A DNA stretch of 64,000 bases. Origin: Deltaproteobacteria bacterium. GTDB lineage: Bacteria > Bdellovibrionota_B > Oligoflexia > Oligoflexales > CAIYRB01. Under the pieces are notes generated by a model that saw only the letters and a list, made by a program, of their open reading frames with translations, was not told the DNA's origin and ran no database searches. Both the position numbers and the translations under genes were made by a program. Shown piece after piece: positions 1-64,000 of this stretch. How positions within the stretch are numbered: position 1 is the first letter of the stretch; each line of letters begins with the position of its first letter. Location: positions 1 through 64,000 of the forward strand of contig VGTI01000009.1 in NCBI GenBank assembly GCA_016874735.1, in the 5' to 3' direction.

Positions 1-1
1 C

Positions 2-3000
2 ACCGGCTCCCCCGACGTGGGTAAGACCTGGTACAACTCCAGCTCTAATCAAATTAAATTCTGGGACGGCACGCAGTCACGATCCCTAGGTGTATCAGGC
101 TCAGGTCTCTCCAGTCTCAACGGCCAGACGGGTAACAGCCAGACCTTTACGGTCACAAGTAGCGGTACAGCACCGGCAATTAACTCAACCGCGAATATCC
201 ATACGCTGAGTATCCCTCTGGCATCGGCTGGTGCCACGGTGACAGCTGGTCTGATCTCTAACACGGATTACCAGGCATTTAGTGGCAAGCAGGCAGCAGG
301 CAGTTATTTAAGCGGACTCACCGGCGACGTCACGGCTGCAGGTCCTGGCAGTGCAGCGGCCACTCTATCCAACACAGGTGTGGCAGCTGGGACGTACACG
401 AAGGTGGTGACGGATGCAAAAGGCCGCGTTTACTTAGGCGCGACACTCTCAGTCAGTGACATCCCGCCGCTACCAGCATCGAGTATCACCAGTGGTGTCC
501 TGCCAGTCAGTAACGGTGGTACAGGGGCTTCAAGTTTCACTAATAACGGTGTGGTACTTGGGAATAGCAGTGGCAATCTTTTGTCCACTGCTGCGGGAGC
601 TGCCCACCAGAGCTTAGTCGTCCCGAGTGGGGGCGGCGTGCCCTCATTTGGAGCTATTGATTTATCGCAGGCGGCGGCTGTGACTGGAGTGCTATCGACT
701 ACGGCCGGTGGTATTGGGATTAGCTCGACGGCAACATTCCCGACCTCTGGTGTGGTGGTGACGCAAAGTGCATCAGAGACATTGAGTAATAAAACTTTGG
801 CCTCGCCCGTTGTGAATGCAGGTACTATGAGTGGTGCATCGCTTATCACCGGCTCTACGGTGGTTAACACGACTGGCACTGTAACTGCGGCTGCCGGCCA
901 ATTTAATGGTGATGTCACGATTAGTGGCAACGGTGTCACTGGCAACAAGCTGGTGATGCACGATAATGGTACGACTAACTTTGTAGCGTTGAGAGCTCCG
1001 GATACATTAGCATCCTCGACCTCCTGGACCTTACCAGCGACTGATGGGACTAGCGGTCAGGCATTGATCACCAATGGCTCCGGAGCTTTATCTTGGGCTT
1101 CGGGTCTCGCACCAACAGGCGTTGCTGGTGGAGACTTGACTGGAAATTTCCCAAATCCCACCCTGACCGCGACTGGCGTAGCAGCTGGGACTTACACTAA
1201 AATCGCGACTGATGCGAAGGGGCGCGTATACTCCGGTGGCGCACTCGCGGTTGCCGATATTCCCTCACTTCCCGCGTCGATTATCGGCTCTGGTATCGTG
1301 CCTGTGAGTAACGGTGGTACCGGAGCCTCTAGCTTTACCAATAACGGCGTCGTATTGGGCAATAGCAGCGGTAATCTTTTGTCCACGGCTGCGGGTGCTG
1401 CGTACCAGAGCTTAGTCGTATCGAGTGGTGGTGGGACGCCGTCGTTTGGAGCGATCAACTTATCGCAAGCAGCGGCTGTGACTGGTGTACTCCCAGCATC
1501 AGCGGGTGGCACGGGTGTAAGCTCGACGGCGACGTTTCCAGCCACTGGTGTGGTGGTGACACAAAGTGCAATGGAGACATTGAGTAATAAGACTTTGGCT
1601 TCGCCCATCGTCAATGCAGGGACTATGAGTGGTGCGTCGCTTATCACCGGCTCGACGGTGGTTAACACGACTGGCACTGTAACTGCGGCTTCCGGCCAGT
1701 TTAATGGCGATGTTACGATCAGTGGTAACGGTGTTACAGGCAACAAACTGGTGATGCACGATAAGGGTACGACTAACTTTGTAGCGTTGAGAGCACCCGA
1801 CACTTTAGCTGCCTCAACCTCGTGGACCTTACCAGCGAGTGACGGGTCTAGCGGTCAGGCTTTGGTTACTAATGGCTCCGGAGCTTTATCTTGGGCTTCG
1901 GGACTAGCACCGACTGGTGCTGCTAGTGGCGACTTAACGGGTAACTTTCCAAATCCCACACTAACAGCGACTGGCGTTGCCTCTGGAACTTACACCAAGG
2001 TCGCTACTGATGCGAAGGGTCGTATCTATTACGGTGGTGCGCTCGCGCTTGCTGATATTCCGTCACTTCCAGCGTCGATTATCGGTTCTGGTATTGTGCC
2101 TGTGGGCAATGGTGGTACCGGAGCGTCTAGCTTCACCAATAACGGCGTCCTCATCGGTAATAGCGGCGGGAATCTTTTATCCACCGCAGCGGGAGCTGCG
2201 TACCAAAGCTTAGTCGTGCCGAGTGGCGGTGGTACGCCAACATTTGGAGCTATTGATTTATCGCAGGCGGCGGCTGTGACTGGCGTGCTCCCGACCTCTG
2301 TCGGTGGCACTGGAGTCGTTTCATCAGCTACTTTTCCGTCGAGTGGAGTCGTAGTAACTCAGAATGCAGTGGAGACGCTGAGTAACAAGACCCTAGCATC
2401 GCCGATCATATCAGCTGCGACGATTAATGGTGCGTCAGTCATTAGCGTCACTGGGCCAATATCCGGTGGTAATGGATATTTTAGTGGAAATGTCGGCATC
2501 GCTACCACGTCACCAGGATCCAAGCTCCAAGTAAACGGGGGAGCTGCTATTGGTTACAGCGCTGCTACTTCGGCGCCATCGAATGGGTTAGTTGTGGCTG
2601 GCAACGTCGGGATTGGGACGACGGCGCCGGTCGCGAAACTTGATGTCACGAATCCGGATACTGGGGGCTACGCTCTTTTGATCGGCTCGGATCAGAATTC
2701 TAATACAAGGACCGATGCATCACGAAAATATTTTCGGGCTGCCATGCCGAGTTATAGCATTGCAAATACCCCTATTGGCGTGCTTATAGGTGACTCTACG
2801 AGTACGGACAATATTTTGAATATTGGCGGCGGATCCACACAGGTCAATGCGATAACCTCGCTGAGATTCTTCACTGGTGCGACAACGAGCACCAACTCAG
2901 GCACCGAGAGAATGAGGATCGATTCCAACGGCAACGTCGGGATTGGCACCACATCGCCTTCAGCTCCTTTGCACATTTATAAGGCTTCAAACTACCCGGA

Positions 3001-4459
3001 AATTTTTGTCGATCGTGGAGCGAGCGGCCAGATAGCAGGTCTGGCTACCAATAGCACTGGTGCCAACCTCAGTTATTCGGGGTATCTGGCTTTGGGAACC
3101 GCAACGGGTGCCCAATTGGCAGGATGGGACGAAAAAGTCAGATTCACCAGCGCCGGAGCAGTGGGCATTGGCACTCACAATCCGAACGCCATGTTACAGT
3201 CTCAGTCGACGGCAACTGACGCGGGGGCCAACGAATCAGGAAATTTCAACACCAACCTTTACGTCAATAACTCAGGAAACTTCAGTGCCTATAACTTAAC
3301 AACAGCCGTGGCGCCGATTGTGGCAAGTGGAGCATCATCGACCGGTACGGTGATTAGCCTCTACCCGCAGGCGAGGCGCACCTCTGCCTCGGATGCCGGA
3401 TCCCTGAGTTCCCTTTATGGAGTTAATGCAATCTACGGACACACGACCTTAACCACAGGCACCACGAATGTGGCGGCGGGGATACGAGTCGTCCCCTATC
3501 ATCAAGGCGGGACGATCAACACTAGCTATGCGCTTTATCTATCAGGTGCTTATGGTGGTGGTTCCGTAGGCAATTACTATGCCGTATACCAGGCAGATAC
3601 CGATGCCAGGAATTATTTTGGGAGCAACGTCGGCATCGCTACCACGTCACCAGGATCCAAGCTCCAAGTAAACGGGGGAGCTGCTATTGGTTACAGCGCT
3701 GCTACTTCGGCGCCATCGAATGGGTTAGTTGTGGCTGGCAACGTCGGCATCGCTACCACGTCACCAGGATCCAAGCTCCAAGTAAACGGGGGAGCTGCTA
3801 TTGGTTACAGCGCTGCTACTTCGGCGCCATCGAATGGGTTAGTTGTGGCTGGCAACGTCGGGATTGGGACAACCTCACCTACTGCTGCTCTAGAAGTCCA
3901 AGACTCCACGATACCATTGCGATTGAGAAATAACGCCAGCACGGCGGGAGCCTATTGGCAGATTGGCCCAAACTCAGGCAACTCCTTATTAGTTTACAAT
4001 CAAAATAATGTTGGTGTGTGGTTGGGCAACGGCGGCAACACATGGTCCTCAACCTCTGATATCAGGCTCAAAAAGAATTTCTCACCCATTTCTGATGCGC
4101 TGGAAAAAACTTTACAGCTCCGTGGGCTTACTTACCAATACAAAACTGATGCCGACACTGACCCGCGCCGGGTCGGAGTCATAGCTCAGGACGTCCAAAG
4201 GGTCTTACCTGAGGCAGTATCGGAGCATGAAGGCATCTTGGGAGTAAAATATACAGAAATCATTCCGATTCTGATTGAAGCGATAAAAGATCTGAAAAAT
4301 AAAATTGATCTAAGGTTTGAAGCAATAGTTACACTTTCAGCAATAAAAGATGCGCAAATCGCAGACCTTCAACGTCGAGCTGAGAATGCTGAAGCCGAAT
4401 CCGCACAGCTTAAGGCGTTCCTATGCAGCCAATTCCCCGATGCGCCGATGTGTCGCTGA
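2..4459 (+). CDS. Tail-fibre-like surface protein with C-terminal S74 chaperone domain (5' partial)
   Basis: The frame is open to the left edge, so the true start lies upstream; the first in-window start is a GTG at 17 (1480 residues from there, used for numbering). The N-terminal two thirds are Gly/Ser/Thr-rich phage-tail-fibre-like repeats (LTGDV, VSNGGTGASSFTNNGV, NVGIGTTSP). The C-terminus is a Peptidase_S74 intramolecular chaperone: TSDIRLKKN, with the likely autocleavage Ser at residue 1347 and a Lys dyad partner just after, then GVIAQDVQ, YTEIIPILIEAIKDL and a short coiled coil. Known members trimerise beta-helical fibres and cut themselves off, and a surface fibre role here is inferred. 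It ends in a typical Cys-containing tail (FPDAPMCR). Internal 798-bp and 114-bp duplications are listed separately. The protein could be prophage-derived, but no other phage genes are visible. Confidence 0.85.
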   Translation, partial: TGSPDVGKTWYNSSSNQIKFWDGTQSRSLGVSGSGLSSLNGQTGNSQTFTVTSSGTAPAINSTANIHTLSIPLASAGATVTAGLISNTDYQAFSGKQAAGSYLSGLTGDVTAAGPGSAAATLSNTGVAAGTYTKVVTDAKGRVYLGATLSVSDIPPLPASSITSGVLPVSNGGTGASSFTNNGVVLGNSSGNLLSTAAGAAHQSLVVPSGGGVPSFGAIDLSQAAAVTGVLSTTAGGIGISSTATFPTSGVVVTQSASETLSNKTLASPVVNAGTMSGASLITGSTVVNTTGTVTAAAGQFNGDVTISGNGVTGNKLVMHDNGTTNFVALRAPDTLASSTSWTLPATDGTSGQALITNGSGALSWASGLAPTGVAGGDLTGNFPNPTLTATGVAAGTYTKIATDAKGRVYSGGALAVADIPSLPASIIGSGIVPVSNGGTGASSFTNNGVVLGNSSGNLLSTAAGAAYQSLVVSSGGGTPSFGAINLSQAAAVTGVLPASAGGTGVSSTATFPATGVVVTQSAMETLSNKTLASPIVNAGTMSGASLITGSTVVNTTGTVTAASGQFNGDVTISGNGVTGNKLVMHDKGTTNFVALRAPDTLAASTSWTLPASDGSSGQALVTNGSGALSWASGLAPTGAASGDLTGNFPNPTLTATGVASGTYTKVATDAKGRIYYGGALALADIPSLPASIIGSGIVPVGNGGTGASSFTNNGVLIGNSGGNLLSTAAGAAYQSLVVPSGGGTPTFGAIDLSQAAAVTGVLPTSVGGTGVVSSATFPSSGVVVTQNAVETLSNKTLASPIISAATINGASVISVTGPISGGNGYFSGNVGIATTSPGSKLQVNGGAAIGYSAATSAPSNGLVVAGNVGIGTTAPVAKLDVTNPDTGGYALLIGSDQNSNTRTDASRKYFRAAMPSYSIANTPIGVLIGDSTSTDNILNIGGGSTQVNAITSLRFFTGATTSTNSGTERMRIDSNGNVGIGTTSPSAPLHIYKASNYPEIFVDRGASGQIAGLATNSTGANLSYSGYLALGTATGAQLAGWDEKVRFTSAGAVGIGTHNPNAMLQSQSTATDAGANESGNFNTNLYVNNSGNFSAYNLTTAVAPIVASGASSTGTVISLYPQARRTSASDAGSLSSLYGVNAIYGHTTLTTGTTNVAAGIRVVPYHQGGTINTSYALYLSGAYGGGSVGNYYAVYQADTDARNYFGSNVGIATTSPGSKLQVNGGAAIGYSAATSAPSNGLVVAGNVGIATTSPGSKLQVNGGAAIGYSAATSAPSNGLVVAGNVGIGTTSPTAALEVQDSTIPLRLRNNASTAGAYWQIGPNSGNSLLVYNQNNVGVWLGNGGNTWSSTSDIRLKKNFSPISDALEKTLQLRGLTYQYKTDADTDPRRVGVIAQDVQRVLPEAVSEHEGILGVKYTEIIPILIEAIKDLKNKIDLRFEAIVTLSAIKDAQIADLQRRAENAEAESAQLKAFLCSQFPDAPMCR
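379..2450 (+). repeat. Tandem 798-bp repeats inside the tail-fibre gene (two full copies and a shorter third)
   Basis: The segment encoding GTYTKVVTDAKGRVY through the NGSGALSWASG region recurs with a period of 798 bp (266 codons). The matching points lie near 379, 1177 and 1975, and a second marker (the VVNTTGTVTAA coding stretch) at 860 and 1658 gives the same period. Copies one and two differ mostly at synonymous positions, so they are older than the perfect 114-bp repeats. The third copy stops around 2450, where the NVGI-type repeats begin. Confidence 0.85.
2492..2610 (+). repeat. Perfect 119-bp repeat, copy 1
   Basis: This stretch encodes VGIATTSPGSKLQVNGG through SNGLVVAGNVG. It is identical base for base to the stretches beginning at 3629 and 3743, which lie more than 1 kb downstream in the same gene. 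Confidence 0.9.
3629..3861 (+). repeat. Perfect repeat, copies 2 and 3 in tandem (period 114 bp)
   Basis: Two further copies of the 2492-2610 unit start at 3629 and 3743, exactly 114 bp (38 codons) apart. They overlap at the NVG-encoding edge. Reading all three by eye shows no mismatch, which suggests recent duplication or gene conversion. Confidence 0.9.
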
Positions 4460-4547
4460 GGCGGAGTTGCGGAAAAGGTTGGGGCTGATGATAGGGACGA
4501 CTAATCTTGGCCGTAGTTTCGTGTACTACATCAAGTCGTTGCTCTAG

Positions 4548-4643
4548 GTGTTCTTATCCACAATTAAGACGGCTGTCCAAGGTAAGCGGCAGTATGTGTT
4601 CTTATCCATAATTAAGACGGCTGTCCAAGGTAAGCGGCAGTAT
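4548..4643 (+). repeat. 48-bp tandem direct repeat (two copies) downstream of the tail-fibre gene
   Basis: The unit begins GTGTTCTTATCCA and ends AAGCGGCAGTAT. Copies are at 4548-4595 and 4596-4643 and differ at one base (CCACAA versus CCATAA). It lies in the 219-bp gene-free stretch between the S74 gene and the antitoxin gene. A small open frame crosses it, but I see no ribosome-binding site or family, so I do not call a gene. It could be the scar of an element end. I see no matching copy on the other side of the toxin-antitoxin cassette. Confidence 0.7.
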
Positions 4644-4678
4644 GTCAAAAAGAGCAGCGTGATTGCAACGATACTCTT

Positions 4679-4945
4679 TCATGATCGTCTTGCTGATTTT
4701 TTCTCAAGTCGCTCAATGTGTTCACTGATTATAAACTTTAAATAAGTTTGATAGCCGATGTGCTTTTGCTGTGCGAGTTCCTGAATCTTCTCCAGGAGGT
4801 CCTCGGGAAATTTGATATAAATGCCTTTTTGATGATTTCGTTGCTTGCGCACTCGCTTAGCCTTTTCCTTTAGGTCTGGCCTGGATGCCTTCCACTCGGC
4901 GATAATTTCAATGGCTTGATCATCTTTCTTCTTTTTCACAGGCAT
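4679..4945 (-). CDS. CopG/BrnA-like ribbon-helix-helix antitoxin
   Basis: This 88-residue protein has a Lys-rich N-terminus (MPVKKKKDD) and a C-terminal ribbon-helix-helix pattern: GIYIKFPEDLLEKIQELA, then a turn, then YQTYLKFIISEHIERLEKK. In this family the beta strand contacts operator DNA and the flank neutralises the toxin. The gene is second in its operon and starts inside the end of the toxin gene (10-bp overlap), as in BrnT-BrnA-type pairs where the toxin comes first. The start ATG has a G-rich Shine-Dalgarno-like stretch about 9 bases upstream. It probably represses its own operon through the 11-bp direct repeats at 5247-5268. Toxin-antitoxin pairing is inferred from order, size and fold signature. 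Confidence 0.75.
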   Translation of the reverse strand: MPVKKKKDDQAIEIIAEWKASRPDLKEKAKRVRKQRNHQKGIYIKFPEDLLEKIQELAQQKHIGYQTYLKFIISEHIERLEKKSARRS

Positions 4946-5235
4946 CCGATCTTTCCCCCATCCTTTAGGAATCTAATGATGTCGGCTTCTTCGGGATCAA
5001 AGGCTGATTTGACCCAGATTGTTCCATCTTTAATTGTGAAGCAAACCTTGAGCAACCTTTCATCAAAAGTCTCGGCGATGAAGTATTGGGTCGGTGGCTT
5101 CGTCTTATGCTGCGGACGCATATCCAGCAGATAAGGAGGCGCGGATGTAAAGAATGCTTCCTCGACTTCGGTCCAATCAACGTCATGAGTGTTCCGGAGC
5201 TTGTCCTTAACCGCTTTGCTCGCATCGATTAGCAT
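4936..5235 (-). CDS. BrnT-like toxin (family often mis-named ADP-ribosyl-dinitrogen reductase hydrolase)
   Basis: This 99-residue protein has the layout of a small toxin family often mis-annotated as 'ADP-ribosyl-(dinitrogen reductase) hydrolase'. It has an N-terminal helix (SKAVKDKLRNTHDVDWTEVEE), a central PPTQYFIAETFDERLLKVCFTI beta core, IWVKSAFDPEEADIIRF, and no signal peptide or membrane segment. The family is BrnT/RelE-like, so ribonuclease action is likely but not shown here. The ATG at 5235 has a strong Shine-Dalgarno sequence (AAGGGGG, about 5 bases upstream). It overlaps the antitoxin by 10 bp. The cassette sits in antisense orientation between tail-fibre-like sequences and looks AT-richer than its neighbours, which suggests transfer. 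Confidence 0.72.
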   Translation of the reverse strand: MLIDASKAVKDKLRNTHDVDWTEVEEAFFTSAPPYLLDMRPQHKTKPPTQYFIAETFDERLLKVCFTIKDGTIWVKSAFDPEEADIIRFLKDGGKIGCL

Positions 5236-5246
5236 CTATTCCCCCT

Positions 5247-5285
5247 TATATACCAAGTATATACCAAGCTAACCTAAATAGACAA
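5247..5285 (-). promoter_or_regulatory. Promoter and probable operator of the toxin-antitoxin operon
   Basis: Two perfect back-to-back 11-bp direct repeats (TATATACCAAG on the + strand) occupy 5247-5257 and 5258-5268, one helical turn apart. They lie just upstream of the toxin start on the minus strand and overlap a possible -10 (TATACT, 5256-5261). A possible -35 (TTGTCT, 5280-5285) lies 18 bp further out. This arrangement suits cooperative binding by a ribbon-helix-helix repressor. Confidence 0.55.
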
Positions 5286-5290
5286 CACTT

Positions 5291-6766
5291 GGCGGCAACG
5301 TCGGGATTGGGACCACGAGTCCGAGCCGGGCTCTGCAAGTGGTCGGCCCAGCTCGAACGTTGATTCAAGCGAATACAAACTCTGCCAACGGCACCGCTGG
5401 GTTTGTTGCATACGATGGACCGGACCAGAGCAACGCTGGATATCTCTTACTGGGCATCGATCGTGCTGGCTCTAATGTAAGCGGCCTCGGAACGAGCGAC
5501 TTCGCATTCATTTCATCGTCGAAGAACGGTACTGGTAAGGCATTCCCACTGATCTTCGGCACTGGATCCACCCAGATCGAGCGCATGCGTATCGACACAT
5601 CCGGCAACGTCGGGATTGGGACGACGGCGCCGGCAAGCACACTCGAAGTGACCGGTAACATCATGATGTCACAAGGCGCTAATCGAACGATTAGTGTCGC
5701 AACTACTACGAGCAACACAGCTGGCAACAGTCTAACCATCAGATCGGGTACAGCTCAGCAGAGCGGTGTAAATGGGCAAAACGGTGGATCGCTATACCTT
5801 ACCGGAGGCACCGGCTACGGTGTCACCGCAGCAAACAGTGGTGGCAACGTTTATGCTTATGGCGGCCCTGGCACAGGATCGGCAGCTTCAAACGGCAACG
5901 TGATTCTTGCACATAACGGCACGAGTTCCGTCGGCAACGTCGGGATTGGGACCACATCTCCAGGATCGTTACTAGATGTAGTGGGTGGCGCAATCCGAGG
6001 ATCAGCTGGACTAGTAATCACGGGCAACTCTTTTTTCACTCCGGCAGGAACCCCTAATGGATCTGTGCTTGGACTGAGCTCACCAGGTGGAAATCCAGGA
6101 TTTTCCGTAGTTGAAGGCGATGGTTCCGGCGGTGCTTTGCGAAGATGGGATATCAAAAGCTGGTCTGGCAAGCTCATTATACACGACGCCACTGCAGGCA
6201 TCGGTCGCGCAGTATTTGACACAACCGGCAACGTCGGAATTGGAACAACAAGTCCAGGATCCTCATTACATATCGGTGGTAGTGTTGCTGGCCAACAAGC
6301 TCAAATCAAATTAGATAACGGCATCGACGGTTCGACGGGATACATAAGCCGTTGGATTGGACGCCTTGAGCTTTTGTCCTCAGATGCGATCGGTTTTGCG
6401 ACCAATTCGTATGCAGATACAAAAATGTTGATAACAAATTCTGGCTACGTCGGAATAGGCACCGCATCTCCGCAGCAAGCGTTGCATGTCAATGGCTACA
6501 TTTCCACTGGTGATGCAGGTATAAAGTGGAAAGTATTTACAGGCACTTCAGGAACCAATTCAACCACATTTGCGCACGGAGTTGATTGGCAAAAAATCGT
6601 ATCCGTCTCGTGCTCGATTTACCAAAATGGCATCGGCTATGTTGTATTCGGCTGGGAAGTTAACAACCACTTTATAAGTTACACGTCGACTAACATTAAT
6701 ATCATGCACAGTTGGGACGGCTACGACGGTCAGCCGTACCGCTGCACCTTGTTCCATATTCCGTAA
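5291..6766 (+). pseudogene. 5'-truncated tail-fibre-like gene (NVGIGTTSP repeats)
   Basis: The frame opens straight after a stop at 5279 and begins inside a GGNVGIGTTSP unit, with no start codon and no ribosome-binding site at the junction. The first possible start is a GTG at 5339 with no convincing Shine-Dalgarno. At least five NVGIGTT-type units follow (near 5297, 5605, 5936, 6229 and 6448). The last ~80 residues form a different, non-S74 tail with several aromatics (GVDWQKIVSVSCSIY, GYVVFGWEVNNHF, RCTLFHIP). It resembles a receptor-binding tip and looks intact. I read it as the 3' part of a second fibre gene that lost its 5' part when the toxin-antitoxin cassette came in. Expression from GTG 5339 (475 residues) is possible but would give a protein without any export signal. 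Confidence 0.6.
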
Positions 6767-6896
6767 AACCTAGACTACGGCCTTTTTTAGCCGCTCATTA
6801 AGAACGCGTAACAACCTGATATAACTGGTTTTTAATCGAATTCTCAAGTTTTATCGCGGTTTGCCGACCATATCTTCAGACAATCAGGGGTAAACC

Positions 6897-9800
6897 ATGG
6901 CGAACTTGCACGGGTACCTAAGGTACAACCTATGGAATGACCTGGGCACTATGGCTCTGACCGCAGGGCTATTGGTCGGTGCCTGTAAAAAAGACAAGGG
7001 CAACACCGAAGAGTCTGATCAATCCAATAGGGACTCGGGAACCGAAATTTACGCGGGTGGTGGTGGCAGCGGTGGGGGATCTTTTGGTAGCGGGGACCTC
7101 CCAGCGACACCATCGATAGCCATCCTTGCGCCCCAGGGAACTAGCGTGACCACCGGCCTACAGCCTCTCAGGTTTGAGGGATCGTGTGTCAGCGGGCTGG
7201 ACGTGGTTTTAACCGGGGACGTCAGTAATAGCGAGGTTCAGTGGCCGAGCTCTGGTGCGCTCTACCAGCCATGCGTTGCGGATGCCTTTGCATTTGAGAT
7301 CAATAAAAGCGCCGCAGGCACGTTCAGGTTGCAATTTGCGCAGGGACTCCTGGGTGTGGTGCCTTTTTCATTACCTGTTGATTTCTCGTGGACCATAGCC
7401 GCGCCTGGTGGGCAAGTAACGCCACCGGTGTCCTCACCAGCGTCGCCGCCCAATCCGCCGGTCATTACTCAACCCGGGACCAGCACGTCGTCTTCAAACA
7501 CTAACGCGTTTACTTTAGCAGGAACCTGCGATAACGGCCTGCAAGTCGTTATCGGTGGGCATGTAGGCGCTCAGGACGTCAGCGCACCAACGGCTGGGAA
7601 CAATGTCGCCAACTGCGTCGCCGGAGTTTTTAGCTTTAGTTTCAGTAAGACGACCGATAGTGCCTACACAGTCTCTGTTATGCAGCGCGACCCGCAAACG
7701 CAGCTGGACTCGACTGGCGTCCAGGTGACATGGATCCGCGACACGGCGCCGCCCAGTCCTCCCGTCGTCAGTCAGCCTAGCCAGTCGCCATTTTACGATA
7801 GCGCTTCAAGTCTCAGCTTGGGGGGCGCTTGTGAACCAGGTGCTCAAGTGAATCTCTCTGGGGCCGACAGCATGGCAATTAGTTGTAGTGCCGGGCAGTT
7901 TAGTTTCAATTCCACAAAAGCCAGTGATGGAACCTACAACTACACGCTAAGTCAGACTGATGCCGCTGGAAATCTATCTGCTGCGACGAGCTTCCAGTGG
8001 GTGCGCAGTGCATCGGTGATGTCACCGCCAGCAATACAGAGTCCGGCGAGCAGCATGTTCTATAGCCGGACTCGTAGTCTGATGATTAGTGGCAGCTGTA
8101 TGTCCAACGCGACCGTGACTCTTAGTGGAGCCGTCACGGCATCAGAGGTTAGTGATCCTTCGCAGGCCCTGAGCCGAACGTGTGTGTCCGGCAGTTACAG
8201 TTTCGCGCTGAGCAAGTCGCTGGATGGCGTTTATGATCTCCAAGTAAGTCAATCTGATCCGAGTACATCTTCGGTTTCCGCGCCCGTGGCTCTGACCTGG
8301 ATCATTGACAATATCCCTCCCTTGGCGCCAAGCGTGGTGACGCCGGCTGGGGCGGCGGTTAGCTCCGGTGACGCCGCACTTGCTTTAGTGGTGCAGTGCG
8401 AGCGCGGTAGTACAGTCAACTGGAGTGGTACATCGAGTGGTACTTGGAGTGGCGCTAACACTGGATCGGGTGCATGCACAGACGCTGGCGAATTTGCGGC
8501 GTCAATCCCGCAGTCCACAGACGGATCCTACACTATCACGCTGACTCAATCCGATCGTGCTGGCAACCAATCAGCCGCAAGCGCCGTCACCTGGACTAAA
8601 GATACGACGATGCTGCCGACGCCGGTGCTGTCATCCCCGAACTTAAGTCCGATCTGGACATCATCCAATACCTTGGTTGTGTCCGGGAGCTGCACGAATG
8701 GTTTCATTGTGAATCTCTCCGGTGACATTACGGCAAGTGAAGTCACTTCGCCGAGTGGTGCGCTGACACAGACTTGTCAAACCTCTACGTTTAGCTTCAC
8801 CGTCAGCAAGTCTAGCGACGGCCACTATGTACTTAACTTGATGCAGGCAGATTCTGCGGATCCTCCCACCCGAGGGGATTCATCCTCCGTATCGGTAGAC
8901 TGGACAGTCGATAGACTCGTGCCAGCGATTGTCACTATTACCAGTCCTAGCCAAAATCCATTCACCAACGGTGGTGGACAACTGACAATTGTGGGTGCCT
9001 GTGAGACGGGTACACAGGTGTATGTTGAAGGATCTTCGGCGACACCAACAACTTGCGTTGCTGGTGCCTACCAGCTGAACCTCACGGCCACGACGAGTGG
9101 CACCTACAGTTACGTCCTGAAGCAAAAAGACCGGGCCATGAACACATCGACAGGATCGGCGTTTACGTGGCTGGTCGATACGTCGCTGCCGCCACCCCCG
9201 ACTGTCACGGCACCGAGCACGGCAAACGTGCTTACGGCAACTTCGGAGCTCACTATTGCCGGTGGTTGCACTCCCGGGGTCAACGTCGTCCTAGGGGGGC
9301 AGGTGCTGGGTAGCGAGATTAGCGCTCCGGCAGGCTCCTTGACTCAGGCCTGTGGCTCGAATGGATCCTATGCGTTTATCGTACGTAAGACCATCGATGG
9401 TCCCTATGCACTTGATGTAAGTCAGGAGCGTAATGGTTACTACTCGAGCCCGGTGAGTGTGAACTGGACTCGCGATACTCAAGCTCCAGCGACCGCGGTG
9501 AGTCTTGTGACCGCTAACCCTAACCTCAATGCAACGGCCACGGTCTCATTCACGAGTGAAGCGGGAGCGACCAGTCAGTGCAGTCTGGACGGAGCTGCCT
9601 ATCAAACCTGTACGTCTCCTTTTAGCTATACTACTACGCAAAATGGCACCCGTACCGTTTACGTCCGCAGCACAGATTTAGCTGGCAACGTCGGGACTCC
9701 TGGCTCAGTCACTTGGAACCAAGCCTCTTACAAAACGGTAGCCTTTTATAACTTTGATTCCGGGAGTCCTATCGGCCTTGATAGCTCGCTCTTCCCAGGA

Positions 9801-10439
9801 TCGGAGCATAATGATGCATCCCAATCGGGAACGGCAACTCCTACCTTTAATGTACTTGGTAAGTTTGGCTACGGTGCGCAATTTACTGCTAGTGCATCAC
9901 AGCATCTAGTCGCACCCGACAATCAATCCCAGGACTTATTTGCTGCTAAAATGGCAATTGATGCCTTTGTTAAACTAAGCACAGTTCCGGCGAAGAACTA
10001 CCATTATGTGATCGCATCAAAAAACGGGGATCCGAGCGGTAATTATGGATGGCGTTTTAGTTTGAAGAGAACCTCGAATCCATCACAAAATCTCAGGCTG
10101 TGTTTTACGGTTGCGCCAAGTGGCAGTACGTCGTTGACGGAGAAATTAGCAACCACTTCATTTGATTTTCTCACAGGCGCAAACTTCCATCACGTGGCCA
10201 TGACTTGGGATGCTGGTAACGTGAAGTTTTACGTCAACGGCCAGCTTGTTGGTAGCCAAACGGTTGGGGTAGTTGGCACAGCGCGTATCAACGCGACGGC
10301 CGCACCACTGCGGATCGGAGCTGACGGTCGCTCTCCGTATGGATATTTTAACGGGGTGATAGATCATCTGCGTCTCAGCCAGGTCGTGCCGCTAGGATCG
10401 ACATTTCCTGTGCCAAGCTCCCAGCAGACGCCCGATTGA
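6897..10439 (+). CDS. Ig-like repeat lipoprotein with C-terminal LamG domain
   Basis: This 1180-residue protein starts at ATG 6897, supported by AGGGG six bases upstream. The signal segment is unusual: a hydrophobic stretch MALTAGLLVGAC at residues 19-30 with the lipobox Cys at 30, preceded by 18 mostly polar residues; ATG 6951 is an alternative start. A Gly/Ser linker (residues ~56-68) leads into about nine Ig-like domains of ~95 residues. Each has a GxC...C pair and a [TS]W..D.xPP join (for example VTWIRDTAPPSPPVV). The end (from ~residue 950) is a LamG/concanavalin-like domain: VAFYNFDSGS, FHHVAMTWDAGNVKFYVNGQLVG, FNGVIDHLRLS. A role as a surface adhesin or glycan-binding lipoprotein is inferred. 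It shares its architectural style with the giant protein at 23.8-44.0 kb. Confidence 0.8.
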   Translation: MANLHGYLRYNLWNDLGTMALTAGLLVGACKKDKGNTEESDQSNRDSGTEIYAGGGGSGGGSFGSGDLPATPSIAILAPQGTSVTTGLQPLRFEGSCVSGLDVVLTGDVSNSEVQWPSSGALYQPCVADAFAFEINKSAAGTFRLQFAQGLLGVVPFSLPVDFSWTIAAPGGQVTPPVSSPASPPNPPVITQPGTSTSSSNTNAFTLAGTCDNGLQVVIGGHVGAQDVSAPTAGNNVANCVAGVFSFSFSKTTDSAYTVSVMQRDPQTQLDSTGVQVTWIRDTAPPSPPVVSQPSQSPFYDSASSLSLGGACEPGAQVNLSGADSMAISCSAGQFSFNSTKASDGTYNYTLSQTDAAGNLSAATSFQWVRSASVMSPPAIQSPASSMFYSRTRSLMISGSCMSNATVTLSGAVTASEVSDPSQALSRTCVSGSYSFALSKSLDGVYDLQVSQSDPSTSSVSAPVALTWIIDNIPPLAPSVVTPAGAAVSSGDAALALVVQCERGSTVNWSGTSSGTWSGANTGSGACTDAGEFAASIPQSTDGSYTITLTQSDRAGNQSAASAVTWTKDTTMLPTPVLSSPNLSPIWTSSNTLVVSGSCTNGFIVNLSGDITASEVTSPSGALTQTCQTSTFSFTVSKSSDGHYVLNLMQADSADPPTRGDSSSVSVDWTVDRLVPAIVTITSPSQNPFTNGGGQLTIVGACETGTQVYVEGSSATPTTCVAGAYQLNLTATTSGTYSYVLKQKDRAMNTSTGSAFTWLVDTSLPPPPTVTAPSTANVLTATSELTIAGGCTPGVNVVLGGQVLGSEISAPAGSLTQACGSNGSYAFIVRKTIDGPYALDVSQERNGYYSSPVSVNWTRDTQAPATAVSLVTANPNLNATATVSFTSEAGATSQCSLDGAAYQTCTSPFSYTTTQNGTRTVYVRSTDLAGNVGTPGSVTWNQASYKTVAFYNFDSGSPIGLDSSLFPGSEHNDASQSGTATPTFNVLGKFGYGAQFTASASQHLVAPDNQSQDLFAAKMAIDAFVKLSTVPAKNYHYVIASKNGDPSGNYGWRFSLKRTSNPSQNLRLCFTVAPSGSTSLTEKLATTSFDFLTGANFHHVAMTWDAGNVKFYVNGQLVGSQTVGVVGTARINATAAPLRIGADGRSPYGYFNGVIDHLRLSQVVPLGSTFPVPSSQQTPD

Positions 10440-10465
10440 AGGTCGATATCCGTCGTAAAATTAGC

Positions 10466-10496
10466 ATGTTATCTGGCTTCGTTCAAGCCGTAACAT
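10466..10496. other. Imperfect hairpin in the azoR leader region
   Basis: ATGTTA (10466-10471) pairs with TAACAT (10491-10496), and inside it GGCTT (10475-10479) pairs with AAGCC (10485-10489) around a 5-base loop, with a 3/1 internal bulge. No T-run follows, so it is a poor intrinsic terminator. It lies in the 128-bp gap between the LamG gene and the azoreductase. Confidence 0.45.
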
Positions 10497-10567
10497 CGTA
10501 ATACCGCCCAGCTTGCAGCCCCTGCTCCGAGTGTGCTAGGTCCCTGGGAACCTTGAGGAGGTGTCCC

Positions 10568-11269
10568 ATGACCAAAGTGCTTTATATCGTCGGCAGTCCT
10601 AACCCTGCAGACCAATCATCGAGTCGGCAAGTAGCTGAATTCATGCTAGCCGAGCTGCAAAAGAAACAAGAGGACGTCACCGTTGACGTCCGTGATCTTT
10701 ACAACGATACCCCCTTTATTCTAGACGCTACTTACTTGAGTGCACTGCGTAAGATGCAACAGCAGGCAGCGCTCACGGTGGAAGAGTCGGCATCACTCGC
10801 TAAAGTGGGCGCCGAGGTTGATAAATTTTTGCAGTACGATCGCTATATCGTCAGCCTGCCGCTCTGGAACTTCGGCGTACCACCGCTGCTTAAGGCCTAC
10901 GTCGATAACATCGTCGTGCCAGGTAAAACCTTTCGCTACACCGCAGCGGGACCTGTTGGGCTATTGGCCGGAACAGGGAAGAAGCTGGTCATCGTGCAGT
11001 CGAGTGGTGGGTTCTACAATGACGGCCCAGGCCTTTTGCTCAATCATGGGAGCAGGTACCTAGAAGACATCTTCAGGTTCATCGGTATCGACCAAATTAA
11101 CACCATTAGCCTTGGTGGTACGGCCATACCTCCTTTTGACGGCAGTCGTGTTCTAGCTGCCAAGGCGGAAGCCGCTCAGGTCTTGGCTGAGATCTGGCAA
11201 CCAGAGTTGAGTTTGCCGGGGAGTAGTAGCCAGCAGCCTCTAGTTGAGACGTCCACCGTTCTTAACTGA
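10568..11269 (+). CDS. azoR: FMN-dependent NADH:quinone reductase / azoreductase
   Basis: This is a 233-residue Flavodoxin_2-fold protein. Characteristic segments are VLYIVGSPN at the N-terminus (FMN phosphate loop region), the family hallmark PLWNFGVPPLLKAYVDNIVVPGKTF near residues 95-120, and IVQSSGGFY near 145 (isoalloxazine contact). The family reduces quinones and azo compounds in the cytoplasm by two-electron transfer from NAD(P)H, protecting against quinone stress. The start is ATG 10568 because a perfect AGGAGG lies six bases upstream; an upstream in-frame TTG at 10553 is disfavoured. The length is slightly above the usual ~200 residues owing to a polar C-terminal tail. It is monocistronic, ending in the strong terminator at 11293. 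Confidence 0.9.
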   Translation: MTKVLYIVGSPNPADQSSSRQVAEFMLAELQKKQEDVTVDVRDLYNDTPFILDATYLSALRKMQQQAALTVEESASLAKVGAEVDKFLQYDRYIVSLPLWNFGVPPLLKAYVDNIVVPGKTFRYTAAGPVGLLAGTGKKLVIVQSSGGFYNDGPGLLLNHGSRYLEDIFRFIGIDQINTISLGGTAIPPFDGSRVLAAKAEAAQVLAEIWQPELSLPGSSSQQPLVETSTVLN

Positions 11270-11292
11270 ATCACCTGACTCACAAAAAAAGA

Positions 11293-11323
11293 AGACCGTC
11301 GGCCAGTCGACGGTCTCTTTTTT
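11293..11323. terminator. Bidirectional rho-independent terminator
   Basis: A perfect 9-bp stem AGACCGTCG / CGACGGTCT (11293-11301 and 11308-11316) with a 6-base loop is followed by CTTTTTT on the + strand. It is preceded by an A-tract that serves as a T-run for the minus strand. It lies between the converging azoR and the 77-residue gene. Confidence 0.9.
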
Positions 11324-11335
11324 GTTTAAGCTACA

Positions 11336-11569
11336 TTAGCTAAGTTTAGACTTAGCTTGCTTAAGGGCCTTGAGTTGCTTCTCGGAGATGGCGATGCCGC
11401 GACTCAGGACTTTGTCCAAGGCTTTTTCTCTAGCGTCTTTGGTTTTTTCCGAGATGAGGCTAGTAGCCGAGCTTATCCGCTCGCGGGTAGCTGAGGCGGC
11501 GCTTTTAGCTAAACTCGTGGCCTTGTCCTTGAGCGCTTCGGTGTTAATGCTGATGATCTTGTCACTCAT
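11336..11569 (-). CDS. Small amphipathic helical protein, unknown function
   Basis: This 77-residue protein starts at ATG 11569, with AAGGAG six bases upstream; an upstream in-frame start is disfavoured. The sequence (MSDKIISINTEALKDKATS...) is rich in Ala, Lys, Ser and Glu with heptad-like spacing. It is predicted to be almost wholly helical, with no signal peptide, Cys or Trp. In style it resembles phasin-like or stress-related helical proteins, but I recognise no family. A palindrome lies 28 bases upstream and the gene ends in the shared bidirectional terminator, so it is probably transcribed alone. Confidence 0.7.
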   Translation of the reverse strand: MSDKIISINTEALKDKATSLAKSAASATRERISSATSLISEKTKDAREKALDKVLSRGIAISEKQLKALKQAKSKLS

Positions 11570-11596
11570 GGGGAACTCCTTCACTGGGGGCGGTGG

Positions 11597-11615
11597 GTGT
11601 CAAAATATTTGACAC
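11597..11615. promoter_or_regulatory. Perfect inverted repeat, possible operator
   Basis: GTGTCAAA (11597-11604) and TTTGACAC (11608-11615) are separated by 3 bases. The palindrome lies 28-46 bases upstream of the 77-residue gene, where a repressor or activator site would be expected. The half-sites face the opposite way from FNR/DNR boxes (TTGAC..GTCAA). Confidence 0.5.
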
Positions 11616-11669
11616 TTGTTAGATATTTGCCGCTAGTTTTGCTGGCGATTGACTGAGCGGCGCGGCTTC

Positions 11670-11690
11670 TGTGGCGCGGTGGGCGCCACA
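11670..11690. other. Strong GC-rich hairpin downstream of the efflux operon
   Basis: TGTGGCGC (11670-11677) and GCGCCACA (11683-11690) form a perfect 8-bp stem with a 5-base loop. It lies about 44 bp beyond the stop of the TolC-like gene. No T-run follows on either strand, so it may be an RNA 3'-end stabiliser or a factor-assisted terminator. Confidence 0.45.
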
Positions 11691-11733
11691 CCCCTAGGTT
11701 ATGCAAAAAATGTCCCATGCGGAGGCGGCTTGC

Positions 11734-12978
11734 TCAGGTCCCACTCAGAGACGTCAGCTGAGCCTCGGTTAGGTAAAAGTCTCGCGTTTGCTCGATCAGG
11801 CGCCGACGAGCTCCCAGGCGTTGCTCAGCAGCCGAAAGTAACTCGGCCGCATTACGGATGCCCCGGTTATACTCATCGGCTACAAGCTTCAAAAGCGCTT
11901 CGGAACGCTCCTGATTTTTGGCAGCGTCGTGCAGTAGCTCGTGTCTGAGAGGTAGTTCTGACTTTAACTCATGAACAAAGGCCGTGAGCTTGGCTTTGTG
12001 ATCCTCTAGTCTAAGTTCCGTGGCGTAGGCCTGGGCAAGTCTAGCTTTACTCTCGCGGCGATCAGTCAGTGCGTCAGCCAGATCGAACCTAAGGCGCAAG
12101 CCAAGGAGCCACTCTCTCTGATTGTTGCCGCCACTCCCGACGTATGTGGGTTGACCGTAGTCAGAAAAGAGATCGAATTGTGGATGGATCGAACTGCTTA
12201 GCTGCGTGGCCTGATGTCGCAGGGAGTCTATCCGCCCTTTAAAAACGTGGATGTCGGGATTCGTCGCGAGATGGCTTTCCGATAGGTCAACTGGGGCATG
12301 AGAGGGATGGGTGAGGGTGCCGTTGACGTCGAGGCCGACATGGTCCTGGGAGCCAATGAGTACGGCTAGCTGACTTTTGGCTATGTCTAGTTCGAGCATT
12401 AGGCGCTTGCGGTCCTGCAGAAGGGTGTCACCGTGTAGCTCAAACTGGATAAGATCGGACTGTGTTGCAATTCCGTGGTCGATGCGTCGTTTGGCAGCTA
12501 TCCCATATTTTTGCGTTGCAGAAATAGCCTCGTCGTAGAGATCCATCAAGGATTTGAGCCCAACGATTTGCCAGAAATAACGTCGCGCTGCTAGCAACTG
12601 TAGAGCTGACTCTCTAGTGAGCTCGGCGTGCGCGACTTCATGCGCGTCTTCGCGCACCTGTTCTTCAAGCTGGTCCCTGCCGCCATTGTATAAATTGAGA
12701 CTTGCCTCCAAGCGGTATGACTGACCAGCCGCGAAGTCAGTAGTAGAGCTCTTTTCGCCTACCTGACGGCCGGTACTCGCCGTGAAGTTCGGTAGAAAAG
12801 ACTGTGTGAGAAAAGGTGTTCGCTCTTTGAACGCCACTAAGTTGCTACTTGCTGCTTTGATGAGGCGGTTATTCGCTTGGACTAAAGCAGGAAGATCATT
12901 AAATGTGATGATTTCTGCATACGCTGGTGCGTTTGCGGCAAAGATCAGCAATATTGGTAATGATAATTTGAAAATCAT
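11734..12978 (-). CDS. TolC/CusC-like outer-membrane efflux channel
   Basis: This 414-residue protein has a Sec signal peptide (MIFKLSLPILLIFAANAPAYA, cleavage before EIITF). Two outer-membrane-efflux (OEP) helical repeats follow, with YFWQIVGLKSLMDLYDEAI, GIATQSDLIQFELHGDTLLQDRKRL and the second-repeat helices RHELLHDAAKNQERSEALLKLVADEYNRGIRNAAELLSAAE (given here in part). Three copies would form a beta-barrel plus periplasmic tunnel that takes substrate from an inner-membrane pump. I chose ATG 12978 over the in-frame TTG 12996 because the signal peptide starts there. It is the last gene of the RND operon, 36 bp after the His-rich gene. No lipobox is seen, unlike OprM/CusC. Confidence 0.83.
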   Translation of the reverse strand: MIFKLSLPILLIFAANAPAYAEIITFNDLPALVQANNRLIKAASSNLVAFKERTPFLTQSFLPNFTASTGRQVGEKSSTTDFAAGQSYRLEASLNLYNGGRDQLEEQVREDAHEVAHAELTRESALQLLAARRYFWQIVGLKSLMDLYDEAISATQKYGIAAKRRIDHGIATQSDLIQFELHGDTLLQDRKRLMLELDIAKSQLAVLIGSQDHVGLDVNGTLTHPSHAPVDLSESHLATNPDIHVFKGRIDSLRHQATQLSSSIHPQFDLFSDYGQPTYVGSGGNNQREWLLGLRLRFDLADALTDRRESKARLAQAYATELRLEDHKAKLTAFVHELKSELPLRHELLHDAAKNQERSEALLKLVADEYNRGIRNAAELLSAAEQRLGARRRLIEQTRDFYLTEAQLTSLSGT

Positions 12979-13014
12979 AGCTTGCTTTGCGATCAATCAG
13001 TAAAATAAGCGAGA

Positions 13015-13512
13015 TCAATCAAGATTCGTGAACGATGCTTGCTGCTCCTGTCCCTCGATAGGTACCATGAATTCCATGGCGTACGGTTTCTGGATGATTG
13101 TGGGGCTCACTCCCATATAACTCTTGCCGTTAAATTTGAGCGAGAACATCTCCCTCTTAGTCTTCTTACCGCTGCCCTGTGCGAGTGTGGCTTTAACTTC
13201 GTTTCCGAGTTTTTTGGGATCGAGAGGGTTCATCGCATCATTGTAAATGTAAAGGTGAACGGTGCGGTCGGTGGCTCTGACTAACTCGGCTTTGAATTTG
13301 GATTTTGACTCATGCTCATGTGAGTGACTGTGAACATGTTTGTGATTGTGGTCACTATCATGATCGTGCGCCTCGTGCTTTGCTGTTAATTCGGTTACGA
13401 GCCCACCATAGTGTCCGCCGTCCGTCACAGCTGGGTGGTGCCCGCCTTCATGGGCCAACAAACGCGTGGTAGCAAAGGCAGTCACAAGCACAAGTGAAGC
13501 ATAGGATCTCAT
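13015..13512 (-). CDS. His-rich periplasmic metal-binding protein of the efflux operon
   Basis: This 165-residue protein has a signal peptide ending near LLAHEGGHH. An N-terminal HEGGHH/GGHYGG segment is followed by a His/Asp-rich run around residues 45-68 (HEAHDHDSDHNHKHVHSHSHEHE). A ~90-residue beta-rich domain follows (TVHLYIYNDAMNPLDPKKLGNEVKA ... PYAMEFMVPI). The His cluster suggests Zn/Ni/Co/Cu binding. The C-terminal domain vaguely resembles parts found near CzcB-like adaptors, but it lacks lipoyl and alpha-hairpin parts. Its ATG overlaps the pump stop by 4 bp (ATGA), implying translational coupling. A metallochaperone or metal sponge role is inferred. Confidence 0.75.
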   Translation of the reverse strand: MRSYASLVLVTAFATTRLLAHEGGHHPAVTDGGHYGGLVTELTAKHEAHDHDSDHNHKHVHSHSHEHESKSKFKAELVRATDRTVHLYIYNDAMNPLDPKKLGNEVKATLAQGSGKKTKREMFSLKFNGKSYMGVSPTIIQKPYAMEFMVPIEGQEQQASFTNLD

Positions 13513-16500
13513 GTTAGAATCTCCTCTTCTCGCTCATGGCGATTTTTTAAATAGGCTTGGACACCCGACCGTCCAAACTTAAGGAAAATAGTCGGTGTCA
13601 CTACTAGGTCTAGTAAGGTCGAAGTACTGAGTCCTCCGATGATTACCACGGCTACTGGGTAGAGTATCTCTTTGCCAGGGGACCCCTTTGCTGCGAGTAG
13701 GGGTAGCAATGCCAGTGTGGCTGTCGACGCGGTCATCAGCACTGGGATCAGGCGCTCCTGTGTCCCGCGGACGACAAGATCGCGGCCGAAGGTCATTTTT
13801 TCCTCAACGATCAGATGTAAGTAGTGGGTGATCATCATAATGCCATTACGGGAAGCAATGCCGCATAATGTGACGAGTGCTATGAGGGTTGCGACTGAGA
13901 TGGTGCGATCGGTCAGGTAGATGGCTATCGTGCTGCCGATAAATGCTAGAGGGATGTTGAGCATGACTTGGAGCGCCAGAATAATTGAGTGGAAGTGAAA
14001 ATACAGCACAAGAAAAATCGCAATCAGCGCTAGAGTCGCAAGTACTTTGATGCGTCTAGCTGCATCTATTTGATTCGCAAATTGACCATCCAGTCTGAGG
14101 TAGTATCCACTCGGTATCTTAACGGCATTCTCTACGGCGGTCAGGACCTCTGAGGCGACACTGCCGATATCTCTATTGTCTGTATTCGCAGCTATGACGA
14201 TCCGTCGTTGCATGTTTTCCCTGTTGATCATGTTGGGTCCGGTGCCTTTGTAAATTGCGGCAACATCGGCAAGTCGGACAGGTTCCCCATTGGGCATGAA
14301 TTTGACTAGGGTAGCGCCTATTTTTTCGGGTGATGCGCGCGAATGGTCGTCAAGGCGCATGAAAATATCGTAGGCTCGTTGATCTTCTAGTACTGTACTC
14401 GCAGTCTCGCCGCGGAGGGCTAACTCAAGGTCGCTTGCTAGACCACCGGCTTTTATCGCATAAATATTGCTTTGGTTGCGGTCGACTGCAATTTTTAGCT
14501 GGGGGATCAGTGCCAGGGGTTCAGGTTGAAGATCCACTAGACCTTTAATTCCTGAGATGACATCTTGAATTTCGCCGCCAAGACGTCGCAATTCCGCAAG
14601 ATCTGGACCAAATACTTTCAAGGCTAGCTCGGCTCGAACTCCCGACAGTATGTGATCGAGTCGATGACTGATGGGCTGACCGATATTGACGTAGACGTCC
14701 TTGATCGATTCAAGTCTGGTCCGGATCTCATCTAGGACGACAGGTCGGCTGCGGCCGCTTGGATGGAAATCGACGTCAATTTCGCTCCAATGAATGCCCT
14801 CCGCGTGCTCATCCATCTCGGCCCGTCCGGTGCGCCTTACTGTAGATTTAACCTCGGGTACCGATAGAATAGCATTTTCTGCCTCAATTCCTTTGGCGTC
14901 AGAGCTAGCGAGAGAAATACCGGGAGTGGCAGCGAGGCCAATGGTAGCAGTGGATTCATTGAACTTCGGTAGAAAGTTGCGTCCCATTTGCGGCAGCAAG
15001 CTAAGGCTTATACCCATAAGTAGAGCCATCATGGATATCACGAGGTAGGGATGCGGGAGTGCGATGTCCATCACTTTCCGCCCAAACTGTTTCAAGCGCT
15101 GGGCGACCAAGCTCTCATTTTGAATGGCTGTGGATGTGGCATGCCGCAGAAATAGAGCACAGAGAACCGGCGTCAGCGTTAAGGACACTGCTAATGACGC
15201 CAGTATAGACACGACGTAAGCCACACCCAGAGGAATGAAGAGACGTCCCTCGATCCCGCCTAAGGCAAAGAGGGGCGCGAACACGAGGCAGACAATGACT
15301 GTCGAGAATACAATCGAATTGCGTACCTCTGAGGAAGCCTCGTAGATCACCAGCAGGGCGTGCCGCGGTTGCTGGCGGTTGCGATTTTCGCGTAGCCGAC
15401 GGACCACGTTTTCGACATCTACTATGGCATCATCAACGAGCTCTCCAATGGCGATAGCTAGGCCACCTAGGGTCATCGTGTTGACGCCTATACCCATGTA
15501 ATAAAAGACAGTCGCGGTGACAAGTAAGGACACCGGGATCACGATGAGCGTAATGGCGGTAGTACGGATATTTACTAAAAAGATAAAGACCACAACGCCT
15601 ACAATGAGGATGCCGTCTCTTAGAGCCCCTTGGACATTATCAATCGCTGCCCGGATAAAATGCGCCTGTTTGAAAAGGTCATTTTGAATTTCAATCCGGT
15701 CGGAAAGAGTCCGACGAATTTGATCGATTTCTTTATCAATGGCTTTGGTTAAGTCTAGAGTGCTCGCTTGGGGCTGTTTCTGAATTGTTAAAATGACAGC
15801 TGGAGCGGCGTTAATAGAGGCGAGTCCTCGTTTGACTTTTGCCGCAATTTTTACCGTAGCCACGTCTTTAACCAACACTGGCTTACCAAAGTGTAGGCCG
15901 ACGAGCGAGTTTTCGATGTCCTCTACACGGTGTACGCGTGCCAGAGGCCTAATCAGATATTCGCGACCATCGAGATCGAGAAATCCGCCTGTGGTGTTTT
16001 CACTGATGCTCGTGAGTGCGCGGCGTAGCTCTTCTAGCGACACAGATTTCTTTTGTAATTTGTCGGTGGAAACGAGAATTTGATATTGCTTGACGTCGCC
16101 ACCCATCACCACGACTTGGCTGACCCCGGGAATGGCCATCAAGCGAGGCCTAAGATTCCAGTCTGCCAATGATCGCAGATCCATTGGGGAGACCAAGTTA
16201 TCCTTGGGCTGCAAGCCTATAAATTGAATCTCTCCCATAATCGATGTGATAGGTCCGATAATCGGTTGGACGCCGCGCGGTAAACGCGCTTGGGCTATTT
16301 GTAGCCGCTCGCCTACAAGCTGGCGATTGCGGTAGATGTCGGTATCCCAGTCAAACTCGACGTAGCAAATCGATAGTCCAATTCCGCTCGTCGACCTTAG
16401 GCGGGTGACGCCGGGAGTTCCGTTCAGGCTCGCTTCCAAAGGTGTCGTCACCAGGGTCTCTACCTCGTCGGGGGCGAGACCCTGTGCTTCGGTCAGAACC

Positions 16501-16643
16501 ACGACCGTGGGGCGACTTAGGTTTGGGAACACATCGACCGGTAGTTTTCCACTTGCCCAGACACCGTAGGCGACGAGCAAAGCTGTCGCCATGATCACAG
16601 TGAGTCTGTGTCTTAGGGAGAAGCGTATGATGGCGTCTAGCAT
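13509..16643 (-). CDS. CusA/CzcA-family heavy-metal efflux RND permease
   Basis: This 1044-residue protein has full HME-RND length. It has an N-terminal TM1, the large periplasmic part with NLSRPTVVVLTEAQGLAPDEVE, then TM2-6 with the TM4 charge motif GELVDDAIVDVENVVRR near residues 400-416 (an Asp pair for proton relay), a second porter loop, and TM8-12 (LVTLCGIASRNGIMM). Such pumps expel divalent or monovalent metal ions with a proton antiport. The TM4 motif differs from the textbook Zn/Co/Cd and Cu/Ag signatures, so substrate is uncertain; the His-rich neighbour favours Zn/Ni/Co. The start is ATG 16643 rather than the upstream TTG 16658. It lies 37 bp after the TPR gene and is coupled to the His-rich gene. 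No membrane-fusion (CzcB/CusB) gene is nearby. Confidence 0.9.
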   Translation of the reverse strand: MLDAIIRFSLRHRLTVIMATALLVAYGVWASGKLPVDVFPNLSRPTVVVLTEAQGLAPDEVETLVTTPLEASLNGTPGVTRLRSTSGIGLSICYVEFDWDTDIYRNRQLVGERLQIAQARLPRGVQPIIGPITSIMGEIQFIGLQPKDNLVSPMDLRSLADWNLRPRLMAIPGVSQVVVMGGDVKQYQILVSTDKLQKKSVSLEELRRALTSISENTTGGFLDLDGREYLIRPLARVHRVEDIENSLVGLHFGKPVLVKDVATVKIAAKVKRGLASINAAPAVILTIQKQPQASTLDLTKAIDKEIDQIRRTLSDRIEIQNDLFKQAHFIRAAIDNVQGALRDGILIVGVVVFIFLVNIRTTAITLIVIPVSLLVTATVFYYMGIGVNTMTLGGLAIAIGELVDDAIVDVENVVRRLRENRNRQQPRHALLVIYEASSEVRNSIVFSTVIVCLVFAPLFALGGIEGRLFIPLGVAYVVSILASLAVSLTLTPVLCALFLRHATSTAIQNESLVAQRLKQFGRKVMDIALPHPYLVISMMALLMGISLSLLPQMGRNFLPKFNESTATIGLAATPGISLASSDAKGIEAENAILSVPEVKSTVRRTGRAEMDEHAEGIHWSEIDVDFHPSGRSRPVVLDEIRTRLESIKDVYVNIGQPISHRLDHILSGVRAELALKVFGPDLAELRRLGGEIQDVISGIKGLVDLQPEPLALIPQLKIAVDRNQSNIYAIKAGGLASDLELALRGETASTVLEDQRAYDIFMRLDDHSRASPEKIGATLVKFMPNGEPVRLADVAAIYKGTGPNMINRENMQRRIVIAANTDNRDIGSVASEVLTAVENAVKIPSGYYLRLDGQFANQIDAARRIKVLATLALIAIFLVLYFHFHSIILALQVMLNIPLAFIGSTIAIYLTDRTISVATLIALVTLCGIASRNGIMMITHYLHLIVEEKMTFGRDLVVRGTQERLIPVLMTASTATLALLPLLAAKGSPGKEILYPVAVVIIGGLSTSTLLDLVVTPTIFLKFGRSGVQAYLKNRHEREEEILT

Positions 16644-16680
16644 ACACTCAACCTGCAATGAAAACGGCGTCTAGGAGGCG

Positions 16681-19600
16681 TTAATGATGGGATTCGTAAA
16701 TGGCTCTCTCGGTCTCTATCGCGCTCCGGAGTATGTCGGCTCGTTGCTGTTTCAGTGGGCTTGTTTTGGTGAGGGATTTGTATCTGGATAGGTACTCGAG
16801 GGCTAAATCAAATTCTTTTACCTTGAGGGCGACGGCAGCTCTATTGAACGCTAGAATTTCGGTGTCAGTGCCCAGTTCTTTGGCTTTGTCCAGGAGCGCC
16901 GATGCTGCCGGCAAATCGCCCTCAATAGACTTTACTATTGCCAGGTGCAGCGCTGGAGTGCCGTCACCCTTGGCCAAGGCGAGAGCGCGATTTAACGCTG
17001 CTTCAGCCTGATCAAATTGCCTAAATTCCAAGTAAAGTAGACCTAAGTTTAAATAGGCTGCCGCATCACTAGGGTTGGTGGCAATCGCAGCTTCAAAAAA
17101 GCCGCGAGCTACACCGTAGTCAGCCCGCAAGGTCGCAGCCACGCCCTGGAGCGTGAGGGCGTCACTATCGGCTGGACTCTTGGCACTGAAAGCTCCCAAA
17201 ATACTGTCCACCGCATCGAGATTGCCGGTAAGTAGATGCGCCGCGGCGAGTATCTTTCTGGCATTGGCATTTTTGGGGTCACTGCCGAGGACTCGCATGA
17301 GATCGGGTATTGATTTTTGTGCTTGGCCTAGGGCTATCTCTGAGAGTGATTTCTGTAGTTTAGCATTGGTGTCATTTGGCAGGGTGCGCAGGGTGTCGAT
17401 GGCCTGTTTTTGCTCGCGTATGGCAATACCCACCAGACGATCGGGGCGCACCTCGCGGTCCAGCCTGTAGAGAATGCCCTGGGCTCCCCCGGTGTCGGTT
17501 GCACTGCGATAGGCGAGGAAGAGCGGTGGCGCGTAGAGTTCGCGGAACTCGCCGCCTTTGGCACCTGAGGCCACCTTCTGACGGGCAAAGCGGGCCCAAG
17601 GTGACATATTTGCTGTGGATTCGGCAAGTTTAGCGGCGGCAGTGTAACTGCGCGCAGCTTTTTCCTGCGCGACCAGTGCCTCTTGTTCCCAGGTGTCCTT
17701 TGTATTTGCATTGTCGCGTGACTTAGAAGCTACCTCTGGGGCAGCGAATAGACCTGCAGCCAGGGATTCATTGAGTCGAGCCTCCAGAATGTGGGAAGCG
17801 ATACTAAACTCCGTGTCACCTGCGCCGCGTACATCTTCTAGGGCAGTAGCAATGCCCTTGATGGCATTGCTTTTGGTCCGGATGTCTACGCTAAATTTCT
17901 CGACATTTGTGGCGAGGCGTCCAAGAAAGGGGAGGCTTTCTTCGTATACTAAGTTAAACATTGATGCGGCCAAGCTACGTGCAAAGGCTCCATTTTGATC
18001 TCTTGACTTATGTCTTTGCGACATCCTTTTGAGGGTTTGCCAGTAGTTTTTGCGATTCTCAAGGTCTACGGGGCTAAGTGTTGGGGGTTTTGCGGCAATT
18101 AAACGCTCCCCACCACGGTCTGGCTGCAGAATATCACTGTAATTCTGTCGCGACTGATTGCTTATAGTGGTGGGTTGTAACTGCCTGCCGCTTTCCATCA
18201 GAGCTAGATCAGCTCTCGGGTCATGGGAGAAATTGCGGGCAAAAGTCGCAAACATCAGACTTGCCTGCTGATGATTGCCGGCCGCTCTGGCGGCGACGGC
18301 GCTATTGTACAGCGCGGTAGGCACTCGAGCATCGGATGGAAAAGAGTTCACAAACTGCTGATACCAACTGACGGCTTCCGCAAAATTGAAAATTTGGGCG
18401 TTTGCGTCAGCGATCAGAAGCTGTAGATTGGCTCTCGACGCCGCGTTGGTTTTTTTTGCCATAAATTGAGTGGCGTACTGAGTTGCATCAAGGTAGAGAC
18501 CTGCCTTTAGTAGGGCAACCACGGCGTTATAGGTCACTGTTTCTTCTTCAGAGTCACTGGGGAACCTAGTATTAAAAGCTTTAGATAGTTTGGCTGCGTT
18601 TTTATATTCCGCCTTAGTCAGAGTGCTTTTGATCCGCTCTAACATGGCACGCCTGAGATGCCCCGACACGGTGGGCAGCACCGTGGATTGGGTGGTCGCC
18701 AGGGTCGCTTCGAAGCGTTCACACCATAAGATAATTTCTTCCCAGGCCGATTGTTTTTGGTAATCTTCGAGTAGTCTCAGCAGTGCGAGCTGGCCGCTGG
18801 TGGTCTCTGGGAACTCTGAAGCCAGACGTCCAAGGCGTTCGGCCGCTAGACCTAGTTGCCCGTATGTGATCATGAGCTCTGCCACCTGTAGTTTGGCGGC
18901 TGCTTGTACGGATTCGTGAGGAACAAAAATGGGGGAGTCATCGATAATCTGCATCAGTTGTCTGATCTCAGCTGGTAATTCTTGTGCCTCTGCTGGGCCG
19001 TCTGTCGGCCTTTTGGGGACATTCACGGCTACAAGGATTTGTTGCTCGGTCATGGCCTTTAGCCAGGCCTCCCGATAGTGTGTACCTTGATCTGTTTTGC
19101 TTTTGGCAACCTGCAAATACTGCTGCACAGCGTCCCGGTGGTTCCCGATTTTGGCAAGAGCTGCAGCGTAGGTGAAACGGACGTCATAGGCGGAATGACC
19201 GGTTGGGAATTGTCCCAAATACATGGCCAAAATTTCTGCCGCTGCGGCAAGCAGGGCGCGATTGCCCGTATTGGAGCCGTCTTCGAGTAAAGTGAGGCCA
19301 TATCTCTTAAGGGCTCTTTCGACGGCCCGCTGACTAGCATTGAGAACCTGATCCTCGCCCTCAAAGTTCTGGCGCCAAGCGCTGTCGCCAAGGTGTTGGG
19401 CTACCATATCACGCAGAGTATCTAGGATACGTTCGGGATCTTTTGCCGCGTAGCTCCATACGAGTAACTGCTCATATACTGCTGCGTTGTCTGGATTGTT
19501 GGGATCGTCGTGCGCAAGTCTGAGGTAGGCCTTGGCAGCACCAGCAAGGTCTTGGGCGGCAACTAGCCGCGTCGCAAGGCGGTTCAAGTAGATTTTAAGG

Positions 19601-20562
19601 CTAGCTGTCGCACCCACGGTTTGGAAGTAATTTGCAGCTTGCTCGATGTCATTTTGCTCTGCCCAGATAAACGCAAGGTCTGCCAGTAATGCCTTGGCTA
19701 AATTGTACCGAGACATTCTTGGTTTTTGTTGTCCGAGAAATGTGACTGCCTGTTGCATCTCGCTGATGGATCGTTGCACCTCAACTTGTTGCTCGGCCAG
19801 TGATCCTCTTAGTGTGATCATGCGTAGCCAGGCAATCTTATACAAAGCATATGGCTTGGCAACCCGGTTGCTAGATTGGGCAGCTTTACTTAATGCTGCA
19901 AAGGCACTGGGCCAATCACGACGGTGGTAGAAATAATCGCCCATCGCAAGATGCGTGAGCGGTATCCAAGTTGATTTGGGGTAACGATTTTGGAATAACT
20001 GATAAAGTGTGGGGGCATTATCATTCATGGCACGGACTGAACTCGTAATGACTCCGTAAGAGGCTGCGTCAGTCCCTGCTAGATCCGGGAATTCCGAAAT
20101 CGCTCGCCTAAAAGTTGAGAGTGCGCTGCGGAGTTCTGGCGCGTTACCGTAATATGGGGGTTTAGGAACGGCGTCTTTTTTGCTGCACCGACTAAGACGA
20201 TCTGAGATCTGATGGCGCTGCTCTTGAATTAGAGCATGTTTTTGCAGATATAGATTACCGAGCTTAATGAGGCTGACATGCCTCTTGTACCCGGTGACAT
20301 CTGGGTCTGAAAGATTATGCTCGTGTTCGATAACCTCTTGGCTTATTTCTGCGATTTTTGAGCTCAAATCTTCTTGGCTAACCGCTCCGTCGACCGGGTT
20401 CATGTAATCAATGAATTCCTCAATATCCGGTGAGCAATGAGCCAGTGGTAGATAGGTTTGCCCGAGAGTGAATGCTGCGGCGGCAGCGACATGGCTCCAC
20501 GTCGTGGGTCCTAATGCCAACCACGTGAAATAGACTAGGTTGTACTTGGTTTTGCTAAACAA
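16681..20562 (-). CDS. Large exported TPR protein (GltD/AgnA-like in layout)
   Basis: This 1293-residue protein has an N-terminal hydrophobic export segment (YFTWLALG...VAAAAAFTLG) and then TPR-type helical hairpins over nearly the full length. Clear units include KAQSSNRVAKPYALYKIAWL, AVQQYLQVAKS, and near the C-terminus SDAAAYLNLGLLYLEFRQFDQAEAALNRAL. It is probably periplasmic, with a scaffold role. Long TPR proteins of this shape occur in myxobacterial gliding/envelope machines, but the match is by architecture only. The start is TTG 20562, the only choice that keeps the signal segment; its ribosome-binding site is weak. It lies 13 bp after the OmpA-like lipoprotein gene and 37 bp before the RND pump, so all are probably one transcript. 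Confidence 0.75.
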   Translation of the reverse strand: MFSKTKYNLVYFTWLALGPTTWSHVAAAAAFTLGQTYLPLAHCSPDIEEFIDYMNPVDGAVSQEDLSSKIAEISQEVIEHEHNLSDPDVTGYKRHVSLIKLGNLYLQKHALIQEQRHQISDRLSRCSKKDAVPKPPYYGNAPELRSALSTFRRAISEFPDLAGTDAASYGVITSSVRAMNDNAPTLYQLFQNRYPKSTWIPLTHLAMGDYFYHRRDWPSAFAALSKAAQSSNRVAKPYALYKIAWLRMITLRGSLAEQQVEVQRSISEMQQAVTFLGQQKPRMSRYNLAKALLADLAFIWAEQNDIEQAANYFQTVGATASLKIYLNRLATRLVAAQDLAGAAKAYLRLAHDDPNNPDNAAVYEQLLVWSYAAKDPERILDTLRDMVAQHLGDSAWRQNFEGEDQVLNASQRAVERALKRYGLTLLEDGSNTGNRALLAAAAEILAMYLGQFPTGHSAYDVRFTYAAALAKIGNHRDAVQQYLQVAKSKTDQGTHYREAWLKAMTEQQILVAVNVPKRPTDGPAEAQELPAEIRQLMQIIDDSPIFVPHESVQAAAKLQVAELMITYGQLGLAAERLGRLASEFPETTSGQLALLRLLEDYQKQSAWEEIILWCERFEATLATTQSTVLPTVSGHLRRAMLERIKSTLTKAEYKNAAKLSKAFNTRFPSDSEEETVTYNAVVALLKAGLYLDATQYATQFMAKKTNAASRANLQLLIADANAQIFNFAEAVSWYQQFVNSFPSDARVPTALYNSAVAARAAGNHQQASLMFATFARNFSHDPRADLALMESGRQLQPTTISNQSRQNYSDILQPDRGGERLIAAKPPTLSPVDLENRKNYWQTLKRMSQRHKSRDQNGAFARSLAASMFNLVYEESLPFLGRLATNVEKFSVDIRTKSNAIKGIATALEDVRGAGDTEFSIASHILEARLNESLAAGLFAAPEVASKSRDNANTKDTWEQEALVAQEKAARSYTAAAKLAESTANMSPWARFARQKVASGAKGGEFRELYAPPLFLAYRSATDTGGAQGILYRLDREVRPDRLVGIAIREQKQAIDTLRTLPNDTNAKLQKSLSEIALGQAQKSIPDLMRVLGSDPKNANARKILAAAHLLTGNLDAVDSILGAFSAKSPADSDALTLQGVAATLRADYGVARGFFEAAIATNPSDAAAYLNLGLLYLEFRQFDQAEAALNRALALAKGDGTPALHLAIVKSIEGDLPAASALLDKAKELGTDTEILAFNRAAVALKVKEFDLALEYLSRYKSLTKTSPLKQQRADILRSAIETERAIYESHH

Positions 20563-20575
20563 TCACCGGGACTTT

Positions 20576-22090
20576 CTACTGAGTTTTTTGAGTTTCTTTA
20601 AAGATAGGGCTTACTTCTACTCTGCGACTTAGTTCACAATCGTAAATGCCGCATGCGCCTTCGGTATGGTCTTTGCGCTCGATCGGGTTGATATTGCCTA
20701 GGCCGTCAATACTGATTTGATCTGGCGGCCAAATATTGAAGTCTGCAATCAGAGTGCGGATCAGGTCTGCGCGAATCCGACTAATTTTTTTATTGGCCTG
20801 CTGCGTTGCGGCGGGGTTCATCCTAAGGCTTGGGACGGAGTATCCAATGACCGCTAACCGTGCTGTCGTTGCCGATTCAGGCAATTCGGCTAGCAGTACC
20901 TCGGCATAGGTTCTAAGCATGATCTTTGCTCGCGGCAGGCTTGATTTGCTCAGGTTGCCCTCGCCGCTTGGGAAGCGTATTCCCGAGGCTTTGTTGAGAA
21001 TGAGTCGACCGCGATCATCGATAGCATGAGCTGCGCCCAATTTGGCGAAGGCGTTTCTTAGTGCCTTAACAAAGCCCTGCTGCGAGGTAGTGGTTTTTTT
21101 CTGGTTCGTCAGGTTGGTCGGTAGTTCTGGAGTCATGAGCGTTTCGTCTGAAGGCTGCTGAGCGATTCGCGCGACTTCTCTTTTATGCGTCTCTTGCGCG
21201 GGTTGAGGCGGTGGTAAGTCGGTGGTGTTTAAAATGAAGCTCAGGCGATCGAAATCATTGATAGGCTTGATAGTCCACTTGGGAGCCGCTATCCCCGTGC
21301 TACTCTGCGAAAGCATGGACGAGGTTTTTAGTTCGTCGCCATTGAGCGGGGAAGGTTTCATGGGAGGCAACCTTGGTCGCTCCGATTGCGTCCTTGGCTC
21401 TGGTGACGGTTCGGTGAGCTGGATGGTTGGCTCGGCCACCTGCCTCTGGGGCTCAATCGCAGTGGCCGATGAGTGAACGCAATGCCATCCACGCGCCATA
21501 TCCTTAGCTACGGTACCGATACTGATATTGCCTCCGCCGCGGAGCAGGGCTTTTGCTTGATTGGCATTTTTGGAGTCCTCATTTAATGACCAGATGAGGC
21601 TATATTTCGGAAACGGGCCGAAGCTAGCTATGCGATCCGTCAGTCCAAGAAGTCCCGATTGTCTGATGGTACCCGACGGTGTCAGGAATGCGCTGTTTAG
21701 CTCTGCTTCAGTCGGTAGGCGCCAGCCATCCATACCGCTCCATTGGCCTAGCTTTTCACACGCAGATTTTGCTTCGCTCCAGGTGAGATATTCTCGCGCC
21801 TCGCGAAAGCCATCTTGCCCAGGGGCGCGGCTGCTCCAGATGAGCCCCGTGCTGGCGTCTTTGTACGCGCATTGCACCTCATCGTTGACATCGCTCAATT
21901 GCGATGGGCATTGCTGACGAGTCTTGCCATCCGTGCTGGTGCTAAGATCGAGCCATCCGGGTACGCTCATTTGTGTACCACTAGCAGTGTCTTGCGCTGA
22001 CTTTTTGTGCATACATGCAAGAAGACCGAGGCAAGTAATGCAGACTTGCGTGACCAAAATAACGTGGTGACGATTGAATGTAGTTGTCAT
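20576..22090 (-). CDS. Lcl/DUF1566-type and OmpA-like lipoprotein
   Basis: This 504-residue protein has lipoprotein signal TCLGLLAC (Cys ~26). Residues ~45-205 match the Lcl C-terminal/DUF1566 pattern: DASTGLIWS, YLTWSEAKSACEKLG, WRLPTEAELNSAF, and a closing GWHCV. A Pro/Ser-rich linker (~210-335) leads to an OmpA/MotB-like C-terminal domain: a LSKSSLPRAKIMLRTYAEVL helix, then VIGYSVPS, ISRIRADLIRTLI, and a final CELSRRVEV in place of NRRVE. The OmpA-like part should bind peptidoglycan, tethering the outer membrane. The fusion of an Lcl-type domain with OmpA is unusual. It is first in the probable operon running to 11734 and has a good promoter at 22170-22198. Confidence 0.75.
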   Translation of the reverse strand: MTTTFNRHHVILVTQVCITCLGLLACMHKKSAQDTASGTQMSVPGWLDLSTSTDGKTRQQCPSQLSDVNDEVQCAYKDASTGLIWSSRAPGQDGFREAREYLTWSEAKSACEKLGQWSGMDGWRLPTEAELNSAFLTPSGTIRQSGLLGLTDRIASFGPFPKYSLIWSLNEDSKNANQAKALLRGGGNISIGTVAKDMARGWHCVHSSATAIEPQRQVAEPTIQLTEPSPEPRTQSERPRLPPMKPSPLNGDELKTSSMLSQSSTGIAAPKWTIKPINDFDRLSFILNTTDLPPPQPAQETHKREVARIAQQPSDETLMTPELPTNLTNQKKTTTSQQGFVKALRNAFAKLGAAHAIDDRGRLILNKASGIRFPSGEGNLSKSSLPRAKIMLRTYAEVLLAELPESATTARLAVIGYSVPSLRMNPAATQQANKKISRIRADLIRTLIADFNIWPPDQISIDGLGNINPIERKDHTEGACGIYDCELSRRVEVSPIFKETQKTQ

Positions 22091-22169
22091 GCTGCGCTTG
22101 GACTAATTGTTTGAACTTACGAAGGAGTGGCTAGCCGGGAGGGCACTTAAAAAGTATAATGTTTATAAT

Positions 22170-22198
22170 ATTATATGTTTTAATCTTGCCACGGGCAA
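22170..22198 (-). promoter_or_regulatory. Sigma70-type promoter of the TPR/RND operon
   Basis: On the minus strand a consensus -10 TATAAT (22170-22175) lies 17 bp from a -35 TTGCCC (22193-22198). The -10 is about 80 bp upstream of the lipoprotein ATG at 22090, in an AT-rich divergent intergenic region. Confidence 0.65.
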
Positions 22199-22270
22199 CG
22201 TGTATTCCGCAGGTATGAAGCAACTGTCTTTAGTAGTGGCCCTGGTCGTCCGGTCGTCCGGTCGTTTGGT

Positions 22271-23839
22271 ATGATGGTCAACTTGACAAGAAAATACGTC
22301 GCAATATTGCATGTAGCCAGCACTTTGCTGGCGTTCACGATCGTATTCACCTGCGAGGCAAAAGCTGCTAATCAAATTTGGCCTACCTCCTATCTGCGCA
22401 TAATTTGGAACGATCAAGCTAAACCGATTAATTTGCGAGGGGATCCCGAGGTATTAGGCAAATCTTGTGGTGCAGTCGGTGCTGCACTTGGACCAGGCAA
22501 GGGACCGTGGGGATTTGGGCTCTTCCCGAAATTTGGATGTTTTACCAATGGCCGTTTGATCGGTGGAGCTGAGGGTAGTTCAGCGTGGATATTGATGGTT
22601 GAGGAGGGTGACAAGGTCACTGACTTCAGCCTCATGGTGGATCCAGGTTCAGTGGGAGCACCGGGAGATGCTCAGTCGCAACTTGGCGAGGTCGGGCGTC
22701 TGAGACTGCCGAGTTCCCCTTGGCTGGTTGAGTTTGTGCACGACCCCGAATTTGTGAATCTCCTGGCCTTAGCTCTGCTGGTGCGTTTGCCTGTGGTCGC
22801 TATGTTTGAGGATCCGCATGCGATCCTCAGTGGCGGCTACTTGAAGGTTGGCAGCGATGCGGTGGGAGGGCTAAAAACGCCGGCGCGCTTGCAGCTATTT
22901 AAGGCCAAAGTAGGCAATAGCTGGGTCTTAGAAGAGCAGGCGCCGGCCCTACTTGAGAGTACTGAGGAGGGTGAAGTCTGGCATTTCAGTGATGCAACTA
23001 CGCCGCTACCAGGTAATGGCACGATGATACTAGCCAAGCCGATTGGTCCTGGGGCGCCCGAATACACTAGGATCGTATCCGCCTTATCTAAGCGCTATAA
23101 AACTTTACTGCAAAACCGCAAGAGTAGTTTTAAAGCTGGCCAGTCACTTAAAGATTCACTTTTGCGGCAATCGACGGCGTCGGGGTACGTGGGGCTGCGC
23201 TTTGCTAAGTCGCTCGTAAGTCGGCGTGATGATCTTTTGGTCGGTGCCAAAATGATGGGAGTTTTAACAGAACTCCGCAGTGGACCGATGAAAGGGTTCA
23301 GGCTTTATTACGACAGTATTCCGCGGGTAAGTAAAGATCTACAGGGGCAGCAATTTTTTTACGAATCGAGTCATTTGATCGCTGGCTACGGTTTCATATT
23401 TGAGCCTAATATCCTACTCGACAGGATAGACATCGCACCTAAAATAGGCGGATGGCGGCTTAGCGCACGGCTTCCCTTAATTAATGAGATCGGTGGGATT
23501 GAGATTCTAGACTTTAGCGCTGCGAACCGATTTAGTTTTGGCGTCGAGGCTCGCGGAGAAATGATCCGTTACGGATGGGTGGCCACTGGTTGGGTAGCCC
23601 AGGATATCACGGCCGGGCGATTAACAAAGCGCTTGGGCCAAAGTGCGGTGTCGCAGCGGATCGGATTTGACGGATTCGCGCCCGGTATTAAATTAGGCCA
23701 TGAGCGTGACCATATCAATTTGTCGTTTCTTGGATTTTGGTACCGCGAAGATACGCGCATGGACATTGAGGTTCCCAGCGGCTTTGTCGTGCGGACCATC
23801 GCGAGCTACGGTGGCGCTGGAATATCGATCGCTTGGTAG
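22271..23839 (+). CDS. Probable outer-membrane beta-barrel protein, unknown family
   Basis: This 522-residue protein has a Sec signal peptide (LLAFTIVFTCEAKA, cleavage before ANQIW). The first half is a soluble, Gly-rich domain. From about residue 300 alternating hydrophobic/polar strands appear (GGWRLSARLPLI, NRFSFGVEARGEMIRYGWVATGWVAQD, HINLSFLGFWYRED). The protein ends in GGAGISIAW, a C-terminal aromatic typical of BAM substrates. I do not recognise the family. It begins with two ATGs (22271/22274) and a weak ribosome-binding site beside an 8-bp tandem repeat (GGTCGTCC at 22244-22266). It is divergent from the TPR/RND operon, and its stop lies 3 bp from that of the converging giant gene. 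Confidence 0.65.
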   Translation: MMVNLTRKYVAILHVASTLLAFTIVFTCEAKAANQIWPTSYLRIIWNDQAKPINLRGDPEVLGKSCGAVGAALGPGKGPWGFGLFPKFGCFTNGRLIGGAEGSSAWILMVEEGDKVTDFSLMVDPGSVGAPGDAQSQLGEVGRLRLPSSPWLVEFVHDPEFVNLLALALLVRLPVVAMFEDPHAILSGGYLKVGSDAVGGLKTPARLQLFKAKVGNSWVLEEQAPALLESTEEGEVWHFSDATTPLPGNGTMILAKPIGPGAPEYTRIVSALSKRYKTLLQNRKSSFKAGQSLKDSLLRQSTASGYVGLRFAKSLVSRRDDLLVGAKMMGVLTELRSGPMKGFRLYYDSIPRVSKDLQGQQFFYESSHLIAGYGFIFEPNILLDRIDIAPKIGGWRLSARLPLINEIGGIEILDFSAANRFSFGVEARGEMIRYGWVATGWVAQDITAGRLTKRLGQSAVSQRIGFDGFAPGIKLGHERDHINLSFLGFWYREDTRMDIEVPSGFVVRTIASYGGAGISIAW

Positions 23840-23842
23840 ATT

Positions 23843-26800
23843 TTAGTCGGCCTCAATTGACACACAGTAGAGGCGCGCCTCTTTGTCACAAGTCTGCGTG
23901 GCATTTGACAGCCAGGTTGTGACTAGACTGCCCGCCGAACCGTAAGTCCCCGAGTCTCCGGAGTTACTCAAACCCCATTGGCTACAGTGGTTAGCTGTTG
24001 CGGTGCCGTCAGTATTGGATCCAGTCCACACTCTAGCAGTGGTTTGTGCAAAGGTGTCGTCGTAGCTCACAGCGTTGCTTAAATTAACGGCAGCAAATAG
24101 TCCAGACGATCCAGCGATGATGAGGTCGCCGTTGAGATTGCGGACATCGTTGCCTGAGCTAATAAAGTTGATGCGGGTACCAGCACTGGACGTATCGTCA
24201 CCGATGACAGCTCGCCAAGTGTAGTTGGCAATGACGAGATCGCCTCGAGTTTGACACAAAGCGTCCGTGGCGCTCGGGGAGCCACTCAGACCACCTAGAT
24301 TGCCGCTGTATTTGGTACTCGTCACAAACATGATGTGAGCTGCCGTTGATGTATGGGCCCTTACGGCTGATCCGGTGCGCATATAAGTAGCCGCCAGTCT
24401 TAGTCCACTGTAAACACAAACGGTGTACTGATAGAGCGCCCCAGGTTTGCCCGTGGCATCAGTGAAGCTTCCGGAAGTGAATGGTGTCGTACTGCCATCG
24501 TAGGTCTTGATTACCGTGCCCTGACTGCAGGTGGGAGGCGTGTTGCCTAGCATGCGCCGCACTTCGGCCTTGGTCCAATTAAGTGTACTTGCTGGGAATG
24601 TCACATCCACGGTGATATCGCCTCCGGTGCCGTTCTCCGGAGTTGATGCCGTGAACGACGTGAGCGGCTGCAGTGACTTACTGACACAGTAAAAACGCTG
24701 ACTATTGTCACAAGTGCTGAGTCCGCTATAGGCCCAACTAGCGCTGGTAGTGGTAGCATTGCCTCTTGCACCGTTAGCTGAAGCTGACGCGGAACACCAG
24801 TTACTGCACGATGCGGCGTCGGAGCGCGTACCCGTTGCCGTGCTGCCGGTCCATGCGGACCCACTGTGCTGAGTGCCAGTTGCATCGTAGCTCAGGGGCT
24901 GAGATAGTGCTCCGCCATGCCAGAGGTCCCTGTAGTCGTGTGCCACGAGAGCTGGAGAGGCTTGCGTGCTGTAAACCGGTCCTGCTATTGGTGCGCGACC
25001 AGCGGCTTCTTTGCTGTCGTCAGACAGTAATGCGACCCAGGAGAGTTTGTCATCAAAGTTGGCTCCCTCAGATTGGCAGGTGCTATCGGCAGTGCTAACG
25101 CCTCCGATGTTGCCTGAGGTCGTTGATGAGGTGACAAAAGCGAATTGCGCTGTGGAAGTCGTAGCGCTGCCTGATGTGGCCGTACCCATTTGGTTGTTCC
25201 CATTATTAAAGGCGCAAACGCGGTAACTGTAGGTTTGGCCAGCTGATCCCAATTGGTCGCGGATAGTCGCTGCGGAATTTGCTACCACCAGGGCTGGGTC
25301 GACAGTTAGGAGGACCGTGCCTGTGCAGTCAGCGGGTGGGGTGACCCCGACGGCGCTATACACGTTCACGGTGTGGAAGTTGGAAACGCTGCTTGGGAAG
25401 GTGATCGTGAGTTCGTTGGCTCTGCCGTAGATCCGGCTAGCGCTGCAGCAGGTCCGTGCCTCGATGGCAAACGTCGTAGGTTGAAGAGAATCGATGGCGA
25501 TATTTTTATTGGTACCTAAGGATCCGGCTGCCGTGGTGCCGGGAAGCGTGAGTGTCGCGGCATTACCAGCATCGTCCTTAATCGAGCCTCCATTTAATGA
25601 TAGAGCCGTCGTCGATGCATAGTTGAGATCTCCGGCCTGATCTCCAGAGGCTGTGTTCGGTCCCTCGACCAAATATGTGAATGTTAAGGTGCCGGTGCCA
25701 GAGCCCGATGTGTAGACCGCATAGCGCGTGGATGGAGTCACGTTTAACTCGATTCGTGGTTGGCCTGTGACGTAAACGGTTTCGCTAAAAGATACGGTGA
25801 TCGGTATAGCTTTACCTAAACCATAAGTGGCGTCCGTTAGCGTTGAGCTAACGTTGGAAACGGTGGCACTCGTAGTATCGATGGTGATTTGAGACAGGTC
25901 CCCGAGCGCGCTACCACCTGCGGTTGCCGGTAGGGTGAGTGAGGCATTGGTGCCATGTGCATCGGTGATCGAGCCGCCGTTTAGCGTCAGAGCGGCAGTC
26001 GAGCTGTAGTTCAGTATGCCTGCCGTGTCGCCAGACTGTACCGTGTAGCGGAAGGTGAGCTTATTCGTACCACTACCCGACTGGTACGTTGCCGATTGAG
26101 CGGGAGATGTGTTGAGTGCTAGCAGCGGATTTCCGGACACAGTCATGATGTCACTGTAGCTAACAACTATGTCTATATCTTTACCAGTGCTGTAGGCTCC
26201 GTTGGGTTGCGTGGCAATGACAGAGGTTGGTGATGGTAAGCTCGATTCTACGACAATATTAGTACTGTAAAGACCATTGCTAGCTGTCGCTGGTAAGGTC
26301 AAGGAAGCTGCGTTACCAGCCAAATCAGCGATTGTACCACTGAGGCTGCTCGTGGCTACGTAGTCTAAGCGCCCGGCGGTGTCACCGGCCTGAACCGTGT
26401 AGGTAAAGGTAAGGGTGCTGGTCCCGCTGCCAGAACTGTAGCTGGCAGTCCTGTTGGTTGGCGTCGTATTCAGCGTGATTGTTGGTGTTCCGGTGACGCT
26501 GACGGCCTCAGTGAAATTAACGTCGATACTAATCGTAGAACCTAATCCATAATTGCCGCTAGCGGTGCTCGTGGATACAGAAGAAACGCTCGGTGCCGCA
26601 GTGTCGTAATTGCGTGTTAGATTTGTGGCGGCCGTATTACTATTGCCAGCAGCGTCCGTCGCAACGGCTGAGGTGACACTAACTGTGACCGTGCCATTCG
26701 CAGTAGGTGTGACGTCAAATGTGTAACTTGAGCCCGAGCCATTAAAATTGGCTAAACTACCGTTAGTTACGGAAATGTCACCGCTGACGAATCCTGTCAC

Positions 26801-29800
26801 GACTTCCGTGAAATGCGCTGCCACCGGTATGGGGGTGTCTTTGGTGTCGGCCCCAGCAGTGGACGAAAGCGTCAATGAAGGTGCTGCCGTATCAACCGTA
26901 AAATTCGATGAGTTTCCGTAAGTTGCTGGATTTCCCGCGTTATCTGTGAGTTCAACGCAGACTTTATAAATGCCGTCGGTTCCAAGGACGCCAGCGTTGC
27001 TCTTAGGAACAGCCGTGTCATAGCTAAGTGGTGTATTACAATTATTGCTTGATAGGGTGACCGCGTAACGCGTCGTATTCTGGCCTGAGGCACTTAGATT
27101 GTTTACTAAGTTGTTTGTGTTAGATCGTTCGCCGCTGTTTATGTATCCTCCCGTGGCATCATTCGCGAGGCTGATACTCGTAAACACCGGAGCATTGCGC
27201 TTGAGAGCAAAGTTGGCACTGTAGCCAATCTGCGGCGTATTGTTAGCGTTGTCGGTCAGCATCACGCAAACCTTATAATCGCGGTCGGTCCCGAATTCCG
27301 CTGCGTTACTGAGGGGTATGCTCCCGTTAAAGACGGTTGAGGTGGTGCATGTGACATTACTGGCTACGACTTTATATTGGGCCGTATTGTAATTCGATCC
27401 ACTGACGGTGGTTACTACCGCTTTACCAAGGCTGTAGTCACTGGCGTTGATGTAGCCATCAGCCGTTTCATTCGCAAGCGCTAGTGAAGTGAATGTTGGC
27501 GGTGTAATTTTCCGGATAAACTGACTTGTTGCGCCGTAGGCAGGCGGGTTACCAGCGGTGTCGCTTAGTTTCACGCACACTTTGAAATTGCCATCAGGAC
27601 TGAGGTACTGATTGTTTGTTTTCGGTACCGCTGTTGAATACGTCAGTGCGCCATCACAAGCGACGCCCGCTTCGGCGACTTTGTAGGCGGCGGTATTATA
27701 ATCTGTTCCAAACGGCGTGTTCGGATCGACTAGGACTAAAGCTGTCTCCTGGTTTTTGTCATCGGCATTCACGTAGCCGTCGTCAGTGACGACGCTCGCC
27801 AGGCTTATCGAAGTGAACGTTGGCGCCGTCGTCTTGAGCGCAAAGTAATTGGATTCACCGTAAGTGGTCGGGTTACCCGCTAAATCATCGAGTTTAACGC
27901 AAATTTTATAGCTGCCATCACCGTTGAAGTCATTGGAGTTGGCTGCGGGTATCGTCGCGCCGTAGGTTGTGACCGTACTGCAAGTGGTCCCGCTAGTTAC
28001 CAGTTTGTAGCCGACACTGTCGTAATAGAAGGCACTGAGGGAACCAGCGAGTGCAGTTGTGAGGCTTCTCTCAGCGAGGTTGATAGCTTGATCGGCGGCA
28101 GCGTTTCTCAGAGCGATGGTGTTAAAGGTTGGGGTGCTCGTCTTGACACTGAAGGTTTGACTCGCGCCGTAGGCAGGAGTGTTGCCCGCGAAGTCTTCCA
28201 CTTTGACGCAGACTTTGTAGTCTCCGTCGCCGTTAATGTCTCCTGAATTACTTTTTGGAACAGTGCTGTAGCTTAGGTTGCTATCACACGTGGTCGCATC
28301 GGGTACAAGTTTGTACGTGGCGAAGTCGCTGTCCTCGGTGACTAGTCCAGACACTATATCGGTCGTATTTTGTCGTTCCGAGGCGTTTATGTAGTAGTTG
28401 GAGGCGTCACCAGATGCCAGAGATACAGAGTAAAATATTGGTAGCGTTGTGACTAGGTGAATGTCGTTGCTTTCCCCGTATGCTGGGGTGTTGCCGGCCG
28501 CATCCGTCAGCTTGACGCAGACTTTATAGTCGCCGTCCACGCCAAAATCAGTGGTATCATTTTGTGGCTTGCTGCTGCTGAAGCTAAGAGTGCCATTGCA
28601 TGGCGTGGTTTTGCTGACGAGTTTATACTCCGCTGTATCAAACTGAGAGCCCTGAGGATCGTCGATCAGAGCAGTGGAGAGAACTTTCTCGGATGCGTTG
28701 ATGTAACTGTTGGATGCGCTGCCACTGAGTGCAACACTTGTAAATGCGGGCGGCAATTTATCGAGCGTGATTGCAGATGAACTATTGTAAACCGGTGGAT
28801 TATTGGCGTTGTCTGTTAATTTAACGCAGACTTTATAGGATCCGTTGCTGGTGAAAACAGGCGATGACGATTTAGGTACCGCAGCCCCGTAGGTCACTGC
28901 GCCATCGGAGCAAGTGGTCGCCGCTGTGACGAGACTGTATTCGGCTGTGTCGTAGCCGGATCCAGCGAGGCCCGATACCAATTCTTGTTCTTGGGAGGTC
29001 TCCGCCAGATTGATGTAGCCATCGCTTGCATTGCTGGCCAGATTAATACTGGTGAACGTCGGTCCGTTGACTTTAAGTGTGAATGTGCTTGAAGCTCCGT
29101 AGCCCGGTGGGTTCTGAGCGTTGTCTGTGACTTTGACGCAGATTTTATAGCTGCCGTCTGCGCCCAGTAGTTGGGGGGAATCAGCAGACGGCGCTGTTCC
29201 GTAGGTGAGTTGACCGTCACATGCGGTGGCCGCCGTGACTAACGAGTAAGCGGTGGCATCGTATTGCGCCGCCGTAAGGGTCCCGACCAAAGTGGTTGTT
29301 AGCGATCTTTCCGCCGCATTGACGTAGCCATCGCTGGCAGCGCCTGCAAGGGTAAGAGACGTTACTGTGGGTGCAGTGGTACGTAAGTTAAACGACGGAC
29401 TTGCACCATAAGCTGGGGTGTTGTTGGCGTTATCGATCAGACGCGCGCAAACCTTGTAACTACCGTCGCTACCGAAATCACCCGAGTTAGCTTTGGGCAT
29501 CGCTCCGTAAGTAAGATATCCGTCACATGTGACGCTGGTACTTACAAGTTTATACGTGACCTGGTCGTAATTGACACCGGCTATCGAGGATGCCAGGTCG
29601 CTAGTGAGCGCGCGTTCCGTTGAACTAATGTACCCATCGCTGGCGTCGCCTGCGAGAGATAGGGATAGGAATCCGGGCTGTGTAGTTTTTTTGTTAAATG
29701 TCCCACTGGCGCCGTAAACAGATGGATTGTTGGCATTATCGTCCAATTTGACACACACCTTGTAGCTGCCGTCGGCACCAAAATCGTTTGAATTGCCCGT

Positions 29801-32800
29801 TGGCATTGGTCCGTAGCCTGTCAGATTCCCGCAGGTGGCTGAACTCAAGGCTAACTTATAGGTCGCTTGGTTGTAGGAACTAGCTGCCAACGAACCCGCC
29901 AAGTCGTTGTTCAGCAGCCGGTCAGCAGCATTGATATAGCCATCTACGGCGTCACCGGTGATAGCTAGGAAGCTGAAACTAGGCTGCGTTACTTTCAAAG
30001 TGAAACTGACTGAACTCCCGTAGTCTGGAGTGTTGTTAGCGCTGTCGGTGACCTTGACACAGACCTTGTAGGTGCCATCACTGCCGAAATCTAGGGAATC
30101 ACTCGTCGGTAGCGCACCGTAGGCGAGGTTGCTATCGCAAGGTGTGGTGCCACTCACCAACTTGTAAGATGTGGCGTCGGCATTTTGCGAGGATGCAGCG
30201 GACACGAGGGCTGTGTTGGCAGTTTTCTCGGCGGAGTTGATATAGCTGTCCGATGCACCATTAGCGAGCGCGACACTCGTGAAAGACGGCAGGGTGGTTT
30301 TGAGCGTGATGATGGCAGATTCTCCGTAAACGGATGGGTTTGCGGCGGCATCGTCAAGTTTCACGCATACTTTATAGAGGTCGTCCGCCGTGAATTCGGG
30401 CGCATTGGCGCTTGGAATTGCCCCGTACGTTAAACTACCATTGCAAGTGGTCGTGCTTAGGGTCAATTTATAGGTCGCCACGTTAAAACCGGTGCCCACA
30501 GCTGCGCTGACGAGCGCCGTGCCTCCTAATTTCTCTGAGGCATTGATAAAGCCATCGGCGGCATTACCAGTGAGAGCGAGACTAGTTAAAGATGGGGCGG
30601 AGGTTTTAAGCGTCATCAGCGGCGATGCGCCGAAGGCAGCCGGATTTTGTGCATGATCGGTTATTTTGACGCAAACTTTGTAGCTGCCTTCACTGCCGAA
30701 GTCTGGCGATGCTCCCGTCGGCATCAGGCCGTAGTCAAGAGTTGCGTCGCATGCTGTGGCGGAAGTTACCAGTTTGTAACTTGCGGCATCGTTGTTTGCT
30801 GCAACGAGACCAGCTCCAAGGTCTTGAGTGCTTGAGCGATCGGCAGCGTTGATATAGGAATCAGCGGCAACCCCATTGAGGGCTATCGATGTGAATGCCG
30901 GTAGTGCGGTCTTGAGCGTGAAAGTTGTCGTGGATCCGTAGGCAGGGGTATTGTTCGCTGTGTCCGTTAGTTTGACACAGACCTTATAAGAGCCATCGGC
31001 ACTAAAGTCGCCGCTATCGGAATTTGGCATGCTACTGTAAGTTAAGTTGGCATCGCATGTGGTGGTTGCTTCAGTCAAGGCATAGACAGCTGCGTTGTGA
31101 TTCGATGCGACGAGATTGTTCGCGAGCGCTGTCGCGTTGTTTCTTTCAGCCAGATTGATGTATGTGTCCGTAGCATCGCCGGCAAGTGCTAGGGAAGTGA
31201 AGGTGGGTAAAGTTGTTTTCACAGTGAACGCTGCGCTTTGTCCGAAAGCTGGGGTGTTGCCCGCGCTATCGACTAGACGAGCGCAGACCTTATAATTGCC
31301 GTCCGTATTTAATAAAATATTGTTAGATAAAGGGATGCTCCCGTATGTCAGAGCGCTGTCGCATGTGGTGTTACTGGTGACTAGTCGGTAAGTCGCAGTA
31401 GTAAAGTCGGTTCCAACAGCGGCGCTTACTAAACTGGTGGCAGCCGCTTTGTCAGCTACGTTGATGTAGAGATCCGTGGCTCCGTTCGCTAGAGATAGAC
31501 TGGTGAAGCTGGGGGCCACAGTCTTCAGGGTGATCGCGAGGGATTCTCCGTAAGCCGCCGGATTACCCGCATTATCTGTTAATTTAACGCAAATTTTATA
31601 GCTGCCATCGCTGGTAAGCTCTGGAGCATTTCCGAGGGGTTCGCCACCGTAGGTTAAGGCACCGTCACAGGTCGTGGCATTTGTTACAAGTGTATAGGCT
31701 ACATGATCGTAATAGGTGGCACTAAGCACTCCCACCATGGATGTGGCTTGTTGTTTCTCACTGGCGTTGATGAATCTATCGACAGCGCCCCCTGCTAAAC
31801 CCAGTGCGGTAAAAGTAGGATACGATGTTTTAAGACCGATGTTGTCGCTACTGGCATAAGCAGCGGGATTGCCCGCATAGTCCACCACTTTGACACATAG
31901 TTTGTAGTCCCCGTCAGTCGTGAAGTCTGTGGAGTTAGCAAGTGGCATTGAGCCGTAAGTTAAGCTGTCATCACAGGCGACAAAATTTTCGACTAATTTA
32001 TAAGTAGCAGTATCGTAATGGGCACCGTTGATGACATCTGCGATGGCTACTGCGGATCCATGTTCCGTGTAGTTGATGTAGCCGTCGGCAGCGCCGTTGG
32101 CTAGAGCTATGCCGTAAACCTCAGGCAAGGCGGTCTTAAGTGTGAAGGACGGTGATGCGCCGTACACGGTTGGGTTGGCGGCAAGATCTGTGATTTTGAC
32201 GCAGATCTTGTAAAGGCCATCGGCACCAAAATTATTCGAATTACTGAGTGGCATAGCACCATACGTGAGGGCTCCGTTACAATTGGTGGTATTGGGTACT
32301 AGACGGTAGGTGGCGCTATCGTAGTTTACTGCTGTGAGAGTGCCACCAAGGGTCGTACTCTGGGTTTTCTCAGCGGCATTGATGTAGAGGTCGGTAGCAT
32401 TTCCCGCCAAATCAAGCGATGTAAACGCAGGTAATGATGTTTTTAATTTAAATGTAGGCGAAGAGTTGTACACCGTCGGATTAAGGGCATAATCTCGGAG
32501 GCGCACACAAACTTTATAGTCATTATCGCTACCAAAGTCGTTACTCGTATTTAAAGGGGCAGCGTCATAGGTAAGATTGTTGTCACAACTTGTACTTGCA
32601 AGGACTAGCTTGAAGTCACTCTGATCGTATCCGCTACCAACTAAAGCGCCTGTGATAGCGTTAGGTAGGAGTTTATCAGCGGCATTAATAAAGGTATCGG
32701 CGGCTTGATTAGCGAGTGGTAGGGCGCTGAACGTAGGAACTGCGGTCTTGAGGGTCATGGGCAATGTAGCACTAAAGACTGGAGGATTGTTTGCCTGATC

Positions 32801-35800
32801 CGTGAGGCGTAAGCAGACTTTGTACGATCCATCGACGCCAAAGTCACTAGAGGCCCCGGATGGAGCGGAGCCATAACTGAGATTACTGTCGCATGTCGTC
32901 GCTGCCGCTACTAATGTGTAGCTGACACTGTCATGATTTGCCGCAACTAGATTGCCTACTAGCGATAGAGTGCTTTGACGCTCAGCCAGGTTGATGTATT
33001 GATCTGTTGCAGCATTCGTTAAGTCAATGGAGGTGAACGCTATCTGGGCTGTTTTCAAGTGAATGGTTGGACTACTGCCGAATGCAGGTGGGTTGTTGGC
33101 AGTGTCAGTCAATTTGACACAAACTTTGTAATCACCATCCGAACCAAAGTCGGTACTGTCGTTATTCGGGATGGCACCGTAACTGAGGTTGTCGTCACAA
33201 TTAGTGGCTAGCGGTACAAGTTTATAGGCGGCATGATCGAAACTTAGTCCAGTGACGGTGGTGACTAACGGGTTTGTCAGTAATTCTTCGGCTGCGTTGA
33301 TATAGGTATCGGTTGCATCCTGTGTAAGGTTTAGTGAGCTAAATGTAGGCTGGCCAATTTTTAGAGTGATAGATGCGGAGTTGCCATATGCGGGCGGATT
33401 ACCTGCAGTGTCGGTCAGACGCACACATACTTTGTAACTCCCGTCCGTGGTGAAATCCATCGAATCAGCCGTGGGTAGGGTACCGTAGGTGAGGGGGCCA
33501 TGACACGAAGTGCTAGCAGTGACTAATTTGTATTCCACTGTGTCGTAATTTGCTGCTGCCAAGTTGCCAACGAGCGGTTGGCTAGATGTGTGGTCTGTGA
33601 CACTGATGTAGGCGTCTGAGGCCTCGTTCACCAAAGCGATGGAGCTAAATATTGGTAGTGCGGTTTTGAGCACAAACGTTGGCGAGCTTTGATAGACGGC
33701 GGGATTCGCCGCATGGTCACTCAGTTTGACACAGATCTTATAGTTTCCGTCGCCCGTAAAATCGTTGGAATTCGCCTTAGGCATCGCTCCGTAGCTAAGT
33801 GCAGCATCGCAGGTGGCTGCCGCGGCGACTAGTTTATACTCATCTGTGTCGAAATGGGCTCCGACGACGGGTCCGGCAAGATCTGTGGTCAGAAGATGTT
33901 CCGCAGCATTTACATAGCCATTTGCCGCCGCCCCGGCCAGAGCTAGGCTGGTAAACGCCGGTAGAGAGGTCTTCAGATGAATCGTTGCGCTGGAGCCGTA
34001 ATCAGCCGGGTTGTTAGCTTGGTCCGTGACACGCACGCACACCCTATAATCGCCATCAGCAACGAACGACCCGCTGTCAGCACCGGGTGCATTGTCATAG
34101 GTCAAACTAGCGTCACAGGTGGTGCCAGCAGAGACCAGTGCATAGGCAGCGGCATCATAATTAGCGGCTACGAGTGATCCAACTAGAGCAGTAGTTAACG
34201 AACGCTCGCCTAGGTTGATGTAGGTATCACTTGCAGCCCCTGATAGAGCGACCGAAGTAAAGTCGGGAAACCCCGTTTTCAAGGTAAAGCTAGCCGTCGA
34301 TCCATAGTCAGGCGTATTAGCCGCGAGATCCGTGAGTTTGACGCATACCTTGTAGTTGCCGTCTCCGGCAAAGTCACCGGAGTTAGCGGTTGGCATGGTA
34401 CCGTAAGCTAAGCTACCGTCGCAGGTGGTAGCGGCTGAGACCAGTTTATACTGAGCTTGGTCGTACTGCGTGCCGGCTAAATTAGTGGCGAGATCGGTAG
34501 TTAGTTGATTTTCAGCGTTATTGACATAGCCATCAGCAGCCGTGCCGGCTAAATCAAGAGACGTAAAGTCGGGTGGCGTAACCTTGAGGTGGATGATGCC
34601 ACTGGCCCCGTAGACGGGCGGGTTCTGAGCGTTATCACTTAGTTTAGTACATACCTTATAGGAGCCGTCAGCACCGAAGTCGTTGCTGGTGTTGCGCGGC
34701 AAAGAGCCGTATGTGAGGTTGCCGTCGCAGATCGTGGCCGCAGTGACTAGTTTGTAGCTAGCGGAATCAAAGTTGGTACCGCTAGCAATGGTGGTGAGAT
34801 CGTGATTGACGTTGCGTTCAGTAGCGTTGACATAGCTGTCTTGAGCCTCGTTGGCTAGAGCAAGCCCAGTAAAGGTCGGTTGCAACAGCTTGAGATCGAA
34901 AGTTAAAGTGGCGCCGTATGCTGGTGGATTTTGGGCATGATCTCCGAGGCGCACACAAACTTTATAGGGCCCGTCGGTGGTCAGTGTTGCGGCCGAGGCA
35001 GGCGGCATCGTGTCGTAAGTGAGATTGCCGTCACAGGTGGCTGCGCCAGCGACTAGTGCGTAGTCGCTAGTGTCGTACTGCGTGCCGCTGAGATTACCAG
35101 CTAGGTCGGTGGATAAGGCGTGCTCGGCGGCGTTCACGTAGCGATCAGCGGCGGCGTTGACAAGGTCAAGTGCGGTGAAGGTTGGTGCTGTCTTTTTCAA
35201 ATGGATGATCGGACTTGAGCCGTAGTCTGGCGGGTTGGCGGCGTTGTCGCTCAGTTTAACGCAGACCTTGTAATCGCCATCGGTGATGAAGGCTGCGCTA
35301 TCGGCCTTCGGTATGGCACCGTAGCTGAGACTGCTGTCGCAGTTCGTCGTTGCGGTGACTAATTTGTAGGTCGCCGTGTCAAAGTTGAGACCGGTTGCTG
35401 CAGCGACGAGATCGGTAGTGAGTGCGCTTTCCGCCGCGTTGATATAGGTGTCGGTGGCCGCAGCGTTTAAGGCGAGGCTAGTGAAGTCGGGCAGTGCTGT
35501 TTTGAGTATAAAGCTCGGGCTAGCGCCGTAGACTGTGGGATTCCCCGCCAGATCCGTGAGCTTGACGCAAACATGATAGGAGCCATCCCCGCCGAAGTCG
35601 TTCGAGTCACCTTTGGGTAGCGCATCGTAGGTCAAATTGCCGTCGCATGTTGTATTTGCCGTTACCAATTTATAATTGACGGCATCATAATGCACAGCAT
35701 TGAGGCTCGTGACGAGGTCGGTTGTTTGGGTATGCTCGGCGGCATTGATATAACCATCGGCAGCATCTGTGCCGCGCGCGAGTGAGGTGAAGGCCGGTAG

Positions 35801-38800
35801 TGCCGTTTTTAGGCTAAAGTCATTACTTGCGCCGTAGGCGGCCGGGTTACCGGCTAGGTCGGTAAGCTTAGCGCAGATCTTATAGCTACCGTCGGCGCCG
35901 AAGTCGTTGGTGTCAGCCTTTGGCATGGTGCCGTAGCCGGTGACACTGGCACAGACGGCCGCAGCGGCGACCAGCTTATAGGTTACGGTGTCGTAGGCGG
36001 TACCTTGGATAGTGCCGGCTAGATCAGTGATTTGGGTTTTCTCTGCCGCGTTGACGTAGCCATCGACAGCAGTATTGGCAAGAGGCAGCGCCGTGAAGGT
36101 AGGCGGCGCCGCTTTCAGCGTCATGGTGGGAGTACTGCCGTATGCCGGCGGATTTAAGGCGTTGTCGGTGAGTTTGACGCAAACCTTGTAGGCGCCGTCG
36201 GCGCCAAAGTTCGGGGAATCGCTGGTGGGCATGAGGCCATAAGTAGTGACCCCGTTGCATGCTGTACTGGCGGCAACGAGGGCAAATTGACTTAGATCGA
36301 AATGAGCTCCCACGGGGGCTGCTGCCAGGGCGTTCGTTTGCGAGCGTTCGGCGAGATTTACGTAGCTGTCAGCGGCATCACCAGCGAGGGCTACGGATGT
36401 GAAAGCGGGTGCTGCTGTTTTAAGTGTGATTGTGCCACTGGCACCGTAGACCGCCGGATTACCCGCGTAATCTGTTAGTTTTGCACAGATCTTGTAGAGA
36501 CCATCTACTGTGAAATCGTTGCTGTTGGCAGAGGGGGCGTCGCCGTAGCTAAGATTGCCGTCGCATGTTGTGCTTTGTGGCACGAGCTTGTAGGCAACGA
36601 TATCGTAGTAGCTGCCTAAAATCAGGCCGGTCATGAGATTTGATGAACTACGCTCGGCTGCATTAACGTAGGTATCGAGGGCGTCGTTAGCCAGAGCAAG
36701 TGCATGGAACTGTGGTGACGTTGACTTAAGCTCGAATGATGGGCTAGATCCGTAATCCGGTGGGTTGCCACCATTGTCGCTAAGACGGATACAAACCTTA
36801 TAGCTACCGTCTGATGAAAAATCAGAGGATGTACCCAACGGCACTGGCCCATAGGCAAGAGTGTTGTCACAGGGGGTGGCATCAGTGACTAACTTATAGG
36901 CGGCGGTGTCATAGCGGAGACCACTTAATCCAGTTACAATCGGGCTCGTTGATTGGCGATCGCTGCTACTGAAGTAACCATCGATTGCCTCTGTTGCAAG
37001 CTGAACTGAAACAAACTGAGGCGTGGTCGACTTGAGTTGAATTTGGTCGCTATCGCCAAAAACTGGAGGATTGCCTGCATGGTCCGAGAGCTTGACGCAG
37101 ACCTTATAAGTCCCATCACCACCAAAGTCAGTCGAGTTCGACCGCGGGAGAATTCCGTAAGGTAGGGCATTGTCGCAGCTGAAGTTGCTTGAAACCAAGT
37201 AATAATCGACCGTATCGTAGAGGCTTGCCACCAAGTTCCCAACTAAAGGATTACTTGTTAGCCGCTCGCTCGCCGTGATGTATCCATCGGCCGCGTCATT
37301 TATAAGCGCAATATTCGTGAACACCGGTGCGTTTCGTTTCAGTTGAATCGGAGAGCTGCTACCAAATGCAGGGGTGTTGCCGGCTATGTCGGTAAGCTTA
37401 GCGCAAATTTTATAAACTCCGTCACTAACAAAATCTGCACTTGATGAAACTGGAATGTTTCCGTAACTAACTGCGTTGCTACTGCAGTTAGTTCCATCGG
37501 TGACGAGAGCGTAGATAGCTTGATCAAAATTTAGGCCTGAAGCTTGGGTAGATAAATCATTGGTTATAAGGCTCTCTGCCAAATTGATATGACCATCGAG
37601 CGCTGGGCCGGCGAGGGCTAATGATGTGAAATGAGGTAGTGCAGTCTTTAACGTAATCGATCCACTTGCCCCGTAGGCTGCAGGGTTAGCTGCTTGATCC
37701 TCGAGCCTTACGCACACTTTGTAAGATCCGTCGGTGGCGAATGCGGCGTCGTCACTTTGGGGCATCGCCCCGTACGTAAGAGTCTGATCGCATGCCTGCG
37801 CTGCAGCTACCACTTTGTAGGTGGCGGTATCAAAGTGACTGCCGACAGGCGCGCTTAATAATTGAGAAGCGGAGGTGTGCTCAGCGGCATTGAGGTAGCC
37901 GTCGGTGACGGCACCATTTAAAGCCACCGATATAAACGCAGGTTGTGATGTTTTTACCGTGAAACTTGGCGACTGGTCGTAGTCAGGCGCGTTGTTGGCA
38001 AGGTCGGTGAGCTTGACGCAAACCTTGTAAATACCGTCGGCACTGATGTCACTAGTATTTGCATCAGGTAAAGCTCCGTAAGTGAGAGAACTATCGCAGG
38101 TGGTCGCCACTGGAACGATTTTGTATGTGGCATGATCGAATTCGCTACCCTGAGCAGGGTTAACTAGGGGCGTGGTCACGAGCCGGTCTGCCGCATTTAA
38201 ATAGGTGTCCAGGGCAGCGTTGGCGAGCGAGATTGATGCAAATGTTGGAGGCGCAGTCTTCAGGACGAACGTTGGACTGGATCCATACTGAGCGGGATTG
38301 CCGGCGACATCATTGAGTTTAACGCAGACTTTGTAGGCGCCGTCCGCGCCGAAATCGGATGAAGCGGCAGTCGGCATCGCACCGTAGCTGATCGATTGGT
38401 CGCAGGAGGACGTGCTCGCAACCAACTTATACCCGACTGCATCGTAATTCAAAGCATCAAGATTACCTGCAATGGGTTGGGCTGCCTGACGGTCCAAACT
38501 ACTGACGTAACCATCGGCAGCATCGCCTGCCAAATCTAAGGATGTGAAAGTTGGGGTGGCCCGCTTCAGATCGAAGCTTGCGGAATGACCAAAGACGGGT
38601 GGATTATTCGCTAAGTCCGTTAGTTTAACGCACACTTGATAGGAACCGTCTGCAGCAAATTCGCTTGAGTTCAGGTTTGGTGTGGTGCCGTAAGATAAAG
38701 TGTTGTCACAGGCAGTTATGTCAGTGACGACGGCGTAGGCCACATTGTCATAACGGAGACCTTGGAGATTACTGACTAAAGGCGTATTTAGCTGGTTCTC

Positions 38801-41800
38801 GCTGGCATTTAAGTAGCCGTCATTCAGGGGTGCCGTAAGATCGATGCTAGTAAATGCCGGTGCGTTCAGTTTGAGTGTGACGGCGGGGCCTGTCGCGTAG
38901 ACGGATGGATTTCCAGCACTATCATCAAGCTTTATGCAGATCTTGTAATCGCCGTCCGTTACAAGAATGTTGTCGTCTGCCTGCGGCATGGACCCATATG
39001 TGGCACTGCCATCACAGGTTGCGCTTGCTGCCAACAGTTTGTAGGTGACTGCGTTGTAGCCAGTTGCCACAAGATTGGCCGCGATCACTGAGGACAAACT
39101 GTGATCGGCTGCGCTGATGTATCCATCGGTGGCCACTCCGCTCAAAGCTAAGCTTGTAAAAGACGCTGCTGTGAGTTTTAGGTTGATGGTTGGGCTGGCG
39201 CCGTAAACCGCGGGGTTACCAGCAAAATCTGTGATTTTCGTGCAAACTTTGTACTGGCCGTCGCTAGTGAAATCTGGGGATGAAGCGATAGGTTTAGGTC
39301 CGTAGTCTGTGATCGTAGCACAGTCCGTCGCCACATCCGTTAATCGGTAGCCCGCTGTGTCAAAACTGGTGCCGCTAACGTCTCCCACCAGTATGGATGA
39401 GCCTTGATGTTCTGCGACATTAATGTAAGTGTCACTCGCATCGTTAGCCAAAGCGAGCGATATGAACGTTGGTTGCGCTGTTTTCAAAACGATCAAAGGC
39501 GTTTCGCCGTAGTCTGCTGGATTGCCTGCGGTGTCGGTGAGCCTGACGCAAATTTTATAGTTACCGTCCGTACCAAACGCAGCGGAATCCCCTTTTGGTG
39601 CAGGCCCGTAAGGCAGCTGCGCATCGCAGGTCGTCGATGAGGCGACTAGTTTGTATGCAGCTGTGTCAAAGTCGTTACCTACGAGTGTGGCTGCCATGGC
39701 ATTTTGAGTGCTGCGCTCGGCCAGATTGATGTAGCCGTCAGCGGCCTCGCCAGCCAGTGATACGGAGATAAAATCCGGCAGTGATTTTTTGAGAGTAAAA
39801 GTCGGACCCGCCGCATAAACTGGTGGGTTAGAGGTGTTCCATAACTTGACACATATTTTATACAACCCATCAGGTGCGCCCTGGAGCTCAGTGTTTTGCG
39901 GCATCGGCCCATAAGTAAGCGCTTCGTCGCAGGACGCTGCTGCGGGTGCTGCGGCGTATGCGGCTGTGTCGTAAGTAGCGGCCACGAGCGCTCCAGCGAT
40001 GGTGCTCGCGAGTTGTGACTCCGCTAGGTTTAAGTAAGTATCAGCGGCCTCGTTTATAAGACTGAGCGAAGTGAAGGTAGGAGGAACTCGGATTTTATTC
40101 CAACCAATGACGGTCGCCGTCGCTAAATCCTGCCAGTTCGGAGCGAAATCAGCGCCAACGATACAGAGCTTGATAGCACCGTCGGGGTAGCTACTTATGT
40201 CGTCAGTGATAGGAAGGGATACCATCCTCTCGCTACTATAGCCGGCAGCTAACGTGCAGTCAGTGGATGCAGCCATGCCAATTTTATATTTGTATTTGAC
40301 GACGCCAGTACCGCCTACCGTGATATTCTGCGCGGTGATCAGGCTACTTCCGCTCGGTTGTCCATCGGCAGTCGCCGCGATATTGGCAACCACCGTTGTT
40401 GTTGTCGTTGCTTGTGTAGTGCCGGAGCCGATCCGACCGGCAATAGTGAAGGGACCAGCGAGACTTCCCGTCACGGTCGCGAGGTAGGTACCGTCACCTT
40501 GATCGCTAGCCGGAACGGGGGTCGCCTCAGTAAAGGTCCCGGCGCCACTCTGCTGGATAAATTCAACTGCTTGACCGCCACTACGCAAGTTGTTACCGGC
40601 CGTGTCTCTAGCCGTGAAAGTGAGCGTTGCCTGACTGCCTGGTGCGATCGATACGGGTGAGGCAACTAGCGAATTCGCAATATCAATGGGACCAGGTACA
40701 ACTGCGAGGTTAGTAGAGGCCGCTGCAGGGGCATTATTGACCGAGGCGCTAAAAATCGCTGGAGTGTCTGCCATGAGACCTGTAACTAGAGCTTCATAGG
40801 TGCCATTCTGGCGATCGGTTGCCGCGAGTGGGAACAACTCGGTAAAAGTGGACCCGCCGGCGGCGACGTTAAAGCTGACCTGAGCTCCACCTGATTGAAT
40901 TCGGTTACCGGCGAAGTCAAAAGCCGTGAGACGAATCGTCGCCGTGCTTCCTGATGCAACGGTTCCGGATCCTCCCAACGTTGCCAGAGTCGAGGTGCTA
41001 CCAGATATCGCTCCGGGTACGACGCTGATTCCGACCGTATTGCTGACCGGATCCCCGTTGACCACGGCTGCTAGGGCCGTTGCTGTCCCAGCCATCTTGC
41101 CGGTGATCGTGAATCGGTATGTTCCGTTACCAAGGTCAGTTCCTGGTAACGGGAAAGATTCATAGAAGGTACTCGTTCCACCCGTGTGGGTCAGAGCAGT
41201 GGTAGCGCCACCAGTTGCGAGTGGCGCACCTGTGATATCCCGTGCCTGAAGCACGATATTTACTGGTAAGCCCGACGCAAGACTTGAATGCCCACCGGTT
41301 AGGACTAAGGTACTTTGAGCTGCTACGACTGGCCCAACGCGTGTCTTTTGATTGCTATTGAGGTACATCGAACGATTACCGGCCTCGTCCTCACAGACTA
41401 TGGCGAAGTGGTATCTTGTTGATGGGGTTAGACCACTCAATACATAAGTGTTGATATTTTGAGATCCGAATATCCCGTTGAGAGGTATGCCGCCATTGGC
41501 CGTGATGTTGGCTAGGCTGTCGATATTTGCGATAGTTGACTTATAAACGAAGTACTTTAGATGGTCCGCGGCACTTTGGTCGTCAGTTCCTATAGTCCAA
41601 CCTATAGTCACAGAAGTGTCCGTGTAACTTGTGACATTGAGAGTGCCGCCTGCGCCAACGACCGGCGGTGTGGTATCGGCAGTCGTAGTCACGTTAGCCA
41701 TTTGGTAGAGAGTTTTGTGCCCAAGTTCATCGGTGGCAACTACGTTGAAGTAATAGGTCGTACCAGGTGTTAGATTGGCAACTGTGAGGTTAGTACTGCC

Positions 41801-44044
41801 GACTAGAGCGTTGCCGACTGGTGTACCGAGTGTCGCAACGGTGTCGATGTCATCAATCAAGGGGCTGTGGGCCAGATAAACCTGGTAGCTCATGTTACTG
41901 GCGGCTGTCTGGGCGTCGGTAGCAGCTGTCCAACTGAGTTTTAAACTTTTGAATGAAATGTCAGTAAAACTAAGCTGTCCATTAGCGCCTGCACCCGGAG
42001 GTGTCGTGTCCCATACTAATGTAGTCTCGGTGCTGCTGACATTATTTGCTTGATCAGTCGCTCTAAAAGCAATCTGGTAAGAACCGTCTTGGCTGGCTGT
42101 GACCCAAGTAGTAAGCGCGGTCGGGGTACCAAATGTCAGGGTGCCTGGACCAGACGTCTGACTCCAGCGTAGATTACCAGATTTACTCGATGTGGCACTC
42201 AGCGCAACAGGCTGTTTAGTACGCGTCAGCGGAGAAACGGATAGAGTCGGCGGTACTGTGTCCTTGATCCAAGATGCAGTGACTGGATACAGCTGCCAAA
42301 AGCCGTTAAAGTCCCTACCAATCGCGCACAGTGTTAATTGGCCGTCGAGTTGGGAGCTAACATTTAACAACGTGGGGGGACCAAAAGGAAGTTCGCTGCC
42401 ATACCCTTGCAGCCCGCAATTGGCAGTGCCCCCCTGAACGACCTTTAGCTTGTAACTTTGTGCGTTGTTGCCCGTAATTGTAACGGACGGAGTCAAATTA
42501 TTCGATGGGCTTTGCGGGGCGCTGGTGATCGTGATGTCAGCAAGACTAGCACGCCAATTGAAAGGGCTTACCACCGGCACGGGAGTTATGTTGCCGGCTA
42601 AGTCCTCAGCCTCAGCCGTGACGGAGTAAACACCATCAGTGTAAAGAAAGGGCTCGTGCGAAACCGCTGCTAACCAGTTGCTCGTAGCCGTGGCCTGATG
42701 CCAGGTTGGACATGGTGCGTCAAATGCCGCGCCTGCAGCGTTGAGGCAGTGATCGTCTGCATGGCGCACGGATACGCGGACAATCGCGAGCCCACTACGC
42801 TCATCGGCAGCGCTCCCCCGAATCTGGACCCGGTTGTTAACCGAATCAGCGGGGCTTATCGTTGTGAGTGATGTGACCGAGATGGTCGGCGCGACACGAT
42901 CAAGCGTGATCGTTTGCATCGCATTTTGGCTGACGTTTCCATTCTTATCGATCAGCGTCATGCAAACTTGGTAAGTAGCGTCAAGGTCAGGTAGCGTAAT
43001 GTTGAACACGCCATTGCGCTGCGTAAACGGTGCCCATTCACTTTCGTCGCAGCTTGAGCCAATCTGCAACTTGTAACTTTCGGTGTCATCGCTAGTATTT
43101 TTTAGTTTTGCTACGATCTGCCGGTCTCTAGTCGCCGACCTACCGTTAGCGACCACGAACGCGGAATCGGGTGGGGTATTGTCCCAGTGGAACCGGTAAG
43201 CGGCTTCACCGACGGTCCCCGCAGTGGAGGTCGGAGCTGCCGTGACGTTGGCTGCCAGGTCTTCTGCTCTGACGCGGAGTTCATAGTCGCCCTCTGTGAA
43301 TGTCGCGTCTGGGATATCGAGTTCCCAGTGATCGTCGAATATGGCTGGTGCCACCGCCGTCTCTGCGTCCGCAGTGAATGAAGCCGTGGCGCTGCTCAGA
43401 AACTTCCCTGTGGTGCGGTTCTTCAGGAATACCAAGGTTTCTCTGAGACCTGGGCGCGCATCACTGACGGTGCCACGAAAACGGGTTTGAGGTCCGATTG
43501 TCGTTGCGATTCCCATGACTGCTGGCGGTTCTTCCACCGTGAGAAGCGGCGATGACTCGTCGTAGACGACGGTCGCTTCGGCGCTACTCATCGGCGTAGT
43601 TGCCGAAACGCGAGCGTCCAGGCAAACGAGCATCGCGCCTTCGGGTAGCTGTGTATCGTAATTTATTATGCCGTCATCGTTCAGGCGTTCCCATTCGCCC
43701 CAGGGAGCACTGCGGCACGAAGATCCAGGAGGAACCGTGACGACGCGGTACTGCTTAATGTTTGCCGGTCGGTCTAGTTTGAGAGCAAAGCGCCTTTTAT
43801 TGACGAAGCCCGTGCCCGGTAAAATTTTAAAGTCCGCCGTAATGGCTAGCGCGCCGTTTTTGATATCGCTCAAATTGGCCGCGGCGCTCTGGCCTTGGAC
43901 GATCACCCCTTGGTTGTCGGTGCAGGCCAGGTTCGTTGACACCATCAGGACGGCGAGTAGTGTGACGCGACGCATCAGGGTCCGAGCCAGGTAAGTACTG
44001 GCTCGGACGGGTCTGGATGCTGTGATCGCGAAACCTTGGTGCAA
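23843..44044 (-). CDS. Giant (6733 aa) multi-repeat surface lipoprotein
   Basis: The start is TTG 44044, with GGAGG seven bases upstream; ATG 43975 (giving MRRVTLLAVLMVSTNLAC) is the alternative. Order of domains: signal and lipid-type Cys; Ig-like domains to ~680; two FN3-like domains (~681-900, LSWTAATDAQTA, TPGTTYYFNVVATDE); three invasin/filamin-like repeats (~905-1215, LASGLPVNIVLQARD); about 43 copies of a ~102-residue repeat (~1321-5720); an Ig-like domain with three ~110-residue repeats (FTEAVSVTGTPTITLNT); then two DUF1554-like domains at ~6298-6453 and ~6571-6733 (FVTS..SGN.GG, WTGS, FYCVS/LYCVS). No RTX or T1SS signal is seen, so lipoprotein export is the likely route. A stalk-like adhesin is inferred. 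A frame this long with no stop implies selection. Confidence 0.88.
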   Translation of the reverse strand: MHQGFAITASRPVRASTYLARTLMRRVTLLAVLMVSTNLACTDNQGVIVQGQSAAANLSDIKNGALAITADFKILPGTGFVNKRRFALKLDRPANIKQYRVVTVPPGSSCRSAPWGEWERLNDDGIINYDTQLPEGAMLVCLDARVSATTPMSSAEATVVYDESSPLLTVEEPPAVMGIATTIGPQTRFRGTVSDARPGLRETLVFLKNRTTGKFLSSATASFTADAETAVAPAIFDDHWELDIPDATFTEGDYELRVRAEDLAANVTAAPTSTAGTVGEAAYRFHWDNTPPDSAFVVANGRSATRDRQIVAKLKNTSDDTESYKLQIGSSCDESEWAPFTQRNGVFNITLPDLDATYQVCMTLIDKNGNVSQNAMQTITLDRVAPTISVTSLTTISPADSVNNRVQIRGSAADERSGLAIVRVSVRHADDHCLNAAGAAFDAPCPTWHQATATSNWLAAVSHEPFLYTDGVYSVTAEAEDLAGNITPVPVVSPFNWRASLADITITSAPQSPSNNLTPSVTITGNNAQSYKLKVVQGGTANCGLQGYGSELPFGPPTLLNVSSQLDGQLTLCAIGRDFNGFWQLYPVTASWIKDTVPPTLSVSPLTRTKQPVALSATSSKSGNLRWSQTSGPGTLTFGTPTALTTWVTASQDGSYQIAFRATDQANNVSSTETTLVWDTTPPGAGANGQLSFTDISFKSLKLSWTAATDAQTAASNMSYQVYLAHSPLIDDIDTVATLGTPVGNALVGSTNLTVANLTPGTTYYFNVVATDELGHKTLYQMANVTTTADTTPPVVGAGGTLNVTSYTDTSVTIGWTIGTDDQSAADHLKYFVYKSTIANIDSLANITANGGIPLNGIFGSQNINTYVLSGLTPSTRYHFAIVCEDEAGNRSMYLNSNQKTRVGPVVAAQSTLVLTGGHSSLASGLPVNIVLQARDITGAPLATGGATTALTHTGGTSTFYESFPLPGTDLGNGTYRFTITGKMAGTATALAAVVNGDPVSNTVGISVVPGAISGSTSTLATLGGSGTVASGSTATIRLTAFDFAGNRIQSGGAQVSFNVAAGGSTFTELFPLAATDRQNGTYEALVTGLMADTPAIFSASVNNAPAAASTNLAVVPGPIDIANSLVASPVSIAPGSQATLTFTARDTAGNNLRSGGQAVEFIQQSGAGTFTEATPVPASDQGDGTYLATVTGSLAGPFTIAGRIGSGTTQATTTTTVVANIAATADGQPSGSSLITAQNITVGGTGVVKYKYKIGMAASTDCTLAAGYSSERMVSLPITDDISSYPDGAIKLCIVGADFAPNWQDLATATVIGWNKIRVPPTFTSLSLINEAADTYLNLAESQLASTIAGALVAATYDTAAYAAAPAAASCDEALTYGPMPQNTELQGAPDGLYKICVKLWNTSNPPVYAAGPTFTLKKSLPDFISVSLAGEAADGYINLAERSTQNAMAATLVGNDFDTAAYKLVASSTTCDAQLPYGPAPKGDSAAFGTDGNYKICVRLTDTAGNPADYGETPLIVLKTAQPTFISLALANDASDTYINVAEHQGSSILVGDVSGTSFDTAGYRLTDVATDCATITDYGPKPIASSPDFTSDGQYKVCTKITDFAGNPAVYGASPTINLKLTAASFTSLALSGVATDGYISAADHSLSSVIAANLVATGYNAVTYKLLAASATCDGSATYGSMPQADDNILVTDGDYKICIKLDDSAGNPSVYATGPAVTLKLNAPAFTSIDLTAPLNDGYLNASENQLNTPLVSNLQGLRYDNVAYAVVTDITACDNTLSYGTTPNLNSSEFAADGSYQVCVKLTDLANNPPVFGHSASFDLKRATPTFTSLDLAGDAADGYVSSLDRQAAQPIAGNLDALNYDAVGYKLVASTSSCDQSISYGAMPTAASSDFGADGAYKVCVKLNDVAGNPAQYGSSPTFVLKTAPPTFASISLANAALDTYLNAADRLVTTPLVNPAQGSEFDHATYKIVPVATTCDSSLTYGALPDANTSDISADGIYKVCVKLTDLANNAPDYDQSPSFTVKTSQPAFISVALNGAVTDGYLNAAEHTSASQLLSAPVGSHFDTATYKVVAAAQACDQTLTYGAMPQSDDAAFATDGSYKVCVRLEDQAANPAAYGASGSITLKTALPHFTSLALAGPALDGHINLAESLITNDLSTQASGLNFDQAIYALVTDGTNCSSNAVSYGNIPVSSSADFVSDGVYKICAKLTDIAGNTPAFGSSSPIQLKRNAPVFTNIALINDAADGYITASERLTSNPLVGNLVASLYDTVDYYLVSSNFSCDNALPYGILPRSNSTDFGGDGTYKVCVKLSDHAGNPPVFGDSDQIQLKSTTPQFVSVQLATEAIDGYFSSSDRQSTSPIVTGLSGLRYDTAAYKLVTDATPCDNTLAYGPVPLGTSSDFSSDGSYKVCIRLSDNGGNPPDYGSSPSFELKSTSPQFHALALANDALDTYVNAAERSSSNLMTGLILGSYYDIVAYKLVPQSTTCDGNLSYGDAPSANSNDFTVDGLYKICAKLTDYAGNPAVYGASGTITLKTAAPAFTSVALAGDAADSYVNLAERSQTNALAAAPVGAHFDLSQFALVAASTACNGVTTYGLMPTSDSPNFGADGAYKVCVKLTDNALNPPAYGSTPTMTLKAAPPTFTALPLANTAVDGYVNAAEKTQITDLAGTIQGTAYDTVTYKLVAAAAVCASVTGYGTMPKADTNDFGADGSYKICAKLTDLAGNPAAYGASNDFSLKTALPAFTSLARGTDAADGYINAAEHTQTTDLVTSLNAVHYDAVNYKLVTANTTCDGNLTYDALPKGDSNDFGGDGSYHVCVKLTDLAGNPTVYGASPSFILKTALPDFTSLALNAAATDTYINAAESALTTDLVAAATGLNFDTATYKLVTATTNCDSSLSYGAIPKADSAAFITDGDYKVCVKLSDNAANPPDYGSSPIIHLKKTAPTFTALDLVNAAADRYVNAAEHALSTDLAGNLSGTQYDTSDYALVAGAATCDGNLTYDTMPPASAATLTTDGPYKVCVRLGDHAQNPPAYGATLTFDLKLLQPTFTGLALANEAQDSYVNATERNVNHDLTTIASGTNFDSASYKLVTAATICDGNLTYGSLPRNTSNDFGADGSYKVCTKLSDNAQNPPVYGASGIIHLKVTPPDFTSLDLAGTAADGYVNNAENQLTTDLATNLAGTQYDQAQYKLVSAATTCDGSLAYGTMPTANSGDFAGDGNYKVCVKLTDLAANTPDYGSTASFTLKTGFPDFTSVALSGAASDTYINLGERSLTTALVGSLVAANYDAAAYALVSAGTTCDASLTYDNAPGADSGSFVADGDYRVCVRVTDQANNPADYGSSATIHLKTSLPAFTSLALAGAAANGYVNAAEHLLTTDLAGPVVGAHFDTDEYKLVAAAATCDAALSYGAMPKANSNDFTGDGNYKICVKLSDHAANPAVYQSSPTFVLKTALPIFSSIALVNEASDAYISVTDHTSSQPLVGNLAAANYDTVEYKLVTASTSCHGPLTYGTLPTADSMDFTTDGSYKVCVRLTDTAGNPPAYGNSASITLKIGQPTFSSLNLTQDATDTYINAAEELLTNPLVTTVTGLSFDHAAYKLVPLATNCDDNLSYGAIPNNDSTDFGSDGDYKVCVKLTDTANNPPAFGSSPTIHLKTAQIAFTSIDLTNAATDQYINLAERQSTLSLVGNLVAANHDSVSYTLVAAATTCDSNLSYGSAPSGASSDFGVDGSYKVCLRLTDQANNPPVFSATLPMTLKTAVPTFSALPLANQAADTFINAADKLLPNAITGALVGSGYDQSDFKLVLASTSCDNNLTYDAAPLNTSNDFGSDNDYKVCVRLRDYALNPTVYNSSPTFKLKTSLPAFTSLDLAGNATDLYINAAEKTQSTTLGGTLTAVNYDSATYRLVPNTTNCNGALTYGAMPLSNSNNFGADGLYKICVKITDLAANPTVYGASPSFTLKTALPEVYGIALANGAADGYINYTEHGSAVAIADVINGAHYDTATYKLVENFVACDDSLTYGSMPLANSTDFTTDGDYKLCVKVVDYAGNPAAYASSDNIGLKTSYPTFTALGLAGGAVDRFINASEKQQATSMVGVLSATYYDHVAYTLVTNATTCDGALTYGGEPLGNAPELTSDGSYKICVKLTDNAGNPAAYGESLAITLKTVAPSFTSLSLANGATDLYINVADKAAATSLVSAAVGTDFTTATYRLVTSNTTCDSALTYGSIPLSNNILLNTDGNYKVCARLVDSAGNTPAFGQSAAFTVKTTLPTFTSLALAGDATDTYINLAERNNATALANNLVASNHNAAVYALTEATTTCDANLTYSSMPNSDSGDFSADGSYKVCVKLTDTANNTPAYGSTTTFTLKTALPAFTSIALNGVAADSYINAADRSSTQDLGAGLVAANNDAASYKLVTSATACDATLDYGLMPTGASPDFGSEGSYKVCVKITDHAQNPAAFGASPLMTLKTSAPSLTSLALTGNAADGFINASEKLGGTALVSAAVGTGFNVATYKLTLSTTTCNGSLTYGAIPSANAPEFTADDLYKVCVKLDDAAANPSVYGESAIITLKTTLPSFTSVALANGASDSYINSAEKTANTALVSAASSQNADATSYKLVSGTTPCDSNLAYGALPTSDSLDFGSDGTYKVCVKVTDSANNTPDYGSSVSFTLKVTQPSFSFLAITGDAVDGYINAADRLLNNDLAGSLAASSYNQATYKLALSSATCGNLTGYGPMPTGNSNDFGADGSYKVCVKLDDNANNPSVYGASGTFNKKTTQPGFLSLSLAGDASDGYISSTERALTSDLASSIAGVNYDQVTYKLVSTSVTCDGYLTYGAMPKANSGDFGSDGSYKVCARLIDNANNTPAYGASPSFNLRTTAPTVTSLTLAGAASDGYVNAAERSLTTTLVGTLTAAQYDATAYSLVTAATACDGQLTYGTAPSADSPQLLGADGSYKICVKVTDNAQNPPGYGASSTFTLKVNGPTFTSINLASNASDGYINLAETSQEQELVSGLAGSGYDTAEYSLVTAATTCSDGAVTYGAAVPKSSSPVFTSNGSYKVCVKLTDNANNPPVYNSSSAITLDKLPPAFTSVALSGSASNSYINASEKVLSTALIDDPQGSQFDTAEYKLVSKTTPCNGTLSFSSSKPQNDTTDFGVDGDYKVCVKLTDAAGNTPAYGESNDIHLVTTLPIFYSVSLASGDASNYYINASERQNTTDIVSGLVTEDSDFATYKLVPDATTCDSNLSYSTVPKSNSGDINGDGDYKVCVKVEDFAGNTPAYGASQTFSVKTSTPTFNTIALRNAAADQAINLAERSLTTALAGSLSAFYYDSVGYKLVTSGTTCSTVTTYGATIPAANSNDFNGDGSYKICVKLDDLAGNPTTYGESNYFALKTTAPTFTSISLASVVTDDGYVNADDKNQETALVLVDPNTPFGTDYNTAAYKVAEAGVACDGALTYSTAVPKTNNQYLSPDGNFKVCVKLSDTAGNPPAYGATSQFIRKITPPTFTSLALANETADGYINASDYSLGKAVVTTVSGSNYNTAQYKVVASNVTCTTSTVFNGSIPLSNAAEFGTDRDYKVCVMLTDNANNTPQIGYSANFALKRNAPVFTSISLANDATGGYINSGERSNTNNLVNNLSASGQNTTRYAVTLSSNNCNTPLSYDTAVPKSNAGVLGTDGIYKVCVELTDNAGNPATYGNSSNFTVDTAAPSLTLSSTAGADTKDTPIPVAAHFTEVVTGFVSGDISVTNGSLANFNGSGSSYTFDVTPTANGTVTVSVTSAVATDAAGNSNTAATNLTRNYDTAAPSVSSVSTSTASGNYGLGSTISIDVNFTEAVSVTGTPTITLNTTPTNRTASYSSGSGTSTLTFTYTVQAGDTAGRLDYVATSSLSGTIADLAGNAASLTLPATASNGLYSTNIVVESSLPSPTSVIATQPNGAYSTGKDIDIVVSYSDIMTVSGNPLLALNTSPAQSATYQSGSGTNKLTFRYTVQSGDTAGILNYSSTAALTLNGGSITDAHGTNASLTLPATAGGSALGDLSQITIDTTSATVSNVSSTLTDATYGLGKAIPITVSFSETVYVTGQPRIELNVTPSTRYAVYTSGSGTGTLTFTYLVEGPNTASGDQAGDLNYASTTALSLNGGSIKDDAGNAATLTLPGTTAAGSLGTNKNIAIDSLQPTTFAIEARTCCSASRIYGRANELTITFPSSVSNFHTVNVYSAVGVTPPADCTGTVLLTVDPALVVANSAATIRDQLGSAGQTYSYRVCAFNNGNNQMGTATSGSATTSTAQFAFVTSSTTSGNIGGVSTADSTCQSEGANFDDKLSWVALLSDDSKEAAGRAPIAGPVYSTQASPALVAHDYRDLWHGGALSQPLSYDATGTQHSGSAWTGSTATGTRSDAASCSNWCSASASANGARGNATTTSASWAYSGLSTCDNSQRFYCVSKSLQPLTSFTASTPENGTGGDITVDVTFPASTLNWTKAEVRRMLGNTPPTCSQGTVIKTYDGSTTPFTSGSFTDATGKPGALYQYTVCVYSGLRLAATYMRTGSAVRAHTSTAAHIMFVTSTKYSGNLGGLSGSPSATDALCQTRGDLVIANYTWRAVIGDDTSSAGTRINFISSGNDVRNLNGDLIIAGSSGLFAAVNLSNAVSYDDTFAQTTARVWTGSNTDGTATANHCSQWGLSNSGDSGTYGSAGSLVTTWLSNATQTCDKEARLYCVSIEAD
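26886..40085 (-). repeat. Array of about 43 diverged ~306-bp in-frame repeats
   Basis: Each unit has the pattern PxFTSLxLxxxAxDxYINAAEx(15)YDxxxYKLVxxxTxCDxxLxYG, shown here as a consensus. It continues with a PxxxSxxFGxDGxYKVCVKLTDxAxNPPxYG pattern and a LKTx joint. I counted 43 units by eye. Two Cys are almost invariant (after T[TS] and in YK[VI]C), suggesting one disulfide per domain. The D..D.YIN..E stretch resembles metal-binding loops of Bap-type Ig repeats. Units differ from one another across both synonymous and surface positions, while array length (~13.2 kb) and frame are kept. Confidence 0.88.
43980..44008. promoter_or_regulatory. Perfect 11-bp hairpin at the 5' end of the giant gene
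   Basis: GTCCGAGCCAG (43980-43990) and CTGGCTCGGAC (43998-44008) flank a 7-base loop. On the minus strand the hairpin lies after the TTG start (44044) and ends 4 bases before ATG 43975. It would therefore mask initiation at that ATG or stall early elongation. No T-run follows, so it is not a classic terminator. Confidence 0.6.
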
Positions 44045-44112
44045 GGTTCATCCTCCGGCGTGTTTCTCCTCGTAGTGGCTATCGGGCGATCATGCAGAAA
44101 ATTGAGATATGC

Positions 44113-44141
44113 ATCATAAGCATCTAAATACATTGATTAAA
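44113..44141 (-). promoter_or_regulatory. Candidate promoter of the giant gene
   Basis: On the minus strand TATGAT (44113-44118) lies 17 bp from TTTAAT (44136-44141). The -10 is one base off consensus and the -35 is weak. It lies about 70 bp upstream of TTG 44044 in the 262-bp divergent region shared with the ABC transporter gene, the only AT-rich part of that region. Confidence 0.4.
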
Positions 44142-44306
44142 TGACAGCCAATTTTAGGCCCGCCGCGAAGGTTCCGCGACTAAATTGATTCCAACTAAAG
44201 TTTATCTGTGATATCAGGGAGTTATCGCTGAAATTCCTGGTGTTTTTGGGATCAGTAAAAAGATCAATAAAACCGGCTTTTTATGGATCGCGAGGGGGAG
44301 GGCTGA

Positions 44307-45827
44307 ATGGCTACGACGAGGCAGGTTTATGGGCGCGTGCTGTTGGTGGGTGCCATTCTGATGTGCTCGGCCGCGGTGGCGCGGCCACGTGGCGTTCTGG
44401 TTGCAAGCAAGACATTTACCGAAGCCGTCATACTCGGTGAGGCGCTGACGCAGCTACTAAACAGTAACGGCGTCCCCGCCCAGCACGTCCCCAGTCTTGG
44501 TGACAGTCCGATCCTTTGGAAGGCGCTACAGAGTGGTGAGATCGATGCCTATGGTGACTACACCGGAACTGTGATTCGGGAGACTCTCGGCATGACCGGT
44601 GAGCTTCACAACTTCGATCTGCCAGCTGCGCTTGCCAAATACGGCATCGGGGTGTCACGCCCTTTAGGTTTCAGTAACGTGTATATTCTCGGCATGCGCG
44701 CAGATAAAGCGCGTCAGCTCGGCATTCGCAAAATCTCCGATCTGCGATTTCACCCGCAACTTAAACTTGGTTTCGGTAACGATTTTGTCGAGCGCCACGA
44801 TGGTTGGCCCTTGATCAAACGACGATATCACCTGACTCACAAGCACCCAAAGACCATGGAACACCAAATCACCTACCGCGCCTTAGCATCTGGTGATATC
44901 GACGTGACTAACCTCTATAGCACCGATGCCGAGATTAAAGCGTATGACATCGTGGCCCTGGAGGATGATCTCAGAATTTTTCCATCGTACGAGGCTATCT
45001 ACCTATACCGTCTCGACACAGCAGCTAAATACCCTGGGCTAATGCGATCACTGTCACACATTTCTGGCAATATCAGCGAAAAAGACATGATTGCCATGAA
45101 TGCTGCGGTACGTGAAGGTACCGAATCTGAAGCCACTGCGGCCACCAGGTTCCTAAGATCAATCGGTATCGCTATCAAACCCAAAAAGCACCTCGGCAGA
45201 ATTAACGAATCGCTCAAGGGCGTGGCCGAAGACACCCTGCGCCATTTGACTTTAGTGTTCATCCCTCTCGCGCTCAATTGTTTAGTGGCATTGCCGCTCG
45301 GTGTATTGGCCGCTCGGTATCCTAAATTTGGCGTGTACGCCCTTGGTTTCGTCGGCGTTGCACAGACGATCCCGTCGTTAGCATTACTGGTATTTCTTAT
45401 CCCGTTTTTAGGGGTAGGTTATCCTCCAGCTCTCGCGGCTCTATTTATCTACGGCACCTTACCCATAATGAAGAACACCTATGAGGGTATTGTCGGCATA
45501 GCGCCGTCTCTCAGGGAGTCGGCCGAGGCCCTCGGGCTATCTAGCTGGAGACGCCTTTGGGATGTGGAGTTGCCGCTGGCATCGCCGCTTATGATCGCTG
45601 GTGTCAAAGTCGCAGCAATCCTAAATGTTGGCACGGCAACGCTGGGCGCAATCATCGGGGCGGGTGGCTACGGCGAACCGATCCTTGAGGGTATCCGTCA
45701 CGATGATATGGCTGTCATCCTCACCGGAGCCGTTCCGGCAGCTTTATTGGCCGTCGTGATACAGGTGGCCTTCGGATGGCTAGAAAAGTTTGTGATCCCG
45801 CGCGGGCTACGGCAAGCGGCAACGTAA
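44307..45827 (+). CDS. Osmoprotectant/ergothioneine-type ABC transporter: binding domain fused to permease
   Basis: This 506-residue protein has a signal peptide (cleavage near AAVA-RP) and then an OpuAC/QAT-type substrate-binding domain, residues ~28-300. Typical segments are VASKTFTEAVILGEALTQLL, the aspartate-rich GEIDAYGDYTGT, and DVTNLYSTDAEI. From ~310 to 500 it is an OpuAB-type permease with about five TM helices and the EAA loop ESAEALGLSSWRRLWDVELPLASPL. Such systems import quaternary amines or ergothioneine-like betaines. The binding-domain-first order is the reverse of the common permease-binding fusions (OpuABC, EgtU). The start ATG 44307 has a strong GGGGGAGGG. No ATPase gene flanks it, so the ATPase must be encoded elsewhere. 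Confidence 0.87.
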   Translation: MATTRQVYGRVLLVGAILMCSAAVARPRGVLVASKTFTEAVILGEALTQLLNSNGVPAQHVPSLGDSPILWKALQSGEIDAYGDYTGTVIRETLGMTGELHNFDLPAALAKYGIGVSRPLGFSNVYILGMRADKARQLGIRKISDLRFHPQLKLGFGNDFVERHDGWPLIKRRYHLTHKHPKTMEHQITYRALASGDIDVTNLYSTDAEIKAYDIVALEDDLRIFPSYEAIYLYRLDTAAKYPGLMRSLSHISGNISEKDMIAMNAAVREGTESEATAATRFLRSIGIAIKPKKHLGRINESLKGVAEDTLRHLTLVFIPLALNCLVALPLGVLAARYPKFGVYALGFVGVAQTIPSLALLVFLIPFLGVGYPPALAALFIYGTLPIMKNTYEGIVGIAPSLRESAEALGLSSWRRLWDVELPLASPLMIAGVKVAAILNVGTATLGAIIGAGGYGEPILEGIRHDDMAVILTGAVPAALLAVVIQVAFGWLEKFVIPRGLRQAAT

Positions 45828-46108
45828 AAATCCAAGACTCAAGCAAACGACCCGAGAAGAGGGCCCTGCAGGTGGCAACTTGTTTCGCACTGGGTGTAAA
45901 GGGTTTTGACAGAGGGCGACACACTGGCGCTAAAGTTTTCTGCGCTCCCTGGCCAGCACAGCCGAATTCATAAATTATTTTAGCTCACTACCGGACTTTT
46001 CGAGGATCCTTGTGAACCCAGCCCCCATCGGGCGATGGTTGGCACGGATCCTGCGATACCTGTCCAAAGCGGATGCCGCGCCATGTGGCCAATTGGGAGA
46101 TGAAGATC
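45828..46108. other. Gene-free 281-bp stretch
   Basis: No convincing coding frame is seen. A consensus TTGACA near 45907 has only a poor -10 (CTAAAG/TAAAGT) 18-19 bp downstream. A small hairpin CCATC-gggc-GATGG lies near 46024-46037 within the leader of the cytochrome gene. Neither is strong enough to call separately. Confidence 0.5.
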
Positions 46109-46786
46109 ATGAAGCTGACTCGCTGGGCTCTCGGAATTCTTGGATTAGTCGTGACGGTAAGTGCCTTGACCACCGGCTGTGTGATGTCAGGCCGTAGTGG
46201 CAATAAACTAGCGACGATCACCGTTGCCGCACTTGAGGGTGAGGATTACGATCGCATGCAGTTATTCGTGACGCAGTTTGAAAGCGACAAGCCCGTCGTG
46301 AGCCAAGAAGTACCGCGCGGACCTGCGACGATTGCGATCACCCTGAAGCCCGACACGTATCAGTTTGGGCTATCGTACTTTCGTGGTAGCGAGCAGACGC
46401 TAAGCACCGCGTTCTGCGGTGATGCCGATAAGGCGAGCCACAAACAAAGCGTGAAGCCTGGAATAAATAAACTAAATATTGTTGTGTGTACGCCGGAGGG
46501 TAAACCGGTTGAAGATGCGAGCGTAGAGATCACGCCTCTTAAGAAACAATCTGTGAATTCCGAAAGAGGTTTAGCCCTCTATACCGTACAATGCGCAGCC
46601 TGCCACGGTGACGTGGGACAGGGCACTGCGGCTGGCTCCTCGCTTCGTGGGCAATGTAAAACCTGCGGGTCTAAAGAAGCGTTCATCAAAGTGACAATAG
46701 ATACGATGCCAGTCAGTAGCCCGGGCAGTTGCGACGAATCCTGCGCAACAGACATTGCCTCTTATGTATTCACCAAATTTAGGTGA
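46109..46786 (+). CDS. Lipoprotein with N-terminal GEDYDR domain and C-terminal cytochrome c
   Basis: This 225-residue protein has lipoprotein signal VTVSALTTGC. Residues ~30-135 form a beta-rich domain with the motif LATITVAALEGEDYDR and a pair of Cys (FCGD, VVCTPEG); the next gene carries a related domain. Residues ~150-225 are a c-type cytochrome with heme motif C162-A-A-C-H166 and a likely Met axial ligand in TMPVSS. Two more Cys pairs (CKTC, CDESC) flank it. It probably passes electrons at the outer membrane or periplasm. The start is ATG 46109 (GGAG nine bases upstream) rather than ATG 46100, which abuts the ribosome-binding site. It lies 6 bp before the next gene, so the two are probably co-transcribed. 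Confidence 0.8.
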   Translation: MKLTRWALGILGLVVTVSALTTGCVMSGRSGNKLATITVAALEGEDYDRMQLFVTQFESDKPVVSQEVPRGPATIAITLKPDTYQFGLSYFRGSEQTLSTAFCGDADKASHKQSVKPGINKLNIVVCTPEGKPVEDASVEITPLKKQSVNSERGLALYTVQCAACHGDVGQGTAAGSSLRGQCKTCGSKEAFIKVTIDTMPVSSPGSCDESCATDIASYVFTKFR

Positions 46787-46792
46787 TAGCGC

Positions 46793-48709
46793 ATGCGTCA
46801 AAGTTTCCTCAAATCTCTGATCGCCATTGCGATGGTTGCCGTGGGTACCACGGGAATCACCGGCTGCCAGACCTGGAAAAAAAAGGGTCGCGGCGGTCCG
46901 GCATCGCGTTTGGCGACAGTGACGGTGAAGGAAATCAGTGGCGAAGACTACGACCGGCTTGAACTGAGCGCTTGGCCCGCCGCCGCGTCAAAAGAAAAAG
47001 TGGCTAAATTTGGCATGGCTAAAGGCAAGGGCGCCATTCAGGCACAGTTGCCGCCAGTCAAAACCGTGTTGCAACTCGACTATTATAAAAATGACAGTTT
47101 GGTCCTAAGCAGTATTGCCTGCGGAGATGATAACGTTTTTGACTTAAAATCTGGTCCAAACCCACTCACAATTTATGTTTGTGATGCGACAGGTGGCCGG
47201 TTTCCACCGATCGATGTTGGCTGTGATCGTGATAAGCCAAGCTATGGTCCTCGCCTTTTGCGGCTCTTAACAGCACGAGAGTATCAGCGTACGATTGAGA
47301 CCATCACCGGACTCAAGACGGATGTCACCCGAGATTTCCCGAGGGAAATGCGGACCCACGGCTTTGACAACCATGAGGCCAACGGACTGATTACAGAGGC
47401 CCATGCTGAGGCATACTACAGCGCCGCGAAACTCGTGTCGCAACAGATGGTGAAAGATCTGGGACGGTACATGAATTGTCCGGGGCGTGACGCCAGCTGT
47501 GTTGGTCAGTTCCTGCGTGGGTTCGGACGACGTGCATGGCGTGGTCCTATAGATCAAGAGGAAGAGGCACGCCTGACCTCTCTCTACCAAACTGGTAGTA
47601 GTTTTGACGATGGCATGGAGCGTCTCATTCAAGGGTTGCTCATGGGGCCGCGGTTCCTCTACCGATTTGAACTTGGGGAGCTACGTGGTGGCTACTACGA
47701 GCTCAGCTCTTGGGAGATGGCCCAAGCGCTATCCTATATGTACTGGGGCACCTCGCCCGATGATCAGCTGATCGCTCAAGCTGAGGCCGGCCGCTTGACC
47801 GATCGCTCGGTCATTGCGCAAGAGGCCCAGCGGCTGTGGCAAGACCCAAGAGCCAGGGAACAGTTGGGTTATTTTGCCTCTTTGTGGCTCGGAGCCGATG
47901 GTGTGCTCAGTGTTAATAAAGATAAAAATTTGTTTCCGCACTTTGATAGCGATCATCGCCAAAAGCTTCTGACCGAAACTAAGAACTTTTTCAGTCATAT
48001 GGTTCTCGATCGCGGTGGCAGCGTTGCGGACCTTTACCAAGCGGATTACACTGTTGGTGATCAACCTCTAGCAGCAATTTACGACGGTATTCCAACCAAC
48101 AATGGATATATTCGCTACCGCAGTAACGAACGAAGTGGGCTCCTGGGGCATGCTAGTATCCTCGCGACCTTCGCGGGTAACGAACAATCAGAGCCTATCA
48201 AACGTGGCGTTTTTGTCTTAGATCGACTCCTATGCCAGTCGGTGCCACCGCCACCTACCTCTCTACAGATCACGCCTCCGCCACGGGATCCTAATGCTAC
48301 AGTCCGTGAACGCTTTGCAAAGCACTCCCAAGATGAAGCGTGCGCCCTTTGTCACCAGCGCATCGACGGCATTGGTTTTGGCATGGAAGACATGGATGCC
48401 GTAGGCCGGCTTAAAAAGGTAGAGGCAGGACGAAACATCGACGCCCAAGGTCAAGTATTCAGCAAGGGTGGTGCTAAAACCGAATTTTGGGGCACGGCTG
48501 GACTAAGTCGTTATCTAGCCACAAGCCCCCAAGCTGAAATTTGCGTCAGCAAGCAAGTCTATAGGTACGCAGCTGGTCACGATGACGACCAGAAGAGTGC
48601 GTGTGCGGTGAAGGATCTCGACAGAGCATTTGTCGATGGTGGCCGTAGGGTGTCCAATATTTTTTTAACTGTGCCGACACTGGACGCCTTTAGGCGTCGT
48701 CAACCGTAG
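46793..48709 (+). CDS. DUF1592/DUF1588-family heme-binding lipoprotein
   Basis: This 638-residue protein has lipoprotein signal VGTTGITGC (Cys 25). It opens with a GEDYDR beta-domain like that of the upstream cytochrome (LATVTVKEISGEDYDRLEL). The 'planctomycete' domain set follows: DUF1587-like (LLRLLTAREYQRTIETITGL), DUF1595 (FLRGFGRRAWRGPI), DUF1592 (LIQGLLMGPRFLYRFELG), DUF1588 (RSGLLGHASILATFAGNE, KRGVFVLDRLLCQ) and DUF1585 (CVSKQVYRYAAGH). A CXXCH heme site is at C517-ALC-H521. The biochemical function of the set is unknown; it always travels with DUF1552 proteins. ATG 46793 has AGGTGA upstream. It is followed 15 bp later by the DUF1552 gene. Confidence 0.85.
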   Translation: MRQSFLKSLIAIAMVAVGTTGITGCQTWKKKGRGGPASRLATVTVKEISGEDYDRLELSAWPAAASKEKVAKFGMAKGKGAIQAQLPPVKTVLQLDYYKNDSLVLSSIACGDDNVFDLKSGPNPLTIYVCDATGGRFPPIDVGCDRDKPSYGPRLLRLLTAREYQRTIETITGLKTDVTRDFPREMRTHGFDNHEANGLITEAHAEAYYSAAKLVSQQMVKDLGRYMNCPGRDASCVGQFLRGFGRRAWRGPIDQEEEARLTSLYQTGSSFDDGMERLIQGLLMGPRFLYRFELGELRGGYYELSSWEMAQALSYMYWGTSPDDQLIAQAEAGRLTDRSVIAQEAQRLWQDPRAREQLGYFASLWLGADGVLSVNKDKNLFPHFDSDHRQKLLTETKNFFSHMVLDRGGSVADLYQADYTVGDQPLAAIYDGIPTNNGYIRYRSNERSGLLGHASILATFAGNEQSEPIKRGVFVLDRLLCQSVPPPPTSLQITPPPRDPNATVRERFAKHSQDEACALCHQRIDGIGFGMEDMDAVGRLKKVEAGRNIDAQGQVFSKGGAKTEFWGTAGLSRYLATSPQAEICVSKQVYRYAAGHDDDQKSACAVKDLDRAFVDGGRRVSNIFLTVPTLDAFRRRQP

Positions 48710-48724
48710 GTGAGAGGGATTACT

Positions 48725-50023
48725 ATGAACACACTGTCACGCCGTGGTCTCTTTCGTTATGCCGGAATGTCATGCATCGCTATCCCGCTCATGCGTACCC
48801 TGCTTGAGGAGGAAGCGTTCGCTGCTACAGCGCCACTGCGAGCGCTTTTTGTTTACTACCCAGATGGCAATATTGCCGATCGCTTCTTTCCCAATGCCGA
48901 CGGGAATCTTCCCGATATCACAAGTCCACTACGGGATCTCCGCGGTGATATAAGCTTCGTGCGTGGTCTCGTCTTCCGGACTAACGGTAGTCACGAAAAC
49001 GGCGCGCAGTTTTGTCTTACCGGCACCTCGCGTCAGGATCAGCGTTACTCCATTGATAACTTTCTCGGTGACAGCCTGGGAGGCCAGTACCAGCAGAAAA
49101 ATTTGCGGCTCGGTGTCGGTGCCAACTTTCAGTCTGGGTCAGACAAGCACCTTACTTATCTCAGCTCGGGTGCTATTGCACCGGTTCAGGACAACCCTAA
49201 GCGGGCCTTTTACGATGTCTTTAATGCGGGAGGACTGGAAAATAAACAAGACCTGATGTCACAAAAACGCAGCGTCCTCGACTATGCTCGCGGGGAGGTG
49301 CAAGGACTGCGCTATAAACTCGGTACCACCGAGCAGAAGAAGCTAGCAGTGCACTTAGAGGCGCTACGCGAACTTGAGCGCCGCGCTGGTCAGAGTCAGG
49401 GAGCCACCTGCTCGCGCGATGTCAACTGGCGCGGACTTACGATTCCAGATCAGGAAAATGGCTACCCCAAATCCTTTGAAATGAATGATGCCTTCGGCAA
49501 AGTCGGTCAGATCATGACTGATATCATGGTACAGGCCCTAGCTTGTGGGATCACCCCGGTGGGTCTCTTGCAGTGGTCCCATGCCGTGAGTCCTACCAAC
49601 TTTAACTTTGCTGGTGGACCTGACGTCCCATTTGGGCACCACGATGTGTCGCATTACGGCGGTGATGCTTACGGTTTTTATGGTAACCACTTTGCTAACT
49701 GCCAGCGTTGGTACATGGAGCAGGTGGCTTATCTTTTGAACGCGATGAAGGCTGTCAACCTAGGCGACAGAAATCTCTTGGATGCCAGTATGGTTTTAGT
49801 GACCACTGAGCTCGGTGATTCGAATTTACATAACTTCAGAGACATAGCCTGCCTGGTAGCTGGCCGTGCGGGTGGTAAACTTCGCGCTGGGCAGAATTTG
49901 AACCTACAAGATCGCTCCTACAACCACCTACTCATCAGCCTCATCCACGCTGCGGGGGTTGCGAATCCGACTTTTGGCGATCCGATGCTAGGCACTGGTC
50001 CCCTTACGGAAATTCTTGGCTGA
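48725..50023 (+). CDS. DUF1552 protein with twin-arginine signal
   Basis: This 432-residue protein has N-terminus NTLSRRGLFRYAGMS, a clear Tat motif (SRRGLF), a hydrophobic stretch and an AFA-AT cleavage site, so it is exported folded. Family markers are FVYYPDGNIADRFFP, ISFVRGL, HENGAQFCLTGT and, in the C-terminal half, HDVSHYGG and TELGDSN, giving the sulfatase-like DUF1501/1552 fold. The start is ATG 48725, supported by AGAGGG, instead of a frame start 15 bp earlier. It is third in the cytochrome/DUF1592/DUF1552 unit. Tat export suggests a cofactor or metal, but none can be named from sequence. Confidence 0.87.
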   Translation: MNTLSRRGLFRYAGMSCIAIPLMRTLLEEEAFAATAPLRALFVYYPDGNIADRFFPNADGNLPDITSPLRDLRGDISFVRGLVFRTNGSHENGAQFCLTGTSRQDQRYSIDNFLGDSLGGQYQQKNLRLGVGANFQSGSDKHLTYLSSGAIAPVQDNPKRAFYDVFNAGGLENKQDLMSQKRSVLDYARGEVQGLRYKLGTTEQKKLAVHLEALRELERRAGQSQGATCSRDVNWRGLTIPDQENGYPKSFEMNDAFGKVGQIMTDIMVQALACGITPVGLLQWSHAVSPTNFNFAGGPDVPFGHHDVSHYGGDAYGFYGNHFANCQRWYMEQVAYLLNAMKAVNLGDRNLLDASMVLVTTELGDSNLHNFRDIACLVAGRAGGKLRAGQNLNLQDRSYNHLLISLIHAAGVANPTFGDPMLGTGPLTEILG

Positions 50024-50198
50024 ACCGACCAGGCAGCGGACAGAGGCAACAACCACGGGGTGGGACGGTGCTGACGGCGGGATGCTTGCCGGCTCGGCTC
50101 CGATTTGTGCTTCGTCCCGAGAAGTGCTAGTAGATTAGCAAACTTTCGGCGAGAGGCTACCGAATGCTGGCTATCATTTCGGCTTCTGCGGAGCGGCT

Positions 50199-50606
50199 AT
50201 GACATCGAAATCGCTTACAAAACCTATGGCGACCTATGTGCACACGCGGCGTGTTGGTAGTCTGCTTTTTGTCGCCGGGCAGGGGTCCCGTGATCCCGTG
50301 ACTAACGCTTACGCTGGGGTCACGCGCGACAGTATGGGACTTGTGACGGCCCACGATATCGCGGCGCAAACCGCAGCCGTTCTGGCCAACGTAGAGAGGG
50401 CGCTTAAGGCCGAGGGTCTGAGCCGCGCGGATTTGGTCGATGTCACCGTGTTTCTTACTGACATGGGTGAATTTCAAGCCATGAACGAGGTCTGGAACGA
50501 ATTTTTTGCGGCGACGCCGGCACCGACAAGGACCACCGTCGCTGTGGTGCGCCTTCCTGGTGATAATTTTGTCGAGATGAAGGCGATTGCCGCCTTCCCA
50601 ACCTGA
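50199..50606 (+). CDS. RidA-family deaminase, probable 2-aminomuconate deaminase
   Basis: This 135-residue protein has the usual RidA/YjgF size. Motifs are FVAGQGSRD, HDIAAQTAAVLANVERALKAEG, VTVFLTDMGEFQAMNEVW, and the signature RTTVAVVRLPGDNFVEMKAIA (given here in part as RTTVAVVRLPGD) with the catalytic-site Arg and Glu. General RidA proteins hydrolyse enamines and imines. Next to an aminomuconate-semialdehyde-type dehydrogenase, the 2-aminomuconate deaminase role (NbaF/AmnD type, releasing ammonia) is more likely. The start ATG 50199 has GGAG six bases upstream. It is first in a three-gene run with 8- and 35-bp gaps. Confidence 0.8.
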   Translation: MTSKSLTKPMATYVHTRRVGSLLFVAGQGSRDPVTNAYAGVTRDSMGLVTAHDIAAQTAAVLANVERALKAEGLSRADLVDVTVFLTDMGEFQAMNEVWNEFFAATPAPTRTTVAVVRLPGDNFVEMKAIAAFPT

Positions 50607-50614
50607 GGTCAGGT

Positions 50615-52102
50615 GTGACGCAGATGCTTCATAAACATAAATTGGTTGAACTTTTACCAGCACGCCACGGTCACTTTATTGGTGGGGCCTATATTGAACC
50701 GCCAGCCGGTGCGACCTACGATAATATAGCCCCTGCATATGGCACCTCACTGGGTGCAGTAGCTCTTGGCTCATCTGCCGATGTGGCGCGTGCTGTCGAT
50801 GCTGCTAAGGCAGCCTTGGCTGGCCCTTGGGGGCGTAGCACACCGTCGCAGCGGGCCGCCGTTTTGCGACGCGTCGCCGAACTTTTGATGGAGCACCGTC
50901 AGGCTTTCGCAAGGCTCGAGGCCCTTGATAGTGGCAAGCCTTACGGCGAGGCCTTCGACGGTGATATCGCCCGGTCAGCACATAACTTTCAGTTCTTTGC
51001 CGAATTGACGGCCCACCAAATGGCGCCAAGCTACCTTGGTGATGACGGCACTCTGCACACGACGGTGCGCGAGCCCATGGGTATCGTCGGGCTTATTACA
51101 CCGTGGAACCTGCCGCTATACCTGGCCACCTGGAAGCTGGCACCGGCCCTTGCGCAGGGCAATGCAGTCATCCTAAAACCGGCCGAGCTGACGCCACTCA
51201 CGGCTATGGCCATGGGACACATATGCAACGCCGCAGGTCTGCCACCCGGTGTGGTGAACATCGTGCAAGGTTTTGGCGCAGGTGGAGCCGGTGAGGCGCT
51301 CGTCAAGCATCCGGACATCAAGGCTATCTCCTTTACTGGCGAGACCTCCACGGGTGAGGCCATTATGCGGACGGCTGCGCCACTCCTAAAGAAGCTGTCT
51401 TTTGAGCTTGGCGGCAAAGGAGCGACCGTGATTTTTGCCGACGCTGATCTAGAACAGGCGGCTGAAACCGCGGTACGAGCGGCGTTTCGCAATCAGGGCC
51501 AGATCTGTCTTGCGGGGTCAAGGCTGCTCTTGGAGCGTCGCGTTGCCTCGCAGGTGATTGAAAAAGTTCTTGCTGCCGTCGGCCGTATTCGAGTTGGCGA
51601 TCCCTTGGATCCAGCCACGACCATGGGTTCATTGGTCAGCCGTGATCACCGCGACAAAGTTTCAAGCTACGCCGCATATGCTAAAGCTGCTGCTGGCGTG
51701 GAGATTCTTTGTGGTGGTGACGTGCCAGTGGACTTGCCGCAGGGAGCCTTTTTTGAGCCGACCGTAGTGACCGGCGTAACCCAAGACTCAAGACTGATTC
51801 AGGAAGAGGTCTTTGGTCCGCTGCTGACGGTGCAAATTTTTGATGACGAGAGCGAAGCCTTACAGCTCGTTAACGGCACGCAGTACGGCCTATCATGTTC
51901 GGTGTTCACAAAGGACATCGATCGTGCTCAGCGATTTGCTCGGGGCGCTCGTATGGGTCTCGTCTGGATCAATACCTGGTTCTCTCGTGATTTGCACACG
52001 GCATTTGGCGGGATGAAACGCAGCGGTATTGGACGCGAGGGTGGGCAGTATAGTTTAGATTTCTTTAGCGAGCTGAAGACCATCTCGATGGCCATGCGTT
52101 GA
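50615..52102 (+). CDS. Aldehyde dehydrogenase, probable 2-aminomuconic-6-semialdehyde dehydrogenase
   Basis: This 495-residue protein is a standard cytosolic ALDH. It has the oxyanion Asn in TPWNLPLYLATWKLAPALA, NAVILKPAELTP (cofactor), FTGETSTGE, the general base Glu264 in SFELGGKGA, and nucleophile Cys298 in NQGQICLAGSR. The C-terminal WFSRDLHTAFGGMKRSGIGREGG segment (given here in part) is typical of the hydroxymuconic/aminomuconic semialdehyde group (NbaE/AmnC/ALDH8A1). It would oxidise 2-aminomuconate semialdehyde with NAD. GTG 50615 is preferred because GAGG lies six bases upstream; ATG 50624 is possible. The gene follows RidA by 8 bp. Other kynurenine-pathway genes are not in the window. 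Confidence 0.85.
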   Translation: MTQMLHKHKLVELLPARHGHFIGGAYIEPPAGATYDNIAPAYGTSLGAVALGSSADVARAVDAAKAALAGPWGRSTPSQRAAVLRRVAELLMEHRQAFARLEALDSGKPYGEAFDGDIARSAHNFQFFAELTAHQMAPSYLGDDGTLHTTVREPMGIVGLITPWNLPLYLATWKLAPALAQGNAVILKPAELTPLTAMAMGHICNAAGLPPGVVNIVQGFGAGGAGEALVKHPDIKAISFTGETSTGEAIMRTAAPLLKKLSFELGGKGATVIFADADLEQAAETAVRAAFRNQGQICLAGSRLLLERRVASQVIEKVLAAVGRIRVGDPLDPATTMGSLVSRDHRDKVSSYAAYAKAAAGVEILCGGDVPVDLPQGAFFEPTVVTGVTQDSRLIQEEVFGPLLTVQIFDDESEALQLVNGTQYGLSCSVFTKDIDRAQRFARGARMGLVWINTWFSRDLHTAFGGMKRSGIGREGGQYSLDFFSELKTISMAMR

Positions 52103-52137
52103 AAGAGAATTCTTGATGTCTAGTGAGGAGTCGAGTC

Positions 52138-52929
52138 GTGACAAAGGCAATAAATAGCAGACGCCGCGCCCTAGTATCAGCGGCCTCAACCGGCCTTGGC
52201 CTGGCGACAGCCAAGGCGCTTGCATCGTCGGGAATGGATCTTGTGATCTGCGCGCGCGGTGAGGACCGGTTACGGCAGGCTGCCACAACTATCAGCGATG
52301 AGTATGGGGTCCGTGTTTACCCAGTGGTTACCGATCTAACTACGCCGGGGGCACCTGAGCTGCTAGCCAAGGAAGCCACCAGACACCTGGGCGGTGTCGA
52401 TGTCTTGATTAATAATGTCGGCGGTCCAGCCCCCACTGCAGCTTCTGATACGACGCGCGAGGCTTGGCAGAAGGGTTTCGAGCAGGTGTTTCTCAGCTCC
52501 ACTCTGCTGACGACAGCTCTACTGCCATCGATGCGCCAGCAGGGGTTCGGGCGCATCGTCACCATCACTTCGATTAGTGTGCTTGAGCCGATTGAAAATC
52601 TCGTAGTCTCGACCGCTATGCGCTTAGCGGTGACCGGATTTACCAAAACTTTGTCCAGTGAGGTTGCTAAAGACGGAGTGACGGTCAATACGGTTTTACC
52701 GGGAATCATCCATACGCAGCGCATTGAGGATCTACGTCGCGCTAAAGCGTTGCGCGATGGCACGACACTTGCCGAAGAAATGGAGCGTAGTCAGACGCAG
52801 ATTCCCATGCGGCGGATGGGACGGCCGGAGGAGCTGGCTGCGCTGGTCGCCTTTCTGGCATCAGACGCTGCGAGTTATATCACGGGAGTCCATATCCCAG
52901 TCGATGGCGGTCTCCGCCGCGGCTTTTGA
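52138..52929 (+). CDS. Non-canonical short-chain dehydrogenase/reductase
   Basis: This 263-residue protein is an SDR fold with altered key sites. The nucleotide motif is SAASTGLGLATAKAL in place of TGxxxGIG. NNVGG is normal, the Ser region is ITSISVLEP, but the YxxxK catalytic pair is replaced by S-TAM-R in VSTAMRLAVTGFTKTL. The C-terminus SDAASYITGVHIPVDGG is normal. This fits the BKR-like SDR group lacking the usual tetrad. The start is GTG 52138, with GAGGAG seven bases upstream. It lies 35 bp after the ALDH gene and SDRs of this type often accompany the aminomuconate genes, so a later reductive or isomerising step is plausible. The reaction is unknown. Confidence 0.8.
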   Translation: MTKAINSRRRALVSAASTGLGLATAKALASSGMDLVICARGEDRLRQAATTISDEYGVRVYPVVTDLTTPGAPELLAKEATRHLGGVDVLINNVGGPAPTAASDTTREAWQKGFEQVFLSSTLLTTALLPSMRQQGFGRIVTITSISVLEPIENLVVSTAMRLAVTGFTKTLSSEVAKDGVTVNTVLPGIIHTQRIEDLRRAKALRDGTTLAEEMERSQTQIPMRRMGRPEELAALVAFLASDAASYITGVHIPVDGGLRRGF

Positions 52930-52997
52930 ATTCGGTCCAACGTCAGGTTGGCACAGTGATTGCTCTAGCTAGATTTGGGGGCGATCGGTGAGTCATA

Positions 52998-53069
52998 AGT
53001 ACCTGATGCAGCTAGCATCAGGTACTCGGGGGTAAAGAAATGGACCGGCACCCGGTGCGATTCTTTACC
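52998..53069. other. Compact multi-hairpin intergenic element
   Basis: In the 234-bp gap between the SDR and kinase genes are two nested structures. First is a perfect 12-bp stem AGTACCTGATGC / GCATCAGGTACT (52998-53009, 53015-53026) with a 5-base loop. Directly after comes a 9-bp stem GGTAAAGAA / TTCTTTACC (53031-53039, 53061-53069) enclosing the small hairpin ACCGG-cac-CCGGT (53044-53056). No T-run follows. It may end the upstream transcript, act as a cis-regulatory RNA for the kinase, or carry operator palindromes. Confidence 0.6.
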
Positions 53070-53163
53070 AAATGACTTCACCGACGATACCTGTCATGGC
53101 TATGCAGCGTTGCTGTCGTGCGATCGTCCCCAACTTACGCCGCTACGTTAAGGGGGAGATTGT

Positions 53164-54339
53164 ATGGGTCTTGCATGTCACCGAGAGTGCTCAGAGAACA
53201 CCACCACATCCATCACCATGCTGCGTTTAGCCGTAGAGATGTTAGCACATGATGCGCGGCGCCCATTCTCCCTTCTGCGTGTGGTCATTAGTAAAATTAA
53301 AAGAGCCAGGAGCTTGGAGGAGATGCATGATATTTGCGAGCACATGTTGCCACGCATTGATCGCGCAGTCGTGCATGTAGAAGAGATGGTCCAGGACATT
53401 TTGGATATCGGTCGCATCAGGACGCGCCATCAGCATGGCGATGTCAGCTTAGGTCACATACTGGACACGGCAATTAAACAATGTACGGACCTTGATCCAG
53501 AGGCCCAAGGACGCATTAATTACAGCATTTACGAGGGTTACGTGACTCAAGGTGACGAGCATAAATTGCTGCGCGCATTTACCAATATCGTTAGTAACGC
53601 CCTTGAAGCAACGGCCAAACAAGGTAAAGTTTGGATACGCATGGCTGCTCGGGACGATAAGGTCGAAATTCGCATCGGCAACACAGGATCCTACGTGCAG
53701 CCTAAATACAGGCAGCGGATCTTCGAGAGTTTCTTCACTCGTGGCAAGGCACGAGGCACTGGACTTGGTCTCACCATTGCCAAGCAAGTCATGCTAGCTC
53801 ACGGAGGTAGTATAGACTGTGTGTCGCGGCGTGATGAGTCCCATCCTGATGGGTGCACGGAATTTATTTGTACTCTGCCTCTGACATCCATAAGTGATTG
53901 CCTGCAGCGGGGGCAATACAAGCTCGTTGCCGCGAAGCCAACAGGACAACGGGATCACATTTTACTCGTGGAGGATGATCCCTTTATAGCGCAGGAATGG
54001 CAGATTTATTTTGCCGATCGACTAGCGGTTCATGTGGCAGCGGATCCCTTTGCTCTGCTCGATCACATCCGGGTGAATCCAGGGTTTCTAACGCAATTCA
54101 AACTTGTGGTTACCGATTTCTATTTCGATAACTGCAAGCTTGATGGGCTGCAGCTTGCTGGAGAACTGCGCGCCAGACTGCCCACGCTACCTGTTTACCT
54201 GGCGACGGACGCCTCTTTGGATGTGGGGCGCCGCGAAGCTCACATAAGTGGGCGTATTGACAAGCTGCCGGCGGCACTGGAGCTGATGCTTAGCGATTCT
54301 GAAAAGGTAAATGTTACAGGGATTTGCGATAAAAATTAA
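53164..54339 (+). CDS. Soluble hybrid histidine kinase (HisKA-HATPase-receiver)
   Basis: This 391-residue protein has no signal peptide or TM segment, so it is cytoplasmic. The phospho-acceptor helix is MLAHDARRPF with His29, only 28 residues from the N-terminus, so no sensor domain precedes it. The ATPase has the N-box FTNIVSNALEAT, an altered G1 box (IGNTGS where DxGxG is usual), FESFFT and GTGLGL. Residues ~267-380 are a receiver: acidic pair in LLVEDDPF, phospho-acceptor Asp318 in VVTDFYF, and Lys in GRIDKLP. ATG 53164 follows a GGGGGAG. With no output domain or partner regulator nearby it probably feeds a phosphorelay elsewhere and takes input through a partner protein. Confidence 0.85.
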   Translation: MGLACHRECSENTTTSITMLRLAVEMLAHDARRPFSLLRVVISKIKRARSLEEMHDICEHMLPRIDRAVVHVEEMVQDILDIGRIRTRHQHGDVSLGHILDTAIKQCTDLDPEAQGRINYSIYEGYVTQGDEHKLLRAFTNIVSNALEATAKQGKVWIRMAARDDKVEIRIGNTGSYVQPKYRQRIFESFFTRGKARGTGLGLTIAKQVMLAHGGSIDCVSRRDESHPDGCTEFICTLPLTSISDCLQRGQYKLVAAKPTGQRDHILLVEDDPFIAQEWQIYFADRLAVHVAADPFALLDHIRVNPGFLTQFKLVVTDFYFDNCKLDGLQLAGELRARLPTLPVYLATDASLDVGRREAHISGRIDKLPAALELMLSDSEKVNVTGICDKN

Positions 54340-54446
54340 AGTTAAATAGGGAGGTTCCGATAAGGATTTGATGCGGTGCACGCAGGTGGCTGTGCCTCAC
54401 CGAGGGATTTCGGTTGGGTGCGGACTAATTGACAGGGGATGTTGCG

Positions 54447-55118
54447 ATGAAAAGAATCGGGCGGGTGGTCTCAACTTTGCTACTAGTGGTGAGCTGTAAT
54501 CAAGCGTCCAGTGGCGGCGGGAGCGAGCCGGCTTCCTCAGGTGACTCGAAAAAGAAACCGAAGAAACCAGAGCCGGTAACTACCGCCGAGTCCGTTGTTG
54601 GGAGCTGGAGGTCGACCTGTATCCTAGACCCCACCATCCCTGCAACCGCCACTCCCGAATATACCCAGTCCACTCTGACCATAGAATCCGGTGGTCAACT
54701 CACGTCGCAGACGGAGCATTACCAGGACGAAGCCTGTGCCGATGCGAGTAAAATTGTATGGACGGATAAACAGATTGGCACCAGTACTTTCGGAAGCGTC
54801 AGTAAATCTGTCGAGGGATCGCTCGATTTTGATCTGGCAATTACTAAGTTTATCGTGCAGCCGCGCTTGCCTGACAAAGCTAAGGCTCTTGAAGCGCTTT
54901 CAGAGCTTGGAATTAAAAAGCCGGCTTGCAAGACACTCACCTTTCAGCCCAGTCAGGAAACCGACCTGACGGCGTGCATTGAGCCTCCGACCACCTACCG
55001 CCTCATTAAGGTGGTGGGGAAAAAGCTTCAGTTAGGGAGCTGTTACGGCCAGAATAACTGTGCTAGTAAAGAGACCAGGTCGAAGACCCTGGACGTGATT
55101 GTATATTCCAAAATTTAG
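54447..55118 (+). CDS. Small lipoprotein, unknown function
   Basis: This 223-residue protein has lipoprotein signal STLLLVVSC (Cys ~17), followed by a Ser/Gly/Lys linker (SSGGGSEP ... KKKPKKPEP) and a ~170-residue domain beginning VVGSWRSTC. It has a lipocalin-like opening (GSW), several TLTIES/LTSQTEHY-type strands and three likely disulfides. The start ATG 54447 has AGGGGA about seven bases upstream; an earlier in-frame start lacks support. No family is recognised. It is followed 12 bp later by the methyltransferase gene. Confidence 0.72.
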   Translation: MKRIGRVVSTLLLVVSCNQASSGGGSEPASSGDSKKKPKKPEPVTTAESVVGSWRSTCILDPTIPATATPEYTQSTLTIESGGQLTSQTEHYQDEACADASKIVWTDKQIGTSTFGSVSKSVEGSLDFDLAITKFIVQPRLPDKAKALEALSELGIKKPACKTLTFQPSQETDLTACIEPPTTYRLIKVVGKKLQLGSCYGQNNCASKETRSKTLDVIVYSKI

Positions 55119-55130
55119 TACTTGGTGCGC

Positions 55131-55784
55131 ATGTTGGACATGGGGATTGAGGCCCTTATTAGGGCGAACACGAAGATAGTGACGCCGGGTGCGATACCAG
55201 AGATTAATCTGCGACTGGTCACATTCGATTTACCATGGTGGCATAGCGATCCCAAGGACCTTGAGAATCAGGGGATTGTCGATCCCTACTGGGCCTTCTG
55301 CTGGCCAGGCGGTACCGCCTTGGCGCGTTATCTGCTCGACCGACCGGATCTTGTCCACGATCAAACTGTGATTGACTTTGGTGCAGGCTGCGGGGTGGTT
55401 GGTGTGGCGGCGGCGCTCGTTGGTGCGGCCCGCACTGTGGCCTGCGACATCGATCCTCTGGCGCTTTGGGCTTGCCGGGAGAACGCTGCGCTAAATGGGA
55501 TCGAGTTAGGTCTTGACCCGCACGATATCATAGGAGCAAAGCTACCTGGCGTTGATTGGTTGCTTGTGGGGGATGTGACCTATGGCCACGATATGGTGCA
55601 GAGAGTGCTACCGTGGTTCGAAGCACTAGCCGCTTCGGGCACCAAGGTGCTCATGGCTGACCCAGGCCGAGGCTATTTACCAAAGAATCTGCAAGCAGAG
55701 GCCGTGGTAAAGCTCCCACCGGATCTTGGTGACGTCCCGGTGGCACCTTCGCTAGATGTTCCCATTTATCTGTTTAGCCCATAA
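55131..55784 (+). CDS. Class I SAM-dependent protein lysine methyltransferase (ETFB-KMT/METTL20-like)
   Basis: This 217-residue protein has the family hallmark DPYWAFCWPGGTALARYLLD (residues ~47-66), SAM motif I VIDFGAGCGVVGVAAA (~80-95), acidic motif II VACDIDPLA, and the catalytic-side LLVGDVTY that replaces the PrmA-type NPPY. Bacterial homologues modify electron-transfer flavoprotein beta subunit or ribosomal proteins; the target here is unknown. ATG 55131 is taken as the start; GTG 55125 and ATG 55140 are alternatives, and none has a good Shine-Dalgarno. Its last 11 bp overlap the converging lipoprotein gene. Confidence 0.83.
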   Translation: MLDMGIEALIRANTKIVTPGAIPEINLRLVTFDLPWWHSDPKDLENQGIVDPYWAFCWPGGTALARYLLDRPDLVHDQTVIDFGAGCGVVGVAAALVGAARTVACDIDPLALWACRENAALNGIELGLDPHDIIGAKLPGVDWLLVGDVTYGHDMVQRVLPWFEALAASGTKVLMADPGRGYLPKNLQAEAVVKLPPDLGDVPVAPSLDVPIYLFSP

Positions 55785-56388
55785 TAGGGGTGTATGTTAC
55801 CGAGTGGCCATGTACGGTGGGGTTAGCAAAGTGAGTGTGTACCGAGCTCTTAATGGTAACAGTCTGCCCTTGGGCCAGGGCCTGTAGATGCTGTGGCTCG
55901 ATTACTAGATCGTGTAGCCCGCCCTCGCACTTCGCCGCCACCTGCTGACCCGCACTAATCTGAGCTAGGCTAAGAGTTGGGGCGCCACGAGCAAAAAAGC
56001 CACTATCGGGCTTGGCTCCCGTGACCCTGGAATTCACGGTCGTCGACGGAGTTAATTGCGTGGATGGCTGCTGCGTGGCTGTATTGTTAGCCGGCAGTGC
56101 CTGGGCGGTGCCTTGCGTTGGCGTGTTAGACGCCAGCGTCGATTTAACTTCCCCAGTGTCGCCACTTTCCTCGTACTCTGAGTCTCTAGATCGTTTGCTA
56201 GACTTGGAGTCACCGCTGGATCGACGCGCCCCTTTGCCGGGGGCGGTTTGATTGGTTCCCGCCTGTTCGGCATCGGGCGTGCCGCAGGCCTGTAGTAGGG
56301 CTGGCATCAGGGTCAGAGCAAATAGGCTACTGACTTTATGGCCAAATAGCGAACGCCGACTGAATCTAGTACGAAGCAGGTTAGTCAT
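55774..56388 (-). CDS. Lipoprotein with twin-arginine-like signal, unknown function
   Basis: This 204-residue protein has N-terminus RTRFSRRSLFGHKVSS (RR motif), a hydrophobic ALTLMPALLQ and the lipobox Cys in LLQAC, so it could be a Tat-exported lipoprotein. Residues ~36-125 are low-complexity (Ser, Lys, Arg, then Thr, Gln, Pro). The final ~75 residues form a small domain with one Cys (AAKCEGGLHDLVI) and several His in VHTHFANPTVHGHSVTY, possibly metal-binding. No family is recognised. It overlaps the 3' end of the methyltransferase gene by 11 bp on the opposite strand. Confidence 0.65.
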   Translation of the reverse strand: MTNLLRTRFSRRSLFGHKVSSLFALTLMPALLQACGTPDAEQAGTNQTAPGKGARRSSGDSKSSKRSRDSEYEESGDTGEVKSTLASNTPTQGTAQALPANNTATQQPSTQLTPSTTVNSRVTGAKPDSGFFARGAPTLSLAQISAGQQVAAKCEGGLHDLVIEPQHLQALAQGQTVTIKSSVHTHFANPTVHGHSVTYTPIMG

Positions 56389-56564
56389 TTAGGTTAGCCT
56401 CTAGGGTTGATGCGTATGAGCGGAATCAGCTCACACGAGTTCCTTATCGGCATAGCGGCGAGAAACTTTAGATTTTGACAAAGAGTTGCAGGTAAGTTTG
56501 TAATTACACGGTAATCGCCGGATCTTAAGGCGGGGTGGCAGCGAGCGCCGATGTTGCGGGATTT

Positions 56565-56597
56565 TAGACCGCAACTAGACCGTAACTAGACCGTAAC
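56565..56597. repeat. Three tandem 11-bp repeats
   Basis: TAGACCG[CT]AAC occurs three times head to tail at 56565-56575, 56576-56586 and 56587-56597. The last copies include the stop codon of the 249-residue gene (56586-56588). The spacing of one helical turn could suit protein binding, or it may be slippage. The remaining gap up to the lipoprotein start at 56388 holds no gene I can see. Confidence 0.6.
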
Positions 56598-57335
56598 ATC
56601 CCGAATCACATCGTGAAATGCAGCTTTGACATCAAGGCCCAGGCCAAGCTGCTCCAGGTGTTCGTATAGACAAGCGAGGATGCCGCCCAAAGCCAAAAAA
56701 TCCGGGTGAAGCTGGGATCTTGCCTTTTTACATGCGAGAAAAACGTCGTGAAAAGTCGAACGGAATTTAGCTAGGTCAAAGTAGACGCAGTCTTGATTAG
56801 TGCCAAAATGGTTTAGTAGCGTGTCTTTAGCGCCGTATAGGCCAAGTTTGTGCAGAGCGGTATCCATGATATCGTGACGGGTGTGATAAAAACCTATGTA
56901 CATTTGCCTTACTGCCGCGACAAAGTCTTTATCCCAGTGATTGAACAATGCTGCTGGTTGCCAAACTAACTGGTCACCATCACTGTGGAAGGCCCTCCGG
57001 CGAAAGTCCAGAAGGTTGACGTCGAGGTTAAAGATCTGCCAGAAATAGAGCCTTAAAATTAAATCGCCACGTCGCCTGCGCGTGCTGTCATCGTCTCCTC
57101 CCTGTGCCGTGACCACAGATCCTGGAGCCACCAGGGAGACGCCAAGACCACTAGTTTCAAGCGCGGGGCGGATGGTGGTTAATGCGGTATTGAAGGCATG
57201 TGAGCTAAGGTAGCCACCCGCTAATGACTTTAGTTTACCCGCCATTTTCAGGGGAGGAACGATTTGAAAGAATACCGGCGAAAGATATTCTGTCAGTTGA
57301 GACCACTCTGTGCCTTTGACTAGCGTTGCCAGCAT
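56586..57335 (-). CDS. Conserved-looking cytoplasmic protein, unknown function
   Basis: This 249-residue protein has no signal peptide, TM helix or lipobox. The start ATG 57335 has GAGG six bases upstream. It is a mostly helical protein with a Trp/His-rich centre (LYFWQIFNLDVNLLDFRRRAF, QPAALFNHWD, IGFYHTRHDIMDTALHKLGLYGAKDTLLNHFG; each only part of the region). It ends with a helical stretch including LGGILACLYEHLEQLGLG. I recognise no family. It lies 54 bp downstream of the metalloprotease gene on the same strand, so the two may share a transcript. Confidence 0.65.
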   Translation of the reverse strand: MLATLVKGTEWSQLTEYLSPVFFQIVPPLKMAGKLKSLAGGYLSSHAFNTALTTIRPALETSGLGVSLVAPGSVVTAQGGDDDSTRRRRGDLILRLYFWQIFNLDVNLLDFRRRAFHSDGDQLVWQPAALFNHWDKDFVAAVRQMYIGFYHTRHDIMDTALHKLGLYGAKDTLLNHFGTNQDCVYFDLAKFRSTFHDVFLACKKARSQLHPDFLALGGILACLYEHLEQLGLGLDVKAAFHDVIRDVTV

Positions 57336-57389
57336 CGAAGTCCTCGAAGCTCAAGGTCTCAATATGAGACGAGATGCGCCCCTATGGTA

Positions 57390-59312
57390 TCACTTGCGGC
57401 GACGCCTTGTCGCGATAACTTTCGCTGCGGTCGGCGTCACGCAGGCTGCTAAAGCCGGGATCATGAGGAGAAGGATTACACCTTCGGCGGTGCCGCCACC
57501 TTGGTGTCCGATGGCACCGCAGCCCCAGTCGATGCCGAAGAATTTACTTTTACTCGATGTCGAACTTTCAGTTTGAGTCGTCTGCGCCACTGTGAGAGTT
57601 GAGCCAGTGCCAGTCAGCTGCGGTATGTTGTCGCATCCGATCCCTGCGTCGGCAATGAAGCTGTCAAACTTTCGGCGGCTAATGGATTGGCGGATTACCG
57701 TATCAAACTGGCAGTTGAAGATATTCTTGTCAGCGGTAAGCAGTGACAACAGTAAATCGCGTATGCCGCTATCTCCCTTGAAATATGTGATAGCAGTCAT
57801 AGTCAGGTTTGCGGCATCGCTGGCGCTCATTTGATTATTTTTCACGAGATCCCAAACTATCGCACTGATGACCTGGCCATGCTTGTGACCGCAGCAGCGA
57901 CTGGGGAAGGGCTGTCCAGACGACCATTTCTGCCACTCGGGACCGTCGAAAGTCCAGTCGTGATCACCCGTGCGCAAGCACGTGGACTTTACGCAGTAGG
58001 GAGAGTTCGCGGGACAAATGGACTCGCCGAGGCAGGCCGCTTGTTTGCTGCCCTTGATACTTTTGTGGAGATAGACCAAGAGATCGGCGATACCCTCGTG
58101 TAAACCCAGTGGCTCGTCTTTCGTCACTTTTAAATAGTTATAAACGAAGTAGTGACCGGCCTCATGCGACGGCACGTCCCAATCAGTTGCAAGATTTTGC
58201 AGTCCTACGCCGTCGCCGTCCCCAAGTTCGATGATGAACGGATCGCTAGTATCGTCACTTCCCGGAATAAATAATGCGTTATTAGTCGTCCCATTCACGA
58301 CCTGGTGCAGCTCCAAATGCAAGGGTAGTGCACCGTAAGTTTTTCCACCGAGTCCCAGCATCCAGCGAAAGTGTTCGTCTGTATGGGCGTAGGCATTGGT
58401 CTGATCAAACCTACGATCGTTTCGTGAGTAAATAAAGCGGTGCGTTGATTCTTTGGCCTGTATCATCGAAGCCGGGACGCGCGCCTGAAGGTAGTTACTG
58501 GTTAGGGTGCCGTCTCCGGTAAGGTCCTTTAGTTTATATTCAGTCACCGTGGCATCAAATGCGTTCTGCGGAAGCACATTTGCAACGCCCTCGACCTCAA
58601 AAAATCTGCGAGAAAAGCTGATAACATCGCGATCATCGGCGAGTACTTCGTATGGTAATCCGTCCACTTTAGCGATCATCAGCCAAGCGGGGCGCAGGGC
58701 TGCTGCAGAGGACGCGTGGTAATACCGCTTTGGTGCAGTGAATTCTAGGTTTGCTGTATTCATGCCCTGCGCGGCAACACCCTGGCGGACCACAGCTTGC
58801 GTAGTTTCCCAATTTGGCCATGTAGACGGGGCATTTTGAACCGCCTCGTTACTGACGGAAGGTAGCGTTCCGAGAATAAACGGTGACCTATCATTGAGCA
58901 AATGGGCCGCTAAATAGGTTCCGTAGATGGGAATGCCGCGCGCCGTAAAGCTACCGTCGAAGCGCCTGCTTGCTCCATTCAGCTGCGGCAGCCCTGATTC
59001 TTTAATTTCGAATTGGAGATTGGTGGGCAGCTGTTCCGCCACCATTGACTTAATAGCTTCGGTAAAATTGATTTGGCCCGTTGCGAAAAGGTTCAAACCC
59101 CTTTTGAATGCCGCAATGCTAAATGGATGAACCGTGAGGTTGGCAGTGGCCTGAGATAGCTGAATCAGCGGGAAGGGCAGCTGGCCCGTCAGGCCAGAGG
59201 GTGTTCCTGGTTCCAGCTCGTCGCCACATCCAGCTGCGCCCAAAAAAATCCCGACGGCCGTCAGTATTTTGAAGGACCGATGCAGCAAGCGACTTTTGTT
59301 ACGAACGACCAC
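57390..59312 (-). CDS. Gluzincin-type metalloprotease lipoprotein with C-terminal sorting-like tail
   Basis: This is a 640-residue protein. Start is GTG 59312, chosen because AAAGGAG lies just upstream and the product then opens with a normal lipoprotein signal (SFKILTAVGIFLGAAGC); the frame extends 30 codons further up without support. Zinc site: H383-E-A-G-H387 in VPSHEAGHYF, with third ligand E406 in GLHEGIAD, the spacing of thermolysin/fungalysin-like gluzincins. A Cys-rich insert follows (CLGESICPANSPYCVKSTC). C-terminus: DWGCGAIGHQGGG, a hydrophobic helix (GVILLLMIPALAACV) and ATRRRRK, the Cys/TM/Arg layout of MYXO-CTERM or GlyGly-CTERM sorting signals. A secreted or surface-attached protease is inferred. 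Confidence 0.8.
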   Translation of the reverse strand: MVVRNKSRLLHRSFKILTAVGIFLGAAGCGDELEPGTPSGLTGQLPFPLIQLSQATANLTVHPFSIAAFKRGLNLFATGQINFTEAIKSMVAEQLPTNLQFEIKESGLPQLNGASRRFDGSFTARGIPIYGTYLAAHLLNDRSPFILGTLPSVSNEAVQNAPSTWPNWETTQAVVRQGVAAQGMNTANLEFTAPKRYYHASSAAALRPAWLMIAKVDGLPYEVLADDRDVISFSRRFFEVEGVANVLPQNAFDATVTEYKLKDLTGDGTLTSNYLQARVPASMIQAKESTHRFIYSRNDRRFDQTNAYAHTDEHFRWMLGLGGKTYGALPLHLELHQVVNGTTNNALFIPGSDDTSDPFIIELGDGDGVGLQNLATDWDVPSHEAGHYFVYNYLKVTKDEPLGLHEGIADLLVYLHKSIKGSKQAACLGESICPANSPYCVKSTCLRTGDHDWTFDGPEWQKWSSGQPFPSRCCGHKHGQVISAIVWDLVKNNQMSASDAANLTMTAITYFKGDSGIRDLLLSLLTADKNIFNCQFDTVIRQSISRRKFDSFIADAGIGCDNIPQLTGTGSTLTVAQTTQTESSTSSKSKFFGIDWGCGAIGHQGGGTAEGVILLLMIPALAACVTPTAAKVIATRRRRK

Positions 59313-59513
59313 TACGCTCCTTTCGGGAGATCCAAGCCGGCTCTCCTGATCTGACGGCGTATCGGCAAAATTGACCCAGGAGTTTAGGAGCGATGGTCGC
59401 AATCTTTAAAAAACATCCTGAGATTAGGATGTTGCGATTGCGCTGGCCATTCTTAGCGAGACCGGCCATAGTGGGTAAAATGTTCCCATATCGATGGTAG
59501 AGGTGGAGGGGCT

Positions 59514-59954
59514 ATGCAGGACCAAGCGGCCGGTCAGGGTGTGCAACTAGGAATTTATCGCATATATGTTAAGGACCTATCATTTGAGTCGCCGCGGTCA
59601 CCGAAGATTTTCCTGGCTGCATGGCGCCCCGAGGTAAAAGTCGACTTTGTGGTCAAGCACCAGCGCGTCGATGGGACTCTTTACGAAGTGGTTCTCGGTC
59701 TCAACGTGGAGGCGCGCGAAGGTCAAGACGTTGGGTTTATAGTTGAGATCGAACAGGCTGGTGTGTTTGATGTGAGAGGACCCGAGGGTGTTCACATGGA
59801 ACATGCACTGCGTGTGGTCTGCCCTAACGTTCTATTCCCTTACGCGAGGCAGGCTATTGATCAGGCCCTCGTGGCGGGAGGATTCCCTCCTCTGATGTTG
59901 GCTCCGATCAATTTTGAATTCAGACATGAGGAAAAACCAGAGCGTCTTAGCTAA
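59514..59954 (+). CDS. secB: SecB protein-export chaperone
   Basis: This 146-residue protein has the usual SecB size. The N-terminal strand reads IYRIYVKDLSFESPRSPKIF, then WRPEVKVDFVVKHQRVDGTLYEVVLGLNVEA (part), and the C-terminal FPYARQAIDQALVAGGFPPLMLAPINF that forms the helix and SecA-contacting tail. The tetramer holds preproteins unfolded and hands them to SecA, which suits a region rich in exported lipoproteins. ATG 59514 has a GGAGGGG a few bases upstream. It is transcribed alone, divergent from the protease and converging on the TPR lipoprotein. Confidence 0.93.
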   Translation: MQDQAAGQGVQLGIYRIYVKDLSFESPRSPKIFLAAWRPEVKVDFVVKHQRVDGTLYEVVLGLNVEAREGQDVGFIVEIEQAGVFDVRGPEGVHMEHALRVVCPNVLFPYARQAIDQALVAGGFPPLMLAPINFEFRHEEKPERLS

Positions 59955-59962
59955 ACTTCGGA

Positions 59963-61006
59963 TCAGGGATAGCTACCGACATTGGACGTTAAATAAACAT
60001 CACCGGTAGACGTCGTTGACCGTTTGCTGCGTTGCTGTTTCGCGTCGGCGATAATTTTGTCGACCTCCGTCCCGGTGATGGTCGAGGTTGCACTGGAGGC
60101 GTTACGGATTAGCTCCAACTGCGCCAAGGCCGCATCATGGCCGGCTAAGGAGAGTGCTTTCACCTTAAGCATGTCTTCCAGGGTATCGACAGCGCTGTCG
60201 AAATCTCCTGAGCGCTTTTGTGCAAGAGCGAGGTTATAACTTGCGACCTCGCTCTCAGGGTTTTCGCTCTTGGCATTTTTATAATATTCTATGGCTTGCG
60301 CGCTGTGGCCACGCTGCGCCTGAACGACACCCATGTGTGCAAGAGCATCGGCATGGTCAGATTTCAGCTTGAGCACCTGGCCAAAGAGCTCTTCAGCCTG
60401 AGTCAGGCGCTCACTACGCAAACAAATGATACCCAGATTCATGCGCGCTGCGACGTCGCCGGGGTTTAGTTTGACGGCACGTGCATACAGCCCCTCAGCC
60501 TTTCGCTCTTCGCCCTTCTGGTAGAGAACCGTTGCTAGAAGGTTGAGGCTCTCACTTTCCGTAGCGTTCTCGCCGCCAAGTTGGCGCAAAATCGACAGTG
60601 TCCCGTCCAGGTTCTTTTGGAGAAAAGCAGCATGAGCCATGACAATTTTTGCACCACGGCTGCGAAAGTCGATCGATAAGATGCGACGCGCTAAGATTTT
60701 TGCAGCGTGAGGATCTTTAAGCACGATCTTAATCCGGGCTAGAGCCAAAAGCGCTTCGATGTCGCGGGGAGATTTTTTCAGCTTTTCGGTCAAGGCGACA
60801 CTCTGGTCTTTGAGATCCGGTTCCTTGCCAGTGGTAGCTTCGCTAACCAGCCGGTCATGGCCCATAGCGGCATAGTTTGTGGGAGTACTCTCTGATCCCC
60901 GTAGCATTTGCGTGAACGAGGTCCACCCGCTGTTACGGCCATTGCCCGTAGTTTTACATGCGGCAGTACTCAGAAACACCAAGACAAGCGTGGAGGTTTT
61001 TAGCAT
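59963..61006 (-). CDS. TPR lipoprotein (GltE/AglT-like)
   Basis: This 347-residue protein has lipoprotein signal LVLVFLSTAAC (Cys 17). About six TPR units lie at ~75-290, for example YQKGEERKAEGLYARAVKLNPG, AARMNLGIICLRSERLTQAEELF and AEIYYKNA-type hairpins (LGHMGVVQAQRGHSAQAIEYY region). The C-terminal tail is Ser/Thr-rich. It resembles AglT/GltE, the outer-membrane TPR lipoprotein of the myxobacterial gliding/focal-adhesion machine, by size and architecture; homology is not proven here. Its ATG overlaps the upstream stop by one base (TAATG), so it is translationally coupled to the large TPR gene. It ends 8 bp from the converging secB stop. Confidence 0.78.
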   Translation of the reverse strand: MLKTSTLVLVFLSTAACKTTGNGRNSGWTSFTQMLRGSESTPTNYAAMGHDRLVSEATTGKEPDLKDQSVALTEKLKKSPRDIEALLALARIKIVLKDPHAAKILARRILSIDFRSRGAKIVMAHAAFLQKNLDGTLSILRQLGGENATESESLNLLATVLYQKGEERKAEGLYARAVKLNPGDVAARMNLGIICLRSERLTQAEELFGQVLKLKSDHADALAHMGVVQAQRGHSAQAIEYYKNAKSENPESEVASYNLALAQKRSGDFDSAVDTLEDMLKVKALSLAGHDAALAQLELIRNASSATSTITGTEVDKIIADAKQQRSKRSTTSTGDVYLTSNVGSYP

Positions 61007-63999
61007 TAGTTTGTCTCCGTCATATCGGCAGTGATCACGTGTGACGTGAAGACTGGTTTCAGCATGATTTCCCCGTGATCAGCAAAGCGGTTGGGGGACA
61101 ACTGCGCTAGCTTTGCCCGTGTCAGCCGCAGCCACCTGTTGTGACGGTCCCCCGTCTGTACGGTTTTGGCACCCTGTTCCCAGTGGCTGTTCATAGCAGT
61201 CTTGAATTCTAGAATTGCGGCCTCGCGCTGGTTGATGGCACTGGTCAGTTCTGAGCCACTCATCGCACCAGAGCTAGGAGCGGCCTTCACGGCGTTGACT
61301 GCTTGTTCGTAGAGCAGTCCAAGCTGATAACGGGCGGCGACCGTAAACACACTGTCGCCCGTTTGAATCACAGATTGGAAAGCATTTTCAGCAGCGCGCA
61401 TTTCTGCTTTGATTGTAGTCAGCGACTTACTAAACATGGTCAGATTGCTTTCGTCGATGGGACTGAGAGTCACTTGTTCGCGTCCTGCACGGACTCTTTC
61501 GAACTGGTAGGCAGCTAGGATGGAACGCGCCTCGAGAGCCACATTAGGTGCAGCGGCGGCTGCTAGTTTGGCGGCTCTATCGACGCGACGCTTGGCGTCT
61601 GCTGGGTTCTTCTCAATCTGCAGAATGGCAGCGTTGGCCGCCGCGAGCAGTGCTTCACTCACATGGCTACCTTGATAGGTCCTTTGGTAGCGATCGTAGG
61701 CAGCCACCGCTTTTTCGATCTCTCCGCGTGATGCTTCGACCTGACCCAAGCGGAAGAGAGCTGCCGGAGCACGCTGATGGGAGGGATAGCGCCCTAGTAA
61801 AGTACGCAGAGTCTGAGCCGATGCTTCGAATTGGTGATCGTCGGCGTAAAGCTCGGCTGACCGCATGAATGCCTCAGTCGCCCGGTCCGCCTGCTGTGGT
61901 AATGCTGCGGCAAGTTGCGCGTAGGCTTCAGCAGCGGCCGCGTATTCAAGTCGCTGCTCAGATACACTGGCGATGCTCAGGAGGCAGATCGGGCGTAGCG
62001 GCGACTTGCCGTAATTGGCAATCAGGGTGTGGCAGGGTTTCAGGCCTTCTTCCCCATTGCCGAGCTTCAACCAAGCAGCGCTCGCGTTTACCAAGGACTG
62101 GTCGGCTGCTTTGTCAGCAGGAAATGTTTCTGCATAGCTGGAAAACGTGCGGCCGGCGGCGGCGTATTCTTTGCGTTCATTCAGATCAGTGGCTTTACTC
62201 CACAGAGCAAAGCGCCAAGCTTCGCCAACCTTGCGTTGCACAGCTGTGTTTTTAAGAGACTCTTGTTCGCTGAAGTGGGTTGCGATCTTGATCGCATCGT
62301 CCCACTCACGTTTGGTGTTGTGGTAAGACAGTAGCATGACGATGCCAACTGCTGATGGCGCAGATTGGGGGGCCGCCAGAGCGAGCGATTTGACGCGCCC
62401 AAGTGCATCCCCGGCATAACCATGTGCCAGGTAGAGCGCTGCTGCACGGAGAGCTAATTCGGCAGATACTTTTTTACTGGGGAAGATCTTGCCGTACGTG
62501 TCACTGACTGCAACCAACTGGGACTCGAGTTTCGCCAGTGGTTCACTCGCCTTCAAGGTTGCCCAGGCTTCCGGGGTGATTGCGGGTGCAGGACCCGAGA
62601 CTTCGAGCTGCAGCGTTAACATGTGCTCGGCAGCGCGATTTTTTAGCTTAGAGCTTGGATCCGCGTCTCTGGCAACCATCATAAACTGGTAGGCGGATTC
62701 GGCCGGCTTTTCCTCTGTATGCAGTCCGTCAGCATACAGAAACCGTAGTTTGTCACTTTCAGGACCGCTAGGAAATGCACTAAGGTGAACGGCGAAAATT
62801 CTGTTGCTAGCCGCTAAGTAATCACTCAACCCCTTTTCCTTGTTTTCACGGATGAAGCTGACAGCCGTCTCTGCGGAAGCCTTGCCGAATAGATCGCGTG
62901 CGTCTGCAACTAGGGTTTTTTCCGCCGCGTGTGCCTTGACGAACACACCGCCGGCCCGGACGCAGTCACGTAGCATCTGCTCAAAGGCCTCGGCTACAGC
63001 GCCTGGGTTTTCAGCTCGTCTCTCGGCATCGGCAAGAGCGAGGTAGGACCAGGGGGTGTGTTCTCGCGTTGGGGCATCGTGTATGAGTTTCTTCAGGACT
63101 AGACCTGCTTCGTGAAACTTACGGCCTTTGGCATACAGAGCTGCCGCGCGTTCTAAGGTCAAGTAATAGCGATCAAAGTCGCGACGAGCTTTGAAATAGC
63201 TCTCAGCAACTGGGATTTGCTGACTGTTACCAAAAAGAAAGACGAGATCATCGTTGATCTGACGGCAGAGTATCTGGCCAGCAGCGCTAGGAGTGGTGCG
63301 ACACTCGCGCGCAGCGAGTTCGCGCATCGTCGTTATTGCCGACGACGTTGAGTCTCCGCCCCCAAAGGCTTGGTCATCGCTACTCGCGGCGGGAGTTATT
63401 TTAATGTCTGTCCATGCCGTGCGGTATTTTGCATAGGCGCGGATACTGCGATCTTTCGACTTAGCTAGCGAGACGAGTAAGTTTTCGCCCTCCTCGGCGC
63501 TCTTTGGATTCTTCAGTTGCAGCTCGGCGATCAGAAGTTTGGCTCGATCGGCATAACCGGTTTTGGGGAAATCGACGGTCACTTTTGTTAAGTCTGGCAG
63601 AGCATTCGGGCTACCAAGTCTAGCTAGGATGCGTCCCACGTTTAGGGCCACGTCGCCGCGGGCATGATAGGCCGGAGCTGCCGCGAGCAGATTACGGTAC
63701 GTATCTAGGGCCTTGATTAGGTATGTCTGCGAGCGTCCATGGTCGGCCTGGGGCTCTTTGGTTTCCTTTGCTTCTGCATAGTGCTTGGCGAGTTCCGACT
63801 TGTATTCGGCCAACTCGGTACGACGGGTCTCTAATGCTGCCAATAGATAAAGGCCTGCTAAGCGATGTTGGAGTTTAGCACGCGTTCTTTTGTCAGCCTG
63901 GGCATTCAGTACCTTGCTAACGCTAGCAATCGCAAATTTCACATTCGAAGGTGCGGCCTCGTCCTCACTGGCGTTCTCGCCCAATTGGGGAAGTGCAGC
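61006..63999 (-). CDS. Large TPR protein (GltD/AgnA-like in layout), 5' partial
   Basis: The frame is open to the right edge, and the first in-window start (TTG 63984) is not supported, so the N-terminus lies outside. About 998 residues are visible. TPR and TPR-like hairpins repeat throughout, for example NVGRILARLGSPNALPDL, AASYEAGLVLKKLI-type units (KFHEAGLVLKKLIHDAPT), AAAEAYAQLAAALPQQ, and YPSHQRAPAALFRLGQVEASRGEIEKAVAAYDRY (part). It is probably periplasmic, forming a pair with the coupled TPR lipoprotein. It is similar in scale and style to the 1293-residue protein at 16681-20562. Confidence 0.75.
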   Translation of the reverse strand, partial: AALPQLGENASEDEAAPSNVKFAIASVSKVLNAQADKRTRAKLQHRLAGLYLLAALETRRTELAEYKSELAKHYAEAKETKEPQADHGRSQTYLIKALDTYRNLLAAAPAYHARGDVALNVGRILARLGSPNALPDLTKVTVDFPKTGYADRAKLLIAELQLKNPKSAEEGENLLVSLAKSKDRSIRAYAKYRTAWTDIKITPAASSDDQAFGGGDSTSSAITTMRELAARECRTTPSAAGQILCRQINDDLVFLFGNSQQIPVAESYFKARRDFDRYYLTLERAAALYAKGRKFHEAGLVLKKLIHDAPTREHTPWSYLALADAERRAENPGAVAEAFEQMLRDCVRAGGVFVKAHAAEKTLVADARDLFGKASAETAVSFIRENKEKGLSDYLAASNRIFAVHLSAFPSGPESDKLRFLYADGLHTEEKPAESAYQFMMVARDADPSSKLKNRAAEHMLTLQLEVSGPAPAITPEAWATLKASEPLAKLESQLVAVSDTYGKIFPSKKVSAELALRAAALYLAHGYAGDALGRVKSLALAAPQSAPSAVGIVMLLSYHNTKREWDDAIKIATHFSEQESLKNTAVQRKVGEAWRFALWSKATDLNERKEYAAAGRTFSSYAETFPADKAADQSLVNASAAWLKLGNGEEGLKPCHTLIANYGKSPLRPICLLSIASVSEQRLEYAAAAEAYAQLAAALPQQADRATEAFMRSAELYADDHQFEASAQTLRTLLGRYPSHQRAPAALFRLGQVEASRGEIEKAVAAYDRYQRTYQGSHVSEALLAAANAAILQIEKNPADAKRRVDRAAKLAAAAAPNVALEARSILAAYQFERVRAGREQVTLSPIDESNLTMFSKSLTTIKAEMRAAENAFQSVIQTGDSVFTVAARYQLGLLYEQAVNAVKAAPSSGAMSGSELTSAINQREAAILEFKTAMNSHWEQGAKTVQTGDRHNRWLRLTRAKLAQLSPNRFADHGEIMLKPVFTSHVITADMTETN

Positions 64000-64000
64000 G

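Follow-up and report, generated by a model that had tools for sequence, protein, structure and literature searches.

Why should a single secreted protease carry an anchoring signal at each of its two ends? The question is raised by a minus-strand gene in the window, the whole stretch of 64,000 nt that was analysed, in which no Rfam match was found anywhere. The features of the locus, each with the evidence on which it rests, are as follows.

57390..59312, minus strand: gene for an M4-type zinc metalloprotease with a lipobox and a Cys-type C-terminal sorting tail, GTG start (ORF list, aureolysin profile match, Foldseek)
59317..59322, minus strand: Shine-Dalgarno-like AAGGAG, 4 nt upstream of the GTG at 59312-59310 (read from the sequence)
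59226..59312, minus strand: lipoprotein signal peptide ending in the lipobox AAG/C (sequence, rule-based match, signal helix 39-55 in the AlphaFold2 model)
58575..59162, minus strand: N-terminal propeptide-like domain, about residues 81-276, bounds approximate (Foldseek on the AlphaFold2 model)
57618..58544, minus strand: catalytic domain, about residues 287-595, bounds approximate (PDB profile, Foldseek, Pfam M4 in homologues)
58152..58166, minus strand: HEAGH zinc motif, H413, E414 and H417 (invariant alignment columns)
57507..57524, minus strand: sorting signature GCGAIG, Cys codon 57519-57521; the Cys is invariant in 26 of 26 homologues and in 48 of 48 tails of several families
57423..57488, minus strand: transmembrane helix with an invariant Pro, P649 (alignments, AlphaFold2 model)
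57393..57413, minus strand: basic C-terminus ATRRRRK (sequence)

Where does the protein begin? In its TTG-start form the reading frame spans 57390-59402 on the minus strand, but the GTG is the better start because AAGGAG sits 4 nt before it. Read from the GTG, the N-terminus is (V)VVRNKSRLLHRSFKILTAVGIFLGAAG followed by CGDE, with a basic n-region, a hydrophobic core and the lipobox AAGC, the Cys of which (codon 59226-59228) is residue 29 in the GTG form and residue 59 in the TTG form. The lipoprotein-type signal reads VVVRNKSRLLHRSFKILTAVGIFLGAAG up to CGDE, and the signal peptide, lipobox and Cys that define a bacterial lipoprotein are all found, both in the sequence and by a rule-based match. 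The sequence-only reading had held that the GTG start reveals a lipoprotein signal, and AAG/C indeed follows a basic and hydrophobic stretch. A lipobox-like start is also seen at 23843-44044 of the window (minus strand), in an ORF of 6733 residues with many similar repeats (xxYKLV..xxCD..LTYG..P type) that looks like a giant surface protein. Other repeat-rich proteins, with GIGTTSP repeats, are encoded at 17-4459 and 5339-6766 (plus strand), the former ending, by eye, in a peptidase-S74-like chaperone region (DIRLKKNFSPI...).

What kind of protease is it? The window protein is an M4 protease of the thermolysin/aureolysin type. A profile of 26 homologues matches aureolysin (1bqb) in the PDB at E 6.6e-13, and an AlphaFold2 model (mean pLDDT 81) is matched by Foldseek to aureolysin and thermolysin. 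The Pfam M4 family (PF01447) remains below its cut-off for the window protein itself (14.3 bits vs 22.4, E 0.058); it matches 26/26 homologues at E<=10, the best at 1.1e-8. E436, D440 and H506 are invariant among the homologues, as are the residues of the zinc motif, so that HEXXH, the downstream Glu, the catalytic His and a thermolysin-type fold are found by alignment, PDB profile and predicted structure. From N to C, the model predicts the lipobox, the propeptide-like domain, the catalytic domain, a disordered linker (599-637) and a helix (639-669). The N-terminal domain resembles the separate propeptide chain of the autoprocessed vibriolysin MCP-02 (Foldseek; 3nqz_A, E 5.6e-4, and 3nqy_A, matches in the range of E about 6e-4 to 7e-4 with TM 0.56-0.59) and also matches the propeptide chain of fungalysin (4k90_B). 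The genome encodes a paralogue (L075:1373-3034, contig C25) which has a lipobox and no sorting tail.

The C-terminus of the window protease is SSKSKFFGIDWGCGAIGHQGGGTAEGVILLLMIPALAACVTPTAAKVIATRRRRK, ending in FFGIDWGCGAIGHQGGG, then a hydrophobic helix and then AAKVIATRRRRK. It had been read as GCGAI, a transmembrane helix and ATRRRRK, all of which are present, giving a tripartite build of Cys signature, helix and Arg-rich end. In the AlphaFold2 model the tail Cys, residue 628, lies inside the disordered linker and a single long helix follows. Among the 26 homologues the Cys and the helix Pro are both invariant and the remaining tail drifts; the Pro is kept in >90% of 48 tails of several families. 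Judged from the aligned sequences, the tail consensus is an S/K-rich linker, GCGxIG, about 10 residues, a transmembrane helix with Pro, and RR/K. How can such a drifting tail be traced? Profiles were needed because BLAST with the lone window tail returned only itself and one chance match. Profile A2, trained on M4 tails, could favour M4 proteins, and A3 and a non-M4 model were built to lessen this circularity. The non-M4 model, an HMM from 64 tails, was run over 420 ORFs of the window and places the C-terminus of the protease first, with E 0.0028 (Z=4500) against 0.4 for the runner-up. At E<=0.01 it recovers 22/35 M4-group tails and 0/700 shuffled ones.

By profile searches, 99 ORFs in eight sequence groups bear the tail, among which M4-like, S8, M10 and S1 (Trypsin_2) proteases, VWA-like proteins and others were recognised. 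A search of the window genome for tail-bearing proteins gave three, the window M4 protease and two more, an S8 subtilase (L074, contig C5) and an M10 matrixin (L279, contig C37). Within the class, 40/52 genomes have the tail at E<=0.01, and among the 52 no tail was found in seven members of the genus f12 g25; the phylum-wide search covered the same 52 genomes. We found no literature on CTERM tails for Bdellovibrio or Oligoflexus. The explanation that we favour, and consider probable, is that the tail serves generally as a C-terminal signal for sorting, by which secreted proteases and other proteins would be fixed to the envelope in the manner of MYXO-CTERM. Among the observations that count against it, the tail-positive genomes are mostly drafts, and the basic cluster, kept by the other tailed families of the order, is absent from S8 tails of the window genus, which stop right past the helix (L074:663-2462, L287, L288, L289, L098, L304).

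Is the tail a sorting signal, or does it simply hold the protein in the membrane? It might be a plain, uncleaved C-terminal anchor, a stop-transfer helix tethering the proteases to the inner membrane, with some other use for the Cys, e.g., in a disulfide. Cleavage is something that we infer here, the model gives one single long helix, no curated sorting model matches the tail, and one genome (G031) has the tail with no CPBP match. Such an anchor, however, leaves unexplained why the Cys before the helix is invariant across several unrelated groups, and it is further challenged by the most surprising feature of the tail family, the internal tails. In seven genomes belonging to three genera, a tail lies within a longer chain; behind it come a stretch resembling a signal peptide, or a lipobox, and then a second domain. 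An S1-type ORF runs past its tail in this way in five members of the window genus (L293, L294, L295, L296, L323); in L297 (G006) the second part looks by eye like an outer-membrane protein; and in L298 (G048) the internal tail is followed by a second lipobox, LPLIGGC. In G014 (35% identity, E 2e-13) and G022 (E down to 4e-8), the domain that closes the S1 fusions is encoded by an ORF of its own, which immediately follows a stand-alone tailed S1 protease. The second domain of L297 likewise has its own ORF in five f12 genomes (E 1e-10 to 1e-6), each time next after a tailed protein. A split counterpart is therefore at hand for two of the three fusion types, L298 being without one in the genomes examined, and fusion across the tail arose at least twice, since the second domains of the S1 fusions and of L297 each have such counterparts. 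Because a fresh signal peptide follows the internal tail and the second domain is a separate gene elsewhere, the chain is probably cut at the tail; the simplest reading of these sequences is that a fused chain is probably cut both at the tail and at the next signal peptide. A plain anchor, which leaves this arrangement unexplained as well, we regard as unlikely.

The favoured sorting mechanism can be outlined as follows. In Oligoflexales and some related bacteria the tail would serve secreted proteins, proteases among them. Once such a protein has been exported by Sec, its helix would keep it in the inner membrane, the C-terminal end facing the cytoplasm; a lipid would probably be attached to the conserved Cys, next to which a CPBP/Rce1-fold intramembrane protease would cut, leaving a C-terminal lipid anchor, by which the protein may come to be held at the surface. 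In gene fusions, the internal tail and the next signal peptide would allow the precursor to be cut into two secreted proteins. A bolder form of this proposal, for which we claim somewhat less than an even chance, is that Oligoflexales and their sister families possess an undescribed sorting system with a GCGxIG tail and its own CPBP sorting protease, which may also work in mid-chain, so that cuts at the internal tail and at the signal peptide beside it would turn a fused polyprotein into two proteins, secreted or at the surface.

Which enzyme might process the tail? The earlier suggestion of searching the genome for a CPBP-family myxosortase or a rhombosortase was answered in part: three CPBP proteins exceed the PF02517 cut-off, none of them reaches a Mrt cut-off, and no rhombosortase scores above its own. 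With two further tails and three CPBP proteins, the genome holds both other bearers of the tail and potential enzymes. In a CPBP tree two order-wide groups, N and M, include proteins of the window genome (L002 and L001, respectively). Both groups keep invariant E, E, R, H, H and N (EExxxR, a conserved His and an HxxxN core), the residues expected of CPBP (Rce1-like) glutamic intramembrane proteases. No CPBP protein scanned reaches any myxosortase cut-off, the three of the window genome all lying below those of MrtX, MrtC, MrtP and Mrt_core. Besides an ABC-permease-fused CPBP model, the sorting-protease models nearest to groups N and M are MrtJ and MrtS, all far below cut-offs: the members from the window genome score about 29-36 bits against MrtS and MrtJ, the cut-offs of which are 130 and 75 bits.

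Do these genes occur together with the tail? At class level, 36 genomes have both group N (with its f12 relatives) and the tail at E<=0.01, 4 the tail only, 2 the gene only and 10 neither (Fisher p 3.5e-6, in a test that ignores shared ancestry); at a stricter tail threshold group M fits slightly better than group N by the same kind of test, again ignoring ancestry. Group N is the sole CPBP found in G009 (7 contigs, several tails) and is absent from G016, G039, G031 and G034. Group M is absent from all tailed f12 genomes and from G009, G010, G015 and G017. The whole G031 genome gives no CPBP match, and yet its M4 protease (contig C21) keeps the tripartite tail. Over the window and 0.84 Mb of further loci, no tail gene has a group N or M gene in its neighbourhood. 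Because neither group fits fully and shared ancestry is uncorrected, we name group N as the first candidate enzyme and group M as the second, and claim neither.

Could a rhomboid protease cut the tail instead of a CPBP enzyme, as rhombosortase does for GlyGly-CTERM? Four rhomboid-type matches are present in the window genome, two tails weakly resemble GlyGly-CTERM (best E 0.0037), and GlyGly-CTERM likewise tags secreted proteases (PMC13393428). The best score against the rhombosortase model (TIGR03902) in the window genome is nevertheless 51.7 bits vs a cut-off of 84, the same model gives below-cut-off matches in 14/14 control genomes too, and the conserved residue is a Cys, as in the CPBP-processed MYXO-CTERM. 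A rhomboid enzyme is thus decidedly unlikely, and a CPBP enzyme remains the preferred candidate.

How, then, are the two anchors of the window protease to be understood? The sequence-only reading regarded them as unusual and as a possible means of regulated release, neither of which is borne out. A strict rule finds the lipobox in 18/26 tailed S8 proteins, with further members having one by eye, in 8/8 S1, in 6/35 of the M4 group and in 0/22 M10, so that the combination is common in the tailed S8 and S1 proteases of the order, and lipobox and tail are independent features. For regulated release, the protein would be held by both anchors and shed by cutting one. Both signals do lie on one ORF and their combination recurs in the S8 and S1 families, but no regulatory element or shedding site was found, the rule applied here detects no lipobox in 29/35 tailed members of the M4 group, and the domain bearing the lipobox resembles a propeptide of the kind normally cut off in M4 maturation. 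We consider this possibility very remote. M4 propeptides are normally removed by autoprocessing, and the matched MCP-02 structures are autoprocessed complexes. As each signal is borne by a different domain, the two anchors of the window protease probably end on separate chains: the lipobox would anchor the M4 propeptide and the tail the catalytic domain, and, to go by the predicted domain order, the mature enzyme would after autoprocessing rely on its C-terminal anchor alone. This split provides a simple answer to why one protease is anchored at each end. It may extend to S8, in which the catalytic domain begins about 220-270 residues in, despite the lack of a Pfam propeptide family (I9) match in the S8 members over the long stretch between lipobox and catalytic domain; it hardly applies to the S1 proteases, which leave little room for a propeptide.

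Sorting tails of the Cys type, like the CPBP sorting proteases, came to be known only in recent years, from Myxococcota and a small number of other groups. One more such tail, in a different phylum and on several unrelated protease families, would widen the class of Cys-type tails and add two candidate enzymes. In addition, the gene pairs that occur in nature both split and fused allow one to test whether a sorting tail is processed inside a chain, something of which no description was found in the literature searched.

How does the locus compare with known systems? Like aureolysin, thermolysin and vibriolysin MCP-02, the window protease has a propeptide and a catalytic domain with HEXXH, the downstream Glu and the catalytic His; unlike them, it belongs to a subfamily of its own, with the sorting tail and, in some members, a lipobox. 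It shares an N-terminal lipid anchor on a secreted protein with the surface lipoproteins PulA and InvL, for which the parts of the sources that we consulted describe no C-terminal sorting tail. The tail had been likened to signals processed by myxosortase or rhombosortase; a tail family of the sorting type is borne out, while the window tail stays below the cut-off of every NCBIfam MYXO-, GlyGly-, Synerg- and JDVT-CTERM model and, as described above, no candidate enzyme exceeds a myxosortase or rhombosortase cut-off. The best matches to curated models are GlyGly-CTERM at 0.0037, Synerg-CTERM at 0.026 and MYXO-CTERM at 0.052-0.06, each in a few of 48 tails. With GlyGly-CTERM/rhombosortase it has in common a plug-in C-terminal tag on secreted proteases, and differs in having Cys instead of Gly-Gly and in a genome with no rhombosortase over cut-off. 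Synerg-CTERM (TIGR04564)/MrtS and JDVT-CTERM (NF033191)/MrtJ are likewise Cys-type tails, and MrtS and MrtJ are among the models nearest groups N and M; the tails here match them weakly (best E 0.026 and 0.081) and the enzymes are far below cut-offs. In MYXO-CTERM, served by the myxosortases MrtX, MrtC and MrtP, the CPBP enzyme is known for Myxococcus xanthus, in which a tail likewise built in three parts, and dependent on its Cys, is cut by MrtX (PMC11980579). Two MYXO-CTERM matches in the window genome (L004, L005) were rejected as not being C-terminal tails, the best in that genome, elsewhere, scoring 15.7 bits vs 20; TIGR03901 and TIGR03382 give no match to the window protein at E<=10, and its homologues are matched weakly. 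The tail here differs from MYXO-CTERM in its GCGxIG and conserved helix Pro, its sub-cut-off scores, its phylum, its lipobox and internal forms, and in that no CPBP protein scanned in this analysis reaches the Mrt cut-offs. Like MYXO-CTERM, it combines a short signature holding a Cys with a transmembrane helix and an Arg-rich end, and it occurs on secreted proteins that have signal peptides, some of them proteases. It is, though no scored member of any curated family, a real and recurrent Cys-type sorting tail, probably MYXO-CTERM-like in its working.
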